Origin: Evansella clarkii
Lineage (GTDB): Bacteria > Bacillota > Bacilli > Bacillales > Salisediminibacteriaceae
Reading direction: 5' to 3'
DNA length: 64,000 bases
Assembly (NCBI RefSeq): GCF_002019695.1
Contig: NZ_KV917376.1
Coordinates: forward strand, 2,880,040-2,944,039
Position 1 is the first letter of the stretch, and the number at the start of each line of letters is the position of its first letter. The position numbers and the translations under genes are program-made. Of this stretch, positions 1 to 64,000 are shown one piece after another. A model generated the notes under the pieces. The model had not been told where the DNA came from and searched no databases. It saw nothing but the letters and a program-made list of their open reading frames with translations.

Positions 1-936
1 ATGGGAACACCGGACTTTGCGGTTCCGGTACTCACCGGGTTAACAGAAAAAGGTTATGATGTCAGCCTTGTCGTTACACAGCCGGACCGGCCAAAGGGCA
101 GAAAGCGGACACTCACTCCGCCTCCAGTAAAAACTGCAGCTGAAGAATTCGGGATTCCTGTTTTCCAGCCGGAGAAAATTAAAAATGAATGGCAGGAAAT
201 AGAGAAATATACCCCTGATATAATTGTTACCGCCGCTTTCGGCCAGATCCTTCCTAAGGAGCTGCTTGATATTCCGCCACTTGGATGCATCAATGTGCAT
301 GCCTCGTTACTGCCGAAATATCGCGGCGGAGCCCCGATTCATCAGGCGATCATAGACGGGGAAAAGGAAACAGGGATAACAATCATGTATATGGCTGAAA
401 AGCTGGACGCAGGAGATATCCTGAGCCAGCAAGCGATACCGATTGAAAAAACAGACACGACCGGAACGATGCATGAGAAACTTAGTATCGTGGGAAGGGA
501 CCTTCTGCTGGAAACATTGCCGCAGCTTGAAGCGGGCACAATTACAGCGGAGGAGCAGGATGAATCGGCAGTTACATACGCGCCTAATATATCTAAAGAA
601 CAGGAAGAAATACGGTGGGAACGACCTGCATCCTCTGTTTATAATCAAGTAAGAGGACTCGTTCCATGGCCGGTTGCCTATACAACATGGGAAGGAAACC
701 GGATGAAAATCTGGTGGACGGAAGAAAGCGCCCTGACTTCAGAGGCCTCTCCTGGAACAGTTGTAAAAATTGAGGAAGAGGCTTTCTATGTTGCCTGCGG
801 GGAAAACACAGTATTGAGAATAGACGAAATTCAGCCTTCAGGTAAAAAGAGAATGGATGTAAAAACTTTCCTTCTTGGAGCTGGCAAGAACTTATCTGAA
901 GGTGCAAGATTAGGAGCAGACAATGAAACAAGGTAA
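1..936 (+). CDS. fmt: Methionyl-tRNA formyltransferase (5' end probably cut by window edge)
   Basis: Transfers a formyl group from 10-formyl-tetrahydrofolate to Met-tRNAfMet for translation initiation in the cytoplasm. The reading frame opens with MGTPDFAVPVL, which in the family is normally preceded by a few residues (a short beta strand ending in FMGTPDFA), so the true start most likely lies just upstream of base 1 and this ATG is an internal Met. The formyl-folate site INVHASLLPKYRGGAPI is near residues 97-113, followed by the LDAGDIL segment near 135. The C-terminal tRNA-binding domain is complete. It overlaps rsmB by 14 bases, a conserved operon arrangement. Confidence 0.96.
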   Translation: MGTPDFAVPVLTGLTEKGYDVSLVVTQPDRPKGRKRTLTPPPVKTAAEEFGIPVFQPEKIKNEWQEIEKYTPDIIVTAAFGQILPKELLDIPPLGCINVHASLLPKYRGGAPIHQAIIDGEKETGITIMYMAEKLDAGDILSQQAIPIEKTDTTGTMHEKLSIVGRDLLLETLPQLEAGTITAEEQDESAVTYAPNISKEQEEIRWERPASSVYNQVRGLVPWPVAYTTWEGNRMKIWWTEESALTSEASPGTVVKIEEEAFYVACGENTVLRIDEIQPSGKKRMDVKTFLLGAGKNLSEGARLGADNETR

Positions 937-2278
937 TGTGCGAGAAGCAGCTCTGGATGTTCTGTTAAAAATTGAGAAAAGTCAGGCATACAGTAATCTG
1001 CTGCTTAATGACACGATAAAAAAAACAAAACTGAATCAAAAAGATATTCCGCTGCTTACGGAACTTGTATACGGAACTTTGCAGTACAAGAAAACACTGG
1101 ACTTTTATCTGAAGCCTTTTTCAAAGCGGCCAATTGAAAAGCTGGAATTGTGGGTGCTGATTCTTCTTCGTCTGACTTTGTATCAGATTGTTTATCTGGA
1201 CAGAATACCTGAGCGGGCTGCCGTCCACGAAGCCGTGCAAATAGCCAAAAAGAGAGGCCACCAGGGAATTTCGGGGATGGTAAACGGTATTCTAAGAACA
1301 ATTCAGCGAAAAGGGCTTCCTTCTTTTGAAACGATAGAAGATTCTGAGGAGCGGCTCGCGGTAGAAACGAGCCATCCGGAATGGCTGATAGCCAGATGGA
1401 CAGATCAGTTCGGCAAAGAACGGACAAGGCTGATGTCACAGGCTAACTTAAAACATCCTCTTCATACTGCGCGGGTAAACACTGTGAAAACAGACAGAGA
1501 TACAGTAATAAAAAGTCTGCAGGAAGAAGGAATTGAAGCAGAACCAAGCAGCAGGGTTCCTGATAGTATTGTAGTTAAAAAGGGTTCACTCAGCGGGACA
1601 GAAGCTTTCCGTAAAGGGTGGCTCACCATTCAGGACGAAGGCTCTATGCTCGTAGCCTTCGCACTGGCACCTGCAGGGGGAGACAGAATATTAGATGCCT
1701 GTGCAGCGCCGGGAGGCAAATCCACCCATATTGCAGAAAAAATGAACGACGAGGGAGAAGTTGTTTCTCTCGATATTCATAAGCATAAAGTTGGTCTGAT
1801 AAAAGAACAGAAAGAACGTCTTGGTTTAACTATCATCTCTCCGCAAGTAATGGATGCGCGAAAAGCCCACGAGTTTTTTGAAGAAGAGGCTTTCGATAAA
1901 ATTCTGGTCGATGCCCCCTGTTCAGGTCTTGGGGTCATACAGCGCAAGCCGGATCTGAAATGGACGAAAACTCCGGAAGATGTTGCCCGCCTGTCCAGTA
2001 TACAGAAGGAAATTCTGAATGAAGTATGGCCGCTCCTGAAAAAAGGAGGACGCCTTGTCTACAGCACGTGTACAGTAGATAAGGAAGAAAATGAAGCAGT
2101 TATTGATTCATTTGTTGAGGCTCATAAAGATGCTTCATTTGACAACGGATTTTCAGGCAGGCTGCCTGAAAGCTTTCAGCAGTCTGCCGGAGCTGGAGAA
2201 GGGAAGCTCCAGCTGTTTCCAGGTGAGCATGAGACTGACGGATTCTTTATTTCAGCCGTTGTGAAATCAGACAGCTGA
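923..2278 (+). CDS. rsmB: 16S rRNA m5C967 methyltransferase RsmB
   Basis: SAM-dependent RNA methyltransferase of the NOL1/NOP2/Sun class that makes 5-methylcytosine in 16S rRNA. The N-terminal ~140 residues form a NusB-like all-helical RNA-binding domain. The Rossmann catalytic domain shows the SAM loop DACAAPGGKSTH (about 256-267), the first catalytic cysteine motif DAPCSGLG (about 329-336) and the second, STCTVDKEENE (about 380). The length (451 aa) is normal. Translation is coupled to fmt by overlap. In B. subtilis the next gene is rlmN, but here the next gene is stp after a 273-bp gap. Confidence 0.96.
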   Translation: MKQGNVREAALDVLLKIEKSQAYSNLLLNDTIKKTKLNQKDIPLLTELVYGTLQYKKTLDFYLKPFSKRPIEKLELWVLILLRLTLYQIVYLDRIPERAAVHEAVQIAKKRGHQGISGMVNGILRTIQRKGLPSFETIEDSEERLAVETSHPEWLIARWTDQFGKERTRLMSQANLKHPLHTARVNTVKTDRDTVIKSLQEEGIEAEPSSRVPDSIVVKKGSLSGTEAFRKGWLTIQDEGSMLVAFALAPAGGDRILDACAAPGGKSTHIAEKMNDEGEVVSLDIHKHKVGLIKEQKERLGLTIISPQVMDARKAHEFFEEEAFDKILVDAPCSGLGVIQRKPDLKWTKTPEDVARLSSIQKEILNEVWPLLKKGGRLVYSTCTVDKEENEAVIDSFVEAHKDASFDNGFSGRLPESFQQSAGAGEGKLQLFPGEHETDGFFISAVVKSDS

Positions 2279-2551
2279 GTTTTCTCAGACCGCCTTTAAA
2301 GGAAATAATGCCGCCTTTGGCGAAAAAATAATAAGTATTGCACAGTTTAATTATATGGTAGAAACCAAGTACCAAACACTTGGTTCAAATGTTCCCTCAA
2401 GGGAAAACAGCATATTGTCATTTTATTTAACATGCAGTATGAACATAGCTTCACCATTATCACCATACAGGGGAATTCAGAAACAGAATGTCCTGACCAG
2501 ACGTCTGTTTCTGTCTGGTGGAGAGGAAGAAGAAACGAGGGGATTTGTTAT

Positions 2552-3310
2552 ATGGAAGCAGTTTTTCGTACAGATGTAGGGAGGATCAGATCCCACAATG
2601 AAGATGACGGATTTATATCCGAACAATTGAACGGGCAGATGCTTGTCCTTGTTGCCGATGGAATGGGAGGGCATCAGGCTGGTGACGTTGCGAGCAAAAT
2701 GACTAAAGATATACTGCTGGAGAAGTGGCAGGAAAACAATCGGCCGCTGAACCCGAAAGAAGCTGAAAAGTGGCTGGAGGATTCGATATACGAAGTGAAC
2801 CGGAGGCTTTTTGAGCACGCTCAGAAACACCCACAGTGTAAAGGGATGGGAACCACCCTTGTAGCTGCCATATGTACTGATCAGTTTATTTCCCATGCTC
2901 ATGTAGGTGATTCGAGAATTTACTTAAAATCGGAAGGTCAAATGAAGCAAATTACATCTGATCATTCCCTCGTAGCAGAACTTGTCCGCTCAGGGCAGAT
3001 CAGTGAAGAGGAAGCACAGAATCATCCAAGGAGAAACGTCGTATTAAGGGCCCTCGGTACAGAGAGCAATATTAAAGTTGATGTAAACACGATAAACTGG
3101 GATCCGGGTGCTTTATTAATGCTTTGTTCTGACGGGCTGACTGATATGCTTCCTGAAGACGAGATTTACCATCAGATAACAGATAAGGGTGAGCTGGAAA
3201 AGCTCGCAGAACAACTGATACAGATGGCAAATGATCGTGGAGGGGAAGACAATATCACAATTGCGCTGATCCGTCACACCGGGGATTTAAAGGAAGTGAC
3301 TGATCGATGA
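2552..3310 (+). CDS. prpC: PP2C-type Ser/Thr protein phosphatase (PrpC/Stp)
   Basis: Metal-dependent phosphatase that reverses phosphorylation by the adjacent kinase PrkC. I chose ATG 2552 because MEAVFRTDVGRIRSHNEDD matches family N-termini and gives 252 aa, close to the usual ~254. A longer reading from 2432 has no family support. PP2C motifs are all present: RSHNEDD (about 12-18), VADGMGGHQAGD (about 34-45), HVGDSRIYL (about 116), CSDGLTDML (about 191) and GGEDNITIAL (about 229), supplying the metal-binding aspartates. It overlaps prkC by four bases (ATGA), indicating translational coupling of the antagonistic pair. Confidence 0.95.
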   Translation: MEAVFRTDVGRIRSHNEDDGFISEQLNGQMLVLVADGMGGHQAGDVASKMTKDILLEKWQENNRPLNPKEAEKWLEDSIYEVNRRLFEHAQKHPQCKGMGTTLVAAICTDQFISHAHVGDSRIYLKSEGQMKQITSDHSLVAELVRSGQISEEEAQNHPRRNVVLRALGTESNIKVDVNTINWDPGALLMLCSDGLTDMLPEDEIYHQITDKGELEKLAEQLIQMANDRGGEDNITIALIRHTGDLKEVTDR

Positions 3311-5361
3311 AAGAAAAGCGTATAAATGACCGTTACGAGCTGCTGAGGCCAGTGGGCGGCGGAGGAATGGCTGATGTTTATTTAGCAAAAGATATCATTC
3401 TTGACAGAGAAGTGGCTGTAAAAGTCCTGAAACCTCAATTCTCAGGGGACGATGAATTTATCAGGCGTTTCCGGCGGGAAGCGCAGGCCGCAACAAGCCT
3501 TTCACATCCCAATGTGGTGAATATATACGATGTTGGGGAAGAGGACGATCTGTATTATATAGTAATGGAATATATCAGCGGTGATACGCTGAAGGATTAT
3601 ATCCAGAAAAAAGGAAAGCTGAGTGTGGAAGAAACAGTCAGCATTATGGAGCAGATTACAGCTGCAATCGGACATGCTCATGAAAACCGGATCATACACC
3701 GGGACATTAAACCTCACAATATACTCATAGGCTCAGACGGGCAGGCGAAAGTTACGGATTTTGGTATTGCAAGAGCAATCAGTGAGGCGACGATTACACA
3801 TACAAATTCTGTTCTGGGTTCCGTTCATTATCTTTCACCTGAACAGGCAAGGGGAGGCCATGTAACCAGCAAATCCGATATTTATTCACTGGGAATAGTA
3901 ATGTATGAAATGCTCAGCGGGGCAGTCCCTTTTAATGGTGACACAGCTGTATCTGTTGCAATCAAACATTTGCAGGAACCTCTGCCATTTCTCCGTGATA
4001 ATGAACCATCCATACCTCAAAGTGTGGAAAATGTAGTTCTGATAGCCACAGCGAAAGACCCTCAAGCCAGATATGACTCAGCGGACCAGATGGCAGAGGA
4101 TCTGACTACCGTCCTGTACCCTCAGAGAGAAAATGAAAAGAGAGCGGTTCAGGGTGAACAGGATACGGAAGCCACAAAGGCAGTGCCTGTGGTCCTCAGC
4201 GGAAATGAGAAAGATAATGAACAAACGATGATACACAATAAACCAGCAGGAAAAAATCCGCCAGCTGGCGAGGACGACTCAGGGAAACACGACAATAAGC
4301 AAGAAAAGAAAAAACGAGGGAAAAAGTTCTGGATAACTGCAGTAGTAGTATCTCTGCTGGCCATAGTCATTGCAATAGCTATTCTGCTGCCAGGCTGGCT
4401 TAGGGTCGATGAAGTTACTATCCCCGAAGATCTGGTCGGTATGGAGTACGAGGAGGCACTACAGGAACTTGCCGCCCTTAATCTGGAGGTGGAACCGGAG
4501 TTCCGCTTTGATGAAGAAGTGGAAGAGGGCATAGTACTGGCCCATTCTCCAGGATCAGGTGCAACTGTAAAAGTAGGAACAAGCGTGAGGCTTATTGTAA
4601 GTGAAGGTTCTGAGCCGGTTGAAATGCCAAACCTTGTTGGTGAATCATTAAGCTATGCAGAACAACTGCTGGAAAATTACGAACATGTAGAACTAAATTA
4701 CCAGGAATCAAGCGAATATGATGAAGACACTGTTTTGACCCAGTCACCAGAGGCTGAATCCATGGTTATTCCAAGCGAGACTACTGTTACTCTTACAGTA
4801 AGTGAGCGTCCGGTTTATATGATGGCAAACTTGTATGGAATGTCAAGGACTGAAGTTCTGGAGACACTTGAAGATAATGATTTAATCGTTCTTGATTTTA
4901 CAGAAGAGTACCATTCTACAATTGAACCAGGGAAAGTTGTTTCACAAGACCCTCCCAGGGGAACTGAAATTCGTGAAAGAACTACTGTGAGAGTTGTATT
5001 TTCTGCTGGACCGGAACCAGAACCAGAACCAGAACCGGAGCCGGAACCAGAACCAGAACCGGAAAATGAACCGGAAGAACAGCCGGTATCAGCCAGTGTT
5101 CCGTTTGATGTCAGTATCCCTGACTGGGATGGAGACGAGGAAGACCGACCAGTTTACAGAGTAAGTATTTCCGTTATTGATATGAGAAGCGAAGAACCGA
5201 GACAGGTAATAGACAGAGAAGTATCCGAAGATGAAAGGTTTCATATAGATATGAGGGTTGCCCCCGGTGAATCAGGCTATCTTGTTGTCATCGTTGACGG
5301 TGAAGAGCATGAAGAATCACCGTATGAATACACCTATGAAGAATTGCAGGAGTATGAGTAA
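3307..5361 (+). CDS. prkC: PASTA-domain Ser/Thr protein kinase PrkC
   Basis: Membrane sensor kinase responding to muropeptides and controlling germination and cell-wall processes in Bacillaceae. The order is: Hanks-type kinase domain (about 1-275) with glycine loop PVGGGGMADVY, HRDIKPHN near 131-138 and DFGIARA near 151; a charged linker; one transmembrane helix (about 340-362); and three extracellular PASTA repeats (about 368-575). Next comes an uncommon Pro-Glu dipeptide tract from about residue 568, and then a ~75-residue acidic beta-rich C-terminal segment. At 684 aa it is longer than the ~650 aa B. subtilis protein. The tail may sit near the cell wall, which is an inference from topology. 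Coupled to prpC. Confidence 0.95.
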   Translation: MKEKRINDRYELLRPVGGGGMADVYLAKDIILDREVAVKVLKPQFSGDDEFIRRFRREAQAATSLSHPNVVNIYDVGEEDDLYYIVMEYISGDTLKDYIQKKGKLSVEETVSIMEQITAAIGHAHENRIIHRDIKPHNILIGSDGQAKVTDFGIARAISEATITHTNSVLGSVHYLSPEQARGGHVTSKSDIYSLGIVMYEMLSGAVPFNGDTAVSVAIKHLQEPLPFLRDNEPSIPQSVENVVLIATAKDPQARYDSADQMAEDLTTVLYPQRENEKRAVQGEQDTEATKAVPVVLSGNEKDNEQTMIHNKPAGKNPPAGEDDSGKHDNKQEKKKRGKKFWITAVVVSLLAIVIAIAILLPGWLRVDEVTIPEDLVGMEYEEALQELAALNLEVEPEFRFDEEVEEGIVLAHSPGSGATVKVGTSVRLIVSEGSEPVEMPNLVGESLSYAEQLLENYEHVELNYQESSEYDEDTVLTQSPEAESMVIPSETTVTLTVSERPVYMMANLYGMSRTEVLETLEDNDLIVLDFTEEYHSTIEPGKVVSQDPPRGTEIRERTTVRVVFSAGPEPEPEPEPEPEPEPEPENEPEEQPVSASVPFDVSIPDWDGDEEDRPVYRVSISVIDMRSEEPRQVIDREVSEDERFHIDMRVAPGESGYLVVIVDGEEHEESPYEYTYEELQEYE

Positions 5362-5448
5362 AAATAGCAGCTGAAAGATTATGAAAGATTAATATGTAAT
5401 ATAAAATACGAAAGGGAGGAATTTCATTGGTTTTTTTCGGAGGTACGA

Positions 5449-6330
5449 ATGGCTCAAGGTAGGATTGTAAAGGCGCTAAGCGGGTTTTACTATGTAGAAA
5501 ATGAAGATGGAATATTTCAATGCCGGGGGCGGGGGAACTTCCGGAAGCGGAAGATCACCCCGTTAGTAGGCGATACGGTTGAATTTGAAGCGGAAAATAA
5601 AACGGATGGATATGTTTTAGAAGTAATGGAGCGGAAAAACGAACTGATCCGTCCTCCAATCTCAAATGTGGAACAGGCAATACTGGTTTTTTCTACGGAA
5701 GAACCGTCATTTAGTTCCTTGCTCCTTGACAAGTTCCTCGTTCACGTTGAAGCCAATGACATCGAGCCTGTCATCTGCCTCTCAAAAATTGACCTGCTCG
5801 ATGAAGTGAAGGAAGCGGAAATGCAGAGGGCGGAAAAAATATATAAAAAGCTCGGCTATGAAGTAATAAACACTTCCATTTATCTTGAAGAAACGATTGA
5901 GACTTTGAGGCCCTACTTAAAAGACAGAGTCTCCGTGTTTGCCGGACAGTCAGGGGTGGGGAAATCTTCTCTGCTGAATGCTCTCAGGCCTGAATTGAAC
6001 CTGGAAACAAGGCCAATTTCCAAGAGTCTCGGAAGAGGAAAACATACGACCCGCCACGTAGAACTTATCCCGGTGGAGTCAGGGTATGTTGCGGATACGC
6101 CAGGTTTCAGCTCTCTTGATTTCCACGGCATAGAAGCGGAAGAGCTCAGCTATTGTTTTCCCGAGATGAGAAGCCGGGTGAATGACTGTAAATTCCGGGG
6201 CTGCACCCATATTAATGAACCTTCCTGCTCTGTAAGAGAAGCAGTAAAGGATGGAGAAATTGCCGACTTCAGGTACGAACATTATTTGCAGTTCTTTGAT
6301 GAAATAAAATCACAAAAGCGGAGGTACTGA
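5449..6330 (+). CDS. rsgA: Ribosome small-subunit-dependent GTPase A (CpgA/RsgA)
   Basis: Circularly permuted GTPase that checks late 30S subunit maturation. It has an N-terminal OB fold (about 1-65). The GTPase motifs come in permuted order: G4 CLSKIDLL (about 107), then G1 [14 protein letters not shown] (about 165-178), then G3 DTPGFSSLD (about 217). A C-terminal zinc knuckle has cysteine and histidine in CKFRGCTH followed by a final Cys (about 246-258). Length 293 aa is normal. A good ribosome binding site (GGAGG) precedes the ATG. It lies 4 bases before rpe and 87 bases after prkC. Confidence 0.95.
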
Positions 6331-6334
6331 GATT

Positions 6335-6985
6335 ATGGTAAAAATTGCACCATCGATTTTATCAGCGGATTTCGCCAGATTAGGCGAAGAAGTTTCAGAT
6401 GTGGAAAAAGGAGGAGCTGATTACATTCATGTGGATGTAATGGACGGGCATTTTGTTCCAAACATTACGATCGGCCCCTTGATTGTGGATGCAATAAGGC
6501 CTGTAACCAGGCTTCCGCTGGATGTTCATTTAATGATAGAGAATCCGGATCATTTTATTCCCCAGTTTGCGAAGTCAGGGGCAGATATTATAAGCGTTCA
6601 CGCCGAAGCTTGCACTCATCTTCACCGGACAATACATCTTATTAAGGAAAATGGATCGAAAGCCGGTGTCGTACTGAACCCGGCAACTCCGGTGGAAGCA
6701 ATCAAACACATTATCGAGGATGTGGACCTTGTTCTGCTTATGACCGTAAACCCCGGATTTGGCGGACAGTCCTTTATTCCTTCTGTACTTCCGAAAATCG
6801 CCCATGTTCGTGAGCTGGTAAACAGAACGGGTAAAGAGATTGAAATAGAAGTGGACGGAGGAGTTAACCCGGACACGGCAAAACAATGTATTGAGGCTGG
6901 TGCAAATGTGTTAGTAGCCGGTTCTGCCATATATAACAGCCGTAACAGAGAGCAGGCTATCTCGGCTATCAGAGGAACCATTTAA
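6335..6985 (+). CDS. rpe: Ribulose-phosphate 3-epimerase
   Basis: Interconverts ribulose-5-phosphate and xylulose-5-phosphate in the pentose phosphate pathway. TIM-barrel with the family signatures [14 protein letters not shown] at the N-terminus, [12 protein letters not shown] (about 32-43, metal-binding His and Asp), [18 protein letters not shown] (about 138) and the phosphate-binding VDGGVNPDT and VAGSAIY. The 216 aa length is standard. It closes the rsmB-to-rpe run, since a hairpin with a T-rich tail follows. In B. subtilis thiN follows; it is not here. Confidence 0.96.
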
Positions 6986-6999
6986 ACGTTTGGAAACTG

Positions 7000-7034
7000 C
7001 AGGTTACCCCTTTTATCTGAGGGGGCCTGTTTTC
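7000..7034 (+). terminator. Rho-independent terminator after rpe
   Basis: Imperfect hairpin CAGG-TTA-CCCC / GGGG-CCTG with a T-rich tail, 14 bases after the rpe stop. The three-base bulge makes it weaker than a textbook terminator. Confidence 0.55.
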
Positions 7035-7374
7035 TTTGTTCTGGCTTAATTTTTTAATGTTTTTTCAGTTTGGAAACCGCACATGTTTTAACCTTTATCA
7101 TATGCTAATGAATATCCGGGCAGAAAACAATGGGTATGATTTTCCGCCGCCAGAAGGAAGATAATTACGGATTTATTTTTTTGTCCGAAAAAGGCAGAAG
7201 AGGCTGGTTTTCTAAGTGCCGCCGCACAACTTGCCTTATTTGAGAAGATGTATCTTCAGAAAAAGGGTACTATTTTCTGAAGGATGAATATAATGGGTAA
7301 TAACGAAACACGTATTTATTCTTAAACTTTATGTCCTGTTCTGGCCATGGAAGCTCATTTGAGGAGGGGGAAAA
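7035..7374. other. Intergenic stretch between rpe and spoVM, no gene seen
   Basis: 340 bp with frequent stops and no recognisable coding sequence. Thiamine pyrophosphokinase (thiN) sits here in B. subtilis, but I see no intact copy or recognisable remnant. The last 100 bases should hold the sporulation promoter of spoVM (expected to be sigma-E type), but I could not place -35/-10 elements with confidence. Confidence 0.5.
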
Positions 7375-7455
7375 ATGAAGTTTTATACAATTAAACTGCC
7401 AAAGTTTATTGGCGGCTTTGTAAGAGCATGTCTGGGAGCCTTTAAGAAGGGTTAA
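7375..7455 (+). CDS. spoVM: Stage V sporulation protein SpoVM (26 aa)
   Basis: Tiny amphipathic peptide that marks the convex outer forespore membrane and anchors SpoIVA to start spore coat assembly. It begins MKFYTIKLPKFIGG and ends GAFKKG, giving exactly 26 residues like the B. subtilis peptide and nearly identical over the first 14. Pro9, needed for curvature sensing in B. subtilis, is kept. Differences include Phe15 for Ile and Cys19 for Met. A very strong ribosome binding site (GAGGAGGGGG, 7361-7370) precedes the ATG. The position between rpe and rpmB is the conserved one. The gene is easily missed because of its size. Confidence 0.95.
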   Translation: MKFYTIKLPKFIGGFVRACLGAFKKG

Positions 7456-7555
7456 ATGCTGTATTGCAGTACGGACAATCCTTTCCATCCTGAATTTAAT
7501 TGAGGTCATGGTAAGAGCAGATACACCGGGAATTCTGACTTCTTCCATGAACAGC

Positions 7556-7584
7556 AAAAAACGGCGCAAGAGGCGCCGTTTTTT
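7556..7584. terminator. Bidirectional terminator between spoVM and rpmB
   Basis: A perfect 7-bp stem ACGGCGC / GCGCCGT with a 5-base loop, flanked by A6 on the left and T6 on the right. It can therefore stop transcription from spoVM (+) and from rpmB (-), which converge here. Confidence 0.88.
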
Positions 7585-7636
7585 AGTACAACTATAAAGA
7601 GAGGGAGTTCTGAATTCCGTCTCTTTTCATTTAATA

Positions 7637-7825
7637 TTAAACGCGTTCAACTTTACCAGATTTAAGCGCTCTTGCAGAAACGTATACACGTTTTGGCTTT
7701 CCGTCTACCATGATACGCACTTTCTGAACGTTAGCACCCCAACGGCGTTTCGTTGCGTTTAATGCGTGAGAACGCTTGTTTCCTGTTTTAGGGCCTCTAC
7801 CCGTAATTACACATTTACGTGACAT
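7637..7825 (-). CDS. rpmB: 50S ribosomal protein L28
   Basis: Large-subunit ribosomal protein. I set the start at the ATG giving [20 protein letters not shown], which has an AAGGAGGG ribosome binding site upstream. A longer reading to 7870 adds 15 residues not found in the family. The product is 62 aa, the usual length. It is one of the few minus-strand genes in the syntenic block, as in B. subtilis, and is transcribed alone from the promoter at 7900-7928 to the shared terminator. Confidence 0.96.
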
Positions 7826-7899
7826 AGTTTTTCCCTCCTTCGTAAAACCGGTCAAATTCCAAGTCTTCACTAATCAAGTTTCATAACAAACACTAAAAC

Positions 7900-7928
7900 A
7901 TCTTAGCACAGGAAAAAAAGAATTTCAA
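7900..7928 (-). promoter_or_regulatory. Sigma-A-type promoter of rpmB
   Basis: Read on the minus strand: -35 TTGAAA, 17-bp spacer, -10 TAAGAT. The -10 lies 75 bp upstream of the L28 start codon. Confidence 0.75.
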
Positions 7929-8360
7929 GTAGTATAAATTTTAGTTTAAAGGTTATCCCCTTGACAGCAAGCGTGACAGACAAGATAATAATATATTGTG
8001 CCGTCTTGTTCCTACAAACCAGCAGGAGTAAGTTCTTTAAACATACCGTTATTTTGTCAGACCTGATTTACGGCCGGGGATTGATTATACATAAATTCTT
8101 TACGCCAGAACAGGGAACAAGCAGCATCAGCCGGTTATTCTAATAGTATGATTAGGCACCCATCAGAGGTGCCTTATGAAATGGCTGATTTCGACAGTTA
8201 TGGCAGGGGGATGGACTGCAGCGGAAGCGTCCCGGTTTAATACTTTTATCCGCTGCAGCCGGCAAATAAAGAAATCCTTTTCAAGTTTTCTTTTAAATTA
8301 ATTTTTTTTATAGTAAAATTACACTAGCCATGAGGAAAACATCCAAAGGGGGGCTTTTGC
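7929..8360. other. Intergenic stretch upstream of yloU
   Basis: About 430 bp with no supported gene. A 60-codon frame at 7961-8143 has no family resemblance and no good ribosome binding site. It contains a small hairpin AGGCACC / GGTGCCT at about 8154-8174 without a clear T-tract, and a likely -10 TAAAAT at 8314-8319 for the yloU operon. A weak TTTTAA stands 17 bp further up, and the start codon follows 40 bp downstream. Confidence 0.45.
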
Positions 8361-8723
8361 ATGACCATTGAAATGAAAACGAACTACGGAACAATTGACG
8401 TTTCAAAAGAAGTGGTAGCTGTTATTGCAGGCGGAGCGGCGATCGATTGCTACGGAATTGTGGGAATGGCTTCACAAAAGCAGCTTAAAGACGGAATTAC
8501 CGACCTCTTAGGCAGAGAGAATATGGGACGCGGAGTTGTAATACGGGAAAAAGAAGAAGAGGTTTATATTGATATGTACATTATTGTAAGCTACGGAACT
8601 AAGATTTCAGAGGTAGCGCACAATGTCCAGTCCAAAGTAAAATACCAGCTGAAACAAATGCTGGGCCTGGAAGTAAGTTCGGTAAATATATTCGTACAAG
8701 GTGTACGTGTGACAAACCCATAG
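8361..8723 (+). CDS. yloU: Asp23/Gls24 family protein (YloU)
   Basis: Small (120 aa) Asp23/Gls24-family protein. Relatives such as Staphylococcus Asp23 act at the membrane and are linked to envelope stress, and in Firmicutes the gene almost always precedes fakA. The core is visible as VAVIAGGAAIDCYGIVGMAS (about 16-35) followed by the YIDMYIIVSYG strand and a C-terminal helix. A strong AAAGGGGGG ribosome binding site is present. It lies 15 bases before the GTG of fakA, clearly one operon. Confidence 0.92.
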   Translation: MTIEMKTNYGTIDVSKEVVAVIAGGAAIDCYGIVGMASQKQLKDGITDLLGRENMGRGVVIREKEEEVYIDMYIIVSYGTKISEVAHNVQSKVKYQLKQMLGLEVSSVNIFVQGVRVTNP

Positions 8724-8738
8724 TTAGGAGGAGCATTC

Positions 8739-10421
8739 GTGACGATCAAGATAATTGAAGGAGAAAAGTTCGCCCAAATGTTAATTGAAGGAGCGAACAA
8801 CTTATCCAACAATGCGAAATCCATCGATGCCTTAAATGTATTCCCTGTACCAGACGGAGATACAGGAACAAATATGAATTTAACAATCACTTCAGGTGTC
8901 AAGGAAGTTAAGGCACAGAGCAAGACCCATACAGGACAGGTGGCAGGTTATTTTGCCAAAGGACTGTTAATGGGAGCAAGAGGAAATTCCGGTGTAATAT
9001 TATCACAGCTTTTCCGCGGTTTCTCCAAATCGGTGGAAGGGAAAGAGTCAATAGGAAGCAAAGATTTAAGTAAAGCCTTCGCTTACGGGGTAGACATGGC
9101 ATATAAGGCTGTTATGAAGCCGGTGGAAGGAACGATCCTTACTGTGGCTAAAGACTCAGCGAATAAAGCCGTGGAATTCGCCAAAAAAAATGACGATACA
9201 ATTGCGCTTATGGAGGCTGTTGTAACGGAAGCAAAGGCTTCTTTAGAGCGCACACCTGATCTTCTGCCTGTATTGAAGGAAGTTGGGGTAGTGGACTCCG
9301 GAGGACAGGGGCTTGTTACGATCTATGAAGGCTTCCTCGCTGTGTTAAAAGGGGAGAAAATCGCCGAAACAGAGGTACAGGGGCCAAGTATGGACGAGCT
9401 TGTTAAGGTGGAACATCATCAGTCTGCTCAAAGCCATATGTCCACAGAGGACATCGAATTCGGGTACTGTACAGAAGTGATGGTGAAATTTGAAGAAGAA
9501 AAAGTAGAGGAAAACCCATATAGTGAAACTGATTTCAGAGAAGAACTCAGCGAACATGGCGATTCCCTGCTTGTCGTTTCTGACGAAGACCTCCTGAAAA
9601 TCCATATTCACGCAGAGTATCCCGGCAATGTAATTTCTGCCGCTCAAAGATATGGTTCTCTCGTCAATGTGAAGATAGAAAATATGCGGGAACAGCATAC
9701 GAGCATCCTTCAGCAGGAAAGCCATTCTGCTGCTGCTCCATCTGTACCTGCAAAAGCGGAGAAAACCGAATACGCCGTAATCACTGTAGCAATGGGGGAA
9801 GGAATTTCCCAGTTATTCAAGAGCCTCGGCGCTAAGCGTGTTATCGAAGGCGGCCAGACAATGAATCCGTCAACAGAAGATTTTGTTAAAGCGATTGAAG
9901 AGAGTAACTCTGAAAAAATCGTACTGCTTCCGAATAACGGAAATATTATTATGGCTGCTGAGCAAGCTGCCTCGGTTTCCGACAAAGATGTTGTCGTAGT
10001 TCCTTCAAAGTCTGTTCCTCAAGGTTTAGCTGCCCTGCTGGCATTCAATCCTGCAGCTGATCTGAAAGATAATGAAGAAGAAATGAAGGAAGCCCTGTCA
10101 ACAGTTAAAACCGGTGAGGTAACATACGCTGTCCGGGATACAAGTATTAGCGGTGTGGAGATTAAAAAAGGAGATTTCATGGGCATTGTCGAAAAAGATA
10201 TAGTATCCACCGACAGTGACGTACAGGGTGTTGCAAAAGAGCTTCTGAGCAAAATGGTGGATGAAGACAGTGAAATCATTACGATTATCCGAGGAGAAGA
10301 CCGTACAGAGGAAGAAGCGGACGAACTTGCTTCATATCTGGAAGAGCAATACAAGGATGTGGAAGTAGAAGTCCACGAAGGAAACCAGCCTCTATACTCA
10401 TACATCATCTCAGTGGAGTAA
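8739..10421 (+). CDS. fakA: Fatty acid kinase catalytic subunit FakA (DAK2 / YloV)
   Basis: ATP-binding subunit that phosphorylates fatty acids held by a DegV/FakB partner, allowing their entry into phospholipid synthesis. It starts at GTG 8739 behind AGGAGGAG. The N-terminal Dha kinase L-type domain (about 8-200) has the nucleotide/Mg loop NVFPVPDGDTGTNMNLT (about 30-46) and GARGNSGVILSQLFRGF. A middle domain follows, then a C-terminal DegV-like domain from about 340. The length of 560 aa is typical. The next gene encodes a DegV protein, and plsX lies a few kb downstream, which fits the acyl-phosphate pathway. Confidence 0.94.
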   Translation: MTIKIIEGEKFAQMLIEGANNLSNNAKSIDALNVFPVPDGDTGTNMNLTITSGVKEVKAQSKTHTGQVAGYFAKGLLMGARGNSGVILSQLFRGFSKSVEGKESIGSKDLSKAFAYGVDMAYKAVMKPVEGTILTVAKDSANKAVEFAKKNDDTIALMEAVVTEAKASLERTPDLLPVLKEVGVVDSGGQGLVTIYEGFLAVLKGEKIAETEVQGPSMDELVKVEHHQSAQSHMSTEDIEFGYCTEVMVKFEEEKVEENPYSETDFREELSEHGDSLLVVSDEDLLKIHIHAEYPGNVISAAQRYGSLVNVKIENMREQHTSILQQESHSAAAPSVPAKAEKTEYAVITVAMGEGISQLFKSLGAKRVIEGGQTMNPSTEDFVKAIEESNSEKIVLLPNNGNIIMAAEQAASVSDKDVVVVPSKSVPQGLAALLAFNPAADLKDNEEEMKEALSTVKTGEVTYAVRDTSISGVEIKKGDFMGIVEKDIVSTDSDVQGVAKELLSKMVDEDSEIITIIRGEDRTEEEADELASYLEEQYKDVEVEVHEGNQPLYSYIISVE

Positions 10422-10450
10422 GAGGATAAATTAAACAGGGGGTTGCGTTT

Positions 10451-11311
10451 ATGGGAAAAGTTTTAATAGTCACCGATTCAACTGCTGATATACCGAAATC
10501 TCTGCAGGAAGAACTGGGAATAACAGTTGTGCCTCTGAAAGTCCACTTTGGTGAAGAGACTTTCGAAGATGGAGTCGATCTAAATCCTGGCCAATTTTAT
10601 GAAAAACTAAAGAAAGCAGACCAGATTCCAACAACATCTCAGCCAACCCCGCATCAGTTTGAAGAGGAATACCGCCGCTTATCAGAAGAAAATCCTGAAA
10701 GTGATATTATTTCCATTCACTTGTCATCTAAACTGAGCGGTACATACCAGTCTGCTTATATAGCTTCCCAGACGCTTGGAGAAGAAATTCCGGTTACTGT
10801 GGTTGACTCAAAGAGGGCTTCTTATGCTATCGGAGTAGTCGTTGTGGAAGCTGCAGCTCTTGCCAGGAAGGGAGCTTCCAAAGACGAAGTAATCTCGAGG
10901 ATTAACGAACTCCTTGAAGAAACTACCGTGTTTTTCATGGTTGACACCCTTGAGTACCTGGAGAAAAACGGACGAATCGGTAAAGCGTCCGCGGTACTAG
11001 GCTCCTTGCTGAAAATTAAGCCAATTCTTTCTCTGACAGAAGAAGGGGAAGTTTATCCGTATGAGAAAGTGAGAGGCAATAAGAAAGCTGTCGCAAAAAT
11101 TCTGGATGAATTTGAGGACCGCTTCGGCAATGATCCTGTGCACGTTGGAATCTCCCATGCGGAAGTACAGGGAGAAGCCGATGAGCTTATGGAAAAAATT
11201 AAGGACCGGTTTAATGTAAAAAAAGAAATAGTTACAAATATCGGGCCAGTAATAGGCACCCATGTAGGCCCTGGCACAATCTCTATTGCATTTGGCAGGA
11301 GCAAAATGTAA
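10451..11311 (+). CDS. DegV family fatty-acid-binding protein (FakB-type)
   Basis: DegV fold protein that binds a single long-chain fatty acid and presents it to FakA for phosphorylation. The N-terminal KVLIVTDSTADIP motif, TSQPTPHQF, the SSKLSGTYQSA serine cluster (about 97) and the C-terminal HVGPGTISIAF strand are all characteristic. 286 aa is normal. It follows fakA by 29 bases with a GGGGG ribosome binding site, so kinase and binding partner are co-transcribed. In B. subtilis the DegV paralogues are elsewhere, so this pairing is a local arrangement. Which fatty acids it prefers cannot be read from sequence alone. Confidence 0.9.
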   Translation: MGKVLIVTDSTADIPKSLQEELGITVVPLKVHFGEETFEDGVDLNPGQFYEKLKKADQIPTTSQPTPHQFEEEYRRLSEENPESDIISIHLSSKLSGTYQSAYIASQTLGEEIPVTVVDSKRASYAIGVVVVEAAALARKGASKDEVISRINELLEETTVFFMVDTLEYLEKNGRIGKASAVLGSLLKIKPILSLTEEGEVYPYEKVRGNKKAVAKILDEFEDRFGNDPVHVGISHAEVQGEADELMEKIKDRFNVKKEIVTNIGPVIGTHVGPGTISIAFGRSKM

Positions 11312-11325
11312 CACTTTGGAAACAG

Positions 11326-11363
11326 CCCTGATCTAAGGAATTATCCTGAGATCAGGGTTTTTT
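11326..11363 (+). terminator. Terminator of the yloU-fakA-degV operon
   Basis: Perfect 9-bp stem CCCTGATCT / AGATCAGGG with a 14-base loop and a T6 tail, 15 bases after the degV stop. The following ~185 bp up to sdaAB include a second GC-rich inverted repeat near 11429-11450. Confidence 0.88.
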
Positions 11364-11550
11364 CCTGCTTAACTACTTTTATTCCTGCAGTGAAAGCTGC
11401 TGACATCTTTACATTCAGCATCTTAAACCGGCGATAACCTGTCCAGCCGGTTATGATAGCCCTTTTTCCCGCAATTTGTTAATATATACATAGTATTTTT
11501 GATTAAATGTGTTATTGTAATTAAAGAGAGTTTCCAGGGAGGAATTCGTA

Positions 11551-12213
11551 ATGAAATACAGAAGTGTTTTTGATATTATCGGCCCGGTTATGATCGGGCC
11601 GTCAAGTTCACATACAGCAGGGGCCGCCAGAATCGGCCTCGTAGCAAGACAATTATTCCGCGCTGAACCAGCATGGGTGTCCTTTCACTTATACGGATCT
11701 TTTGCAAAAACGTATCAGGGGCATGGGACAGATGTCGCTCTTACAGGTGGAGTTTTAGGATTCGATACTTCGGATCCCCGCATTACCGATGCTCTTAATA
11801 TTGCAGATACTAAAGGTATGAATGTATCCTTTCATGAAGAGGAAGCTCAGCCCGACCATCCGAATACTGTGAAGATTCGTCTCGGAAACGGGGTTCAGGA
11901 ACTGGAATTAGTGGGTATTTCCATAGGTGGGGGAAAAGTTGAAATTACCGAACTGAATGGTTTCCCATTAAGGCTGAGCGGTAATCACCCTGCCATACTG
12001 GTCGTCCATAATGACCGGTATGGTGCAATCGCTTCCGTTTCCAGCCATCTTGCAAAATACGAAGTCAACATTGGACGTATGGAAGTTTCCAGAAAAGATG
12101 TGGGGAAAGAAGCATTAATGGTCATTGAAATGGACCAAAATATCGGAGAAGATATTTTAAAAGAAATTGAAGCGCTGGAGCATGTTGAAACAGTAACTAA
12201 AATAAACGAGTAA
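11551..12213 (+). CDS. sdaAB: L-serine dehydratase, iron-sulfur-dependent, beta subunit
   Basis: Regulatory subunit of the two-chain L-serine dehydratase that deaminates serine to pyruvate and ammonia. The N-terminal part contains GPVMIGPSSSHTAGAARIG (about 11-29), the family signature. A C-terminal ACT domain (about 148-220, starting LVVHNDRYGAIASV) probably binds serine as activator. 220 aa, as in B. subtilis. It has a strong GGGAGGA ribosome binding site and is followed 26 bases later by the alpha subunit. Confidence 0.95.
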   Translation: MKYRSVFDIIGPVMIGPSSSHTAGAARIGLVARQLFRAEPAWVSFHLYGSFAKTYQGHGTDVALTGGVLGFDTSDPRITDALNIADTKGMNVSFHEEEAQPDHPNTVKIRLGNGVQELELVGISIGGGKVEITELNGFPLRLSGNHPAILVVHNDRYGAIASVSSHLAKYEVNIGRMEVSRKDVGKEALMVIEMDQNIGEDILKEIEALEHVETVTKINE

Positions 12214-12239
12214 GACTTCAGCACCAAGGAGGTTGCATC

Positions 12240-13124
12240 ATGTTTCGCAATGTTGAAGAATTGGTTGCTATAGCCGAAAAAGAAGGTATTCAGATTTCCG
12301 AAGTGATGATTCGCCAGGAAATGAAAATACACGATCGTTCCAGAGAGGAAGTTATTGCCCAGATGGAACGAAACCTTGATGTAATGGAAAAAGCAGTACA
12401 CAGGGGTATTCATGAAGAAGTGAAATCCTTGTCCGGCCTTACAGGCGGAGACGGAAAAAAACTGTACGAATATATACAATCAAATGATACGCTTGCTGGT
12501 CCCCTCATGCTTGACGCGGTGGCAAAAGCAATGGCTACAAATGAAGTGAATGCTGCTATGGGAACAATCTGTGCAACACCAACCGCAGGTTCAGCAGGTG
12601 TAGCGCCAGGTGTGTTGTTTGCTCTTAAAGATAAGCTAAATCCAACAAGAGAACAAATGGTAAGATTTCTTTTTACTTCCGGAGCATTTGGATTCGTGGT
12701 AGCCAACAACGCATCGATCTCAGGTGCTGCAGGCGGGTGCCAGGCAGAGGTAGGTTCTGCCACCGGAATGGCGGCAGCTGCTGCAGTAGAAATGGCAGGG
12801 GGGACACCGCAGCAGTCAGCGGAAGCGATGGCGATCGCGCTAAAAAATATGCTCGGATTAGTTTGTGACCCTGTTGCGGGATTAGTGGAAGTTCCTTGTG
12901 TAAAAAGAAATGCTGCAGGTGCCTCGGGCGCTATTGTGTCCGCGGACCTGGCATTAGCCGGAATTAAAAGCCGAATACCTTGTGATGAGGTAATCGATGC
13001 CATGTACCGTATTGGTCAATCCATGCCGTCAGCATTGAGAGAAACTGCTGAAGGAGGACTGGCTGCAACACCGACCGGCCGTAAATACCAGGAGAAAATA
13101 TTCGGCAAGTCTGCAAAGGTGTGA
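12240..13124 (+). CDS. sdaAA: L-serine dehydratase, iron-sulfur-dependent, alpha subunit
   Basis: Catalytic subunit carrying the [4Fe-4S] cluster. Conserved segments: CATPTAGSAGVAPGVLFAL (about 117), SGAAGGCQAEVGSATGMAAA (about 160) and LGLVCDPVAGLVEVPCVKRN (about 205), whose cysteines ligate the cluster. The N-terminus has a short helical region. 294 aa is normal. It is in an operon with sdaAB and only six bases separate it from recG, so the helicase is probably also read from this promoter. Confidence 0.95.
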   Translation: MFRNVEELVAIAEKEGIQISEVMIRQEMKIHDRSREEVIAQMERNLDVMEKAVHRGIHEEVKSLSGLTGGDGKKLYEYIQSNDTLAGPLMLDAVAKAMATNEVNAAMGTICATPTAGSAGVAPGVLFALKDKLNPTREQMVRFLFTSGAFGFVVANNASISGAAGGCQAEVGSATGMAAAAAVEMAGGTPQQSAEAMAIALKNMLGLVCDPVAGLVEVPCVKRNAAGASGAIVSADLALAGIKSRIPCDEVIDAMYRIGQSMPSALRETAEGGLAATPTGRKYQEKIFGKSAKV

Positions 13125-13130
13125 TAACTA

Positions 13131-15167
13131 ATGGAACAGCCAATTACAGAGATTCACGGAGTAGGCCCCAGGAGCTATGAACAGCTGCAGGCCATGGGGG
13201 TTTACACTGTAAACGATTTGCTTGATCACTTCCCGTTCAGGTACGAAGACCATGCAATCCGCCCGATTATGGAAGCCCAGCATAATGAAAGGGTTACTGT
13301 AAGAGGAAAGGTACACAGTGAACCATCTCTTAGATTTTACGGGAAAAATAAGTCCCGCCTGACCGTTCGCGTTCTCGTGGACGGTCTCTTAGTGCAGGCT
13401 GTCTTCTTTAACCAGGCGTACTTAAAAAAACAAGTTCGTCTTGGCGATACGATTATCCTGAGTGGTAAGTTCGATCGTAACCGGCTGATGATAACAGGAG
13501 GGACTATAAAGCAGGAACAAACTGACGGACCTGGACAAGGTCTGGAACCTGTTTACTCGGTGAAAGGCGATTTAAGGATAACTACCTTAAGAAAGTTGAT
13601 CAGGCAGGCAATACAGCAATTCGAAGGAGAAATTGAAGAGATACTGCCTCCACAGCTTCTTGCTGCATACCGTCTGCTGCCACGGGAAGAAACTATCCGG
13701 GAACTGCATTTTCCTTCTTCTCCTGCACAACTGGGACAGGCAAAACGAAGAATGATTTATGAAGAACTGCTTCTTTTCCAGCTGAAAATGCAGATGTACC
13801 GCAAAATAGAGCGGGAAGCAGACGAAGGCCAAAAGAAAGAATTTGAGACAGAACTAATCAGAGATTTCGTCAGAGAGCTGCCATTTTCCTTAACCGGAGC
13901 ACAAAAAAGAGTGCTGAAGGAAATTATTGATGATTTAAAAAGTGACTACAGAATGAACAGGCTTCTTCAGGGAGACGTGGGTTCAGGAAAAACAATCATT
14001 GCAGGCTGTGCCTTATTTGCTGCTGTACAAGCAGGTTTCCAGGGGGCGCTGATGGTGCCGACTGAGATTTTGGCAGAGCAGCACCTGGAGTCTCTAAAAG
14101 GACTGCTTGAACCTCATGGAATTAAAGTAGCCCTGCTGTCCGGATCGGCAAGAGCTAAAGAGCGAAGAGAGATCCTGGCTGACTTAAAGGATGGAAAAAT
14201 AAACGTTTTAATAGGCACCCATGCGCTTATCCAGGAAGGGGTCGATTTCCATCACCTTGGTCTCGTTATAACGGACGAGCAGCACAGATTTGGTGTGGAG
14301 CAAAGGAGAATCCTGAGGAAAAAAGGCGTACGGCCTGATGTTCTCTTTATGACAGCAACTCCAATACCACGTACGCTTGCCATATCTGCTTTTGGCGATA
14401 TGGACGTTTCCGTAATCGATGAAATGCCAGCCGGGAGAAAGCCGGTGGATACAAGATGGGTGAAGCCGGAAGTTCTTCCTAAGGTGATTGAATTTATAAA
14501 AAAAGAAATCAATAAAGGGCATCAGGCTTATGTAATCTGCCCCCTGATTGAAGAATCAGAAAAACTCGATGTCCAGAATGCGATAGATGTACATTTTCAG
14601 CTCCAGCAGGCGCTTCCGGATATAAATGTGGGCTTAATGCACGGACGCCTTTCCTCCCAGGAGAAAGATGAAGTGATGAATGAATACGCTGAAAATCAGG
14701 TTCAGGTCCTTGTCTCTACTACTGTCGTAGAGGTAGGAGTCAACGTTCCTAATGCCACAGTTATGGTCATCTACGACGCAGAAAGGTTCGGGCTTGCACA
14801 GCTTCACCAGCTGAGAGGCAGGGTAGGAAGAGGAGATGCTCAGTCCTACTGTATACTGCTTGCTAATCCAAAGACAGACGTTGGCAAAGAAAGAATGTCA
14901 ATCATGACAGAGACAACAGATGGCTTTGAATTGTCAGAACGGGATCTGGAACTTCGGGGTCCAGGAGACTTTTTTGGGGCAAAACAAAGCGGACTCCCGG
15001 TATTTAAAGTTGCTGACATTGTAGAAGACTATCGGGTGCTTGAGGTGGCCAGGCAGGATGCGGTAAAGCTCGTTCATTCAGAAACATTCTGGAATGGGCA
15101 GGACTATGCAAAACTCCGGCAGTATTTAAAATCTGAGGGTATCTTTTCAGAAGAAAAACTGGACTAA
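13131..15167 (+). CDS. recG: ATP-dependent DNA helicase RecG
   Basis: Branch-migrating helicase that regresses stalled forks and processes Holliday junctions. It has the N-terminal wedge/OB domain (about 1-250, beginning with the GVGPRSYEQLQAMGV helix-hairpin region), Walker A GDVGSGKT (about 280-287), DEQHRFG box (about 381), the MTATPIPRTLA motif III and the C-terminal helicase half with QLRGRVGRG (motif VI). Length 678 aa, as in other Bacillaceae. It is the last gene before the FapR-controlled promoter. Confidence 0.97.
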   Translation: MEQPITEIHGVGPRSYEQLQAMGVYTVNDLLDHFPFRYEDHAIRPIMEAQHNERVTVRGKVHSEPSLRFYGKNKSRLTVRVLVDGLLVQAVFFNQAYLKKQVRLGDTIILSGKFDRNRLMITGGTIKQEQTDGPGQGLEPVYSVKGDLRITTLRKLIRQAIQQFEGEIEEILPPQLLAAYRLLPREETIRELHFPSSPAQLGQAKRRMIYEELLLFQLKMQMYRKIEREADEGQKKEFETELIRDFVRELPFSLTGAQKRVLKEIIDDLKSDYRMNRLLQGDVGSGKTIIAGCALFAAVQAGFQGALMVPTEILAEQHLESLKGLLEPHGIKVALLSGSARAKERREILADLKDGKINVLIGTHALIQEGVDFHHLGLVITDEQHRFGVEQRRILRKKGVRPDVLFMTATPIPRTLAISAFGDMDVSVIDEMPAGRKPVDTRWVKPEVLPKVIEFIKKEINKGHQAYVICPLIEESEKLDVQNAIDVHFQLQQALPDINVGLMHGRLSSQEKDEVMNEYAENQVQVLVSTTVVEVGVNVPNATVMVIYDAERFGLAQLHQLRGRVGRGDAQSYCILLANPKTDVGKERMSIMTETTDGFELSERDLELRGPGDFFGAKQSGLPVFKVADIVEDYRVLEVARQDAVKLVHSETFWNGQDYAKLRQYLKSEGIFSEEKLD

Positions 15168-15180
15168 TAAATATTTATTG

Positions 15181-15231
15181 TTGAAAAGTACAGTACTACA
15201 AATATATACTACTATTAGTACCTAGTCATAG
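15181..15231 (+). promoter_or_regulatory. fapR promoter with FapR operator
   Basis: -35 TTGAAA (15181-15186), 18-bp spacer, -10 TATACT (15205-15210). Immediately after the -10 lies TTAGTACCTAGTCATAG (15215-15231), a close match to the FapR operator consensus TTAGTACCTRGTCTTAA known from B. subtilis. A short palindrome AGTACAGTACT covers the spacer. The placement implies that FapR represses its own operon (fapR-plsX-fabD-fabG), with malonyl-CoA as inducer. Confidence 0.85.
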
Positions 15232-15249
15232 AAACGTGGAAGTGAGAAA

Positions 15250-15804
15250 ATGAAAATATCTAAAAAACAAAGACAGCCGATGTTAAAAGAGAAAATTGCC
15301 GAAAATCCGTTTATAACCGACGAAGCATTAGCGGAGGAGTTTAAAGTCAGTGTACAGACAGTCAGGCTGGACAGACTTGAGCTTAATATCCCTGAAGTCA
15401 GAGAGCGTATAAAACATGTTGCTAAGCAGCAGTACGACACAGTTAAAGCACTCCCCATTGAGGAGGTTATCGGAGAAGTCATTGATCTTGAACTGGATAA
15501 GCACGCAATTTCCATCCTGGATATAAAGGAAGAGCATGTTTTTTCAAGAACTGGCATTGCGAGAGGGCATCATCTTTTTGCACAGGCAAATTCTCTGGCC
15601 GTCGCTGTAATTAACGATGAACTGGCATTGACCGCAGCAGCAAATATGTCCTTTAAAAGGCGTGTTAAAGTTGGGGAGCGTGTCATTTCAAAAGCGTACG
15701 TAACGGATATCCGCGAGGACCGCACCTTCGTTGAAGTAAACAGCTACGTTGGCCAGGAGCTTGTTTTTCAGGGAGAGTTCTCCATGTTTCGACAAGAACA
15801 ATAA
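15250..15804 (+). CDS. fapR: Transcription factor FapR, regulator of lipid synthesis
   Basis: Repressor of fatty acid and phospholipid synthesis genes, released by malonyl-CoA. The N-terminal helix-turn-helix (about 18-45, [21 protein letters not shown]) is followed by a linking helix and a hot-dog fold effector domain (about 70-184; conserved [23 protein letters not shown] and FVEVNSYV). Length 184 aa is close to the usual 188. It heads the plsX-fabD-fabG operon and has its own operator overlapping the start of transcription. Confidence 0.95.
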
Positions 15805-15822
15805 ATTAAGGTTGGTGTAACA

Positions 15823-16824
15823 ATGAGGCTATCAGTAGACGCAATGGGCGGTGACAATGCCCCGGAGAGCATTATAAAAGGGTGTGAAGCTGCTTTAGAT
15901 AAATATAATGATCTTGAAATAATCCTGACAGGTAACGAAAATGAAATAAAAAAGTTTATTCAGCCATCTGACAGAGTACAAATTATCCATACAGAAGTTG
16001 TCATTGAAGGGGAAGATTCTCCGGTCCGGGCAGTCCGCCGGAAGAAAGACTCTTCTATGGTTCTTGCAGTACAGCAGGTGAAAGAAGGCAAGGCGGATGC
16101 TGCTGTTTCTGCTGGGAACACAGGAGCATTGATGACAGCCGGCCTCCTGGTTCTCGGAAGAATAAAAGGAATCGAACGGCCTGCTCTTTCTCCTATGCTG
16201 CCTACATTAGGCGGGGAAGGGTTTCTGCTTCTTGATGTGGGTGCTAATATGGATGCAAAGCCTGAACATCTCCTTCAATATGCCAAAATGGGAGATGTGT
16301 ATATGCGGAAAGTTCGTAAAGTCGACAACCCAAGAATCGGGCTGTTGAACGTAGGGACTGAAGCAGGAAAAGGATCCGAGCTGACAAAGCAGGTCTATGG
16401 ACTTTTGCAGGACAGCTCTGTTAATTTTGTTGGCAACGTGGAGGCCAGGGATCTTCTTGAAGGTGCCGCCGATGTGGTGGTATGTGACGGATTCTCAGGC
16501 AATCTCGTGCTTAAAACTATTGAAGGAACAGCCATGTCGTTGTTTTCCCTGCTAAAAGAAGAACTTACTTCTTCGTTCACAAATAAGCTGGCTGCCGGAG
16601 TGCTGAGGCCATCGTTTAAGCGGGTCAAAAATAAAATGGATTATTCCGAGTATGGAGGCGCCGGTCTTTTCGGATTAAGGGCTCCGGTAATTAAAGCTCA
16701 TGGGTCCTCGGATGAGCGGGCATTTTTCAGTGCAATCCGGCAGGCAAAAACGATGCATGAAGAGAAAGTAGTCAGCACGATCGAGCAGGAGATTCAAAAA
16801 ACAAAATCAGCTGAGGGGGAGTAA
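15823..16824 (+). CDS. plsX: Phosphate acyltransferase PlsX
   Basis: Converts acyl-ACP to acyl-phosphate, the donor for PlsY in phosphatidic acid synthesis, acting at the inner face of the membrane. Signatures: [14 protein letters not shown] at the N-terminus, [15 protein letters not shown] (about 93), [19 protein letters not shown] (about 137) and [15 protein letters not shown] (about 220). 333 aa, standard. Six bases separate it from fabD. Acyl-phosphate is also the product of FakA plus DegV encoded a few kb upstream. Confidence 0.96.
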
Positions 16825-16829
16825 TAACT

Positions 16830-17768
16830 ATGGTAAAGATTTCATTACTTTTTCCCGGCCAGGGATCACAGCAGGTCGGTATGGGAAAAGAGCTTGCTGA
16901 GGCTTACCCTGTTTGCAGGGAGGTATTCAGCAAAGCGGATAAAGTTTTAGGTGAGTCGCTGTCAGAACTTATTTTTTCAGGTGAAGAAGAACTAAAAAGA
17001 ACAGAGAATACTCAGCCTGCCCTCCTTACTGTAAGTACTGGCATATGGGAAATATTAAGAGAAAAAGGAATAACCGCGGACTTTGCTGCCGGGCACAGTC
17101 TTGGTGAATATTCGGCTCTTGTGGCTGCAGGTGCGTTGTCGTTTGAGGATGCTTGCGCAGCTGTAAGAAAGCGTGGACAATGGATGGAAGAAGCTGTGCC
17201 TGCAGGGAAAGGCACGATGGCGGCAGTTTTAGGTATGGACAGAGATTTACTCCAGAAAATTACGGACGAAGCGAGCGAAACAGCAGGAGCGGTTCAGCCT
17301 GCAAATTTTAACGCGTCAGGGCAGATTGTTATTTCCGGCACTGCCGAAGGAGTTGCTGCCGCTTCGGAACTAGCGAAGTCCAGGGGTGCAAAACGGGTAA
17401 TCCCGTTAACAGTAAGCGGGCCGTTCCATTCATCACTCATGGAGCCAGCTGCTGAAAAAATGAAAGAACATCTCAAGAATGTTGAAATTTCGGAACCGAA
17501 AATACCAGTGGTTGCAAATGTAACTGCGGAAGAAACGAAGGATCCTGAAGAAATCAGGGAGCTGCTTTACAAACAAATCTACTCCCCGGTACTCTGGGAA
17601 GACACTATACATAAGCTAGTTGAAGAAGGTTCAGACACATTTATTGAGTTAGGGCCGGGAAAGGTTTTAAGCGGCCTTGTAAAAAAAGTTTCACGACGGG
17701 CTAGAGTATTGCCGGTCTATGATATGGAAACATTAGATAAAGCTGTTAAAGTGCTGACTGAGGAGTGA
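16830..17768 (+). CDS. fabD: Malonyl-CoA:ACP transacylase
   Basis: Loads malonyl groups onto ACP for fatty acid elongation. Motifs: [13 protein letters not shown] at the N-terminus, the catalytic serine in [10 protein letters not shown] (Ser near 90), the conserved Arg region about 115 ([10 protein letters not shown]) and the catalytic His in GPFHSSLM (near 199). 312 aa. The stop codon region overlaps the ribosome binding site of fabG. Confidence 0.96.
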
Positions 17769-17773
17769 AGAGC

Positions 17774-18514
17774 ATGAAAGGACAAAACGCATTAGTAACA
17801 GGAGGATCCCGTGGGATAGGCCGCGCGATTTGCATTGCCCTGGCGAAACAGGGTGTAAACGTAGCTGTAAACTACTCCGGAAGTAAAGAAAAAGCAGAGG
17901 CAGTGGCAGAAGAATGCCGCTCCTATGATGTAAAAGCATTTGCTTTACAGGCGAATGTAGCTGATTCAGAAGCTGTGAATGGAATGGTGAAAACCACTAT
18001 TGAAGAGTTCGGGTCCCTGGAGATCCTAGTGAACAACGCAGGGATAACGAAAGATACACTTATCATGCGGATGAAAGAAGCGGACTTTGATGCCGTAATC
18101 GAAACGAACCTGAAAGGTGTTTTCAACTGTTCAAAGGCGGTTACCCGGCCGATGATGAAGCAGCGTTACGGGAGAATTATAAACATTTCCTCCGTAGTCG
18201 GAGTGCTTGGGAATGCCGGGCAGGCTAATTATGTGGCAAGTAAAGCGGGAGTTATCGGTTTAACAAAATCGATGGCAAGGGAACTTGCAAACAGAAATAT
18301 AAATGTTAACTCTATTGCTCCCGGGTTCATTGAAACAGATATGACGGAAGCTCTCTCCGAAGAAGTAACCAGTGAAATGCTGAAGCAGATTCCCCTTGGG
18401 AAGCTTGGAACCCCCGAGCAGGTAGCAGATGTGGCGGTATTTCTTGCCAGCGATGCGTCTTCCTATATGACAGGGCAGACACTTCACGTAGACGGCGGAA
18501 TGGTAATGCAATAA
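17774..18514 (+). CDS. fabG: 3-oxoacyl-[ACP] reductase FabG
   Basis: NADPH-dependent short-chain dehydrogenase that reduces 3-ketoacyl-ACP in each elongation cycle. I chose ATG 17774 ([16 protein letters not shown]), with GAGGAGTGA as ribosome binding site, giving 246 aa exactly as in B. subtilis; a GTG nine bases earlier is in frame but overlaps that site. Cofactor loop GGSRGIGRA (about 11-19), NNAGIT (about 87), Ser near 140 (NISSVVG) and catalytic YVASK (about 153-157) are present. Confidence 0.96.
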
Positions 18515-18616
18515 CCACGCAGTAACCAGGGAAAAGCCTTAAATAATACTAAGTTGAAATCTAACTAGTTTTTTTCACCTGTTTATCCTATAATTACTTG
18601 AGAGGAGGTGAGTGTA

Positions 18617-18850
18617 ATGGCAGCAATTCTTGACCGCGTTGCGAAAATCGTTTCAGATCGTCTTGGCGTAGATGAATCCGAAGTGAAGCCGGAAGCTACG
18701 TTTAAAGATGATTTAGGAGCAGACTCCTTGGATGTAGTTGAGCTTGTAATGGAGTTAGAAGACGAGTTCGACTTGGAAATTTCCGATGAAGATGCTGAAA
18801 AAATATCTACTGTAGGTGACGTGATTCAATACATAGAGCGTCATCAATAG
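18617..18850 (+). CDS. acpP: Acyl carrier protein
   Basis: Carries growing acyl chains on a phosphopantetheine arm. ATG 18617 behind GAGGAGGTGA gives [12 protein letters not shown] and 77 aa, the usual size; a GTG at 18608 falls inside the ribosome binding site. The modified serine lies in [18 protein letters not shown] (Ser near 36). The protein is strongly acidic. A consensus -10 TATAAT at 18589-18594, with only a poor -35 at the right distance, suggests it has its own promoter in addition to read-through from fabG. A terminator follows directly. Confidence 0.97.
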
Positions 18851-18857
18851 TTTTAAA

Positions 18858-18886
18858 CCCAAGCCCCTCACCGGGCTTGGGCTTTC
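18858..18886 (+). terminator. Terminator after acpP
   Basis: Perfect 9-bp stem CCCAAGCCC / GGGCTTGGG around a 6-base loop, followed by CTTTC. The T-run is short, so some read-through into rnc is likely. Confidence 0.7.
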
Positions 18887-18972
18887 AATAATGCTTAACG
18901 GCGTTATTATATTAAAAAGCTCATCCAGAGCAGACTAAACTGTCAAACTGAGACAAAGCGACGGGGGATCTC

Positions 18973-19740
18973 ATGCAACAATCACGAAAGATTCAAAGAA
19001 GAGGAATAAAACGCCCAGCAAGAAAGCTTCAAATGACAAAGGCGCAAAAACAGAAGTACCGCCAGTTCTTATCTTCCATAGATATTCATTTTGATAATGA
19101 AGACCTGTTTATACAAGCCTTCACGCATTCATCTTATGTAAACGAGCACAGAATACGGCCGCATGATGACAATGAACGGCTGGAGTTTTTAGGCGATGCA
19201 GTTTTGGAATTGGCCATCTCTCAGTACCTCTACAAAAAATACCCGAACATGAGCGAAGGTGAGATGACCAAACTCAGAGCTGCAATCGTATGCGAACCAT
19301 CATTGGCAAAAACAGCCGACCATCTCCACTTCGGTGATTATGTCCTCCTCGGTAAAGGAGAAGAAATGACAGGGGGCAGAAAACGGCCCGCACTCCTCGC
19401 AGACGTATTCGAGTCATTTATCGGGGCCCTTTACCTTGACCAGGGAATGGAAGCCGTATACAAGTTCCTTGAAGAACACGTCTATCCGAAAATCGAAGAA
19501 GGCGAATACTCTCATATGATGGATTTTAAATCCCAGCTGCAGGAACTCATTCAGCGTGAAGGGCAAGGCCACATCCAATACAAAATCGTACAGGAAAAAG
19601 GCCCCGCCCACGCAAGAGAATTCGTCTCGGAAGTATGGCTCGAAGAAGAAGAACTAGGCGCCGGAACCGGCAGATCCAAAAAAGAAGCCGAGCAAATGGC
19701 CGCCCAAAAAGCACTGGAAAAACTCACAAACAACCACTAA
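18973..19740 (+). CDS. rnc: Ribonuclease III
   Basis: Double-strand-specific endoribonuclease for rRNA and small cytoplasmic RNA processing. N-terminal basic extension of ~25 residues, then the catalytic domain with the signature [17 protein letters not shown] (about 63-79) and the second acidic cluster [15 protein letters not shown] (about 143). A dsRNA-binding domain ends the protein (about 178-252, [14 protein letters not shown] and [17 protein letters not shown]). 255 aa, near the B. subtilis length of 249. It is followed by a strong terminator and then by the tandem hairpin array rather than by smc. Confidence 0.97.
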
Positions 19741-19757
19741 TTTTATCGACTGACCAG

Positions 19758-19827
19758 GAACTGGAAAAGAAATTGCCGATGAATTCATTCAGCAAGGCAG
19801 CATCTCTTTTTCCAGTTCTTTTTTTAT
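19758..19827 (+). terminator. Long-stem terminator after rnc
   Basis: GAACTGGAAAAGA (19758-19770) pairs with TCTTTTTCCAGTTC (ending at about 19818) and is followed by a run of seven or more T. The ~33-base loop itself contains a short inverted repeat (TTGCC / GGCAG). Confidence 0.8.
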
Positions 19828-19840
19828 GCGCAGTGTTAAT

Positions 19841-19915
19841 TTGCGAGGATGGCAGGCCTCGCAGGACAGGGGATAAATTAGCTCGCTCGTGGGAATTATT
19901 CCAGTGTGTCCCCTG
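19841..19915. other. Two hairpins preceding the tandem array
   Basis: TGCGAGG / CCTCGCA forms one stem (19842-19863) and CAGGGGA / TCCCCTG a second, larger one (19867-19915) enclosing GGGAATTATTCC. No coding potential is seen. Whether this is a leader RNA or part of the repeat element is unknown. Confidence 0.4.
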
Positions 19916-19963
19916 CATTTGGGCCGGGAGTGGTGAGTGGTGCAGGCAGAAGTTGCAATTTGA

Positions 19964-20853
19964 ACGTCTCGCATACCCGCTCGGGATAAAATAACGCCCA
20001 AGCGGTAACGCGAGCACGTCTCGCATACCCGCTCGAGATAAAAAATCGCCCAAGCGGTAACGCGAGCACGTCTCGCATACCCGCTCAGGATAAAAAATCG
20101 CCCAAGCGGTAACGTGAGAGCATCTCACACACCCGCTCGGGATAAAATAACGCCCAAGCGGTAACGCGAGCACGTCTTGCATACCCGCTCGGGATAAAAT
20201 AACGCCCAAGTGGTAATGCAAGAACGTCTCACATACCCGCTCGGGATAAAATAACGCCCAAGCGGTAACGCGAGCACGTCTCGCATACCCGCTCGGGATA
20301 AAAAATCGCCCAAGCGGTAACGCGAGAGCATCTCGCATACCCGCTCGGGATAAAATAACGGCCAAGCGGTAACGTGAGAGCATCTCACACACCCGCTCGG
20401 GATAAAAAATCGCCCAAGCGGTAATGCAAGCACGTCTCGCATACCCGCTCGGGATAAAATAACGGCCAAGCGGTAACGCGAGAACGTCTCGCATACCCGC
20501 TCGAGATAAAAAATCGCCCAAGCGGTAACGCGAGCACGTCTCGCATACCCGCTCAGGATAAAATAACGGCCAAGCGGTAACGTGAGAGCATCTCACACAC
20601 CCGCTCGGGATAAAATAACGCCCAAGCGGTAACGCGAGAACGTCTTGCATACCCGCTCGGGATAAAATAACGCCCAAGTGGTAATGCAAGAACGTCTCAC
20701 ATACCCGCTCGGGATAAAATAACGCCCAAGCGGTAACGCGAGAGCATCTCGCATACCCGCTCGGGATAAAATATCCCCCAAGCGGTAACGCGAGAACGTC
20801 TCGCATACCCGCTCGGGATAAAAAATCGCCCAAGCGGTAACGCGAGAGCATCT
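19964..20853. repeat. 52-bp tandem hairpin repeat array, about 17 units
   Basis: Seventeen near-identical 52-bp units in direct tandem, plus a broken last unit ending at 20853. Each unit is an imperfect palindrome of about 41 bases: CCCAAGCGG pairs with CCGCTCGGG (outer stem, one A-C mismatch) and GCGAG pairs with CTCGC (inner stem) around a 5-base loop (CACGT, AACGT or AGCAT). The units are separated by an A/T-rich linker such as ATAAAATAACG or ATAAAAAATCG. In three units the inner stem is GTGAG / CTCAC, a compensatory change that keeps pairing. Units 2-6 and 11-15 share the same pattern of variants, pointing to an internal block duplication. All three minus-strand frames are open because the unit has no stops on that strand. 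Confidence 0.93.
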
Positions 20854-21096
20854 CAACCCCTCTCTGTCCCCATGCATACCCTCCAATCCCAAAAACAAAA
20901 ATAATAAATTATCAGAAAAGTGTGTTATACTTACTTCATATATTATCCAAAGGGATGATTAACCAGGGCCGCTCTTCTAAGCTGCGGTCATTTTTGACGG
21001 CTTTATTCCTTTTCGGAAAACAGCTTAACATAATTAATTTATTGTAAACAATCAACGCAACGCTGATCTTTTTAAAACAACTGAGGCGGGAGATGT

Positions 21097-22083
21097 ATGA
21101 GAGAAATATTAATCGGCATTGCAGCATCGATGTTTTTTGCAGTCACATTTATACTTAACCGTTCCATGGAGCTTGGCGGCGGAAGCTGGTTATGGAGCTC
21201 TTCATTAAGATTTTTATTTATGGTCCCGTTCCTGGTTATTATCGTACTCCTTAGGAAAAACATGAAACAACTGCTCCAGGAGATGGTAAAAAACCCTCTC
21301 CCATGGATAGTATGGAGTTTTACAGGATTCGTCCTGTTTTACGGCCCTCTTACATATGCAGCAGCTTATGGGCCAGGCTGGCTTGTAGCAGGAACCTGGC
21401 AGCTCACTATCGTAGCCGGCGTCTTACTGACACCATTTTTTTACAAAAGCATACCTGCTCCAACAGGAACAATCAAAGTAAGAGAAAAGATTCCTGTATT
21501 TGCGTTAATATTTTCTGTGATTATTTTTTCAGGCGTCATGCTCATGCAATGGCAGCACGGCAGTAATCTCACATGGAGTATTGCTTTATTAAGTATTTTG
21601 CCTGTGGCAGTGGCCGCTTTTGCATACCCTCTGGGCAACAGAAAAATGATGGAGTTATGCGGGGGGAGGCTTGATACTTTTCAGAGGGTTCTTGGAATGA
21701 CACTGGCAAGTCTCCCATTCTGGGTAATAATTGGGTCTGCTGGGTACGCAACTGCCGGTCTTCCGTCATCCAGCCAGATGATCCAGGCTTTTGTCGTAGC
21801 TGTCTGCTCAGGGGTTGTAGCTACTACATTATTTTTTATAGCTACTGACAGAACGAAGGGTGACCAGGGAAAACTCGCTGCGGTAGAAGCTACCCAGTCG
21901 ACTCAGGTAATGTTTGTATTAGTAGGGGAAGTACTGCTTCTTTCAGCTCCGCTGCCTGACGGTCTGGCATTTGGCGGGCTGTTCCTGGTGGTACTCGGTA
22001 TGCTCCTTCACAGTTTTTTTGCCAGAAAGTCTGTGGAAAAATTACCGGATGTTAATGTGATAAAGAGTGAACAAAAAATTTAA
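21097..22083 (+). CDS. Multidrug resistance efflux transporter family protein (DMT superfamily)
   Basis: Integral membrane protein of 328 aa with about ten hydrophobic helices (first at about 4-20, then 28-50, 67-85 and onward), in the drug/metabolite transporter superfamily and most like the EmrE-domain group of Bacillaceae. No substrate can be deduced. A GAGGCGGGAG ribosome binding site precedes the ATG. The GNAT gene starts 15 bases after its stop, so they form an operon. The ~230 bp upstream contain an inverted repeat (CCGC / GCGG near 20970-20986). Confidence 0.8.
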   Translation: MREILIGIAASMFFAVTFILNRSMELGGGSWLWSSSLRFLFMVPFLVIIVLLRKNMKQLLQEMVKNPLPWIVWSFTGFVLFYGPLTYAAAYGPGWLVAGTWQLTIVAGVLLTPFFYKSIPAPTGTIKVREKIPVFALIFSVIIFSGVMLMQWQHGSNLTWSIALLSILPVAVAAFAYPLGNRKMMELCGGRLDTFQRVLGMTLASLPFWVIIGSAGYATAGLPSSSQMIQAFVVAVCSGVVATTLFFIATDRTKGDQGKLAAVEATQSTQVMFVLVGEVLLLSAPLPDGLAFGGLFLVVLGMLLHSFFARKSVEKLPDVNVIKSEQKI

Positions 22084-22098
22084 TAGGTGGGGAAGCAT

Positions 22099-23004
22099 AT
22101 GATGGAAATAAGAAAACCTGACAGTTACGCTGAAGCAGCAGAATTTATTGCAAAGATGAACAAAAAGAAATCGTCTCATACTGGATACTGCGGTACTGAG
22201 GCAGATGAAGTTTTACATACTCTGGAGAATGACTTTTCTGATTTTCCTCTGGACGATTCTCTCATAGCTGCCTATAAAGACGGCGAGCTGGTTGGCCTGC
22301 TCGGAATAGACGGGGACGAGGATCAGAAAACCGGAGAGTTATGGGGCCCGTTTATAGACATACCAGAGTGGGAAGATACAGCTGTGAAAATGTGGGACAA
22401 ACTGGTTAGCCAGCTCGCTGGGAAAATAGAAAAAGCTTTCGGCTTTTATAATATAGCAAATGCTGAATGCGAGCTTTTTATGGAGATGGGAGCAGCTGTT
22501 AAGAACAGAGAAGACGTTATCTTAAGAATAACCCGGGAAGATATTCGCACAACTAATCAGCCAGCTATTGAGGAAATTTCAGAGCCGTATTATAAAGATT
22601 TTCAGCAGCTTCATGAAGAAAGTTTTAAGAATGCTTATTATACAGCTGCGGAAATACTGGAAAAAAGTGATGAGTACAATAAAACTATTATAGAAATAAA
22701 GAATGGTAAAATGGCCGGCTATGTCTATTGTGAAGCACGACCGGATTTCTCTGAGGGAGATATTCATTTTATTGCCGTTTCTCCATCTGGCAGAAACCAG
22801 GGTACAGGCAGGAAGTTAATTAATCATGCACTTTCTTATTTGTTTTCTTTTAAAGAGATTACCAATATTATTTTGTGTGTTGATGCGGGTAACAAAGCAG
22901 CTCTTAAAGTATACGGAAGCTCAGGGTTCAGTGAGCAGCACAGGCTGAATTTCTATACACTTGACTTTAAAAAAATTGAAGCTGTGAAAGCTGGACAATT
23001 ATAG
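22099..23004 (+). CDS. GNAT family N-acetyltransferase
   Basis: Predicted acyl-CoA-dependent N-acetyltransferase, 302 aa from ATG 22099 (AGGTGG ribosome binding site 8 bases upstream; a GTG at 22087 overlaps that site). The C-terminal half is a clear GNAT domain: HFIAVSPSGRNQGTGRKLINHAL (about 220-242) is the acetyl-CoA pyrophosphate loop, and the AALKVYGSSGF motif follows. The N-terminal half (about 1-150) looks like a degenerate second GNAT-like domain, which is an inference from length and fold pattern. Substrate unknown. It is co-transcribed with the efflux gene, which hints at a small-molecule detoxification role. Confidence 0.8.
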   Translation: MMEIRKPDSYAEAAEFIAKMNKKKSSHTGYCGTEADEVLHTLENDFSDFPLDDSLIAAYKDGELVGLLGIDGDEDQKTGELWGPFIDIPEWEDTAVKMWDKLVSQLAGKIEKAFGFYNIANAECELFMEMGAAVKNREDVILRITREDIRTTNQPAIEEISEPYYKDFQQLHEESFKNAYYTAAEILEKSDEYNKTIIEIKNGKMAGYVYCEARPDFSEGDIHFIAVSPSGRNQGTGRKLINHALSYLFSFKEITNIILCVDAGNKAALKVYGSSGFSEQHRLNFYTLDFKKIEAVKAGQL

Positions 23005-23105
23005 AGCAAATGGAGAAATAAAATGGTATGATAGTAAAATACTATTGCTTGTGAGCTTTTTAACATCCAAAAGCAATTAGATATACGGTAAAAGGAAGGT
23101 AGCAA

Positions 23106-24278
23106 ATGTCTGAAGAAAATATCACCAGGTTAGAAATAAACGGAAAAGAGCTCATATTAATCGGTACTGCTCATGTTTCGAGGCACAGTGCAGAGCAGGT
23201 AAAAGAAGTTATTGAAGCAGAACAGCCGGATACTGTTTGTATTGAGCTTGATAAACAAAGATATGAATCAATTATGGATGCGGACAAATGGAAAAACATG
23301 GATATATTCAAGGTTATTAAAGAAAAGAAGACGACGTTGCTTCTTATGAACCTGATGATTTCATCTTTTCAAAAGCGTATAGCCAAACAATTCGGTATTA
23401 AGCCAGGCCAGGAAATGATACAGGGTATAGAATCGGCAAAGGATACAGGGGCGGAACTCGTTCTTGCTGACAGGAATATTCAGGTAACTTTCTCCCGTAT
23501 ATGGCACGGAGTCGGCCTTGGAGGAAAACTGAAACTCATGCTGCAAATCTTTGCCAGTGTACTGTACAATGAAAAGGTTTCAGAAGAAGAACTGGAAAAA
23601 ATGAAGCAGGAAGATATGCTGGACTCTATGCTTGAAGAGTTTACAGAGCATTTTCCTAAATTAAAGAAGCCTTTGATTGATGAAAGGGACCAGTATTTAT
23701 CACAAAAGATCAAAGAAGCTCCAGGAAACAAGATAGTAGCTGTGTTAGGAGCAGCACATGTTCCTGGAATTAAGAAAGAAATCGAAAATGACCATAACAT
23801 TGAGGAACTTAACAAAGTGCCTCCAAAATCAAAAGCACCTAAAGTGATCGCTTGGGCGATACCTTTGCTTATTATCGGAATGATTGCATATACTTTTTAT
23901 GCAAATCCGGAGGCGGGCCTGCAGCAGACACTAAGCTGGGTATTATGGAACAGTTCATTCTCTGCTATAGGGGCAGCAGTTGCTTTCGGACATCCCCTTG
24001 CTGTACTGATGGCATTTATTATTGCTCCGCTAAGTTCATTAAGTCCGATGCTGGCAGCAGGCTGGTTTGCCGGAATTGTTCAGACATATTACCGCCGGCC
24101 GAATGTAGGGGACTTTGAAAACCTTAGTGAGGACGTTTATTCGGCAAAAGGGTTCTGGAATAACAAAGTGACCCGGATCCTCCTGGTCGTAGTTTTGACT
24201 AACCTTGGAAGTACATTAGGCACTTTAATTGCAGGTGCAGATATAGTAAGGCTGTTTATTCAGAATGTTTTTGGATAA
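23106..24278 (+). CDS. TraB/PrgY family membrane protein
   Basis: 390 aa protein with an N-terminal TraB (GumN/PrgY-related) domain: LILIGTAHVSRHSAEQV (about 15-31, GTAHVS motif), VCIELDKQRYE (about 45) and a second AVLGAAHVPGI (about 212-222). Four or five hydrophobic helices occupy the C-terminus from about residue 248. PrgY, a relative in Enterococcus, reduces pheromone activity, and eukaryotic TraB-domain relatives sit in mitochondria. Function in bacilli is not established. It has its own upstream gap of 101 bp and a terminator after it. Confidence 0.82.
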   Translation: MSEENITRLEINGKELILIGTAHVSRHSAEQVKEVIEAEQPDTVCIELDKQRYESIMDADKWKNMDIFKVIKEKKTTLLLMNLMISSFQKRIAKQFGIKPGQEMIQGIESAKDTGAELVLADRNIQVTFSRIWHGVGLGGKLKLMLQIFASVLYNEKVSEEELEKMKQEDMLDSMLEEFTEHFPKLKKPLIDERDQYLSQKIKEAPGNKIVAVLGAAHVPGIKKEIENDHNIEELNKVPPKSKAPKVIAWAIPLLIIGMIAYTFYANPEAGLQQTLSWVLWNSSFSAIGAAVAFGHPLAVLMAFIIAPLSSLSPMLAAGWFAGIVQTYYRRPNVGDFENLSEDVYSAKGFWNNKVTRILLVVVLTNLGSTLGTLIAGADIVRLFIQNVFG

Positions 24279-24290
24279 GCTGCAGCAGGA

Positions 24291-24321
24291 AGGCGTTTTC
24301 CATACTGGGAAAATGCCTTTT
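24291..24321 (+). terminator. Terminator after the TraB-family gene
   Basis: AGGCGTTTTCC pairs with GGAAAATGCCT (11 bp, one G-T pair) around a 6-base loop, followed by TTTTC, 13 bases after the stop. Confidence 0.8.
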
Positions 24322-24336
24322 CTAATTCCGAATATA

Positions 24337-24480
24337 TTATAAACAGGCTCTGTTAAAGACTAATATAGATCGAATAAATCGACGGGTTTGCGGAGAAGTA
24401 GTGCTCTTTGAAGCAATGCCTGAAGCACTTGGGCTCCCTGTATTGAAAATTAACAACTAAGTTTCAGAGCCTGTAAATAA
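24337..24480. repeat. Small element with terminal inverted repeats (MITE-like)
   Basis: About 144 bp bounded by TTATAAACAGGCTCTG on the left and the inverse of TTATTTACAGGCTCTG on the right (14 of 16 matching, inner 10 perfect). No coding sequence is present. The interior (GTTTGCGGAG, TGCTCTTT, CTGTATT) resembles the intergenic segment at 42983-43190, so the two may be members or remnants of one repeat family. I saw no convincing target duplication. Confidence 0.6.
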
Positions 24481-24527
24481 AATAACGGTCATCTTCACAT
24501 TCTAAGAAAAAAGGGCAGGTATTCCAT

Positions 24528-25124
24528 ATGGATGTGAACTTGGCTAAGGAACAGGAAAATCAACTGGAAAAGATAAGAGTTCTCAATGAACAAATAAGCC
24601 AGCTGGAAACCGAATACTGGCATCAATTTTCCAGCATGAGCGAGATAAAGTTCTGGGTTGTTCTCCTTTTGTTTGCAGTGCCATTAATTGCACTGCTGTT
24701 ATTTATAGACAGGAGGCGTGTGTTTTTACTATGTTTTTATGGATTTAACATACATGTATGGTTTGGCTACCTTGATACCTGGGGAGTGAAGCAGGGAATC
24801 TGGGAATATCCGTATCAGCTTCTGCCTTTCCTGCCCGGAAACGTAACACTTGAAGCTTCTTTAATGCCTGTAGCTTTTATCTTTGTCTATCAGCTGACAA
24901 TTGCGAGCTTTAAAAAGTATTTAATTTATACTTTAGCTCTTTCTGCCTTCTGGTGTTTTATATTAAAGCCGATATTTGTAATGCATGATTTATTCAGACT
25001 GTATAAAGGGGTTAATTTTTTTCATTTATTCATCATATTAATTGGTGTTTTTCTGTTCTCTAAGCTGCTGACATATATATTTCTTAAATTGAGCGAACAA
25101 TCAGGAGCCTTTACAAGAGACTAG
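24528..25124 (+). CDS. Membrane protein resembling the CBO0543 family
   Basis: 198 aa protein of unknown function. A short N-terminal coiled segment (about 3-36, rich in Glu, Gln, Leu) is followed by five or so hydrophobic helices (about 42-60, 64-82, 100-125, 130-150, 158-182). The motif YLDTWGVKQGIWEYPYQLLPFLPGN (about 80-105) matches what I recall of the CBO0543-type membrane proteins common in spore-forming Firmicutes. It stands alone between a MITE-like element and the radical SAM gene. Confidence 0.65.
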   Translation: MDVNLAKEQENQLEKIRVLNEQISQLETEYWHQFSSMSEIKFWVVLLLFAVPLIALLLFIDRRRVFLLCFYGFNIHVWFGYLDTWGVKQGIWEYPYQLLPFLPGNVTLEASLMPVAFIFVYQLTIASFKKYLIYTLALSAFWCFILKPIFVMHDLFRLYKGVNFFHLFIILIGVFLFSKLLTYIFLKLSEQSGAFTRD

Positions 25125-25310
25125 ATATATCGTGGCGCTCCGGCATCAAGTGCATTCCAGAGTTTTATCAGTTTGAGGATAGTTACAGGCTAATTTACAT
25201 TCGTCTATAACACTCTGTTGACTCGCATGTTAAAATGTAAAATGGCATTCAAATGCATATGGCTGTGAAATTCATCGGGCAGCCAGTAAACCAGAAAGGA
25301 TGCGGTAAAC

Positions 25311-26435
25311 ATGCCAGCAGTAAATACGAATCACCGTCTTTCTCCGGAATATGACCCGTGGGAAGCTTACATAGATGTTGAAGAATACGGGGAAATGGTC
25401 TTATCAAATATTGAATTTACTACGACAACACTTTGTAATATGCGATGCGCCCACTGTGCCGTCGGGTATACATTGTCAAATAAGGATCCTGAGGCAGTTC
25501 CCATTGAACTTATACTGGGAAGATTAGAGGAAGTTCCATATTTAAGAACTCTCAGCATTACAGGCGGAGAACCAATGATGTCGCAAAAATCGGTTGATAA
25601 CTATGTTCTCCCTTTACTTCAATATGCTCACAGCAGAGGCGTGAGAACGCAGATTAATTCCAACCTCACATTGCCTTTTGAAAGGTATAAAAAGATAATC
25701 CCTAACCTTGATGTGCTCCATATCTCTCACAACTGGGGGACAATCAGAGAATTCACAGAAACAGGGTTTGCCAGGATGGATCGAAAACCAGCTGAAAGTC
25801 AGCGGGAAAGATATTTTCACAGAATGGTTGAAAATTCAAAGCGCCTCTCTGCGGAAGGGGTGATGGTGTCTGCTGAAACAATGCTGAATAAACGTACTTA
25901 TCCATATCTTGAATCTATCCATGACCATATCATTGAAATGGGGTGCAGCAGACACGAAATTCATCCAATGTACCCTGTCGATTATGCCAGCCAACTTGAA
26001 ACTCTGGAGCTTCATGAAATGCGTGCGGCAATTAAACGGCTTTTGAGCCATCGTGACCAGAATGTGTGGATGCTGTTTGGGACACTGCCTTTTTATCCAT
26101 GCAGTTCCTCGGAAGATGATCTGGAGTTAATCAGCCAGCTGCATCAGGCGAAAAACGTTACTGTGAGAAATGATCCCGATGGCAGATCCAGATTAAATGT
26201 AAATATTTTTACTGGTGAAGTGATTGTCACAGATTTTGGAGATGAACCTCCATTGGGGAATATCCAGAATTCATCCTTAACGGAAGCATATGAACGGTGG
26301 CTGAAAACACCAACGGCGAAAAGCTTAAACTGTCATTGCCCCGCTGTGAAATGCCTAGGGCCAAATGTTCTTGTAAAAAACACGTACTATGAAGAGGAAG
26401 ATTTTCAGAAAAAGAACGCAAAGATCAGTTTTTAA
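25311..26435 (+). CDS. yfkAB: Radical SAM protein, YfkAB type
   Basis: 374 aa radical SAM enzyme of unknown substrate, close to B. subtilis YfkA/YfkB. The cluster motif CNMRCAHC places Cys at 42, 46 and 49 (CX3CX2C), followed by SITGGEP (about 82-88). Extra cysteines near the C-terminus (CHCPAVKC, about 342-349) may bind a second cluster. The N-terminal HRLSPEYDPWEAY is also family-specific. It is transcribed alone toward a terminator shared with cydB. In B. subtilis it lies far from rnc-smc, so this position is a rearrangement. Confidence 0.88.
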   Translation: MPAVNTNHRLSPEYDPWEAYIDVEEYGEMVLSNIEFTTTTLCNMRCAHCAVGYTLSNKDPEAVPIELILGRLEEVPYLRTLSITGGEPMMSQKSVDNYVLPLLQYAHSRGVRTQINSNLTLPFERYKKIIPNLDVLHISHNWGTIREFTETGFARMDRKPAESQRERYFHRMVENSKRLSAEGVMVSAETMLNKRTYPYLESIHDHIIEMGCSRHEIHPMYPVDYASQLETLELHEMRAAIKRLLSHRDQNVWMLFGTLPFYPCSSSEDDLELISQLHQAKNVTVRNDPDGRSRLNVNIFTGEVIVTDFGDEPPLGNIQNSSLTEAYERWLKTPTAKSLNCHCPAVKCLGPNVLVKNTYYEEEDFQKKNAKISF

Positions 26436-26510
26436 TAGAGAAATTAGTATATAGTTGCCGTTATGCACTAAGTATTAGCACCTGCTGGCGGAGAAAAATA
26501 TTATACATTG

Positions 26511-26549
26511 AAAAACCCCCGTCATGCGTTGTATGGCGGGGGAGTTTTT
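26511..26549. terminator. Bidirectional terminator between yfkAB and cydB
   Basis: Ten-base-pair stem CCCCCGTCAT / ATGGCGGGGG (one G-T pair) flanked by A5 and T5, so it serves both converging genes. Confidence 0.88.
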
Positions 26550-26558
26550 GGTGGTCTT

Positions 26559-27596
26559 TTATTTTTCTTCCTGGTTGATTTGAAGATACCTTTTGTCCTT
26601 CATAAATAACCGCCAGAAGACGATGAAAGCAGGTATCAGGATTGCCAGCCCGCCTCCATAGCCGTACAGGAGCCAGCGGAACATAACTGGGTCAGTAAAA
26701 GCTTCGTACACTGTCAAGTCGGGATAGAGAATGTATGGCATGTGGGAGAGCCCGTATCCAAAACTTGCAAGGCCGAACTGTAAAATGATCAGCAGAACTC
26801 CTATTCTGGGTCGGCCCAGGTTTGTTTTATCAGACTTCCACCACAGGGTGCTGTATCCAATAACAGCAGCTGCCAGTGATAAAGCAAATAAATACCAGAT
26901 ATCCATCATAGTTTCGACCATCCAGGGAGCCTCTGGGATTAATGTAAGGAGAGCGGATACTGCGAACAATAATGTAACAGGTCCTAAAACAATGGCATTC
27001 TTTCTGTATATTCCATATACTTCTTCGTTTCCCGCCTCTCTTGCATAATCACTGAGAAGAAGCGCGGAAAGAAATAATTCTGTTGCTAAGCCGAAGCCAA
27101 TGTGCGTATAAACGGCCGGACTGGTTAATACCTCATTAAAAAGGATGAAGTGCCTCTCGCCTGAAGAAGCAATAAATCCTCCAATGGAAACAGGGAGAAT
27201 GCTCACCATCAGAGCAGGGATTAATAATCCGGTAAGCCCTGATATTACAGTAAGAGTCCTTGTATATTTCTTTACGGTAAAGGAATACACCATAAAAGCA
27301 CTGCGTATCGCCAGTAAGATCAGCACAAGGCTTACCGGCAGAATCATGAGAGTACCGAGATAAAAAGCGGCCCCCGGGAAAAAACCGACTAATGCAATGA
27401 CCAGCAGTACGAGAAAAACATTCGTTACTTCCCAGGAAGGGGACAAATATCTGTTCGCAATCTGAGATGCCTGTGTCTCTTTGCTTGTCTGATAAAACAT
27501 CGCCCAGAAACCTGCACCGAAATCGATGGAGCCTGCAATCGCGTAAACAAACAGGAAAACCCAGATAATTAAAATTGCTATATATACTTCACTCAT
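26559..27596 (-). CDS. cydB: Cytochrome bd-type quinol oxidase subunit II
   Basis: Second subunit of a cytochrome bd oxidase, a high-affinity terminal oxidase that reduces oxygen to water with quinol electrons in the cell membrane. 345 aa with eight or nine predicted membrane helices. The N-terminus YIAILIIWVFLFVYAIAGSIDFG and the following FWAMFYQTS segment match the CydB/YthB subfamily, which is often annotated as cyanide-insensitive type. It follows cydA by one base, so they are co-transcribed. No cydC/cydD assembly transporter genes lie nearby. Confidence 0.88.
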   Translation of the reverse strand: MSEVYIAILIIWVFLFVYAIAGSIDFGAGFWAMFYQTSKETQASQIANRYLSPSWEVTNVFLVLLVIALVGFFPGAAFYLGTLMILPVSLVLILLAIRSAFMVYSFTVKKYTRTLTVISGLTGLLIPALMVSILPVSIGGFIASSGERHFILFNEVLTSPAVYTHIGFGLATELFLSALLLSDYAREAGNEEVYGIYRKNAIVLGPVTLLFAVSALLTLIPEAPWMVETMMDIWYLFALSLAAAVIGYSTLWWKSDKTNLGRPRIGVLLIILQFGLASFGYGLSHMPYILYPDLTVYEAFTDPVMFRWLLYGYGGGLAILIPAFIVFWRLFMKDKRYLQINQEEK

Positions 27597-27597
27597 C

Positions 27598-28941
27598 TTA
27601 GTCCAGCACCTGCACTTTCATTTTTGTCAGGTCTTCGTGGAGCGGATTTTTTGAGAAGTAATACTTCAGAACAAGACCGGTTAACACAAGCAGCATGACG
27701 TAAAGAGCCATGAAGAGGATGAAAAGTGTGCCGATATTACCTGATTGTGTCGCTGCATCAGTTGTTGACTGGATACCGTATATTGTCCATGGCTGCCGGC
27801 CGGTGCAGCTGAAAATCCAGCCCATTTCTATGGCGAGCATGGACAATGGTCCGGTAGTTACTAGTATTAAAAGCAGCCATGCGGGAAAATCCCGTCCTCT
27901 GAATAAAACAGACCATGCTATTGCTATCCCTGCTATTCCAATAAGTGAAAAACCAATCCCTACCATAATATTAAACAGAGTGTGGACAAATAGGGGCGGC
28001 CATTCTTCTCTCGGAAAGTCGTTCAGGCCCTGTACGACTCCTTCGGTTGTGCCTGTCGCAAGCCAGCTTAACATCCCGGGAATCTCTATTCCTCCAATTA
28101 TCGTTCCTGTTTCAGGATCAGGAATACCCATGATAGCCAGTGGGGCATTTGCCTGGGTTTCAAAAAGACCTTCTGCAGCTGCAAGTTTTAAAGGCATTTC
28201 ATTATGCAGCATTTTAGCGGTATCATGGCCGTTCGTTGCAGTATAAAGACTTGCAATTAAAGCTACAACGAGGGTCAGCATGAGGCCTTTTTTGTGATAA
28301 GCACGTTCATGATCGGAATTCGTTTTTCTCAAAAGCTTATATGCGGCAATAGAAACAAGAACAAAAGCCCCGGTCATATAAGCGGTTGCAAGAACATGCT
28401 TGGAAGTATACTGCATACTTGGATTCATAACTGCTGCCCATGGATCTACATCTGTTACCTGGCCGTCTGTAAGCTGGAAACCCCTGGGTGTGTTCATCCA
28501 TGAATGTGCGATATTTATTAAGTATGCTGAAGAGGAAGCACCAAACGCCACTAAGGCAACGCTTATTACTCTCATGACATTTGACAGCCTGTCAGCTGCG
28601 TAAATATAGATAGACATAAACACAGCTTCGAGAAAAAATGCAAAAATTTCAATTTGAAAAGGAACTGCAATTACTTTACCGACAATCTCCATGAAACCTG
28701 GCCACAGTAAAGAGAGCATAACTCCAACAATCGTCCCGGATGGGATAGCAACTCCAAGGAGTATAGCAAAACCCTTCGTCCATCTCTTTGCCATAATACC
28801 GTAATCATCATCTTTCCGAATCCACCGCATTATTTCAGCAAACAGTATCATTAACGTTACTCCTACACCCAGCGTAGCGAAAATGATGTGAAAAGCCATT
28901 GAAGAGCCGAATAATGTGCGGGTTAGTAAAACCTGATCCAT
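27598..28941 (-). CDS. cydA: Cytochrome bd-type quinol oxidase subunit I
   Basis: Heme-bearing subunit of the bd oxidase. ATG 28941 (MDQVLLTRTLFGSSMAFH) has GGAG eight bases upstream; a TTG at 28959 would add six residues and is less likely. The conserved heme b595 His sits in GSSMAFHIIF near residue 18. The heme b558 Met lies in the EMGWIFSCTGRQPWTIYG stretch (near 385), which includes the GRQPW motif of the family. About nine membrane helices. 447 aa, with a short Q-loop region as in YthA-like enzymes (inferred from length). Confidence 0.9.
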   Translation of the reverse strand: MDQVLLTRTLFGSSMAFHIIFATLGVGVTLMILFAEIMRWIRKDDDYGIMAKRWTKGFAILLGVAIPSGTIVGVMLSLLWPGFMEIVGKVIAVPFQIEIFAFFLEAVFMSIYIYAADRLSNVMRVISVALVAFGASSSAYLINIAHSWMNTPRGFQLTDGQVTDVDPWAAVMNPSMQYTSKHVLATAYMTGAFVLVSIAAYKLLRKTNSDHERAYHKKGLMLTLVVALIASLYTATNGHDTAKMLHNEMPLKLAAAEGLFETQANAPLAIMGIPDPETGTIIGGIEIPGMLSWLATGTTEGVVQGLNDFPREEWPPLFVHTLFNIMVGIGFSLIGIAGIAIAWSVLFRGRDFPAWLLLILVTTGPLSMLAIEMGWIFSCTGRQPWTIYGIQSTTDAATQSGNIGTLFILFMALYVMLLVLTGLVLKYYFSKNPLHEDLTKMKVQVLD

Positions 28942-29050
28942 TTCTCCATCTCCATTCAATACCAGTTTTAAAATTAGAATGCGTCATAAGATGGGGAGTA
29001 TTCATTTATTTTCCAAAAATAGTTTTATATTAAGTTCAGTAATTTTCAGG

Positions 29051-29084
29051 CAAAACAAAACCCTCAGAATTCCACTGAGGGTTT
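29051..29084 (-). terminator. Terminator of rnz (minus strand)
   Basis: AACCCTCAG / CTGAGGGTT stem with a 7-base loop. Read on the minus strand it is followed by TTTGTTTTG. It lies between cydA and rnz and ends rnz transcription. Confidence 0.78.
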
Positions 29085-29214
29085 CCCATTTATACGAAAA
29101 ACTATATCTGTATTTACAAAAATTTAAGATGGAACAGTTCAAACAGATCAGGCTGGAGGGTAATCAGGATTATAATTCACCAATTGAAAACGGACAGAGG
29201 GAGCCAGCGAATTT

Positions 29215-30132
29215 TTATACAGTAAAAGAATATAAATCCTCAGCGATAAAAGTTTCAGGAAAAACTTCCCTGGCTTCCTCCAGCATAAGGTCAACTGCCT
29301 TTCCCTGATACCTGGAACTGATATGGTTCAAAATTAGTTGTTTTACTCCGGCAGCTCTTGCAGTTTTAGCGGCCTGTAAGGCAGTTGAATGAAAATATTC
29401 CTCTGCCAGTTTCACTTCACTTTCTTTGAAAGTAGCTTCATGGACAAGTATATCTGCTTTTTCTGCGAGCTCCGCGCATTTTTCAGTAAACTTAGTGTCC
29501 CCTATTATCGTTACTGTTTTTCCGGACTTTGGTGGACCTAAAAAATCTTTTCCCTGAATAAAACGACCGTCAGGAAGGGTAACATCCATCCCTTTCTTTA
29601 GGTGTTTATACAATGGGCCAGGAGGAACACCTTCACTCTTGAGCTTTTCAGCCAGCAATGCCCCAGGCTGTTCCTTCTCTGCCACTCTGAAACCGTAAGA
29701 AGTTATCCCATGGTTAAGTTTAGCGGATGAAACGACATACTCACTGTCTTCAAATATTGGACCGTTGCTGTCTATTTCCTTTATTTCCAGCGGGTATCTT
29801 ACATACGTACTGCTGGCTCTGAGAGAAACTTCAATAAACTCTCTGATTCCTGCAGGCCCATAAACAGTAAGAGGTGTTTCTGCCCCATGAAAAGAGCGGG
29901 TGCCTAACAGACCTGGAAGGCCGTATATATGATCTCCATGCATGTGTGTGATGAATATTTTATTAATTTTCCCTGGCTTTAAAGAGGTATGTAAAATCTG
30001 ATGCTGGGTTGCCTCGCCGCAGTCAAAAAGCCAGACAACCCCCTTTTTATCCGCAAGCTGCAGAGCTAAGGAGGATACGTTTCGATGCTTAGCAGGTATT
30101 CCTCCGCCTGTTCCTAAAAATGTTATTTTCAC
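29215..30132 (-). CDS. rnz: Ribonuclease Z (tRNA 3' processing)
   Basis: Metallo-beta-lactamase endonuclease that removes 3' trailers from tRNA precursors lacking CCA. I set the start at GTG 30132 (MKITFLGTGGGIPAKHRN), preceded by AGAAGGAGG; a longer frame to 30210 adds 26 unrelated residues. Zinc motif FITHMHGDHIYGLPG (about 59-73), HGITSYGFRV (about 142), GDTKFTE (about 210) and HEATF (about 230) are present. 305 aa, near the 307 of B. subtilis. Confidence 0.95.
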   Translation of the reverse strand: MKITFLGTGGGIPAKHRNVSSLALQLADKKGVVWLFDCGEATQHQILHTSLKPGKINKIFITHMHGDHIYGLPGLLGTRSFHGAETPLTVYGPAGIREFIEVSLRASSTYVRYPLEIKEIDSNGPIFEDSEYVVSSAKLNHGITSYGFRVAEKEQPGALLAEKLKSEGVPPGPLYKHLKKGMDVTLPDGRFIQGKDFLGPPKSGKTVTIIGDTKFTEKCAELAEKADILVHEATFKESEVKLAEEYFHSTALQAAKTARAAGVKQLILNHISSRYQGKAVDLMLEEAREVFPETFIAEDLYSFTV

Positions 30133-30267
30133 GAGCGGCCTCCTTCTTATATTTCTTTGCAATTCTAATACTAATAAAGGAATTGAATAACAGCAAACAG
30201 AATAATACATTGAAAGAACTTAACAACGTGTTTTTTGCAGGCAAGGTTAAACAGGAGGAGCGTTTTA

Positions 30268-30966
30268 ATGAAAAGAAAACCAGTGATAATCATTTTATTT
30301 CTTACATCTTTTTCAGTAGTTTACTTTTTATCCTGCAAAGAGTCATCGGTAGTTGCAGGTTTTCCTGTACCAGTTACGGCAGAGCTTACTAAAGAGGATA
30401 AAACAGAAATGTTTGAAATTTATGATTGGCGGAGGGCTTCTGAGGAAAATGGCCTGCCCCTGTCTTACCTTGCCATGATCAGGCTTTGGGGATGGAAAGA
30501 AGCAGACGTAATGGGAACTATGACAACCTATGAAAAGGATGGCAGGAAGGTGGATGTGGTTTCCCAGACCCGGTATCTCTCCATCAGCGAACCTTCAGCC
30601 GTCAGGGACAGAGAGAGAACCCCCTCTAAAGTCTCTGTAGATGAATGGGGTACGGTGCCTTATAAGGGAAGATATTATCTATATTTTGTCCTTAAAGTTA
30701 AAGAAGCAGACAAGGATATTGCCATGCTCGAAAGTATCGACATAGAGGAGGGAAACATTTCGTTTGAACAGTTTATCATTAATTATACCCCTTCAGATGA
30801 CCCGGAAGTATGGCAGGAACAGGATGAATTAGAACTGCCAGTTAAGGCAGAGGCTGGGGGGGGATATCTGATTATTATCTCATCAGAAGACAGTGCAATA
30901 TTTGAAGAAATGGATCAGTACGGATTGACTATCCACTTTAACAATTATATTTATGAAGTTAAGTGA
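30268..30966 (+). CDS. Hypothetical secreted or membrane-anchored protein
   Basis: I do not recognise this gene. 232 aa from ATG 30268 (AGGAGGAG upstream). The N-terminus KRKPVIIILFLTSFSVVYFLSC is a signal-type hydrophobic helix ending at a cysteine. FLSC is a poor lipobox, so it could be a lipoprotein or simply membrane-anchored. The rest is soluble, rich in Asp and Glu, with a DWRRASEENGLPLSYLAMIRLWGW segment. Divergent from rnz and 16 bases before the nucleotidyltransferase-DinB gene, so probably in one operon with it. Confidence 0.65.
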   Translation: MKRKPVIIILFLTSFSVVYFLSCKESSVVAGFPVPVTAELTKEDKTEMFEIYDWRRASEENGLPLSYLAMIRLWGWKEADVMGTMTTYEKDGRKVDVVSQTRYLSISEPSAVRDRERTPSKVSVDEWGTVPYKGRYYLYFVLKVKEADKDIAMLESIDIEEGNISFEQFIINYTPSDDPEVWQEQDELELPVKAEAGGGYLIIISSEDSAIFEEMDQYGLTIHFNNYIYEVK

Positions 30967-30982
30967 AAGAAGAGGATTTTTA

Positions 30983-32023
30983 ATGATAAAAAATGAGGCT
31001 GACATTATTCGCCTGATAAAACAAGACAGCTGGATGGTGCGTGTATTACATGCTGCTCAAAAACTGGATCTGCCGGACTGGTGGATTTCCGCAGGGTTTG
31101 TCCGTTCGAAAATCTGGGATGTGCAGCATGGGTATCAAACCAGGACTCCGCTTCCGGATATCGATGTCATTTATTTTGATGAAGGCTGTACAGCTGAAGC
31201 GAAAGAAAAGGAATACGAAGCTTACTTGCGGAATTTCTTTCCTAATACTCCCTGGTCTGTGAAAAATCAGGCAAGAATGCATCTACTGAACGGATTTCCG
31301 CCGTATAAATCTTCTCAGGACGGAATTGCTAAATTTCCTGAAACAGCTACCGCGCTGGGGGTGAAACTGGACAGCACCGGTAATATTTTGCTTACAGCGC
31401 CCCACGGTGCGGAAGATGCTATTAATATGATATTAAAACCCAGTCCATTTTTTGAAAAAGACCCTCAAAGATTGATAATTTTTGAACAGAGGGTGGCCAA
31501 AAAGAACTGGAGAAAAATATGGCCTGAAGTAAAGATGCTTCGGTTGCAAAAGGAGGATGATCTTATGATCGATTTTTTTCGATATAACTGGCAGGTAAGG
31601 GATGAATGGTTTGAATGGTGCCAGCAGCTGACACTGGAACAGCTCACAGCACAGAGAACGGGAGGGCAGGGGAGTATATTATTTACGCTTTTTCATATTA
31701 TTGATGTTGAATACAGCTGGATCCGCGCTGTAAAAGGTATGGAAGATATAAGGGTGGATTACGCTGAATACGATACCGTTGAAAAATTAAAAACCCTCTC
31801 TGACAGGTGGCGAGGAGAAATAGAAGATTTTTTAACAAGCTATAATGATTTTTCTAGTAAAGAGGAAATTTATGCGCCCTGGCTCAAAATGAAATTTCCG
31901 GCGGGGGAGGTTTTCCGCCACATTATCAGCCACGAGATACATCATACAGGTCAGCTTTCCGTATGGTCAAGGGAATTAAATTTAAAGCCAGTTTCGGCTA
32001 ATTTCATAGGAAGAAGCTTTTAA
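30983..32023 (+). CDS. Fused nucleotidyltransferase-like and DinB domain protein
   Basis: 346 aa in two parts. Residues about 1-190 match the nucleotidyltransferase family NTP_transf_6 (WISAGFVRSKIWD, then the acidic metal motif PLPDIDVIYFD). Residues 195-346 form a DinB-like four-helix metal-binding domain with the His triad spread over LFHIIDVEYSW and HIISHEIHHTGQLS. The domain joint carries an AGGAGG (31551-31556) nine bases before an in-frame ATG (31565), so the DinB half could also be made alone. I infer a fusion of two formerly separate adjacent genes. Substrates unknown. Confidence 0.8.
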   Translation: MIKNEADIIRLIKQDSWMVRVLHAAQKLDLPDWWISAGFVRSKIWDVQHGYQTRTPLPDIDVIYFDEGCTAEAKEKEYEAYLRNFFPNTPWSVKNQARMHLLNGFPPYKSSQDGIAKFPETATALGVKLDSTGNILLTAPHGAEDAINMILKPSPFFEKDPQRLIIFEQRVAKKNWRKIWPEVKMLRLQKEDDLMIDFFRYNWQVRDEWFEWCQQLTLEQLTAQRTGGQGSILFTLFHIIDVEYSWIRAVKGMEDIRVDYAEYDTVEKLKTLSDRWRGEIEDFLTSYNDFSSKEEIYAPWLKMKFPAGEVFRHIISHEIHHTGQLSVWSRELNLKPVSANFIGRSF

Positions 32024-32067
32024 ACAAAAAGAATGAACGCTTCACCATAATGATGAAGCGCTCGTTC
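32022..32067 (-). terminator. Terminator of the His-rich gene (minus strand)
   Basis: On the minus strand GAACGAGCGCTTCA pairs with TGAAGCGTTCATTC (14 bp with G-T pairs) and is followed by TTTTTGTTT. It lies just beyond the stop of the His-rich gene and supports that gene being real and transcribed leftward. Confidence 0.75.
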
Positions 32068-32080
32068 GTCGAACTATTAA

Positions 32081-32311
32081 TTAATAGCCCCCCATATGTC
32101 CTCCGTGATGATGTCCTGGATGTCCGTGATGATGATGGGGCCAGTGGTGCCCGCCGTGGTGATGATGTCCCCAATGGTGAGGGGCGTGATGCCCCCAGTG
32201 ATGGTGCGGCCAGTGATGTCCGCCGTAGTATCCCCAGTGGGGACGTCCGAAACCTGGCCCAAAACCTGGGCCAAAACCTCCTTGTGCGCCGAAAAGAAGT
32301 GGCAGAAACAT
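32081..32311 (-). CDS. Histidine- and glycine-rich small protein
   Basis: 76 aa from ATG 32311, which has GGGAGAG about 8 bases upstream; an ATG six bases earlier is too close to that site. After a short hydrophobic start (MFLPLLFGAQ), nearly the whole protein is His, Gly, Pro and Trp in runs such as HHWPHHHW and PHHHHGHPGHHH. About one third of residues are histidine. Such composition suggests metal (Ni, Zn, Cu) binding or a spore/surface role, but no known family is recognised. Followed by its own terminator; stands between the fusion gene and yfkK. Confidence 0.65.
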   Translation of the reverse strand: MFLPLLFGAQGGFGPGFGPGFGRPHWGYYGGHHWPHHHWGHHAPHHWGHHHHGGHHWPHHHHGHPGHHHGGHMGGY

Positions 32312-32452
32312 AAACATCTCTCCCTGAATAATATAAGAGCTGCTGTCATATTCACTGAATATCAGCCTGCACCCTATATGTATGAAAACAGGGATAAAAG
32401 TGCATCAGCAGGCGCCCGTATGTATGAGCCTATTGCAAAGTATTTTCCAGCA

Positions 32453-32483
32453 TAAAAAAATCACCCTGAAATAGTCAGGATGA
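32453..32483 (-). terminator. Terminator of yfkK (minus strand)
   Basis: On the minus strand TCATCCTGA pairs with TCAGGGTGA (9 bp, one G-T pair), followed by T7. It separates yfkK from the His-rich gene. Confidence 0.85.
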
Positions 32484-32520
32484 CCCTTATCATTATGCTT
32501 TTATTATAAGTATTAATGTA

Positions 32521-32745
32521 TTATTTATCCCGGAGGCTGCCTAATTCTGAAACGATAGCATCCATTTCACTGACACTAAAGTTACTTTTCTTCATTACCA
32601 TTGTATGCAGTTCTTCAATATCCTCAAACCGGTCAAGGGAATAGTGTTCCGCTTTCATAGCGCCGCCATTTACAATCTGGAGCTGGCTTTTTATATCTTC
32701 AATCATTAAGTCCAGGTTCTCGCGGTTTTTTTCTTTCGTGCTCAT
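32521..32745 (-). CDS. yfkK: DUF1128 family protein (YfkK-like)
   Basis: 74 aa soluble protein of unknown function. ATG 32745 (MSTKEKNRENLDLMIEDIKSQL) has AGGTGA a few bases upstream; a GTG nine bases earlier is possible. The core NLDLMIEDIKSQLQIVNGGAMKAEHYSL and the C-terminal FSVSEMDAIVSELGSLR are characteristic of DUF1128. In B. subtilis the homologue lies in the yfk region, like the yfkAB homologue in this same block. Confidence 0.85.
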   Translation of the reverse strand: MSTKEKNRENLDLMIEDIKSQLQIVNGGAMKAEHYSLDRFEDIEELHTMVMKKSNFSVSEMDAIVSELGSLRDK

Positions 32746-32862
32746 CCTTTTCACCTGCCCTTCTTATTTATTTATAATTCCATTTCCTTATTGTAACATT
32801 ATAAAACGAAAACTACATATTCATTTGAGTCAATTTCATAATTCAAGACTTTCATCATTAAT

Positions 32863-33041
32863 ACGAACATTTTTCTGAATTGTTATATTATTGTTCAATT
32901 TACGCTACAGACGGACGCGTTCTGCGGGCACGGCTTCAACTAATTATTAACGGCTGAACGCCGTCGATAATGGATTTTCAGCTTTTCATGCTTTTCCCGC
33001 CAGAGTCGCCGTCTTACGCTGCAATCAAAAATAATGTTCGT
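32863..33041 (-). repeat. MITE-like dispersed repeat, copy 1 (inverted)
   Basis: 179 bp bounded by ACGAACATT and its exact inverse AATGTTCGT. Read on the minus strand, the interior is about 90 percent identical to the plus-strand copy at 44934-45113. Internal nested inverted repeats (AGACGG / CCGTCT, GCGGG / CCCGC, GCTGAA / TTCAGC, CGGC / GCCG) would fold into one long stem-loop. No coding sequence. It fills most of the 484-bp gap between yfkK and smc. Confidence 0.8.
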
Positions 33042-33090
33042 CTTTTTTTATGCAAAGTCTATATATAAAAATCATTCATTTTGAATAGAT

Positions 33091-33119
33091 TTAAACAGCC
33101 GCGCAGTTTATGGTAAAAT
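33091..33119 (+). promoter_or_regulatory. Likely smc promoter
   Basis: TTAAAC (33091-33096), 17-bp spacer, TGG-TAAAAT (-10 at 33114-33119 with an upstream TG, the extended -10 form). About 110 bp separate the -10 from the smc start. Confidence 0.5.
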
Positions 33120-33229
33120 AGACAGGTTAGGATGTTAGTTCATAATTCGTACAGGATAACTTACAGCATCTAAATTAAAACGATTTACATAGAATACTTA
33201 TTTTAAAGAAGTAATTGGGGTGAAATATT

Positions 33230-36200
33230 GTGTTTTTAAAGAGACTGGACCTTGTCGGTTTTAAATCTTTTGCCGACAGAATCGCAATAGATTTTGTCCC
33301 GGGCGTCACTGCTGTAGTAGGACCGAATGGCAGTGGTAAAAGTAATATATCCGATGCGATTCGCTGGGTTCTTGGCGAACAGTCGGCGAAAAACCTTCGT
33401 GGTTCAAAAATGGAAGATATTATTTTTTCAGGAAGTGACAGCCGTAAGCCGTTAAATATGGCTGAAATTACTCTTGTACTTGATAACGAAGACCATCATC
33501 TTTCTATCGATTACAGTGAGGTTGCGGTTACCCGGAGAGTATACAGGTCAGGAGACAGTGAATATTTAATTAACAAACAGCCATGCAGACTGAAAGATAT
33601 CATCGATCTGTTTATGGATTCAGGACTTGGGAAAGAAGCTTTTTCGATCATTGGGCAGGGCCGGGTTGAAGAAATACTCAGCAGTAAGTCTGAAGAGCGG
33701 CGGATGATTTTTGAAGAGGCTGCAGGTGTACTTAAATATAAGAAAAGAAAGCTGGCTTCCGAAAAGAAGCTCAATGATACACAGGATAACCTTAACCGGG
33801 TGAAAGATATATTATTTGAACTGGAGTCACAGGTTGAACCGCTTAAAGAACAGGCGTCGGCCGCTAAAGAATATCTTGCTAAAAAAGCGGAATTAAAAGA
33901 GTACGAAGTAGGTGTGCTTGTTAAAGAAATTGAGGATTTCCACGAGCAGTGGACGAATGAGAAGAAAGAGTGTGAAACCCTCCAGCAGAAGGAGAACGGT
34001 TTGCAGACCACTGTAAAGCAGCAGGAAGCAAAAGCGGAACGGCTCCGGTCGGATATGCAGGCCATAGATGACTCTGTAAACGAACTTCAGGAGATCCTCC
34101 TTTCCACGAGTGAGGAACTGGAAAAACAGGAGGGGCAGAAAGAAGTCTGGAAAGAACGAAAAAAGAATTTTGCCCAGAATAAAGAACAGTTTATACAGGA
34201 AATGGAAGACCTGAAAAAACAAAAAATTACCCTTAAAGAAAAGCTTGAAATTCAGGAAGAAGCTTTAAAGAAGTACAGGGAAAAGGCAAACGCCACCTCC
34301 TCTCTGCTGAAGGAGAAACAAAGTGTTCTCGAAGAGCTCGAGAAAAATACAGCGGAACGCCTTGAGCAGCTGAAGGGTGATTATATTGAATGGCTTAACG
34401 GGCAGGCCTCTGCAAGAAATGAGATGCGTTATCTTCAGGAGCAGGTTGCGAAGCTGGAGGACAAGCAGGCCCGGCTGGATACTGATAATAAAGAGCTTTT
34501 AAGCAAGAGAGAAGATTTTCAGGATAAACTGACGGATTTACATGCTTTATGGGAAGAGCAAAAACAGCTGATAAATATAAAACTGCAGGAATATGAACAG
34601 AAGAAAAGAGCTTTTGAGAAAGGAGAGAATGAGTATTCAAAAAAAGAGACTCTCCTTTATGAAGCAATGCGTCATTTGCAGCAGCTGAAATCGAGAAAAG
34701 AAGTTCTTGAGGAAATGCAAAATGAGTACTCTGGTTTTTTCCATGGAGTAAAGGAACTGCTGAAGGAAAGAGACATGGAATTTACCGGAATAAAAGGCGC
34801 GGTAGCGGAGCTTATTGACGTGGATAAAAAACACCAGACCGCACTGGATATTGCATTAGGTGCAGCCCAGCAGCATGTTGTAGTTGATAATGAACAGACT
34901 GGACGAAAAGCGATCCAGTTTCTGAAACAGAGGCGTCTTGGCAGGGCGACCTTGCTGCCTATGGATGTTATAAAGCCAAGGAGCGTCCCCCCTCATGATC
35001 TGCAGGGAGCTATGAATCAGCCTGGCTTTATTGGGGTGGCAAAAGACTTAATAAGCTATTCACCGGAATATGAGAATGTTCTCTCCCACTTACTGGGCCA
35101 TATTCTCATTGCTGAGGATATGAAATCCGCCGGTTCAATCGCAGGAGCACTCCGGTACAGATACAGAATTGTTACCCTGGAGGGAGATGTCATCAACCCT
35201 GGAGGAGCTATGACCGGGGGAAGCATTAAACAGAAGCAAAGCCAGATTCTCGGCCGCCAGAACGAACTTGAGAATGTGACCAGAAAACTGGATAAACTTG
35301 AAGGAGAAACACATAAACTTCAAAAGGAAGTCTCGGAAATAAAAGAGAACCTGGCAAACCTTCAGACAGAGATGAAGAAGATCCAGAGAGAGGGAGACCA
35401 GATCAGGGAAGAGGAACGAAGCAGAAAATCTGCAGTCCATGAACTTGAATTGTCTGCGGAAAATATAAACGAAAGACTAAAATTGTATGACCTCGAAAAA
35501 AGGGAATTTACTTCTGAACTGAGGGAAAAGAAGGAACGGATTAAAGAGCTGCAGGCATTGGCGGAAGAAGCGGAAGTTAAAACAGAAAGCCTTAATAAGG
35601 AAATCGAACTGCTCTCCAAGCAGGAGGAAGAGGACAAAACCTCAAGGGAAACAGTTTCTGAAGAGGTTACGGAAATGAAAATCCTTCTTGCTAAAGAAAA
35701 CGAACAGCTTATCTATGCACAGGAGAACTACAGCAGGCTGAAACAGGACTTTGACACGGTTTCCGGGACACTGTCCTCCAAAGAAAGTGATTTTATCCTT
35801 CTTGAAAAAGAGATGTCTTCCCAGACGGAAAATGTGGACTCCCTGGAGTCCATCATCACTAAAAGAAGGCAGGAAAAAGACCAGACGATTAAACTGATCT
35901 CAAAAAGGCGATCAGAAAGGCTTTCTCTTCAGCAGGAACATGATGACCTGGAAAGGGAGCTTAAAGAAAATAAACGGCAGCTGAAGTTTCTTTCCTCGGT
36001 TCTCCATGAAACAGAAGTAAAGGTGAACCGGCTGGATGTTGAGCTTGACAATCGGCTTAACAAGCTTCAGGGAGAATACGAGTTGTCTTATGACGGCGCT
36101 AAAAACGACTTTCCTCTTCCGGTTCCGCTTGAGGAAGCGAGGAAAAAAGTAAAACTTATAAAAATGTCCATCGAAGAACTGGGAACAGTTAATACCGGGG

Positions 36201-36799
36201 CGATTGAAGAATACGAACGGGTAAAAGACCGCTATGAATTTCTGCTGAAGCAAAAAGAAGATCTGGAAGAAGCGAAAAACACACTGCACCAGATCATTTC
36301 AGAAATGGATGAAGAGATGACAAGAAGGTTCAAGGAAACATTCGAGCAAATCCAGTCCCATTTCCATGTCGTTTTTAAAAAGCTGTTCGGAGGCGGACAG
36401 GCTGATCTGAAGCTGACTGACCCGGAAAACCTGCTGACAACAGGAGTTGATATAGTCGCTCAGCCTCCTGGAAAAAAACTGCAGAACCTGGCACTATTAT
36501 CAGGCGGGGAACGGGCATTAACTGCGATTGCCCTCTTGTTTGCCATTCTGAAGGTAAGGCCAGTGCCTTTCTGTGTCCTTGATGAGGTGGAAGCGGCCCT
36601 GGATGAAGCGAATGTGGCCCGTTTCGCCCAGTATTTAAAAGCCTTCAGCGCAGAGACGCAGTTTATTGTCGTCACACACAGAAAAGGCACTATGGAAGAA
36701 GCTGATGTCCTGTATGGGGTGACTATGCAGGAATCAGGCGTATCAAAACTGATGTCAGTCCGGCTGGAAGAAAGTGAAGAATTAGTTGGAGCTGATTAA
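33230..36799 (+). CDS. smc: Chromosome partition protein SMC
   Basis: ATPase that, with ScpA and ScpB, condenses and separates the chromosome. GTG start giving MFLKRLDLVGFKSFADR, as in B. subtilis. Head N-half with Walker A GPNGSGKSNIS (about 31-41), coiled coil about 170-500, hinge about 510-680 (glycine-rich, GGAMTGGS near its end), returning coiled coil about 685-1030, then signature LSGGERALTAIALLF (about 1090) and Walker B CVLDEVEAALDEANV (about 1114). 1189 aa, usual for the family. ftsY starts 21 bases after its stop. Confidence 0.97.
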   Translation: MFLKRLDLVGFKSFADRIAIDFVPGVTAVVGPNGSGKSNISDAIRWVLGEQSAKNLRGSKMEDIIFSGSDSRKPLNMAEITLVLDNEDHHLSIDYSEVAVTRRVYRSGDSEYLINKQPCRLKDIIDLFMDSGLGKEAFSIIGQGRVEEILSSKSEERRMIFEEAAGVLKYKKRKLASEKKLNDTQDNLNRVKDILFELESQVEPLKEQASAAKEYLAKKAELKEYEVGVLVKEIEDFHEQWTNEKKECETLQQKENGLQTTVKQQEAKAERLRSDMQAIDDSVNELQEILLSTSEELEKQEGQKEVWKERKKNFAQNKEQFIQEMEDLKKQKITLKEKLEIQEEALKKYREKANATSSLLKEKQSVLEELEKNTAERLEQLKGDYIEWLNGQASARNEMRYLQEQVAKLEDKQARLDTDNKELLSKREDFQDKLTDLHALWEEQKQLINIKLQEYEQKKRAFEKGENEYSKKETLLYEAMRHLQQLKSRKEVLEEMQNEYSGFFHGVKELLKERDMEFTGIKGAVAELIDVDKKHQTALDIALGAAQQHVVVDNEQTGRKAIQFLKQRRLGRATLLPMDVIKPRSVPPHDLQGAMNQPGFIGVAKDLISYSPEYENVLSHLLGHILIAEDMKSAGSIAGALRYRYRIVTLEGDVINPGGAMTGGSIKQKQSQILGRQNELENVTRKLDKLEGETHKLQKEVSEIKENLANLQTEMKKIQREGDQIREEERSRKSAVHELELSAENINERLKLYDLEKREFTSELREKKERIKELQALAEEAEVKTESLNKEIELLSKQEEEDKTSRETVSEEVTEMKILLAKENEQLIYAQENYSRLKQDFDTVSGTLSSKESDFILLEKEMSSQTENVDSLESIITKRRQEKDQTIKLISKRRSERLSLQQEHDDLERELKENKRQLKFLSSVLHETEVKVNRLDVELDNRLNKLQGEYELSYDGAKNDFPLPVPLEEARKKVKLIKMSIEELGTVNTGAIEEYERVKDRYEFLLKQKEDLEEAKNTLHQIISEMDEEMTRRFKETFEQIQSHFHVVFKKLFGGGQADLKLTDPENLLTTGVDIVAQPPGKKLQNLALLSGGERALTAIALLFAILKVRPVPFCVLDEVEAALDEANVARFAQYLKAFSAETQFIVVTHRKGTMEEADVLYGVTMQESGVSKLMSVRLEESEELVGAD

Positions 36800-36820
36800 C
36801 ATAAGGAAGGAGCACAACAA

Positions 36821-37831
36821 ATGAGTTTTTTTAAGAGGTTAAAAGAAAAAATTACTCACCAGACAGACACCGTAACAGAAAAATTTAAAGACGGCCTTTC
36901 CAAGACGAGAAATTCATTCGTAGGGGCGATGAATGATCTCGTGAAAAATTACCGGAAAGTGGACGAGGAGTTTTTTGAAGAACTGGAAGATATATTAATA
37001 TCTGCTGATGTTGGAGTCCACACTGTTATGGATCTAATAGATGAACTTAAAGATGAAGCGAGAACAAGGAATATTAAAGATGCGGTTGACCTTCAGCCGG
37101 TTATATCCGAAAAACTTGCTGAACTTCTTCAGAAATCTGACGAGGAGACCACCCTTAATATAAAAGAAAATGACTTAACGGTTATTCTTTTTGTTGGGGT
37201 GAATGGTGTTGGTAAAACAACGACAATTGGAAAACTAGCTCACAAATTTAAGCAGGAAGGCAAAAACGTCCTTCTTGCTGCTGGTGATACTTTCAGGGCA
37301 GGGGCGATAGAGCAGCTGGAAGTGTGGGGAGAGCGTGTCGGCGTAGACGTAATTAAACAGCAGGCCGGATCAGACCCGGCAGCAGTAATGTATGATGCTG
37401 TCCAGTCAGCCAAATCCCGCAATGCGGATGTCCTTCTGTGCGATACGGCGGGAAGGCTGCAGAATAAAGTGAACCTGATGAACGAGCTTGAGAAAGTAAA
37501 GCGGGTTATTACAAGAGAAATACCAGATGCTCCCCATGAGGTTCTTCTCGTGCTTGACGCCACTACCGGCCAAAATGCCATGAGCCAGGCCAAGACATTC
37601 GGCAAAGCAACAGATGTATCCGGGATCGTGCTTACGAAACTCGATGGTACTGCAAAGGGAGGCATTGTGCTTGCCATCCGCCACGAGCTTGATATTCCGG
37701 TAAAATTAGTCGGGCTTGGGGAAGGTATGGATGACCTCCAGGAATTTCAGGCTGACCAGTATGTTCACGGTCTGTTTGCCGATGTTCTCGCCCAGTCAGA
37801 AGAAGCAGCAGAAGATCTTGATAAGTACTGA
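36821..37831 (+). CDS. ftsY: Signal recognition particle receptor FtsY
   Basis: SRP receptor GTPase at the membrane. Short acidic/basic A-region (about 1-35, including an amphipathic membrane-targeting stretch FFKRLKEKI), N helical bundle, then G domain: GVNGVGKTTTIGKLA (about 126), DTFRAGAIEQLE, CDTAGRLQNKVNLM (about 208), TKLDGTAKGG (about 272). 336 aa, similar to B. subtilis (329). AAGGAGG ribosome binding site. Confidence 0.97.
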   Translation: MSFFKRLKEKITHQTDTVTEKFKDGLSKTRNSFVGAMNDLVKNYRKVDEEFFEELEDILISADVGVHTVMDLIDELKDEARTRNIKDAVDLQPVISEKLAELLQKSDEETTLNIKENDLTVILFVGVNGVGKTTTIGKLAHKFKQEGKNVLLAAGDTFRAGAIEQLEVWGERVGVDVIKQQAGSDPAAVMYDAVQSAKSRNADVLLCDTAGRLQNKVNLMNELEKVKRVITREIPDAPHEVLLVLDATTGQNAMSQAKTFGKATDVSGIVLTKLDGTAKGGIVLAIRHELDIPVKLVGLGEGMDDLQEFQADQYVHGLFADVLAQSEEAAEDLDKY

Positions 37832-37861
37832 AAAATGGCTGTGATATAATAAAATAATTAA

Positions 37862-37901
37862 GCTGCGGCTGTACCCCCGGAAAGGGAGGGGCAGTCGCAG
37901 C
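37862..37901. other. Stable hairpin without T-tract between ftsY and ylxM
   Basis: GCTGCGGCTG pairs with CAGTCGCAGC (10 bp, one G-T pair), enclosing CCCC / GGGG, to give a long GC-rich stem. No run of T follows on the plus strand, so it is not a standard terminator. It could be an RNA-stabilising or processing structure at the 3' end of the smc-ftsY transcript. Confidence 0.5.
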
Positions 37902-37944
37902 GTATGATACAGGAGTAAGTCCGGAACACTGACAAGATAAAAAC

Positions 37945-37973
37945 TTGACAGTCTTCCAATCCTCTAGTACTAT
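37945..37973 (+). promoter_or_regulatory. Sigma-A promoter of ylxM-ffh
   Basis: Consensus -35 TTGACA (37945-37950), 17-bp spacer, -10 TACTAT (37968-37973), 44 bp before the ylxM start. Confidence 0.8.
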
Positions 37974-38016
37974 AGTTTAATGTAAAGCGAAATTCCTTAA
38001 CAAGGCGGTGTTTGAT

Positions 38017-38346
38017 TTGCTTGAAAAAACTATCCGCATGAATTACTTGTATGATTTTTATCAGACGCTGCTCACCTCGAAACAGAATCAGTATATGTCG
38101 ATGTACTATCTCGATGACTGGTCTTTAGGGGAAATCGCCGAACACTTCGAAGTGAGCCGGCAGGCTGTCTATGATAATATCAGGCGGACGGAAGCTTTGT
38201 TGGAGGAATATGAAGAAAAGCTGATGCTCCTGCAAAGGTACGAACAGCGTAAAAAACTTTTCAGCAGGCTGAAAGAAACTATAGAGGAAAATGGAAGTCC
38301 CGGTACAATGATCGAGATCGTAGAATCTCTCGAGAAACTGGAATAG
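38017..38346 (+). CDS. ylxM: YlxM/p13 family helix-turn-helix protein
   Basis: 109 aa DNA/RNA-binding-like protein that stimulates the SRP GTPase cycle in streptococci and is almost always upstream of ffh. I chose TTG 38017 ([19 protein letters not shown]), with AAGGCGGTG as ribosome binding site; a GTG at 38008 lies inside that site. The sigma-70-like helix-turn-helix is clear in [30 protein letters not shown] (about 30-60). A C-terminal coiled helix follows. 12 bases before ffh. Confidence 0.9.
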
Positions 38347-38358
38347 GGGGCAAATTGA

Positions 38359-39711
38359 ATGGCATTTGAAGGTTTGGCAGAACGCCTGCAAGGAACCTTA
38401 AACAAAATCCGCGGAAAAGGAAAAGTCTCGGAAGCGGATGTAAAAGAAATGATGCGGGAAGTGCGTCTTGCACTTCTTGAAGCAGACGTTAACTTTAAGG
38501 TAGTAAAACAATTTATTGCCAGCGTAAAAGAACGGGCTGTGGGCCAGGAGGTATTGCAAAGCTTGACTCCTGGGCAGCAGGTAATCAAAGTAGTAAACGA
38601 AGAACTTACCAAACTCATGGGCGGAGAGCAGAGCAAAATAGCAGCTGCAACCAAACCGCCTACAGTTGTAATGATGGTAGGTTTGCAAGGTGCCGGTAAG
38701 ACGACAACGACCGGAAAACTTGCAAACTACCTGAGAAAAAAGAATAACAGGAATCCTCTGATGGTGGCGGCAGATATATACAGGCCGGCTGCGATAAAGC
38801 AGCTTGAAACTCTTGGTAAACAGCTTAATATGCCTGTCTTCTCCATGGGTGATCAGGTAAGTCCTGTGGAAATTGCCAAAAATGCAATGGAAAAAGCCAG
38901 GGAAGAGCATCATGATTATGTGCTGATTGATACTGCCGGCCGGCTTCACGTTGATGAAGAGCTGATGAATGAGCTTGCGGAGATTAAAGAACTGACTCAG
39001 CCTGATGAAATCCTTCTTGTTGTTGACGCGATGACAGGGCAGGATGCTGTCAATGTCGCTGAAAGCTTTAACGAACGCCTTGGGATTACCGGTGTAGTTT
39101 TAACCAAACTGGACGGTGACACCCGCGGTGGTGCAGCTCTTTCTGTTAAGGCAGTTACAGACACGCCGATTAAGTTTGCTGGTATGGGCGAAAAAGTCGA
39201 TGCTCTGGAGCCGTTTCATCCCGACCGTATGGCATCCCGTATTCTCGGCATGGGGGATGTGCTTACTCTTATTGAGAAAGCACAGACAAATGTGGATGAA
39301 GAGAAAGCGCGGGAACTTGAAAAGAAGATCCGCTCCAATGATCTCACATTCGACGACTTTCTCGAACAGCTTAATCAGGTGAAAAGTATGGGTCCTCTTG
39401 ACGAGCTGTTGAATATGATGCCTGGTGCCGGGAAAATGAAGGGCTTGAAAAACGTCCAGGTTGATGATAAACAGCTGGGCCACATTGAAGCTATCGTTCA
39501 GTCCATGACCAAGGAAGAAAAACAGGATCCGTCTCTCTTAAATGCAAGCAGACGCCGGAGGATTGCTAAAGGAAGCGGGACGTCCATCCAGGAAGTTAAC
39601 CGCCTCATTAAACAATTCAGCGAAATGAAAAAAATGATGAAGCAGATGACCGGTATGCAAAAAGGGAAAAAAGGTAAGAAAAAAGGCGGATTTAACCTTC
39701 CGTTTATGTAA
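38359..39711 (+). CDS. ffh: Signal recognition particle protein Ffh
   Basis: GTPase and signal-sequence-binding subunit of SRP. N domain (about 1-95), G domain with GLQGAGKTTTTGKLA (about 107), ADIYRPAAIKQLE, DTAGRLHVDEELM (about 192), TKLDGDTRGG (about 246), then the methionine-rich M domain (about 300-450) containing the RNA-binding RRRRIAKGSGTSIQEVNRLIKQF region. The C-terminus is Lys/Met-rich. 450 aa, usual. The last gene before a dispersed repeat. Confidence 0.97.
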   Translation: MAFEGLAERLQGTLNKIRGKGKVSEADVKEMMREVRLALLEADVNFKVVKQFIASVKERAVGQEVLQSLTPGQQVIKVVNEELTKLMGGEQSKIAAATKPPTVVMMVGLQGAGKTTTTGKLANYLRKKNNRNPLMVAADIYRPAAIKQLETLGKQLNMPVFSMGDQVSPVEIAKNAMEKAREEHHDYVLIDTAGRLHVDEELMNELAEIKELTQPDEILLVVDAMTGQDAVNVAESFNERLGITGVVLTKLDGDTRGGAALSVKAVTDTPIKFAGMGEKVDALEPFHPDRMASRILGMGDVLTLIEKAQTNVDEEKARELEKKIRSNDLTFDDFLEQLNQVKSMGPLDELLNMMPGAGKMKGLKNVQVDDKQLGHIEAIVQSMTKEEKQDPSLLNASRRRRIAKGSGTSIQEVNRLIKQFSEMKKMMKQMTGMQKGKKGKKKGGFNLPFM

Positions 39712-39763
39712 ATCGCAGCATTTTTTATAGGAAATTATATATATTTTCCGACGAAAGTTATCT

Positions 39764-40022
39764 AGCTTCAGCGCCTACGAGCTCGAGGTCACTTCAGGCC
39801 TTTTTGGAAGCCAAATGCGGCTTCTGTTCAGGCATCCTCGAGTAGGCTGTCCAACGAGCATAGCCTCTTGAGCCACTGCGAGTTGCCTCGACGGATACAC
39901 TCCGAAGCTGAACTCGCAGAGGAAGAGGCAGTGCTTGGGCCTGCGGTTACTCGGCCCAAATTTACGCTTCGAAGCCCACGCAGGCCGCATTTGTCGCTCG
40001 TGAGCAAGGCGCTTACGCTTTT
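39764..40022 (+). repeat. Bacillaceae-type dispersed repeat, copy 1 (259 bp)
   Basis: Begins AGCTTCAGCGCC and ends AAGGCGCTTACGCTTTT, so its ends are imperfect inverted repeats. The core GAGTTGCCTCGACGGATA, the CGAAGC motif and GCAGGCCGCATTTG are shared with the copy at 55639-55826. From general knowledge, repeats with this start (AGCTCCAGCGCC) and end are widespread between genes in Bacillaceae. It fills the gap between ffh and the rpsP promoter; no gene is seen. Confidence 0.8.
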
Positions 40023-40059
40023 ATTTGAAACACTGTAAAGTTTTTTTACTTTACTGGGG

Positions 40060-40088
40060 TTGTCCCCCGGTAGAATTTATGATAATAT
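40060..40088 (+). promoter_or_regulatory. Promoter of the rpsP-rimM-trmD operon
   Basis: -35 TTGTCC (40060-40065), 17-bp spacer, -10 TAATAT (40083-40088), 37 bp before the rpsP start. Upstream is a small hairpin TAAAG / CTTTA. Confidence 0.65.
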
Positions 40089-40124
40089 ATCTAATTGTGT
40101 GAATGATATTTGGAGGTGAAACAC

Positions 40125-40397
40125 ATGGCAGTTAAAATTCGTCTTAAGCGAATGGGAGCAAAGAAATCACCGTTCTATCGCGTAGTAGTAGCTAATTCCC
40201 GCTCTCCGCGTGATGGTCGTTTTATTGAAGAAATCGGAACTTACAATCCACTTAAAAATCCTGTAGAATTTAACGTAGATGAAGATAAAGCGTTAAAATG
40301 GATGATGGATGGTGCTAAACCTTCCGATACAGTACGTAACTTGTTCTCCAGCGCAGGATTAATGGAAAAGCTTCACAATGCAAAAAACGAAAAATAA
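40125..40397 (+). CDS. rpsP: 30S ribosomal protein S16
   Basis: Small-subunit ribosomal protein. Start ATG 40125 ([19 protein letters not shown]) behind TGGAGGTG; an upstream in-frame GTG overlaps the ribosome binding site. 90 aa with the family motif [20 protein letters not shown] in slightly varied form ([12 protein letters not shown]). First gene of the conserved rpsP-khpA-ylqD-rimM-trmD set. Confidence 0.97.
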
Positions 40398-40434
40398 GTT
40401 TTTTGCGTGGAAATAAAGTCCAAAGGTGAGTGAC

Positions 40435-40662
40435 ATGAAAGAACTAGTTGAATCTATTGCGAAGGCTCTTGTAGATCACCCTGATGATGTCCGGGTTACA
40501 GAATTGGAAAATGGCAGATCACTCACGCTAAAGCTGGAAGTCCATGCGGATGACATGGGGAAAGTGATCGGTAAACAAGGGCGTATAGCAAAAGCGATTC
40601 GTTCTGTTGTGAACGCAGCAGGAGCGAATCATAACAAACGCATTAATTTAGAGATCGGGTAA
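40435..40662 (+). CDS. khpA: KH-domain RNA-binding protein KhpA (YlqC)
   Basis: 75 aa single KH-domain protein that pairs with KhpB/EloR in RNA binding and cell elongation control in Gram-positive bacteria. ATG 40435 (MKELVESIAKALV) with AAGGTGAG upstream; a GTG nine bases earlier is inside that site. The KH signature GKVIGKQGRIAKAIRSVV is at about 43-60. Confidence 0.94.
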   Translation: MKELVESIAKALVDHPDDVRVTELENGRSLTLKLEVHADDMGKVIGKQGRIAKAIRSVVNAAGANHNKRINLEIG

Positions 40663-40730
40663 AGGGTGAGGTGTGTCCTCTCCCTTTTTCCGTATATATA
40701 AAATGTTCATAAATGCGGAGGTGCAGTTTT

Positions 40731-41147
40731 ATGGAAATTATAAAAAAGGTAGTCGTTAAACAAATTCTCACAGAGGAAAGCAGACAGCGCCTGAAAGAAC
40801 AGTTTATCGGCAGGCAGTATCAGTTAAATAAAGAAATTCAGCAGCTTGAATTTGTGCTACATAAAAAGCTGAAAGATAACAAAAATAATATAAAATATCA
40901 GAATTCTTTAAAAGAAAGCTTTAACAGGGAAGTAAAACGCCGTAAAGACCGTTTACGCCAGCTCGAACTGAAGCTGGGCCAGCTGGATGAGATGGACCTG
41001 GGCTCTGAACTTCGTGAAGGGACGATTCAGATGATTGAACAGGTTGCAGAGGGAGATAACTGGGAAGAAATTATGAAAGGTACAGAAATCGTTATTAAAG
41101 ACGGTGTTGTACATGAAATCCGCCAGGGAGGCGTAGAGGATGAGTGA
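40731..41147 (+). CDS. ylqD: YlqD family protein
   Basis: 138 aa protein of unknown function found in this operon position in Bacillaceae. ATG 40731 ([18 protein letters not shown]) behind GCGGAGGTG. The middle (about 15-90) is a strongly charged coiled coil with many Lys, Arg, Gln and Leu. The C-terminal ~45 residues ([22 protein letters not shown] and [12 protein letters not shown]) look like a small beta domain. It overlaps rimM by 8 bases. Confidence 0.85.
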
Positions 41148-41661
41148 TTGGCTCAACGTCGGGAAGATTGTGAATACACATGGGGTACGAGGGGAAGTCC
41201 GTGTTATTTCCCGTACCGATTTTCCCGAAGAGCGCTATTCCGAAGGCAGCATTCTTCATGCTGTGAACGAGCAGGGAGAGCGGCGCCCGCTTAAGGTCGT
41301 TTCCTGGAGAAAACATAAACAGTTTGACCTCCTGACCTTTGAAAGTATCGATTCATTAAACGATGCAGAAATGCTGAAGGGGAAAATTCTGCAGGTTGAC
41401 CGTTCTGCCATTAATAACGAGCTGCCTGAAGGAGAATTTTTTTACCATGAAATCATCGGGTGTGAGGTTTTCACAGAGTCTGGAGAAGCGATTGGCAAAG
41501 TGAAAGAAATACTCTCGCCAGGTGCTAATGATGTATGGGTTGTACAGCGGAAGGACAAAGGGAAAGACATTCTTATTCCTTATATAGATGAAGTGGTAAA
41601 ACAAGTAAAACCTGAGGAACAGAAAGTTGTTATTAACCTCATGGAAGGGTTGCTTGATTAA
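41140..41661 (+). CDS. rimM: 16S rRNA processing protein RimM
   Basis: Assembly factor that binds S19 and assists 30S head maturation. N-terminal beta-barrel with [17 protein letters not shown] (about 5-21), and C-terminal PRC barrel with [20 protein letters not shown] and [13 protein letters not shown]. 173 aa, usual. Starts within the end of ylqD and is followed two bases later by trmD. Confidence 0.95.
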
Positions 41662-41663
41662 TA

Positions 41664-42413
41664 ATGAAAATTTCCATCCTGACATTATTTCCTGATATGT
41701 TTACCGGTGTATTCCAGCAATCTATTCTGAAAAATGCCCAGGAAAAAAACCTGGTGGAGTACGAGCTGGTTAATTACAGAGAATACACAAAGGACAGGCA
41801 TAACAGGGTTGACGACTATCCCTATGGAGGCGGCGGTGGAATGGTTCTGACCCCCCAGCCGGTTTTTGATGCTGTCCAGGCAGTGAAACAGCAGGGTTCA
41901 GATGCAAAGACTCCAAGAGTCATCCTTTTATGTCCCCAAGGCAAACGGTACACTCAGAAAAAAGCGGAAGAGCTGGCAAAGGAAGAACATTTAATCTTAA
42001 TTTGCGGTCATTACGAAGGTTATGACGAACGTATCCGTGAACATGTTGTTACCGAGGAGATTTCCATTGGTGATTATGTACTCACAGGCGGGGAAATTGG
42101 TGCAATGGTTATCGCAGACAGTGTAACCCGCCTGCTTCCAGGGGCACTTGGAAATGAAACGTCGGCAGTAACCGATTCGTACAGCACCGGCCTGCTGGAA
42201 CATCCTCATTATACAAGGCCAGCAGACTATCAGGGTATGAAAGTTCCTGATGTCCTTCTTTCCGGCCATCACGAAAAAATCGACCGGTGGCGGAGAGAAC
42301 AGTCTCTGAAAAGGACATATGAAAGACGTCCTGAACTGCTGGAAAACATAGACCTCACTAAGGAAGACACAGAATTTATAAAGAAGCTGAAGGAAACTGA
42401 GGAAAACAGTTGA
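41664..42413 (+). CDS. trmD: tRNA (guanine-N1)-methyltransferase TrmD
   Basis: SPOUT-class methyltransferase making m1G37 in tRNAs, preventing frameshifts. [12 protein letters not shown] at the N-terminus, [17 protein letters not shown] (about 50-66), [13 protein letters not shown] (about 112) and [16 protein letters not shown] (about 132) form the knotted SAM site. C-terminal helical domain to 249 aa. Ends the operon; a consensus -10 sequence follows 22 bp later. Confidence 0.97.
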
Positions 42414-42435
42414 GATTAGTGTAAGGCTGTGGTAT

Positions 42436-42528
42436 TATAATCTTTGTGGTTTTTAAACCACTGATCAAGACGTTCCGCTGTCAGACAGTCAGGACAAGAA
42501 TGTCTGTAGGGAAGGAGGCGAACAGATA
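42436..42528 (+). promoter_or_regulatory. rplS promoter -10 and probable L19 leader RNA
   Basis: A consensus TATAAT (42436-42441) lies 95 bp before rplS. The best -35, TTGAGA, is 20 bp upstream, which is long. The transcript would contain GTGGTTTTTAAACCAC (a hairpin) and CAGACA ... TGTCTG just before the GAAGGAGG ribosome binding site. In B. subtilis a ribosomal-protein leader regulates rplS at this place. I infer the same here without a structure search. Confidence 0.5.
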
Positions 42529-42879
42529 ATGGAACAAATCATTCGTGAAATTACGAAAGAGCAATTAAAATCTGATCTTCCGGAATTCCGTCCTGGTGAT
42601 ACGGTTAAAGTACACGTTAAAGTTGTTGAGGGTACTCGTGAGCGTATTCAGGTGTTTGAAGGTGTAGTAATCAAACTTAAAGGATCCGGTATCAGCGAAA
42701 CATTCACTGTTCGTAAGATATCTTACGGTGTAGGTGTTGAGCGTACATTCCCTGTACACTCCCCGCGTGTCGATAAGATTGAAGTTTCTCGCCGAGGTAA
42801 AGTGCGTCGTGCGAAGCTTTATTACTTACGTGAACTTCGCGGTAAAGCTGCTCGTATTAAAGAAAGAGCACGCCGATAA
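42529..42879 (+). CDS. rplS: 50S ribosomal protein L19
   Basis: Ribosomal protein at the subunit interface. 116 aa beginning [21 protein letters not shown], with [16 protein letters not shown] and [14 protein letters not shown] signatures and a basic C-terminus. Strong GAAGGAGG ribosome binding site. Followed by a clear terminator. Confidence 0.97.
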
Positions 42880-42900
42880 GCAGAGTAAAAATGTTCAGAA

Positions 42901-42930
42901 AGAGAGCCTGTCAGCAGGTTCTCTTTTTTT
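42901..42930 (+). terminator. Terminator after rplS
   Basis: GAGAGCCTG / CAGGTTCTC stem (9 bp, one G-T pair) with loop TCAG and a T7 tail. Confidence 0.9.
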
Positions 42931-42982
42931 CTGTCCTGCCTTATTTTTTTAGAGTTTAATGAGTATGTCATTAGCTCAAAAT

Positions 42983-43190
42983 GACTATAAAACTCATTTA
43001 TAAATGAGATATTGATGAGTTCGGAGCAAAGGAGACTGTCTCTTCCTCTTCCAGATTAGCTCCGCAGAATATCTGTCGAGACAAATCGAAGCATTTGCGG
43101 AGGAGCGATGCTCTTTCCGGTCGGGAAAAGCAACGGCAGAAGACTTAAGTAATATATACAACCGAGGAATGCCCGTATTACACAACAAAT
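42983..43190. repeat. Intergenic repeat-like segment, related to 24337-24480
   Basis: No gene in the ~450 bp between rplS and lepB. The segment holds a palindrome CTCATTTATAAATGAG, an inverted repeat GCTCCGCA / TGCGGAG, and stretches (AAATCGA, TTTGCGGAG, TGCTCTTT, CGTATTA) that line up in the same order with the TIR-bounded element at 24337-24480. I read it as a degraded member of the same family; the relation is by eye only. Confidence 0.45.
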
Positions 43191-43325
43191 TACATAAAAA
43201 AACATTAGATAGTTTAAGTAAACTCCCCCATTCTATGTTAAAATAACTTCTGTAATCATATTAGTAATATATGGTTAAGAGGGGGTTCCCTTAAAGACAT
43301 ATCACGTATAGTTTGAGTATAAAAT

Positions 43326-43354
43326 TTGACAGCTATGCCTGGCGAATATATATA
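43326..43354 (+). promoter_or_regulatory. lepB promoter
   Basis: -35 TTGACA (43326-43331), 17-bp spacer, -10 TATATA (43349-43354), 25 bp before the start codon. The short distance leaves just the ribosome binding site between. Confidence 0.7.
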
Positions 43355-43378
43355 AATAAGCTGGAGGATGGATATAGA

Positions 43379-43927
43379 ATGGCAAAATCAGAATCATGGG
43401 AGTGGATTAAAGCAGTCGCCGTTGCGCTGCTGCTTGCAGTTGTAATCCGTTATTTCTTTTTCGCGCCGATAGTAGTTGACGGGCAGTCAATGATGCCCAC
43501 ACTTGAGCATAATGACCGAATGATAGTTAATAAAATAGGATATACAATAGGGGAACCTGACAGGTTTGATATAATTGTTTTCCACGCACCGCAAAATAAA
43601 GATTATATAAAGCGTGTAATCGGACTCCCGGGGGATACCATATATTATGAGGATGATGTGCTCTATATAAATGGGGAAGCTGTGGAAGAGCCTTATTTAG
43701 ATAAATTCAAAGAAGAAACATTGAACCGTCCGTTTACAAGGGACTTCCATTTGAGCGAAGCACCTGGTGGATATGAAACAGTGCCTGAAGGTCACGTGTT
43801 TGTCCTCGGGGATAACCGCCAGCACAGTAAAGACAGCCGCCATATCGGGGTGGTCCCGTATGAAGAGGTGGTTGGTAAAGCAAACCTTGTATTCTGGCCG
43901 TTCTCAGAAGTTCGTGTTGTAGAGTAG
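43379..43927 (+). CDS. lepB: Type I signal peptidase
   Basis: Removes signal peptides at the outer face of the membrane. I chose ATG 43379 ([22 protein letters not shown]) with CTGGAGGATGG upstream, giving 182 aa; a reading from 43313 would place the promoter inside the gene. One N-terminal transmembrane helix (about 9-29). Catalytic Ser in DGQSMMPTL (about 37) and catalytic Lys in [12 protein letters not shown] (about 78), with [11 protein letters not shown] near 148. B. subtilis has several Sip paralogues; this one is in the position common to many Bacillaceae. Confidence 0.94.
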
Positions 43928-43993
43928 GAGGAAGCATAATGGCTATTCAGTGGTATCCGGGCCATATGGCTAAAGCAAGGCGCCAGGCTCAGG
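43379..43993 (+). other. Start-codon region and 5' overlap note for lepB/rbgA junction
   Basis: The lepB stop (43925-43927) lies 11 bases before the rbgA start (43939), and the two genes read as one transcript from the promoter at 43326-43354. The AGGAGGAAG ribosome binding site of rbgA sits directly after the lepB stop. Confidence 0.6.
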
Positions 43994-44790
43994 AAAAGCT
44001 TAAATTAATTGATGTAGTAATTGAACTGGTTGACGCAAGGATTCCATTGTCGTCACGTAATCCGGTGATAGATGAACTGGCAAAAGGGAAGCCAAGACTG
44101 ATGCTGTTAAATAAATCAGACCTGGCAGACCCGGCCCTCACAGAAAAATGGGTGGCTTATTTTGAGGGCAAAGGATTTTCTGTGTTAAAAATAGATGCCC
44201 AGAAAGGAACCGGAGTGAAATCCGTTCCTGAAGAAGTACAGCTCCTCGCCAAACCTCTCACAGACAAAATGAGAGCAAAAGGGATGAACCCGCGAGCTGT
44301 CAGAGCTCTTATCCTGGGGATTCCAAACGTGGGTAAATCAACGATTATTAACAGGCTTGCCAATAAAAGAATTGCTAAGATTGGAGACAAGCCAGGTGTA
44401 ACTAAAGCACAGCAATGGATTAAAGTTGGGAAAGAAATGGAACTCCTGGATACACCGGGAATTCTCTGGCCTAAATTTGAGGATCAGGCTGTCGGTTACC
44501 GTCTGGCACTAACTGGAGCGATCAAGGAAGAGATAGTTGATCTCCAGGACCTCACAGTTTTTCTGCTCCGATTCCTGAAAGAGGAATACCCAGGCAGGTT
44601 GAAGGAAAGATACAAGCTCGAAGACATCCCCGACGATGTCGTTGAACTTTTTGATGAAATCGGCAAAAAAAGAGGAGCCCTGATGGGGGGCGGAATGGTG
44701 GATTACGACAGAGTGGCTGAAATTCTCTTCAGAGAGTTTCGCTCAGGTACTATGGGGAGAATAACCATGGAAAAGCCGCCTGTTAACTGA
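43939..44790 (+). CDS. rbgA: Ribosome biogenesis GTPase RbgA (YlqF)
   Basis: Circularly permuted GTPase needed for late 50S assembly, acting with L6. Order: [13 protein letters not shown] at the N-terminus, [16 protein letters not shown]4 LNKSDLAD (about 56), then G1 [14 protein letters not shown] (about 130), G3 DTPGILWP (about 174), and a C-terminal helical ANTAR-like RNA-binding domain. 283 aa, standard. Confidence 0.96.
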
Positions 44791-44806
44791 GTTATACTGT
44801 AAGATG

Positions 44807-44833
44807 AAAAGCGCGCCAGGTGCGTGCTTTTTC
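44807..44833 (+). terminator. Terminator after rbgA
   Basis: AAAGCGCGC / GCGTGCTTT stem (9 bp, one G-T pair) with a short loop and a T-rich tail, 17 bases after the stop. Confidence 0.8.
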
Positions 44834-44933
44834 ATATTCTTGGGAGAATATCAGGTGTTTTCAGAGGATAACTATCGGGCAAAATTACATTATGCTTGAA
44901 TGAATTTCATAAATAGACTTTGTATAGTAAAAT

Positions 44934-45113
44934 ACGAACGACGCTTCTGTTCGATTGCAGCGTAAGACGGCGACTCTTGCGGGAACAGCGCGAGCTGAAA
45001 ATCCATTTTTGACGGCGTTCAGCCGGAAGAAATTAGTTGAAGCCGTGCCCGCAGAACGCGTCCGTCTGAAGCATAAATCGAACAACAAAGTAACCTTTTA
45101 AGGTAATGTTCGT
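44934..45113 (+). repeat. MITE-like dispersed repeat, copy 2
   Basis: 180 bp bounded by ACGAACG and AATGTTCGT; near-identical to the inverse of 32863-33041, with blocks such as GCAGCGTAAGACGGCGACTC, GCTGAAAATCCATT and GAAGCCGTGCCCGCAGAACG shared. The nested inverted repeats predict one long hairpin. Similarity extends a little beyond the right end (ATTATGAAATTGA) in both copies. No coding sequence; it occupies most of the rbgA-rnhB gap. Confidence 0.8.
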
Positions 45114-45187
45114 ATTAAAATTATGAAATTGATTCCCTTTATAAAAGTTTATTTTCAGCCGATACATAACTTGAGGAGTGAATTACC

Positions 45188-45958
45188 GTGGTTCAAAAAT
45201 TGTCAATTAAAGAAATCAAGACTGCTATGCAACAGATAACAGAGCCTGATGATCCGTTTCTTGAACAAATAAAAGCAGACGGCAGAAAAGGAGTACAGCA
45301 GCTCTATACATCATGGACAAAACAATACAGTAAAAACCAGGAACTACATAGAAATTTTTATGAAATGAGAAAAAATGAAGAAAGTTTATGGAATAAGGGG
45401 TACAAGCTGGTTGGCGGAATAGATGAAGTGGGAAGAGGTCCTCTGGCAGGTCCTGTGATTGCTTCTTGTGTTACCTTATCCCCTGATTTTTATCTGCCGG
45501 GCCTGACTGATTCTAAGAAACTTTCAAAACAAAAAAGAGAAGAGTTTTTTCAGCAAATCAAGGAACAGGCTCTTTGTATAGGCATCGGCACTGCTGATGC
45601 AGAGGAGATTGATAAGCTCAATATTTATGAAGCTACGAAACTGGCAATGGAAAGGGCGGTAGCCGACACAGGCTCGTCAATTGATTATCTCCTCATAGAT
45701 GCTATGAAGCTTTCAAACGGGATACCACAAACGTCTATCATTAAAGGAGACGCGACAAGCATAAGCATCGCCGCCAGCTCCGTTGTTGCTAAAGTGACAA
45801 GAGACCGGTATATGGAAGTGGCGGGAAAAAATTATCCAGGGTATGGATTTGAAAATCACATGGGCTACGGAACAGAGGAACACTTAACCGCAATCAGAGA
45901 ACTTGGGATTACAAAGGAACACCGGAAATCATTTGCTCCTGTAAGAGAGGTAATCTGA
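45188..45958 (+). CDS. rnhB: Ribonuclease HII
   Basis: Cleaves RNA in RNA-DNA hybrids and at single embedded ribonucleotides. GTG start behind GAGGAGTG. An N-terminal extension of ~70 residues, typical of Bacillaceae, precedes the catalytic core: GGIDEVGRGPLAGPV (about 76-90, catalytic Asp-Glu), LTDSKKLSKQKRE (about 107), LIDAMKLS (about 176) and KGDATSISIAASSVVAKVTRD (about 190-210). 256 aa. Confidence 0.96.
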   Translation: MVQKLSIKEIKTAMQQITEPDDPFLEQIKADGRKGVQQLYTSWTKQYSKNQELHRNFYEMRKNEESLWNKGYKLVGGIDEVGRGPLAGPVIASCVTLSPDFYLPGLTDSKKLSKQKREEFFQQIKEQALCIGIGTADAEEIDKLNIYEATKLAMERAVADTGSSIDYLLIDAMKLSNGIPQTSIIKGDATSISIAASSVVAKVTRDRYMEVAGKNYPGYGFENHMGYGTEEHLTAIRELGITKEHRKSFAPVREVI

Positions 45959-45997
45959 TTTTTTTTAAGTTAGCCTAATCAGGGGGGAGGCGGGAGA

Positions 45998-47335
45998 ATG
46001 CTGCAATCAGTAATGCTGAATCAGCTCTTAAGTTCGGCTGATATTACCCGTGCAAAACAAATACAGCTTCGTCCTGGAGAGATCTTTCAGGGCAGTGCGG
46101 TCAGGTTTTACCCTGGACAGCTCGCCCAAATGAAGCTCGGTGGCTTAACGTTGACAGCAAAGCTTGAAACTCCACTTGAAGCAGGGAGGAAATACTGGCT
46201 TCAGGTACTTGGCCAGGAAGGACTTCCTAAACTTAAAGTTCTGGAAAATGTGCCCGTTATACAGAAAAGTGGTAATGAACAAAGCAGCATTAAGCATCTT
46301 CTGCAGCATTTTGGCATCATATCAGCTAAAGAAGGAGAGCAGCTTATTAAACAATTAATTCGTGAAAATATTCCTTTTACGAAGGAAAGTTTCAGGGAAG
46401 CATCAATAATTCTGAAGAATTCTCCCCTACCTCTGGAGGAGGGTACAAGAGTTATGACGCAAATCTTAAAATCCGGCCTTCCTGTTACTAAAGAGACCTT
46501 TCTCAGTATAGCTTCATTGTTGTCACAAAAGACAATGGGAGAGACAATGCTTCGTTTTCAGGACGCCATGGAAACCGGTGGACTTACCACAAGATTTCCT
46601 CAGTTATTTACTTTATTGGAAAGCTTTCGCCAGCACCAAATAAGTGACTATATAAAACCTTATACTCCTGGTGAAAAAGAGCGAGGACTCGTTTCGGAGA
46701 GGCCTGGGGCGGTACTGTCCCAGCTTCTTAAGCAATTAGGTATGCAGAATGAATTCCAGCTGAGGCAAAGTGTGGAGGGCAGTCTCCCGGCGTCTCAGCA
46801 GACTAACTTAAAAGCGCTTCTCCTGCAATTTCTGCAGCAGACTCCCATCCATTCTTACCAATTGAGGGAACAGGCTGAGTTTATGGTTAACCGAATAACT
46901 GCTTTTCAGTTATTATCTTCAGATTCTCAAAGCCAGGTCTCCACCTATTCTGTCCAGGTCCCCTTCCATTCAGGAAGCAAGCTGGAAGACCTGACTGTTC
47001 AGTGGGAGGGGAAAAAGAATACGCGGGGAGAGCTTGATGAAGATCACTGCAGAATAGTGTTTTATCTCCATTTAAAACATCTTAAAGAAACAGTGATTGA
47101 TGTTCAGATTCAGAGCAGGGTTTTAACTGTAACTATTTTTAATGAGACGCAAAAATCATCGGCTGCTAATGATAAATTGCTTAAAATGCTTGAAGAAAAT
47201 CTGGCTGAACTGGATTATCGTCTGTCTGCAGTAAAATGGGTGCATCCCGGTAAGTTTCAGCCGTCCGGAAAGAACGGGGTGCCTTACTCCCCTGATACCA
47301 GCGGGGCGTATAAAGGAGTTGACATCCGTGTATGA
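45998..47335 (+). CDS. ylqG: Conserved hypothetical protein in YlqG position
   Basis: 445 aa protein of unknown function, placed between rnhB and ylqH as in B. subtilis. The N-terminal part (about 1-100; LSSADITRAKQIQLRPGEIFQGSAV and GRKYWLQVLG) looks beta-rich. The middle is helical with repeated Thr/Lys-Glu segments, and the C-terminal ~120 residues (YLHLKHLKETVIDVQIQSRVL) resemble the hook-length control/FliK C-terminal type of fold, which is only a guess. No signal peptide. The stop overlaps the ylqH start (ATGA). Confidence 0.75.
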   Translation: MLQSVMLNQLLSSADITRAKQIQLRPGEIFQGSAVRFYPGQLAQMKLGGLTLTAKLETPLEAGRKYWLQVLGQEGLPKLKVLENVPVIQKSGNEQSSIKHLLQHFGIISAKEGEQLIKQLIRENIPFTKESFREASIILKNSPLPLEEGTRVMTQILKSGLPVTKETFLSIASLLSQKTMGETMLRFQDAMETGGLTTRFPQLFTLLESFRQHQISDYIKPYTPGEKERGLVSERPGAVLSQLLKQLGMQNEFQLRQSVEGSLPASQQTNLKALLLQFLQQTPIHSYQLREQAEFMVNRITAFQLLSSDSQSQVSTYSVQVPFHSGSKLEDLTVQWEGKKNTRGELDEDHCRIVFYLHLKHLKETVIDVQIQSRVLTVTIFNETQKSSAANDKLLKMLEENLAELDYRLSAVKWVHPGKFQPSGKNGVPYSPDTSGAYKGVDIRV

Positions 47336-47628
47336 GGAAGACCCATATCAGGACACAAAGAGCAGTTGCTTTAAAATATAACCAGGAATTACATGGTGCT
47401 CCAGCGGTGGCTGCAAAAGGGAGCGGTTATGTAGCCGAAAACATTCTCAAAGCAGCAAAAGAGAAGAATATACCCGTCCAGGAAGACCCTGCATTAGTGG
47501 AAATGTTATGCCAGCTTAATATTAATGAGGAAATCCCCCCAGCTCTTTATGAAGTAACAGCTGAAATTTTCGCTTACATATACCGTCTTGATAACTCTCA
47601 GGAAAGTGAAGAGGCCGGAGAAACTTAA
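47332..47628 (+). CDS. ylqH: FlhB C-terminal-like protein (YlqH)
   Basis: 98 aa protein matching only the cytoplasmic domain of FlhB, the flagellar export switch: RAVALKYNQELHGAPAVAAKGSGYVAENILKAAKEKNIPVQEDPALVEMLCQLNINEEIPPALYEVTAEIFAYIYRLD, shown here in its family order. The autocleavage motif NPTH and the membrane part of FlhB are absent. Coupled to ylqG. It might bind export partners without the switch function; function unproven. Confidence 0.85.
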   Translation: MRKTHIRTQRAVALKYNQELHGAPAVAAKGSGYVAENILKAAKEKNIPVQEDPALVEMLCQLNINEEIPPALYEVTAEIFAYIYRLDNSQESEEAGET

Positions 47629-47747
47629 TTTTTCCATTGTCTCCTGGATTCAATATGGAAATCCTCCTTAAGAGTATCATTTGTTTTTCAGACGAATGCA
47701 TAACGTTTTCTGAACAGGTGATTCTATGATTAAAGGAGGTAATGGCA

Positions 47748-47921
47748 ATGGAAAAACGATCAAAGCTTGTTGTTAAAGGTGTTGATGAATTTATGAATTC
47801 ATACAGCGAAGAAATCGCTCAGGAATTCGGGGTGTTCCACAGCACCACTCAGTCAGACCAGCAGGCAGGCATGGCTTCAGCAACAGATAAGCTGCTGAAA
47901 AAGAATAAAGAAAACAAATAA
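47748..47921 (+). CDS. Divergent alpha/beta-type small acid-soluble spore protein
   Basis: 57 aa gene in a 900-bp gap. ATG 47748 (MEKRSKLVVKGVDEFM) lies 7 bases after AAAGGAGGT; an ATG six bases earlier is too close to that site. The segment SEEIAQEFGV (about 20-29) matches the germination protease (GPR) cleavage region of alpha/beta SASPs, and KLVVKGV resembles their N-terminal NLVVPGA. The second DNA-binding block (GSVGGEMTKRLV) is strongly altered to ATDKLLKKNK. Likely made in the forespore; a spore DNA-binding role is inferred. Confidence 0.75.
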   Translation: MEKRSKLVVKGVDEFMNSYSEEIAQEFGVFHSTTQSDQQAGMASATDKLLKKNKENK

Positions 47922-48056
47922 AATATCTGTATGGATATTCTTACGAGGCCTGGGTAATAGCCTGAGCAGTTCCGGTTACAGTGGAGAAAATCCGGAATAA
48001 CAGATGAATTAACATTGGAAAACACATTATGATTAACTCCATAAAATATCAGACAA

Positions 48057-48094
48057 AACGCCTGGATCTTAAACCAGGCGTTCTGTTTGTTTAC
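48057..48094 (+). terminator. Terminator downstream of the spore protein gene
   Basis: AACGCCTGG / CCAGGCGTT perfect 9-bp stem, 8-base loop, followed by CTGTTTGTTT. Confidence 0.82.
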
Positions 48095-48323
48095 TTAGTT
48101 CAACTTATCTGCCCATTTATTAGTGAATGTGCTTTTTTACGGATCCTCAATCCGCTTTTCCGTTTTCTCTGAGTACAAGAGCAATTAGCCTTTGCTTTCT
48201 CCAACTGGCTAGTTTTAAGGGCTTAAACGAGGTGAAATCCGCACCATTTTGTATAATTTCAGCCAGATAAAAGGACGCCATGAGTAAAAAAAAGACGTTG
48301 TCGAAAAAAAAGTTGAGCATATA

Positions 48324-48354
48324 TTCACAAAATTGTCGAGGAATATAGTAAAAT
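48324..48354 (+). promoter_or_regulatory. Possible sucC promoter
   Basis: The 48095-48420 stretch holds no supported gene. A -10-like TAAAAT (48349-48354) with TTCACA 19 bp upstream is the best promoter candidate for sucCD. Transcripts from it would carry a ~175-base leader. Confidence 0.4.
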
Positions 48355-48420
48355 AGTCAATGTGTGAATAAAGAGGCGAAATTTATCACACTTCTGCAAG
48401 GTAAACGCAGTAATTGAAAC

Positions 48421-48508
48421 AGGATCTGTTACAGATCCAGGTTATGATTTTCATAACAAAAGTTAGAGCCATTCGAACGGCAGTTTTGAACAGTCAAGAG
48501 GGAATGGC
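48421..48508 (+). promoter_or_regulatory. Structured 5' leader of sucCD
   Basis: Three consecutive hairpins: GGATCTG / CAGATCC (48422-48438), GTTATGA / TCATAAC (48441-48457) and GCCATTC / GAATGGC (48468-48508). The last ends 14 bases before the AAGGAGG of sucC. No known riboswitch class is recognised. Confidence 0.5.
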
Positions 48509-48534
48509 CTAATTACTCAGTAAGGAGGATGGCA

Positions 48535-49698
48535 ATGAATATCCATGAGTATCAAGGAAAAGAAATTTTAAGAAGCTACGGCGTTGCGGTACCTAACGGG
48601 AAAGTTGCTTTTTCTGTGGATGAAGCAGTGGAAGCGGCTAAAGATTTAGGTACAGATGTAACCGTTGTCAAGGCGCAGATTCACGCAGGCGGAAGAGGTA
48701 AAGCCGGTGGTGTTAAAGTAGCGAAGAGCTTAGACGAGGTACGTACATATGCTGACGAGATCCTTGGAAAAACGTTAGTAACACATCAGACAGGCCCTGA
48801 AGGCAAGGAAGTAAAACGACTGCTTATTGAAGAAGGTTGCGATATTAAGAGTGAGTATTATATCGGCCTTGTAGTTGACCGTGCAACTGACCGCATCGTT
48901 ATGATGGGATCTGAAGAAGGCGGTACTGAAATTGAAGAAGTTGCAGAAAAAACACCAGAAAAAATCTTCAAAGAAGTTGTTGACCCGGTAGTAGGTTTAA
49001 TGCCTTACCAGGCCAGAAGACTGGCATTTAATATCAATATCCCGAAAGAATTGGTAAGAGATGCGGTTAAATTTATGATCGGTCTTTACCAGGTTTTCGT
49101 AGATAAAGACTGCTCGATTGCAGAAATCAACCCGCTTGTTACTACAGGAGACGGGAAAGTTATGGCGTTAGACGCTAAGCTTAACTTTGATTCCAACGCA
49201 CTTTACCGCCAGAAAGATATTCTGGAATACCGTGACCTGGATGAGGAAGATCAAAAGGAAATCGAAGCCTCAAAGTTTGACCTTAGCTATATTTCACTTG
49301 ATGGAAACATCGGATGTATGGTTAACGGCGCGGGCCTTGCTATGGCGACAATGGATATCATTAAGCATTACAATGGCGACCCTGCAAACTTCCTTGATGT
49401 TGGGGGCGGAGCTACAAAAGAAAAGGTTACTGAAGCCTTTAAAATTATTTTGTCTGACGACAGTGTTAAAGGAATCTACGTGAATATCTTCGGCGGTATT
49501 ATGAAGTGTGACATAATTGCTGAAGGTGTAGTGGCTGCTACGAAAGAAATCGGCCTACAAATTCCGCTTGTGGTGCGTCTTGAAGGAACTAACGTGGAAC
49601 TTGGAAAGAAAATCCTTGAAGAATCCGGACTGGATATTACAGCAGCAGATTCCATGGCTGACGGAGCCGAAAAGATCGTATCACTAGTGAAAGCTTAA
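48535..49698 (+). CDS. sucC: Succinate-CoA ligase [ADP-forming] beta subunit
   Basis: TCA-cycle enzyme subunit that binds succinate and nucleotide. Start chosen at ATG 48535 ([17 protein letters not shown]), 6 bases after AAGGAGG; an ATG six bases earlier abuts that site. ATP-grasp domain includes [16 protein letters not shown] (about 45) and [10 protein letters not shown] (about 198). The C-terminal CoA-ligase domain has [11 protein letters not shown] and [13 protein letters not shown]. 387 aa, close to the usual 385. Confidence 0.96.
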
Positions 49699-49724
49699 GT
49701 TTAATTAGAAAGGCGGGATAAAAT

Positions 49725-50630
49725 ATGAGCATCATGATAAACAAAGACACAAAAGTCATTGTTCAGGGGATCACCGGTTCAACCGGTTTATTCCATACAA
49801 AGCAGGCGATTGAATACGGTACAAATATTGTGGGCGGGGTAACTCCCGGAAAAGGCGGTACAGAAGTAGAGGGTATACCTGTATTTGATACAGTTTCAGA
49901 TGCAGTTGCTAAAACCGGTGCCAACGCTTCCGTAATTTATGTTCCACCAGCATTCGCAGCCGACGCAATAATGGAAGCTGCAGATGCAGGAGTAGAGCTT
50001 GTAATTACTATTACTGAAGGTATTCCTGTGACAGATATGATTAAAGTGAAACGTTATCTTGAAGGCAAGATGACAAGACTTATCGGTCCAAACTGTCCAG
50101 GTGTCATTACACCGGAAGAATGTAAAATTGGAATTATGCCTGGCTATATTCACAAAAAAGGCCATGTTGGCGTAGTTTCCCGTTCCGGTACATTAACTTA
50201 TGAAGCTGTACACCAGCTTTCCACAGAAGGTATCGGGCAGTCTACTGCTGTAGGAATTGGCGGGGACCCTGTTAACGGTACTAACTTCATCGATGTGCTG
50301 AAACTTTTCAACGAAGATGAAGATACTTATGCTGTTATCATGATTGGTGAAATCGGCGGTACTGCTGAAGAAGAAGCAGCAGAGTGGATTAAGGAAAACA
50401 TGAAGAAGCCGGTAGTAGGCTTTATCGGCGGTAAAACTGCGCCTCCAGGAAAGCGTATGGGCCATGCTGGCGCTATTATTTCCGGTGGTAAAGGAACTGC
50501 TGATGCAAAAATCGAAACACTTGAAAGATGCGGTGTAAAAGTCGCTGAGACTCCTGCCGTAATGGGAGAGACACTCATCGAAGCACTTAAAGAAAACGGC
50601 ATTTATGAAAAGTGTGTTACACATAAATAA
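49725..50630 (+). CDS. sucD: Succinate-CoA ligase [ADP-forming] alpha subunit
   Basis: CoA-binding subunit with the phosphohistidine. [19 protein letters not shown] (about 15-33) is the CoA site, [20 protein letters not shown] (about 122), and the active-site His lies in [19 protein letters not shown] (about 246). 301 aa. AAGGCGGG ribosome binding site. In operon with sucC and ended by a strong terminator. Confidence 0.96.
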
Positions 50631-50639
50631 ACAAGCTGT

Positions 50640-50666
50640 GCCCCCGTCACGGACGGGGGCTTATTT
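50640..50666 (+). terminator. Terminator after sucCD
   Basis: GCCCCCGTC / GACGGGGGC perfect 9-bp stem with loop ACG, then TTATTT, nine bases after the sucD stop. Confidence 0.88.
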
Positions 50667-50723
50667 CCATTCAGGCAATTCCCCGTTACATTTCTCCTCT
50701 ATTTCAGAAAGGCTGTGAAAAAA

Positions 50724-51605
50724 ATGAATATCCAGGAAAGAATTGTCCACCTTCATTATTGTTCCTCCGGTAATCACCGTTTTCTCGCTGCTATAGCAAA
50801 ATCAGACCCCTCTTTTACCACAGTTTATTCTCTCTCTCCCAACTCTTTGGCCAGTCTGACAGGAGTAAATCACGATAAGGCGGGAAAATTTCTCAATCTT
50901 CTTCATTCAGTAAGTCTGAATAAATTAAAAAGGAGTTACATAGATAAAGGAATAAGTTATGTAACCGTTTTTGATGAAAATTATCCTCCAATGCTGAAAA
51001 ATATATATGACCCGCCGTGGGTGTTATACTATCATGGCAACTTCAAACACGTAACTGCCGGAGCAGCATTGAGCGTTGTTGGAACAAGGCATCCCAGTGA
51101 GTATGCCTGGGTGGAAATGAAAAGTATTCTGGAGCCTGTTATAAAAAAAGGCGTAACTATTGTCAGCGGACTCGCGCTGGGGATTGACCGGATGGCTCAT
51201 GAGCTTGCCGTTGCCCATTCCGGAAAGACCGCGGCAGTTCTTGGGTATGGATTAAATTATATGTATCCAGCAGCAAATAAAAAGGTATTTAATGAATTGA
51301 AAGAAAATCAGCTTCTCATAACAGAATATCCTCCATATATAAAACCTCAAAAGTGGCATTTTCCGGAACGAAACAGAATTATAAGTGGTTTAAGCCCCGC
51401 TGTATTTGTGGTAGAGGCGAAAGAGAGAAGCGGTTCACTTATTACAGCTGAATTGGCGGTGCAGCAAAACAGAGATGTGCTGGCGCTGCCTGGGCGTATT
51501 TCCAGTCCCGAATCTGCAGGTACTAACAGGCTTATTCAGGAAGGGGCAAAAATAATTTTATCGGCTGAAGATATTTTAGAGGAATATTTACATCTAAATG
51601 TGTAA
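50724..51605 (+). CDS. dprA: DNA-processing protein DprA (Smf)
   Basis: Loads RecA onto incoming single-stranded DNA during natural transformation. Rossmann-like domain with VVGTRHPSEYAW (about 115-126), VSGLALGIDRMAHELA (about 150), VLGYGLNYMYPAANKKVF (about 175), FPERNRIISGLS (about 218) and EAKERSGSLITAELA. A small N-terminal helical domain precedes it. Start ATG 50724 chosen (AGAAAGG 11 bases upstream); a GTG at 50715 is an alternative. About 293 aa. Confidence 0.93.
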   Translation: MNIQERIVHLHYCSSGNHRFLAAIAKSDPSFTTVYSLSPNSLASLTGVNHDKAGKFLNLLHSVSLNKLKRSYIDKGISYVTVFDENYPPMLKNIYDPPWVLYYHGNFKHVTAGAALSVVGTRHPSEYAWVEMKSILEPVIKKGVTIVSGLALGIDRMAHELAVAHSGKTAAVLGYGLNYMYPAANKKVFNELKENQLLITEYPPYIKPQKWHFPERNRIISGLSPAVFVVEAKERSGSLITAELAVQQNRDVLALPGRISSPESAGTNRLIQEGAKIILSAEDILEEYLHLNV

Positions 51606-51741
51606 ATTACAAGAACAACGAGTAATTAATCAGTTCAGGACAGTATATCTGACTGGAAATTATTTTAAAAAATATAGTGGAAAAAATGCCAGTATTATCA
51701 TCTTTTTCAGAAATTTTTATCTTTTCTTTTGCATAACATGT

Positions 51742-51770
51742 TTGACAAACCGTAAAAGTGTGTTTAATAA
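51742..51770 (+). promoter_or_regulatory. topA promoter
   Basis: Consensus -35 TTGACA (51742-51747), 17-bp spacer, -10 TAATAA (51765-51770) with overlapping AATAAT, 45 bp before the topA start. Confidence 0.65.
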
Positions 51771-51814
51771 TAGGGAAGATTTTAATTTTACCTCTAAAGG
51801 GGAGGAACGTGGGT

Positions 51815-53887
51815 ATGTCCGATTACTTAGTGATCGTGGAATCTCCCGCAAAAGCAAAGACGATTGGGAAGTACTTAGGTAAAAAATATTCAGTGAAAGC
51901 ATCTATGGGGCATGTTATTGACTTGCCAAAAAGTCAGATGGGTGTGGATGTTGAAGATAATTTTAATCCTAAATATATAACAATCCGCGGGAAGGGACCA
52001 ATCTTAAAAGAATTAAAGGCAGCTGCAAAGAAAGCAAAACGTGTTTATCTGGCGGCTGACCCCGATCGTGAAGGGGAAGCTATTGCCTGGCACTTAGCGC
52101 ACAGCTTAAATATTGATGATAAATCTGAATGCCGTGTAGTTTTTAATGAGATTACAAAGCAGGCTATTAAAGATTCATTTAAAACACCAAGAACGATTGA
52201 TATGAGTTTAGTTGATGCCCAGCAGGCTCGCAGGGTACTGGACCGGCTTGTTGGTTACAATATCAGTCCATTATTATGGAAGAAAGTGAAAAAAGGATTG
52301 AGTGCAGGAAGAGTACAATCTGTCGCTGTGAAAATGATAATAGACAGAGAAAAAGAGATTAATGCATTCGAACCGGAAGAGTACTGGACCATTGAAGCGA
52401 ACCTTAAGAAGGATGGCGAAGAATTTACTGCAAAATTTGTTTCTGTGGAAGGGAAAAAGAAAGAGTTATCTTCGGAACAGGATGTTAACGAAGTACTTTC
52501 TAAAATCTCAGGAAAAGACTTTAAAATTGCGGAAGTAAAAAAACGTGAGCGTAAACGTAACCCTGTTGTTCCTTTTACTACTTCATCGCTTCAGCAGGAA
52601 GCGGCCCGAAAGCTGAACTTCCGGGCTAAAAAGACAATGATGCTTGCTCAGCAGCTCTACGAAGGTATAGATGTGGGAAAAGAAGGAACAGTAGGTTTGA
52701 TTACTTATATGCGTACTGACTCCACAAGACTTTCAGAGACTGCAAAAGCGGACGCCTTGCAATACATTGAAACAAATTACGGTAAAGAATATGTAAATAA
52801 AACCACTTCTAAGGGAAAACAGAACACAAAGACACAGGACGCCCATGAGGCTATCCGCCCTACTTCAGTAACTATGACGCCTAAATCTGTCAAAAGTTAT
52901 CTGAGCAGGGACCAGCACCGTCTTTATAAGCTGATCTGGGAACGAATGGTGGCCAGCCAGATGGCCCCTGCTGTAATGGATACAATGTCAGTTGATATCG
53001 TTAATAACGGTGTAACTTTCCGGGCAACTGGTTCAAAACTTAAATTTCCTGGTTTTATGAAAGTATATATAGAAGGAAATGATGACGGTAAAAAAGAAGA
53101 AGACCGGCTTCTTCCTGAAATGAATGAAGGAGAAACAGCAACTGCTGAAAACATTGATCCAAATCAGCACTTCACACAGCCGCCTCCAAGATATACGGAA
53201 GCCAGGCTTGTGAAGACGATGGAGGAACTCGGCATAGGAAGGCCGTCCACCTATGCACCGACCCTTGACACAATTCAGCGCCGTGGTTATGTAGCTCTTG
53301 AAGATAAACGTTTCGTCCCTACTGAGCTGGGGTCCATCGTTCTTGAGCTGATTGAAGAGTTCTTCCCGGAAATATTAAATGTTGATTTTACTGCGAAAAT
53401 GGAAGCGGACCTTGATTCCATAGAAGAAGGTAAAGAAGACTGGGTAAAAGTCATCGATCAGTTTTACCGGGATTTTGAGAAGAGACTAAAAACAGCTGAA
53501 GAAGAAATGAAGGAAGTAGAGATTAAAGATGAACCGGCCGGGGAAGATTGTGAGAAATGCGGCCATGGAATGGTTTATAAAATGGGAAGGTTCGGAAAGT
53601 TTATGGCTTGTTCAAATTTTCCGGAATGCAGAAATACGAAAGCAATTGTTAAAGATATTGGTGTAACATGTCCTGAATGTAAAGAAGGAAACATTGTGGA
53701 ACGGAAAAGCAAAAAGCGTCGTTTGTTTTATGGCTGTGACCGTTATCCTGAGTGTGAATTTATCAGCTGGGACAAACCGATTGCACGTACATGCCCGAAA
53801 TGCAGCCACATGCTCGTGGAAAAGAAAACGAAAAAAGGAGTTCATGTTCAGTGCTCCAATTGCGACTATAAAGAAGAGCAGAACTAA
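51815..53887 (+). CDS. topA: DNA topoisomerase I
   Basis: Relaxes negative supercoils. Start ATG 51815 ([21 protein letters not shown]) with GGGGAGGAA upstream; the frame extends upstream to 51758 but that part is the promoter region. TOPRIM domain about 1-115 with [15 protein letters not shown], active-site Tyr in [14 protein letters not shown] (Tyr near 298), and three C-terminal four-cysteine zinc ribbons (about 578-685: [24 protein letters not shown]). 690 aa, as in B. subtilis. Confidence 0.97.
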
Positions 53888-54051
53888 TTGCTTGCTATTT
53901 TCGGCCGGTTCATGTAAATTACCAACGGAGAGATTGTTTTATACTCTGAAGGAACCGCGCTGGTCCAGTCCATGTTTACCGGCCGGAAGGGGAAGCATGT
54001 GAACAAATATCGGGCACAATTCAGAATTTTGTGAAAAAAGTGTAAATTTTA

Positions 54052-54080
54052 TTGAAAGAGCTACTGAATTGTGATAAGAT
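54052..54080 (+). promoter_or_regulatory. Promoter of the codV-hslVU-codY operon
   Basis: -35 TTGAAA (54052-54057), 17-bp spacer, -10 TAAGAT (54075-54080), 39 bp before the codV ATG. A hairpin AGAGCTACT / AGTAGCTCT spans the spacer and -10. Confidence 0.7.
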
Positions 54081-54118
54081 TTAGTAGCTCTTATAGATGT
54101 GCAAAGGTGAAGGTATAA

Positions 54119-54997
54119 ATGTACCAGGAATGGATTATAAAGTTTATACGGTATTTACAAATTGAAAAACAGGCTTCTCAGCATACCATAAGGAATTATC
54201 AGCGGGATATCAGCGATTTCCTGGATTTTTTTTGTTTGGATAAATCAGTGGAGGTATCATACAGCCAGGTCCGTCATTACATGGAAGAACTGCGCCTGAT
54301 GACACTGGAAAGCAGTACAGTGGCAAGGAAGCTGTCTGCACTCCGCACGTTTTATAATTTTCTCTTAAGGGAAGGAGCTGTAGAACAGAATCCTTTTAAG
54401 ATGGTGTCAGTAAACTGTTCTGTAAATAAACTTCCGCCTGTCTTTTACGAAGAAGAAATTACTGAGATGTTTCAGTCTGTAAACACTAATTCCCCGCTCG
54501 GAAAAAGGAACCTGGCCATCATAGAACTTATTTATAGTACAGGTTTGCGTGTAAATGAATGTGTAAACCTGAACATAATGGATTATGACAGCCGGATTGG
54601 CACTTTGCTTGTAAACAGTGAAGGACGGAAGGAAAGATATGTTCCTGTAGGAAGTTTTGCCAGGGAAGCTCTTGAAGCATATATGGAAAGCGGAAGGCCT
54701 GCTTTGAACAAAAACAGCGAAAAGGCTCTGTTCCTGAATAACCGGGGCGGCAGGCTTAGTGACAGGGGAATCAGAAAGATTTTCAGCAGGCTGCTTGACG
54801 GTACTGCAGATACAGCCAGGCTGAACCCCCGCAGTTTGAGGGAGGCATTTGCAGCCCATATGGTAAGAGCAGGTGCAGACTCCCGAATTGTTCAGGAGAT
54901 CCTCGGGAATAACGGTCTCCCAAATTCCAGAGTTTACTCCGGAGCGGCTGAAAACAAGCTGAAAGAAATTTATAACTCTGCTCATCCCCGTGCTTGA
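54119..54997 (+). CDS. codV: XerC/CodV-type tyrosine recombinase with altered catalytic residues
   Basis: In B. subtilis CodV works with RipX at the dif site to resolve chromosome dimers. N-terminal core-binding domain about 1-90 (FIRYLQIEKQASQHTIRNYQRDI), catalytic domain about 105-292. Of the six family residues, Arg144 (STGLRVNE), Lys171 (GRKERYVPVG), Arg241 and Tyr273 are present. The His of the HxxR motif is Arg238 (NPRSLRE) and the His/Trp after the LG pair is Asn264 (ILGNNG). 292 aa against the usual ~300. Position before hslV is conserved, but trmFO is missing upstream. It may be weak or inactive. Confidence 0.85.
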   Translation: MYQEWIIKFIRYLQIEKQASQHTIRNYQRDISDFLDFFCLDKSVEVSYSQVRHYMEELRLMTLESSTVARKLSALRTFYNFLLREGAVEQNPFKMVSVNCSVNKLPPVFYEEEITEMFQSVNTNSPLGKRNLAIIELIYSTGLRVNECVNLNIMDYDSRIGTLLVNSEGRKERYVPVGSFAREALEAYMESGRPALNKNSEKALFLNNRGGRLSDRGIRKIFSRLLDGTADTARLNPRSLREAFAAHMVRAGADSRIVQEILGNNGLPNSRVYSGAAENKLKEIYNSAHPRA

Positions 54998-55025
54998 GAG
55001 TATTACCCCTCAAGGAGGCATTTAA

Positions 55026-55571
55026 ATGGAAAAAATTAAAGGAACTACTATATTTGCCGTAAAACATGACGGAGGAAATGCTATTGCAGGTGACGGACAG
55101 GTTACGTTTGGAAATGCAGTAGTTATGAAACATAAAGCAAGGAAAGTCCGTACATTGTACAGAGGGAAGGTTATCGCCGGTTTTGCAGGGTCTGTCGCGG
55201 ATGCTTTCACACTGTTTGAAAAATTCGAACAGAAACTGGAAGAATTCTCAGGCAACCTTCAGCGTGCAGCAGTTGAACTTGCTAAGGACTGGCGGAGCGA
55301 CCGGGTACTTCGTAAACTAGAGGCTATGCTTATCGTGATGGACAAAACCAACCTTTATTTAATCGCCGGAACCGGAGAAGTCATTGAACCTGATGATGGC
55401 ATACTGGCAATTGGTTCAGGCGGGCATTATGCTCTGGCTGCCGGAAGGGCGCTGAAAGACTATGCTCCCCATCTTTCTGCCAGAGAAATAGCAGAAGCAG
55501 CTCTGAGGACAGCCGCGGAGATTTGTGTATATACAAATGACTCAATAATTGTCGAAGAGCTAAGCGATTAA
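55026..55571 (+). CDS. hslV: ATP-dependent protease peptidase subunit HslV/ClpQ
   Basis: Proteolytic subunit of the HslVU (ClpQY/CodWX) complex, a two-ring peptidase. The core [52 protein letters not shown] and [26 protein letters not shown] are typical. The N-terminus is [11 protein letters not shown]. subtilis ClpQ begins MSSFHATTIF and uses its N-terminal Ser, which is Glu here; an active N-terminus would need removal of residues up to Thr7. 181 aa. AAGGAGG ribosome binding site. Confidence 0.95.
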
Positions 55572-55638
55572 TGTACAATTATGCAGTCTGCTTTCCTGTC
55601 TAAATGATATAGGTTGTAATTTTCCAGGATAATTGTCC

Positions 55639-55826
55639 AGCTCCAGCGACGAGCGTTTACATCACGAGTATGCTTCGAGTTGTCTCGACGGATATCCTTC
55701 GAAGCTAAAGCAGGCCGCATTTGACTCCTGCGCCACTTCGTTTGCTCGTCGCAGGGTAAAGAGTGCTCCTGCGATTGCTCGTCGCAGATAAAGAGTGCCA
55801 CTCGTGACCAAGGCGCTTACGCTTTT
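55639..55826 (+). repeat. Bacillaceae-type dispersed repeat, copy 2 (188 bp)
   Basis: Begins AGCTCCAGCGACG and ends AAGGCGCTTACGCTTTT, matching the ends of the copy at 39764-40022. Shares GAGTTGTCTCGACGGATA and GCAGGCCGCATTTG. Internally a short direct repeat (CTCGTCGCAGGGTAAAGAGTGC and CTCGTCGCAGATAAAGAGTGC in part) is unique to this copy. It separates hslV from hslU, which are normally adjacent, so it has probably inserted into the operon without stopping transcription. Confidence 0.8.
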
Positions 55827-55847
55827 CTTAATAAGGGAGGAACGTAT

Positions 55848-57248
55848 ATGAGTGATTCATTAACACCGCGCCAGATTGTAGAGAAACTGGATCAGTATAT
55901 CGTCGGACAGACGAAAGCAAAAAAGTCAGTGGCAGTTGCTTTAAGAAACCGGTACAGGCGCAGTCAGCTCACTGAGGATTTGAGGGAAGAAATAACCCCG
56001 AAAAATATTCTGATGATCGGTCCGACCGGTGTAGGGAAAACGGAGATAGCCCGACGTCTTGCAAAGCTGACTGGTGCCCCTTTTGTTAAAGTCGAGGCAA
56101 CGAAATTCACTGAGGTAGGTTATGTGGGCAGAGATGTGGAATCTATGGTCCGTGACCTTGTTGAAACTTCAGTCAGGCTGGTTAAAGAAGAAAAAATGAA
56201 TAAAGTAAAAACCCAGGCTGAAGAAAATGCAAATCAACGGCTGGTAGAATTAATTGTCCCGAAGAAAGCAAAAGAAAGTAACTACCGGAACCCGTTTGAG
56301 ATGCTTTTCCAGGGGAACCAGGCTGCTGAACAGCCTGATCCGGAAGAGGCAAGACAGGAAGAATCTGTCCGGGATAAACGACGCCGGGTTGCACAGCAAT
56401 TAAGAGCAGGAGAGCTTGAAGACAATATAATTACAGTAGAAGTGGATGAGCAGCAGTCTAACCTCCTTGATATGTTCCAGGGCTCGGGTATGGAACAGAT
56501 GGGCATGAACATGCAGGAAATGCTCGGCGGTATGATGCCTAAACGTAAGAAGCGGAGAAAAATGAAAGTAAAAGAGGCCCGCAAGGTTTTAACTGTTGAT
56601 GAAGCCCAAAAGCTGATTGATATGGATGAAGTAAATCAAGAGGCAGTTTCAAAGGCTGAACAATTGGGAATTATCTTTATTGACGAAATAGATAAAGTAG
56701 CAGGGAAAAGCCAGCAGCAGACAGCCGATGTTTCCAGAGAAGGTGTACAGCGTGACATACTCCCAATTGTAGAAGGATCCACAGTAATTACCAAGTATGG
56801 TCCTGTAAAGACTGACCACGTACTATTTGTTGCAGCTGGAGCATTTCATTTTTCGAAACCTTCTGATTTAATTCCGGAACTGCAAGGGCGGTTTCCTATC
56901 CGGGTTGAATTATCAAGCCTGACGGTGGATGATTTTGTTAAGATCTTAGTTGACCCTGATAATGCATTAGTGAAACAATATCAGGCTCTTTTGGAAATTG
57001 AAGGAATAAAATTAAAATTTTCTGACGATGCTATTTATGAGATAGCGTCCATTGCTACAGAAGTAAACGATGAAACAGAAAATATCGGTGCGCGGAGACT
57101 TCATACCATTCTCGAAAAGCTACTGGAAGATCTGTCATATGAAGCTTCTGAAGTAACATTGGAAGAAATAGTCATCACAAAGGAATATGTAAAAGAAAAA
57201 CTTCAGGACGTCGTAAAAAACCGTGACCTTAGTCAATATATTTTATAA
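55848..57248 (+). CDS. hslU: HslU/ClpY ATPase subunit
   Basis: AAA+ unfoldase that feeds HslV. N-terminal [30 protein letters not shown], Walker [16 protein letters not shown] (about 60), the pore and I-domain insertion (about 110-240; Met/Lys-rich), Walker [12 protein letters not shown] (about 275), [25 protein letters not shown] (about 330-354) and sensor 2 [16 protein letters not shown]. 466 aa. GGGAGGA ribosome binding site. Followed 15 bases later by codY. Confidence 0.97.
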
Positions 57249-57263
57249 TTAGGAGGAGAAGAA

Positions 57264-58040
57264 ATGGATTTATTATCAAAAACAAGAAGGATTAATGACT
57301 TATTGCAAAAAAGTGCTGGACAATCGGTGAACTTTAACGATATGGCAGTAACATTGCGGGATATTATAGAGGCTAACGTTTTTATTGTAAGCCGTCGTGG
57401 TAAGCTGCTTGGGTTCTCTATAAAACAGGAAATAGAAAATCCGCGTATGCAGCAAATGCTTGAAGACCGCCAGTTTCCTGAGGAGTATACTAACGGGCTG
57501 TTTAAAATTGAAGAAACTTCCTCAAACCTGGATGTAAACAGTGAATTCACTGCCTTTCCAGTGGAAAACAAAGACCTCTTCGCTGAAGGCTTAACAACAA
57601 TCGTCCCAATCCAGGGTGGCGGTCAGCGTCTGGGTACGTTAATTCTTGCCCGTCTGGAAGATACATTCGATGACGATGATCTCCTATTAGCGGAGTACGG
57701 AGCAACAGTCGTAGGCATGGAAATTCTTCATGAGAAGACGGAAGAAATCGAACAGGAAGCAAGAAGTAAAGCGGTTGTACAGATGGCAATCAGCTCCTTA
57801 TCCTACAGTGAGCTAGAAGCTGTTGAACATATTTTTGAGGAACTTGACGGAAATGAAGGCCTTCTGGTCGCAAGTAAGATTGCAGACAGAGTGGGAATCA
57901 CCCGTTCAGTAATCGTTAATGCGCTGAGGAAGCTTGAAAGCGCAGGTGTAATAGAGTCCCGGTCCTTAGGAATGAAAGGTACTTACATTAAAGTACTTAA
58001 TAATAAGTTCCTTAAGGAATTAGATAAAATTAAAAGCTAA
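57264..58040 (+). CDS. codY: GTP- and branched-chain-amino-acid-sensing repressor CodY
   Basis: Global nutritional regulator. N-terminal GAF domain (about 1-155) binds branched-chain amino acids; [18 protein letters not shown] is within it. The C-terminal winged helix has [31 protein letters not shown] (about 205-235), essentially the B. subtilis recognition region. 258 aa. Shares the operon with codV-hslV-hslU. A 20-bp perfect terminator follows and separates it from the flagellar genes, whose promoter may itself be a CodY target (known in B. subtilis; not verified here). Confidence 0.97.
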
Positions 58041-58058
58041 ATGAATTTTTCTTAATTA

Positions 58059-58110
58059 AAAGCACCCCTTGTGCCAGATGCATTCTGGCACAAGGGGTGC
58101 TTTAGTTTTT
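58059..58110 (+). terminator. Very stable terminator after codY
   Basis: A perfect 20-bp stem (left arm 58059-58078, right arm 58084-58103; core GCACCCCTTGTGCC) with loop TGCAT and a T-rich tail. Confidence 0.93.
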
Positions 58111-58324
58111 ATGCGGTCTGTTTAACCGGCTTCCGTTTAAGTTCACTTTTGAACTCTATATTACTAAAACAACAAAAAACATAACAAAACAAATTAGGGA
58201 ATTTTTTACAAATTCTAGAGCATATAAACGAATTGACAAAGTATCTGGAGGTAATTTTATGTGACTTTATAATTAAGAAATAGTAGGTCTTTTATATATA
58301 CATAATGCCATTTTTCGGGACAGT

Positions 58325-58353
58325 TAGACAATTGGTTCCATTTTATATAGAAT
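58325..58353 (+). promoter_or_regulatory. Candidate fla/che operon promoter
   Basis: -35 TAGACA (58325-58330), 17-bp spacer, -10 TAGAAT (58348-58353), 114 bp before flgB. A second candidate with TTGACA at 58233-58238 has a poorer -10 (TTTATG). The rest of the codY-flgB gap (about 58111-58466) holds no gene and is AT-rich. Confidence 0.6.
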
Positions 58354-58466
58354 TAATATACGTGGAAAATGTTAGAAACGTAATAATTGGAGAATTACCT
58401 GGAGAATATCAGCGGTTTTTGTCAAACAAGTATCAACAGAAATCCTTAGATTAACGGAGGAAAACG

Positions 58467-58871
58467 ATGAATCTTTTAAATAATTCGGTTAACAGTCTGC
58501 TTCAGCATGCTTTATCCGCGTCAACAGTGAGACAGAGCACAATTGCCGGGAATATTGCCAATGCTGACACACCAAATTATAAAGCGAAGAAAGCAGTTTT
58601 CAGCCATGAATTGAATAATGCGGTCAATACAGCAAAACTGCAGGCTTATCGTTCCGATCCACGCCACGTCCAGTTCAGAGACGGAAATGAAAGAGAAAAC
58701 ATCCGTGTGGTAGAAAGAAACAATACTCAATACAACCATAACGGCAATAATGTGGATATGGATACAGAAATGGCTGAACTGGCAAAAAACCAGATATACT
58801 ACAACACACTGATAGACAGGCTGAATGGGCGTTACAACAGTATCAGAACCGTCCTTGGCCAGGGGAGGTAA
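58467..58871 (+). CDS. flgB: Flagellar basal-body rod protein FlgB
   Basis: Proximal rod subunit of the flagellum. 134 aa with the N-terminal STVRQSTIAGNIANADTPNYKAKK (about 19-42) rod-protein signature and the C-terminal VDMDTEMAELAKNQIYYNTLIDRLNGRYNSI helix. AACGGAGGAAAA ribosome binding site. First gene of the fla/che operon. Confidence 0.95.
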   Translation: MNLLNNSVNSLLQHALSASTVRQSTIAGNIANADTPNYKAKKAVFSHELNNAVNTAKLQAYRSDPRHVQFRDGNERENIRVVERNNTQYNHNGNNVDMDTEMAELAKNQIYYNTLIDRLNGRYNSIRTVLGQGR

Positions 58872-58877
58872 GACATA

Positions 58878-59333
58878 ATGAGCATTTTTAACGGAATGAA
58901 CATATCCGCGTCAGCTTTAACAGCACAGAGATTCAGAATGGATACAACATCCGCAAATATGGCCAATGCAGATACCACGCGTTCCCGGCTGGTCGACGGG
59001 GAATGGGAGCCATACAGACGTAAAATGGTTGTCATGGAGCCTGGCGGGCATCGTTCTTTTAGTTCTTTTCTTAATAGGGCGATGGGTGAGACTACAGGCA
59101 AAGGGGCCGGTGTAAAAATCAGCAGAGTGATTGAAGACCAGTCTCCCAATAAACTTGTATATCAGCCGGAACACCCGGATGCTAATGAAGAAGGATATGT
59201 AGAACTGCCAAATGTGGATCCCCTTAAAGAGATGATAGATTTAATGGGTGCGACCAGATCCTACGAAGCAAATGTCACAGCATTTGATGCCCATAAAAAC
59301 ATGCTGCTTAAAGCACTGGAAATCGGCCGGTAA
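58878..59333 (+). CDS. flgC: Flagellar basal-body rod protein FlgC
   Basis: Rod subunit. FNGMNISASALTAQRFRMDTTSANMANADTTR (N-terminal rod motif) and PLKEMIDLMGATRSYEANVTAFDAHKNMLLKALEIGR at the C-terminus, both standard. 151 aa. Six bases after flgB. Confidence 0.95.
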   Translation: MSIFNGMNISASALTAQRFRMDTTSANMANADTTRSRLVDGEWEPYRRKMVVMEPGGHRSFSSFLNRAMGETTGKGAGVKISRVIEDQSPNKLVYQPEHPDANEEGYVELPNVDPLKEMIDLMGATRSYEANVTAFDAHKNMLLKALEIGR

Positions 59334-59365
59334 TTTTAAATCAGAAATCAGAAAGGAGGTTCCTC

Positions 59366-59674
59366 ATGTCGGAAACAAACTATGTAACCCATTTAAACTC
59401 AATTATGAGACCTTCATCCTCCGGCACCAGCTTCAGGACATCGGGAGAAGCACAGCAATCCTTTAAAACCTGGCTGAATGATGCAATTAAAGAAGTTAAT
59501 GAGGCTCAGTCTGCTTCTGCCAAAGTAACTGAAAAAGTTGCCCGGGGTGAAGATATAGACCTGCATGATGTTATGATTACTGCGCAGAAAGCGAGCATCT
59601 CTCTTCAAACGACAGTTGAAGTTCGTAATAAAGCTATCGAGGCCTATCAGGAAATTATGAGAATGCAAGTCTGA
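59366..59674 (+). CDS. fliE: Flagellar hook-basal body complex protein FliE
   Basis: Links the MS ring to the rod. 102 aa. The C-terminal VMITAQKASISLQTTVEVRNKAIEAYQEIMRMQV is the family hallmark; the N-terminal part is variable. AAAGGAGGT ribosome binding site. About 180 AT-rich bases without a gene separate it from fliF, longer than in B. subtilis. Confidence 0.94.
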   Translation: MSETNYVTHLNSIMRPSSSGTSFRTSGEAQQSFKTWLNDAIKEVNEAQSASAKVTEKVARGEDIDLHDVMITAQKASISLQTTVEVRNKAIEAYQEIMRMQV

Positions 59675-59853
59675 TAATTTAATTACCCGTAATTTTTAGT
59701 TTTAAAACCTTTCTTTTATTAATTTCGTATTTATTTTTATTTTTTTGGGGGCTGTTTTAATTATCGGTAAGAAATAAATAATTTTAACAATTTAGAATAA
59801 AACAGTTAAATTATGTAATTAACTACTTAGTGGCAAGGCAAGTGGGAGGAGAC

Positions 59854-61440
59854 ATGAACGAAAAGTTAACGCATTATAAAAATAAAACAATTGAAACCTG
59901 GCAGGGAAGATCGAAGAATCAAAAGGTCATGATCGTTTCTGCTTTCCTTATCACGCTGCTTCTGCTTCTGGTATTCATGTGGTCTGGTTCCAGGACGAGC
60001 TATGTTCCTTTATATACAAATCTCACTGTACAGGAAACAGGAGAGATTAAAGCGACACTTGACAGCAGAGGTATACCTTCAGAAGTTAACCGGGACGGTA
60101 CGGCCATTTCAGTACCCGAAGGGATGGTAGATGACCTGAAGGTATCTCTTGCAGCTGAAGGAATTCCACGTACAGGGAGAATCGATTATTCCACTTTTAG
60201 TGAGAATATGGGTTTTGGTACAACCGAAAACGAATTCAATCTCCTAGAGAGAGCAGCAATACAGACTTCTATTGAAGACCTAATACGTAATATAGATGGC
60301 GTACAGGCGTCTCAGGTAATGGTCACTATGCCCGAAGAGAGTATCTGGCTGTCAGATGAGCCAAACCAGGCTACCGCCTCTATTCTTCTGACGCTGCAGC
60401 CAGGTTACCAGCTCGATCAAAAAGCTATTCGTGCTCTCCATCACCTGGTCTCCAGAAGTGTGCCTAATCTGCCTGTGGAAAATATTGTGATTATGGATCA
60501 GAACTTCCAGTATCTTGAGCTTAATGAAGACCCGGAAATGGCGACGGCACTTTCGGTGTACGAGCAGCAAAGGAAGATACAGAGGGATATTGAAAAAGAC
60601 CTGCAGCGCCAGGTACAGCAAATGCTCGGTACAATTATAGGGCATGACAAAGTAGTAGTAGCTGTTTCAACTGATCTTGATTTCACCCAGGAGAACAGAC
60701 AGGAGCAGCTTGTAACTCCTGTAGATGAAGAAAGTATGTCCGGTATCACTTTAAGTGTTGAGCGGATTACTGAAACATACACCGGTGAGGAATTGCCAGA
60801 AGGAGGAGTGCCTGGCACAGGGGAAACAGATATTCCAGGATATCCTGGAGCTTTTGGAGCTGGCTATGGAGATTATGAGCGAATTGAAGAACGAATCAAT
60901 GATGAAGTGAACCGGATTCAGAGAGATATTGTAGAAAGCCCGTATAAAATAAGAGACATTGGAATTCAGGTCATGGTTGAACCGCCAGATCCGGAAGATC
61001 CGTTAACTCTCCCTCCGGAAAGACTTAATGATATTCAGCAAATACTCGGCCAGATTGTCAGAACCTCTATTGATAATGAATATTCTTCTGAATGGGGTCA
61101 GGAAGACATTGATGAAAGGATATTCGTATCTTCTCAGCAGTTTTTCGGCAAAGCAGATTTTGAACAGCCTGAACAGTCTTCGCCTCAATACTGGCTTTAT
61201 GCGGTCATCATCCTCGTTCTTCTTATAGTTCTGCTTTTGTTCCTTTTATTCAGAAAGAAACGTTCAGCAGCAGAGACCGAGCTTGAAGAGGAAGAAGAGA
61301 CAGTTACTTTTCAGGTTCCTGAAATTGAAGGAGAAAGAGAAACAGAAGGAAAAGTACGTAAACGCCAGCTGGAAAAACTGGCAAAGGAAAAGCCTGAAGA
61401 ATTCTCTAAGCTGGTAAGAACATGGCTGTCCGAGGATTAG
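59854..61440 (+). CDS. fliF: Flagellar MS-ring protein FliF
   Basis: Forms the membrane-embedded MS ring and export gate housing. ATG 59854 (MNEKLTHYKNKTIETWQGR) chosen behind GGGAGGA; an upstream GTG is inside that region. Two transmembrane helices (about 25-45 and 450-472) flank the periplasmic ring-building motifs with FGTTENEFNLLERAAIQ and VMVTMPEESIWL. C-terminal acidic tail carries the FliG-binding region. 528 aa. Confidence 0.95.
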   Translation: MNEKLTHYKNKTIETWQGRSKNQKVMIVSAFLITLLLLLVFMWSGSRTSYVPLYTNLTVQETGEIKATLDSRGIPSEVNRDGTAISVPEGMVDDLKVSLAAEGIPRTGRIDYSTFSENMGFGTTENEFNLLERAAIQTSIEDLIRNIDGVQASQVMVTMPEESIWLSDEPNQATASILLTLQPGYQLDQKAIRALHHLVSRSVPNLPVENIVIMDQNFQYLELNEDPEMATALSVYEQQRKIQRDIEKDLQRQVQQMLGTIIGHDKVVVAVSTDLDFTQENRQEQLVTPVDEESMSGITLSVERITETYTGEELPEGGVPGTGETDIPGYPGAFGAGYGDYERIEERINDEVNRIQRDIVESPYKIRDIGIQVMVEPPDPEDPLTLPPERLNDIQQILGQIVRTSIDNEYSSEWGQEDIDERIFVSSQQFFGKADFEQPEQSSPQYWLYAVIILVLLIVLLLFLLFRKKRSAAETELEEEEETVTFQVPEIEGERETEGKVRKRQLEKLAKEKPEEFSKLVRTWLSED

Positions 61441-61452
61441 GAGGGAAGGAAA

Positions 61453-62463
61453 ATGGCTAAAAGAAAACAGCTTTCCGGTGCTGAAAAAGCAGCAATATTA
61501 CTAATATCTATGGGACCGGATGTGTCAGCTCAAGTATATAAACATCTGACTGAAGAAGAGATAGAAAAGCTGACTCTTGAAATAGCCGGTGTCAGAAAGG
61601 TGGATTCTTCCGCAAAAGAAGAAATATTAGAACAATTCCACCAGCTGGCGTTAGCTCAGGAGTATATATCTCAGGGAGGAATCGGCTACGCGAAAGATGT
61701 GCTGGAAAAAGCACTGGGGACAGAAGAAGCTATGGAAGTAATCAACCGGCTTACATCCTCACTGCAGGTCAGGCCTTTTGATTTCGCCCGGAAAGCTGAT
61801 CCTGGGCAAATTCTTAATTTCATTCAAAGTGAGCACCCTCAGACCATCGCTTTAATACTTTCCTATTTGGAAAGTGAGCAGTCCGGGCAAATATTATCTT
61901 CACTCCCTCAGGAAGTCCAGGCAGATGTAGCTAAGCGTATTGCTGTGATGGACAGTACTTCACCTGAAATCATAAGTGAGGTGGAGAATATTCTCGAGAA
62001 AAAGCTTTCCGCCACGGTAACTCATGACTTCACTCAGGCGGGAGGCATCGAATCAGTAGTCGAAGTTCTTAACAAAGTGGACAGAAGTACTGAACGGACA
62101 ATACTTGATTCTCTTGAGATTCAGGATCCGGAACTGGCTGAAGAAATTAAAAAGCGCATGTTTGTATTTGAAGATATTGTCACTCTGGATAACAGGTCCA
62201 TACAGAGAGTAATCAGAGATGTGGAAAATGAAGATCTCCAGCTGTCTCTCAAAGTTTCCAGTGACGAAGTGAAGGATATTGTTTTCAAAAATATGTCACA
62301 GCGTATGGCAGACACATTTAAAGAGGAAATGGAATTTATGGGTCCTGTCCGGCTTCGTGATGTTGAGGAGGCACAGACGAGAATTGTCTCTGTAATAAGA
62401 CGACTGGAAGAAGCTGGTGAGATCATTATTGCCCGCGGCGGGGGAGATGATATTATTGTCTAA
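61453..62463 (+). CDS. fliG: Flagellar motor switch protein FliG
   Basis: Rotor protein of torque generation. LSGAEKAAILLISMGPDVSAQVYKHLTEEEIEKLTLEI at the N-terminus, the EHPQTIALILSYL armadillo motif (about 126-138), and the torque helix region MFVFEDIVTLDNRSIQRVIRDVENEDLQLSLKVSSDEVKDIVFKNMSQRM (about 236 onward) with its charged residues. 336 aa. Overlaps the start of fliH slightly. Confidence 0.96.
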   Translation: MAKRKQLSGAEKAAILLISMGPDVSAQVYKHLTEEEIEKLTLEIAGVRKVDSSAKEEILEQFHQLALAQEYISQGGIGYAKDVLEKALGTEEAMEVINRLTSSLQVRPFDFARKADPGQILNFIQSEHPQTIALILSYLESEQSGQILSSLPQEVQADVAKRIAVMDSTSPEIISEVENILEKKLSATVTHDFTQAGGIESVVEVLNKVDRSTERTILDSLEIQDPELAEEIKKRMFVFEDIVTLDNRSIQRVIRDVENEDLQLSLKVSSDEVKDIVFKNMSQRMADTFKEEMEFMGPVRLRDVEEAQTRIVSVIRRLEEAGEIIIARGGGDDIIV

Positions 62464-63244
62464 ATTAATCAAGTCAACTAATACAATCGTCTCTGGACCT
62501 GGAGAAAAAGTGATTAAACTGCGCCTTTATGGCCAGCGGGAGAAAGTCCGTGATAATAGAGAATCCGGGGCACAACCAGGTATGGGTGTTCACTATAAAG
62601 AACGAAATTTACTGGAAGAAGATGCGAAAAAGACAGCAGAGGAAATTATTCAGAATGCAAAAAGGCAGGCGGAACTTCTGCAGAACGAGCTACTGAAGCA
62701 GGAAGAAGAAATCAGGGCTGAGGCTGAACAGATCTTTCAGGAAGCAGAGAAGAAAGGCTGGCAGCAAGGATACGAAGCTGGACAACTGGAAGGAAAAAGC
62801 CAGTATGAAAAGGAGATTCGAAAAGCCGGAGATCTTGTGAGAAAAGCGAAAGAAGATTACTTTTCCCACCTGGAGAAGGCGGAGCCCGTCATGCTTGAGC
62901 TCGCTATGGAAGTAGCAGAAAAGATAATAGGGGAAACATTGGAAAGAACCGGCGATGCATGGACTTACCTTATTGAAGAAGCTGTAAGAGAAGTGAGGAG
63001 CCATGAAGAAATAACTATATATATCCATCCGGAAAAATATGAAAATGTTCTTCATCATAAGGATGAACTTCAGCAAATTGCTCTTCATACAAGAGAACTT
63101 TATATTTACCCGGAGGCAGGCATTGGCAAAAACGATTGTGTAATTGAAACTCCATACGGCCGGGTAGATGCCGGCGTGGACAGCCAGCTGAAAGAAATCA
63201 AGATGACCTTGCAGGAAAAGCTTAAAGAAGGTAGCGGACAATGA
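62456..63244 (+). CDS. fliH: Flagellar assembly protein FliH
   Basis: Cytoplasmic regulator of the export ATPase FliI. Most likely start is TTG 62456 (reading SKLIKSTNTIVSG), 9 bases after GGGGGAG and overlapping fliG by 8 bases; ATG 62447 abuts that site. A long charged coiled segment (about 50-110, Glu/Gln/Ala-rich) is followed by the V-type ATPase subunit E-like domain with MLELAMEVAEKIIGETLERTG (about 143) and EVRSHEEITIYIHPEKY. About 262 aa. ATGA overlap with fliI. Confidence 0.9.
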   Translation: MSKLIKSTNTIVSGPGEKVIKLRLYGQREKVRDNRESGAQPGMGVHYKERNLLEEDAKKTAEEIIQNAKRQAELLQNELLKQEEEIRAEAEQIFQEAEKKGWQQGYEAGQLEGKSQYEKEIRKAGDLVRKAKEDYFSHLEKAEPVMLELAMEVAEKIIGETLERTGDAWTYLIEEAVREVRSHEEITIYIHPEKYENVLHHKDELQQIALHTRELYIYPEAGIGKNDCVIETPYGRVDAGVDSQLKEIKMTLQEKLKEGSGQ

Positions 63245-64000
63245 ACTTCAGCAGTCTTATTGAAGAGGTTAAAAAGACAGACCCTTATAAACAATACGGT
63301 AAGGTTACTCAGGTTGTCGGCCTGATGATTGAATCGAAAGGGCCTCAGGTTTCTGTTGGGGAGGTTTGCTATATTCATGCTGAAGGGGCATCGGGAAGAA
63401 AAATTATGGTGGAGGTCGTAGGCTTTCGCAATGAAAAAGTATTACTCATGCCATTTGACAGAATTGATCAGATCTCCCCAGGCAGTTTAGTGGAAGCTAC
63501 TAAGAAACCTCTGGAGATTAAAGTAGGGACGAATTTGACAGGCAAGGTGCTGGATGGTCTTGGCAGGCCGCTGGATGATGGTTTCCCGGACACAGGGTTA
63601 ATTTCTTTCCCTACAGAAAACACTCCTCCAAATCCTTTGAAGCGTCCGCGTATCAATGAACCGTTAAGTTTAGGTGTAAGGGTTATCGATGGGCTGTTCA
63701 CAGTAGGCAAGGGGCAAAGGGTAGGAATCTTTGCCGGAAGCGGTGTTGGTAAAAGTACATTAATGGCAATAATTGCCAAAAAATCAGCGGCAGACATTAA
63801 TGTAATTGCTCTGATTGGAGAGAGGGGCAGGGAAGTAAGAGACTTTGTAGAAAGGGATCTCGGTCCTGAAGGGCTGAAAAATTCTGTGGTAGTTGTGGCA
63901 ACTTCTGACCAGCCAGCACTAATGAGAATAAAAGGGGCCATGACAGCTACCGCCATTGCAGAATTTTATCGGAGCCAGGGACTATCGGTAACATTGTTAA
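63241..64000 (+). CDS. fliI: Flagellum-specific ATP synthase FliI (3' end cut by window)
   Basis: Export-apparatus ATPase. Starts ATG 63241 (MNFSSLIEEVKKTDPYKQYG). The beta-barrel domain (about 1-90), linker DGLGRPLDD and Walker A GIFAGSGVGKSTLMAII (about 161-177) are visible; the frame continues open through GERGREVRDFVERDLG (about 197) to the window edge, about 253 codons of an expected ~440. The downstream part lies outside. Confidence 0.95.
   Translation, partial: MNFSSLIEEVKKTDPYKQYGKVTQVVGLMIESKGPQVSVGEVCYIHAEGASGRKIMVEVVGFRNEKVLLMPFDRIDQISPGSLVEATKKPLEIKVGTNLTGKVLDGLGRPLDDGFPDTGLISFPTENTPPNPLKRPRINEPLSLGVRVIDGLFTVGKGQRVGIFAGSGVGKSTLMAIIAKKSAADINVIALIGERGREVRDFVERDLGPEGLKNSVVVVATSDQPALMRIKGAMTATAIAEFYRSQGLSVTLL

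Follow-up and report, generated by a model that had tools for sequence, protein, structure and literature searches.

Interspersed tandem palindromic repeats of Evansella clarkii and other Bacilli: arrays oriented mostly along the replication fork, some with a neighbouring NERD-domain gene

Array layout and neighboring genes

The window, a 64,000-nt stretch of the Evansella clarkii genome (C1:2880040–2944039 of genome G000), contains a tandem repeat array between the gene for RNase III and a transporter gene (Table 1). The roughly 17 tandem 52-bp units reported in a preliminary description of this DNA were confirmed by TRF, with 87% matches and zero indels. The imperfect hairpin of each pair spans the junction of two neighboring units. 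Units 2–6 recur, at an offset of nine units, as units 11–15, with 52, 49, 51, 52 and 50 of 52 positions identical. Paired GTGAG/CTCAC variants, noted earlier as changes on both arms that keep pairing, are indeed present at junctions 3/4, 8/9 and 12/13, but they are not three independent compensatory changes: the variants at 3/4 and 12/13 sit in the duplicated block and therefore reflect one or two events. The rule is also broken at junctions 5/6 and 14/15, where GCAAG is paired with CTCAC.

Table 1. Features at and around the array (window coordinates).
Feature	Position	Strand	Basis
rnc (RNase III), about 220 bp upstream of array, incidental neighbor	18973..19740	+	Pfam Ribonuclease_3, dsrm
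Intrinsic terminator of rnc, long loop, between gene and array	19758..19825	+	read from sequence
Tandem array, about 17.2 type A units, period 52	19962..20854	+	TRF
17 complete 52-bp units (loop and right arm, A-rich linker, left arm)	19966..20849	+	
Units 2–6, block duplicated as units 11–15	20018..20277	+	49–52 of 52 identical per unit
Right arm of 8/9 junction hairpin, GTGAG/CTCAC variant	20382..20392	.	
Example unit no. 10: right arm GTCTCGCATACCCGCTCGGG, linker ATAAAATAACGG, left arm CCAAGCGGTAACGCGAG, then loop letters	20434..20485	+	
Units 11–15, second copy of block	20486..20745	+	
EmrE-type transporter gene, downstream of array	21097..22083	+	PF13536, E 1.1e-109

The minus strand had been thought free of stop codons in every frame; this was an error, as 7 of the 17 units contain a minus-strand stop. 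One minus frame of the window array is open for 375 aa. Minus-strand stops occur in 99 of 290 units and 31 of 39 loci across the Evansella arrays, so the reading frame is not conserved. With a period that is no multiple of three as well, a coding role of the array was rejected.

Nor does the array lie directly behind rnc, since a gap of about 220 bp, including an intrinsic terminator, separates them. The terminator stem (19758–19770 with 19805–19818) is followed by a T run and was omitted by a consensus scan that covers loops of 3–8 only. Of 40 Evansella loci, 16 have a strict terminator-like site pointing at the array within the 220 bp before it, and 11 have one within the 220 bp after it; shuffles gave 0.9, and reading the upstream stretch the other way gave 6. 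Arrays therefore often follow a terminator. The array itself is not a chain of terminators, since the T run stands apart from the hairpin. Between 18973 and 22083, the window has no smc-length ORF after rnc, but the transporter and a GNAT gene instead. The sequence after rnc varies among Evansella relatives, and in several stretches, from Alkalicoccus and others, rnc has an ORF of about 1190–1200 aa nearby. Elsewhere in the window, positions 5010–5076 carry a short tandem repeat of ACCAGA units.

A dispersed repeat family with two unit types

The 52-bp unit has 129 matches at 24 dispersed places in G000, so that the position beside rnc is incidental. Neighboring genes, where scanned, differ between loci, and a search with the unit profile was negative in 28 stretches that carry rnc and come from named relatives, of which four are titled Evansella. 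A partnership with RNase III, which the preliminary description had raised as suggestive, was rejected on these grounds. The closest named relatives by rnc are Evansella species, led by E. tamaricis (85%). Among eight other Evansella genomes, the unit was found in one (G003), also with a covariance model; two of nine Evansella genomes therefore carry the arrays.

Type A units were extracted from the Evansella loci (308 units, of which 290 were in register and 276 distinct, from 39 loci); units below the set bit scores (12–25 bits, depending on the step) or out of register were left out, and locus L019 gave none in register. The consensus consists of an A-rich linker, AGCGGTAACGCAAGAG, a short loop and CTCGCATGCCCGCTCGG. 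It folds into an 8-bp tip with a triloop, a 2×2 internal loop and an outer stem, with a T.C mismatch in mid-stem in 260 of the 276 units. Linkers are specific to each locus and alike inside it. A second unit type, B (AGAAAGGTAACGCTGGAGCGTCCATCATGCCCGAACT), is in phase with type A where read, and 18 of 44 Evansella stretches contain at least two type B hits that are not better explained by type A. The T.C mismatch is present in 88% of the Evansella type B units. Five loci were read across A/B junctions, and at four of them (L011, L020, L044 and L057, but not L030) both arms of the inner stem are of one type.

Copy number differs between genomes. Locus L016 holds ten units in G000 and half a unit in G003, as judged by eye, and a site behind secG, treated below, is occupied in one genome and empty in another. 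L021, between ABC transporter genes, is occupied in G003, and none of the seven array-free Evansella genomes gave a full match to the empty site. At L196 (G003 2204128–2204875), a different tandem repeat, ATCAATCAACGAAA-like, lies where G000 has ten 52-bp units. An ordinary minisatellite, with few unrelated loci and random unit changes, does not describe what was found, namely 24 related places, a conserved core and two in-phase types. Carriage by phages or plasmids was rejected, as viral contigs, plasmids and phages gave zero matches; a pattern scan of wider genome contigs for the Evansella-type unit gave none, although near genomes may be absent from that set.

Outside Evansella, the unit model matched G052, a genome from another family of the order, where 53-bp arrays of two types often lie side by side; 63% of its type A units carry the T.C mismatch. 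A combined model added G099, G161 and G158. The G158 arrays have a period of 52 bp, and the secG site mentioned above is occupied in G052 and empty in G158. After A-like units in the array region of G158 contig C14 (L262), a third 52-bp unit type was observed, CGAATGGATCCCGTCGAAGC... In all, periods of 52–53 bp, close to five turns of B-DNA, recur in six genomes. Arrays were found in 5 of 397 genomes of the order sample, the window's own included (E 1e-4, strict filters), a count in which absence from relatives is weak evidence since the order-wide searches score few candidates per genome. Five further genomes gave weak matches to the covariance model at E 0.01, and the true spread may be larger than the matches listed. 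A search of open-licence PMC papers returned no description of this repeat family.

Fold, pairing and strand bias

The palindromic fold proposed earlier for the window array is borne out far beyond chance, with −520.6 kcal/mol (z −23.4) for the minus strand and −379.8 kcal/mol (z −15.4) for the plus strand, against 20 shuffles each. Selection for pairing within a unit type, also proposed, was not upheld by the covariation check: pairing is near the independent expectation over the 276 distinct type A units from 39 loci. Within either the Evansella (EvA) or the G052 (G52A) type A set, covariation is not clear against shuffles, some measures being reached by 22–29 of 300 shuffles and others by more.

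Between types, pairing is kept to a greater extent. For EvA and G52A together, 91.4% of pairs are kept versus 76.4% in shuffles, and with Evansella type B (EvB) added, 87.5% versus 69.8%. In these between-type sets, 0 of 300 shuffles reach either the pairing percentage or the covariation score, with the limits that the shuffles ignore relatedness, that the EvA and G52A signal appears on two of four measures, and that it reflects few lineage-level events. Pairs changed on both sides are not unusual in EvA and G52A (8 versus 7.1 shuffled, reached by 83 of 300 shuffles); with EvB added, their number is reached by 5 of 300. Differences between the type consensuses are paired at positions 3, 4, 8, 12, 13, 16 and 17 from the loop, and unpaired at 5 and 13–15 in EvB and at 14–15 in G52A (the G052 type B register used here is not optimised). 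The hairpin thus persists across unit types and bacterial families though both arms differ, with most pairs kept, and the between-type pairing supports a conserved fold without being a strong test of it. Of the earlier proposal of a structured nucleic-acid element, the part concerning structure therefore stands, by the fold kept across types and families and the recurrent period, while its link to rnc does not.

The two strands are not equivalent in type A. At three pairs of type A, most wobbles take the G.U form on the minus strand (120 vs 39, 224 vs 2 and 131 vs 21); the minus-leaning pairs are 4, 7 and 16 in EvA and 4, 6 and 9 in G52A, with EvA pairs 1 and 5 leaning slightly to plus. Minus-strand RNA folds better in 242 of 276 EvA and 74 of 86 G52A units. 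EvB leans slightly to the minus strand (74 vs 34 of 112 units, DNA parameters), and G052 type B folds better on the plus strand (79 of 90 units with DNA parameters, 57 of 90 with RNA parameters).

Orientation relative to the replication fork

The window array is on the plus strand of its contig, in the direction of the fork (dnaA at C1:1137665). This is the prevailing arrangement in the four genomes scored, which belong to three families: 22 of 24 arrays point along the fork in G000, 16 of 16 in G003, 16 of 16 in G052 and 14 of 17 in G161. Origins were placed by dnaA or GC skew and the arms verified by skew. For G161, 150 of 1155 candidates were scored, and origin and terminus were taken from GC skew, as the retrieved pieces yielded no dnaA; the 16 G052 clusters lie in 14 fetched stretches. 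Outside the 16 scored rows of G003, L194, L223, L224 and the second L058 cluster are co-directional, and L202 and L203 are inverted.

The total is 68 of 73. Since 15 of the 16 scored G003 loci have G000 orthologs, the fairer count is 53 of 58, with Evansella orthologs counted once (P = 1.7e-11 against 0.5, 8.6e-5 against 0.7 and 0.0014 against 0.75). As background, 150 of 214 ORFs of at least 100 aa in the Evansella stretches are co-directional with the fork. Eight inverted places were identified: L022 and L024 in G000, their orthologs L202 and L203 in G003, three G161 places at 2.731, 3.232 and 3.704 Mb, and the type B block of L046. The two inverted Evansella loci form one subfamily, kept in both species. 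A transposase-like gene, of IS3 type by eye, adjoins L203 (G003 665454–667705).

Transcription is a real confounder, as the upstream gene agrees with the array direction in 32 of 40 Evansella loci. Arrays between convergent genes follow the fork in 18 of 19 cases (16 of 17 with orthologs counted once). Where the fork and upstream-gene rules differ among 56 loci of G000, G003 and G052, the fork prevails by 11 to 1, L024 being the exception; L022 breaks both rules. ORFs were called by length only, and 5 of these 11 loci rest on ORFs of 100–155 aa. At the other six (L010, L023, L049, L053, the second L185 cluster and L220), the upstream ORF exceeds 200 aa, with Pfam support at L010, L220 and the second L185. 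Judged by these loci, array orientation is tied to the fork more closely than to the neighboring genes. Type B units differ in strand bias from type A, yet their arrays are mostly oriented alike; orientation is therefore not set by hairpin strength alone.

Three options had been left side by side in the preliminary description: an RNA hairpin chain, a protein-binding array and a replication or recombination structure. Because orientation tracks the fork better than neighboring genes, the evidence favors a DNA element tied to replication, and the type A wobbles keep the RNA option open.

A NERD-domain gene next to arrays

A protein of 299–316 aa recurs at array loci in five genomes, encoded in the direction of the array and ending about 15 bp (L194, G003), 18 bp (L258, G099, and L272, G161), 26 bp (L191, G052) and 57 bp (L013, G000) before it. 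All four proteins scanned match the NERD domain (PF08378) above the Pfam cut-off, with E values of 1.7e-17 to 1.9e-14. D80, E93 and K95 (D...ExK) and four cysteines are invariant across the five sequences, and a four-cysteine, zinc-ribbon-like region and C-terminal helices were noted by eye. The protein is predicted to be a PD-(D/E)XK nuclease with intact catalytic-type residues. The Evansella proteins share 32–36% identity with the others, and those of G052 and G161 share 80%. PglW and MAD6, defence proteins that contain a NERD domain, were matched weakly. To our knowledge, little has been established about the function of NERD proteins.

Six ORFs near arrays in G000 have a match near arrays in G052 (E 1e-8), and the five other than the NERD gene are not array-adjacent in the same direction in both genomes. 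A GNAT pair is the downstream neighbor of an array in G000 and G052, in opposite directions. No NERD gene was present at the two G158 loci examined. In G161, several array copies have the final 84 nt of the NERD gene on their left side, and on their right a common flank that at one locus resembles, by eye, an IS3-type gene end. Part of the spread in that genome is thus explained by copying with an IS or segment, and the flanked arrays look like copies made together with part of the NERD gene. Open-licence PMC papers on NERD proteins and repeats gave no description of palindromic chromosomal arrays.

Comparison with known repeat systems

STAR elements of Staphylococcus are interspersed in intergenic DNA as direct repeats, with tandem units of about 50 nt, a conserved motif, a locus-specific spacer and copy-number turnover at a given locus (PMC3532100). 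The present arrays share the unit size, dispersed intergenic loci, locus-specific spacers and turnover. They differ in that the STAR core motif TNTGTTGNGGCCCN (PMC3532100) has 0 matches in the 44 Evansella stretches and the window array, and in that the passages on STAR report neither a replication orientation nor a linked gene, both of which are found here.

REP, BIME and REPIN sequences are described as short imperfect intergenic palindromes with a conserved mid-stem mismatch and a linked nuclease-type gene, the RAYT or TnpA-REP transposase (PMC6006769, PMC3116915). The repeats studied here resemble them in the imperfect palindrome, the conserved internal T.C mismatch, the linked nuclease-type gene and a lagging-strand logic. 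In contrast, the units here stand head-to-tail at 52–53 bp, and the linked gene encodes a NERD (PD-(D/E)XK-like) protein rather than a Y1/HUH transposase.

Repeat arrays lacking Cas genes have also been listed with PD-(D/E)XK proteins, with NERD among the putative CRISPR auxiliary genes in a figure legend (PMC10910872), and an array beside a PD-(D/E)XK family gene is a common feature. Their spacers are hypervariable, whereas here the linkers of a locus resemble one another and the repeats are palindromic. The likeness of linkers also does not match the unique spacers of a CRISPR array. A Pfam scan of 13 flanking or nearby proteins showed zero Cas families.

Interspersed palindromic repeats are common, but a plain, fork-tied and largely gene-independent orientation in several lineages is seldom seen. 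Two points appear to be new, the fork-wise orientation of the arrays and the NERD gene 15–57 bp before one array in each of five genomes. Found beside an array in three lineages (Evansella; G052; G161 with G099), the NERD gene provides a first candidate enzyme for a STAR-like repeat.

Possible mechanism and alternatives

With moderate confidence, and on sequence evidence, we read the window array as one copy of an interspersed, non-coding family of tandem palindromic repeats of patchy occurrence in the Bacilli, which would act at the level of DNA, coupled to replication, and behave much like STAR and REP elements, with the NERD protein as a candidate partner. Units would multiply locally by slippage or unequal exchange, and copies would survive, or be inserted, predominantly with one orientation relative to the fork. 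As a trans-acting partner, the NERD protein is the most likely candidate; it would recognise the hairpin or its junction, in a role comparable to that of the RAYT transposases serving REPs, though the nuclease fold differs. Binding, cutting and mobility are putative steps in this reading. A tentative, rather doubtful extension is a two-part system in which the NERD nuclease would recognise the folded unit during replication and spread or remodel the arrays. Such a system would be REPtron-like, based on PD-(D/E)XK rather than HUH chemistry, and the arrays would record fork direction. A benefit to the cell is the weakest part; our guess is that the arrays are mainly self-maintaining.

Survivorship among neutral minisatellites could produce a similar picture, if arrays lasted only where the stronger hairpin stays off the lagging-strand template, by analogy with trinucleotide repeats, whose instability depends on orientation. 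The type A strand bias has the sign so predicted, block duplication and copy-number turnover are expected, and the lack of clear within-type covariation also fits, but G052 type B, including L218, where only type B hits were found, combines the opposite strand bias with the same orientation. Since a plain minisatellite further leaves the 24 dispersed places, the cross-family pairing and the NERD association unexplained, this explanation is considered unlikely. A function of the arrays in RNA or through RNase III is also less likely than one in DNA, and seems rather improbable in its specific form, in which the minus strand would be transcribed head-on to the fork and its hairpin chain processed by RNase III or another factor, for example to block head-on or read-through transcription. 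The better folding of minus-strand RNA, both in type A units and in the window array, the minus-strand G.U wobbles and the many arrays between convergent genes are what it predicts. It is opposed by the lack of a T run directly after the hairpin, by B types without a minus-strand bias, by tandem-gene loci without a called minus-strand neighbor ORF, by zero Rfam 15 covariance-model matches above the gathering score in the window, and by a number of promoter-like sites (3 between 18500 and 21200) no higher than the 3.5 expected.

A signal for chromosome organisation, such as a polar site that a translocase, a primase or a nucleoid protein would use and that is selected in the fork direction, would account for the common orientation in three families and the near five-turn period, but an essential signal is ill-suited to arrays present in so few genomes of the order sample and of Evansella, and we regard this as the least probable reading. 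Hardly more credible is a mobilisation of REP-like elements by the Y1/RAYT transposases that these genomes encode, with lagging-strand DNA as the substrate. The conserved mid-stem mismatch and the fork orientation would suit such enzymes, and Y1 proteins of about 180–265 aa are encoded in G000 (four), G003 (four) and G052 (one); however, Y1 genes are also present in all seven array-free Evansella genomes, and the surroundings of the eight Y1 genes in G000 and G003 contain no unit (best match E 1), so service of the 52-bp unit by RAYT in the manner of REP or REPIN was rejected. These eight genes (L154–L161) are located near other short repeats, such as GGGTGGTGCCTGTC and AACCCGGTCCATC, which are unrelated to the 52-bp unit.
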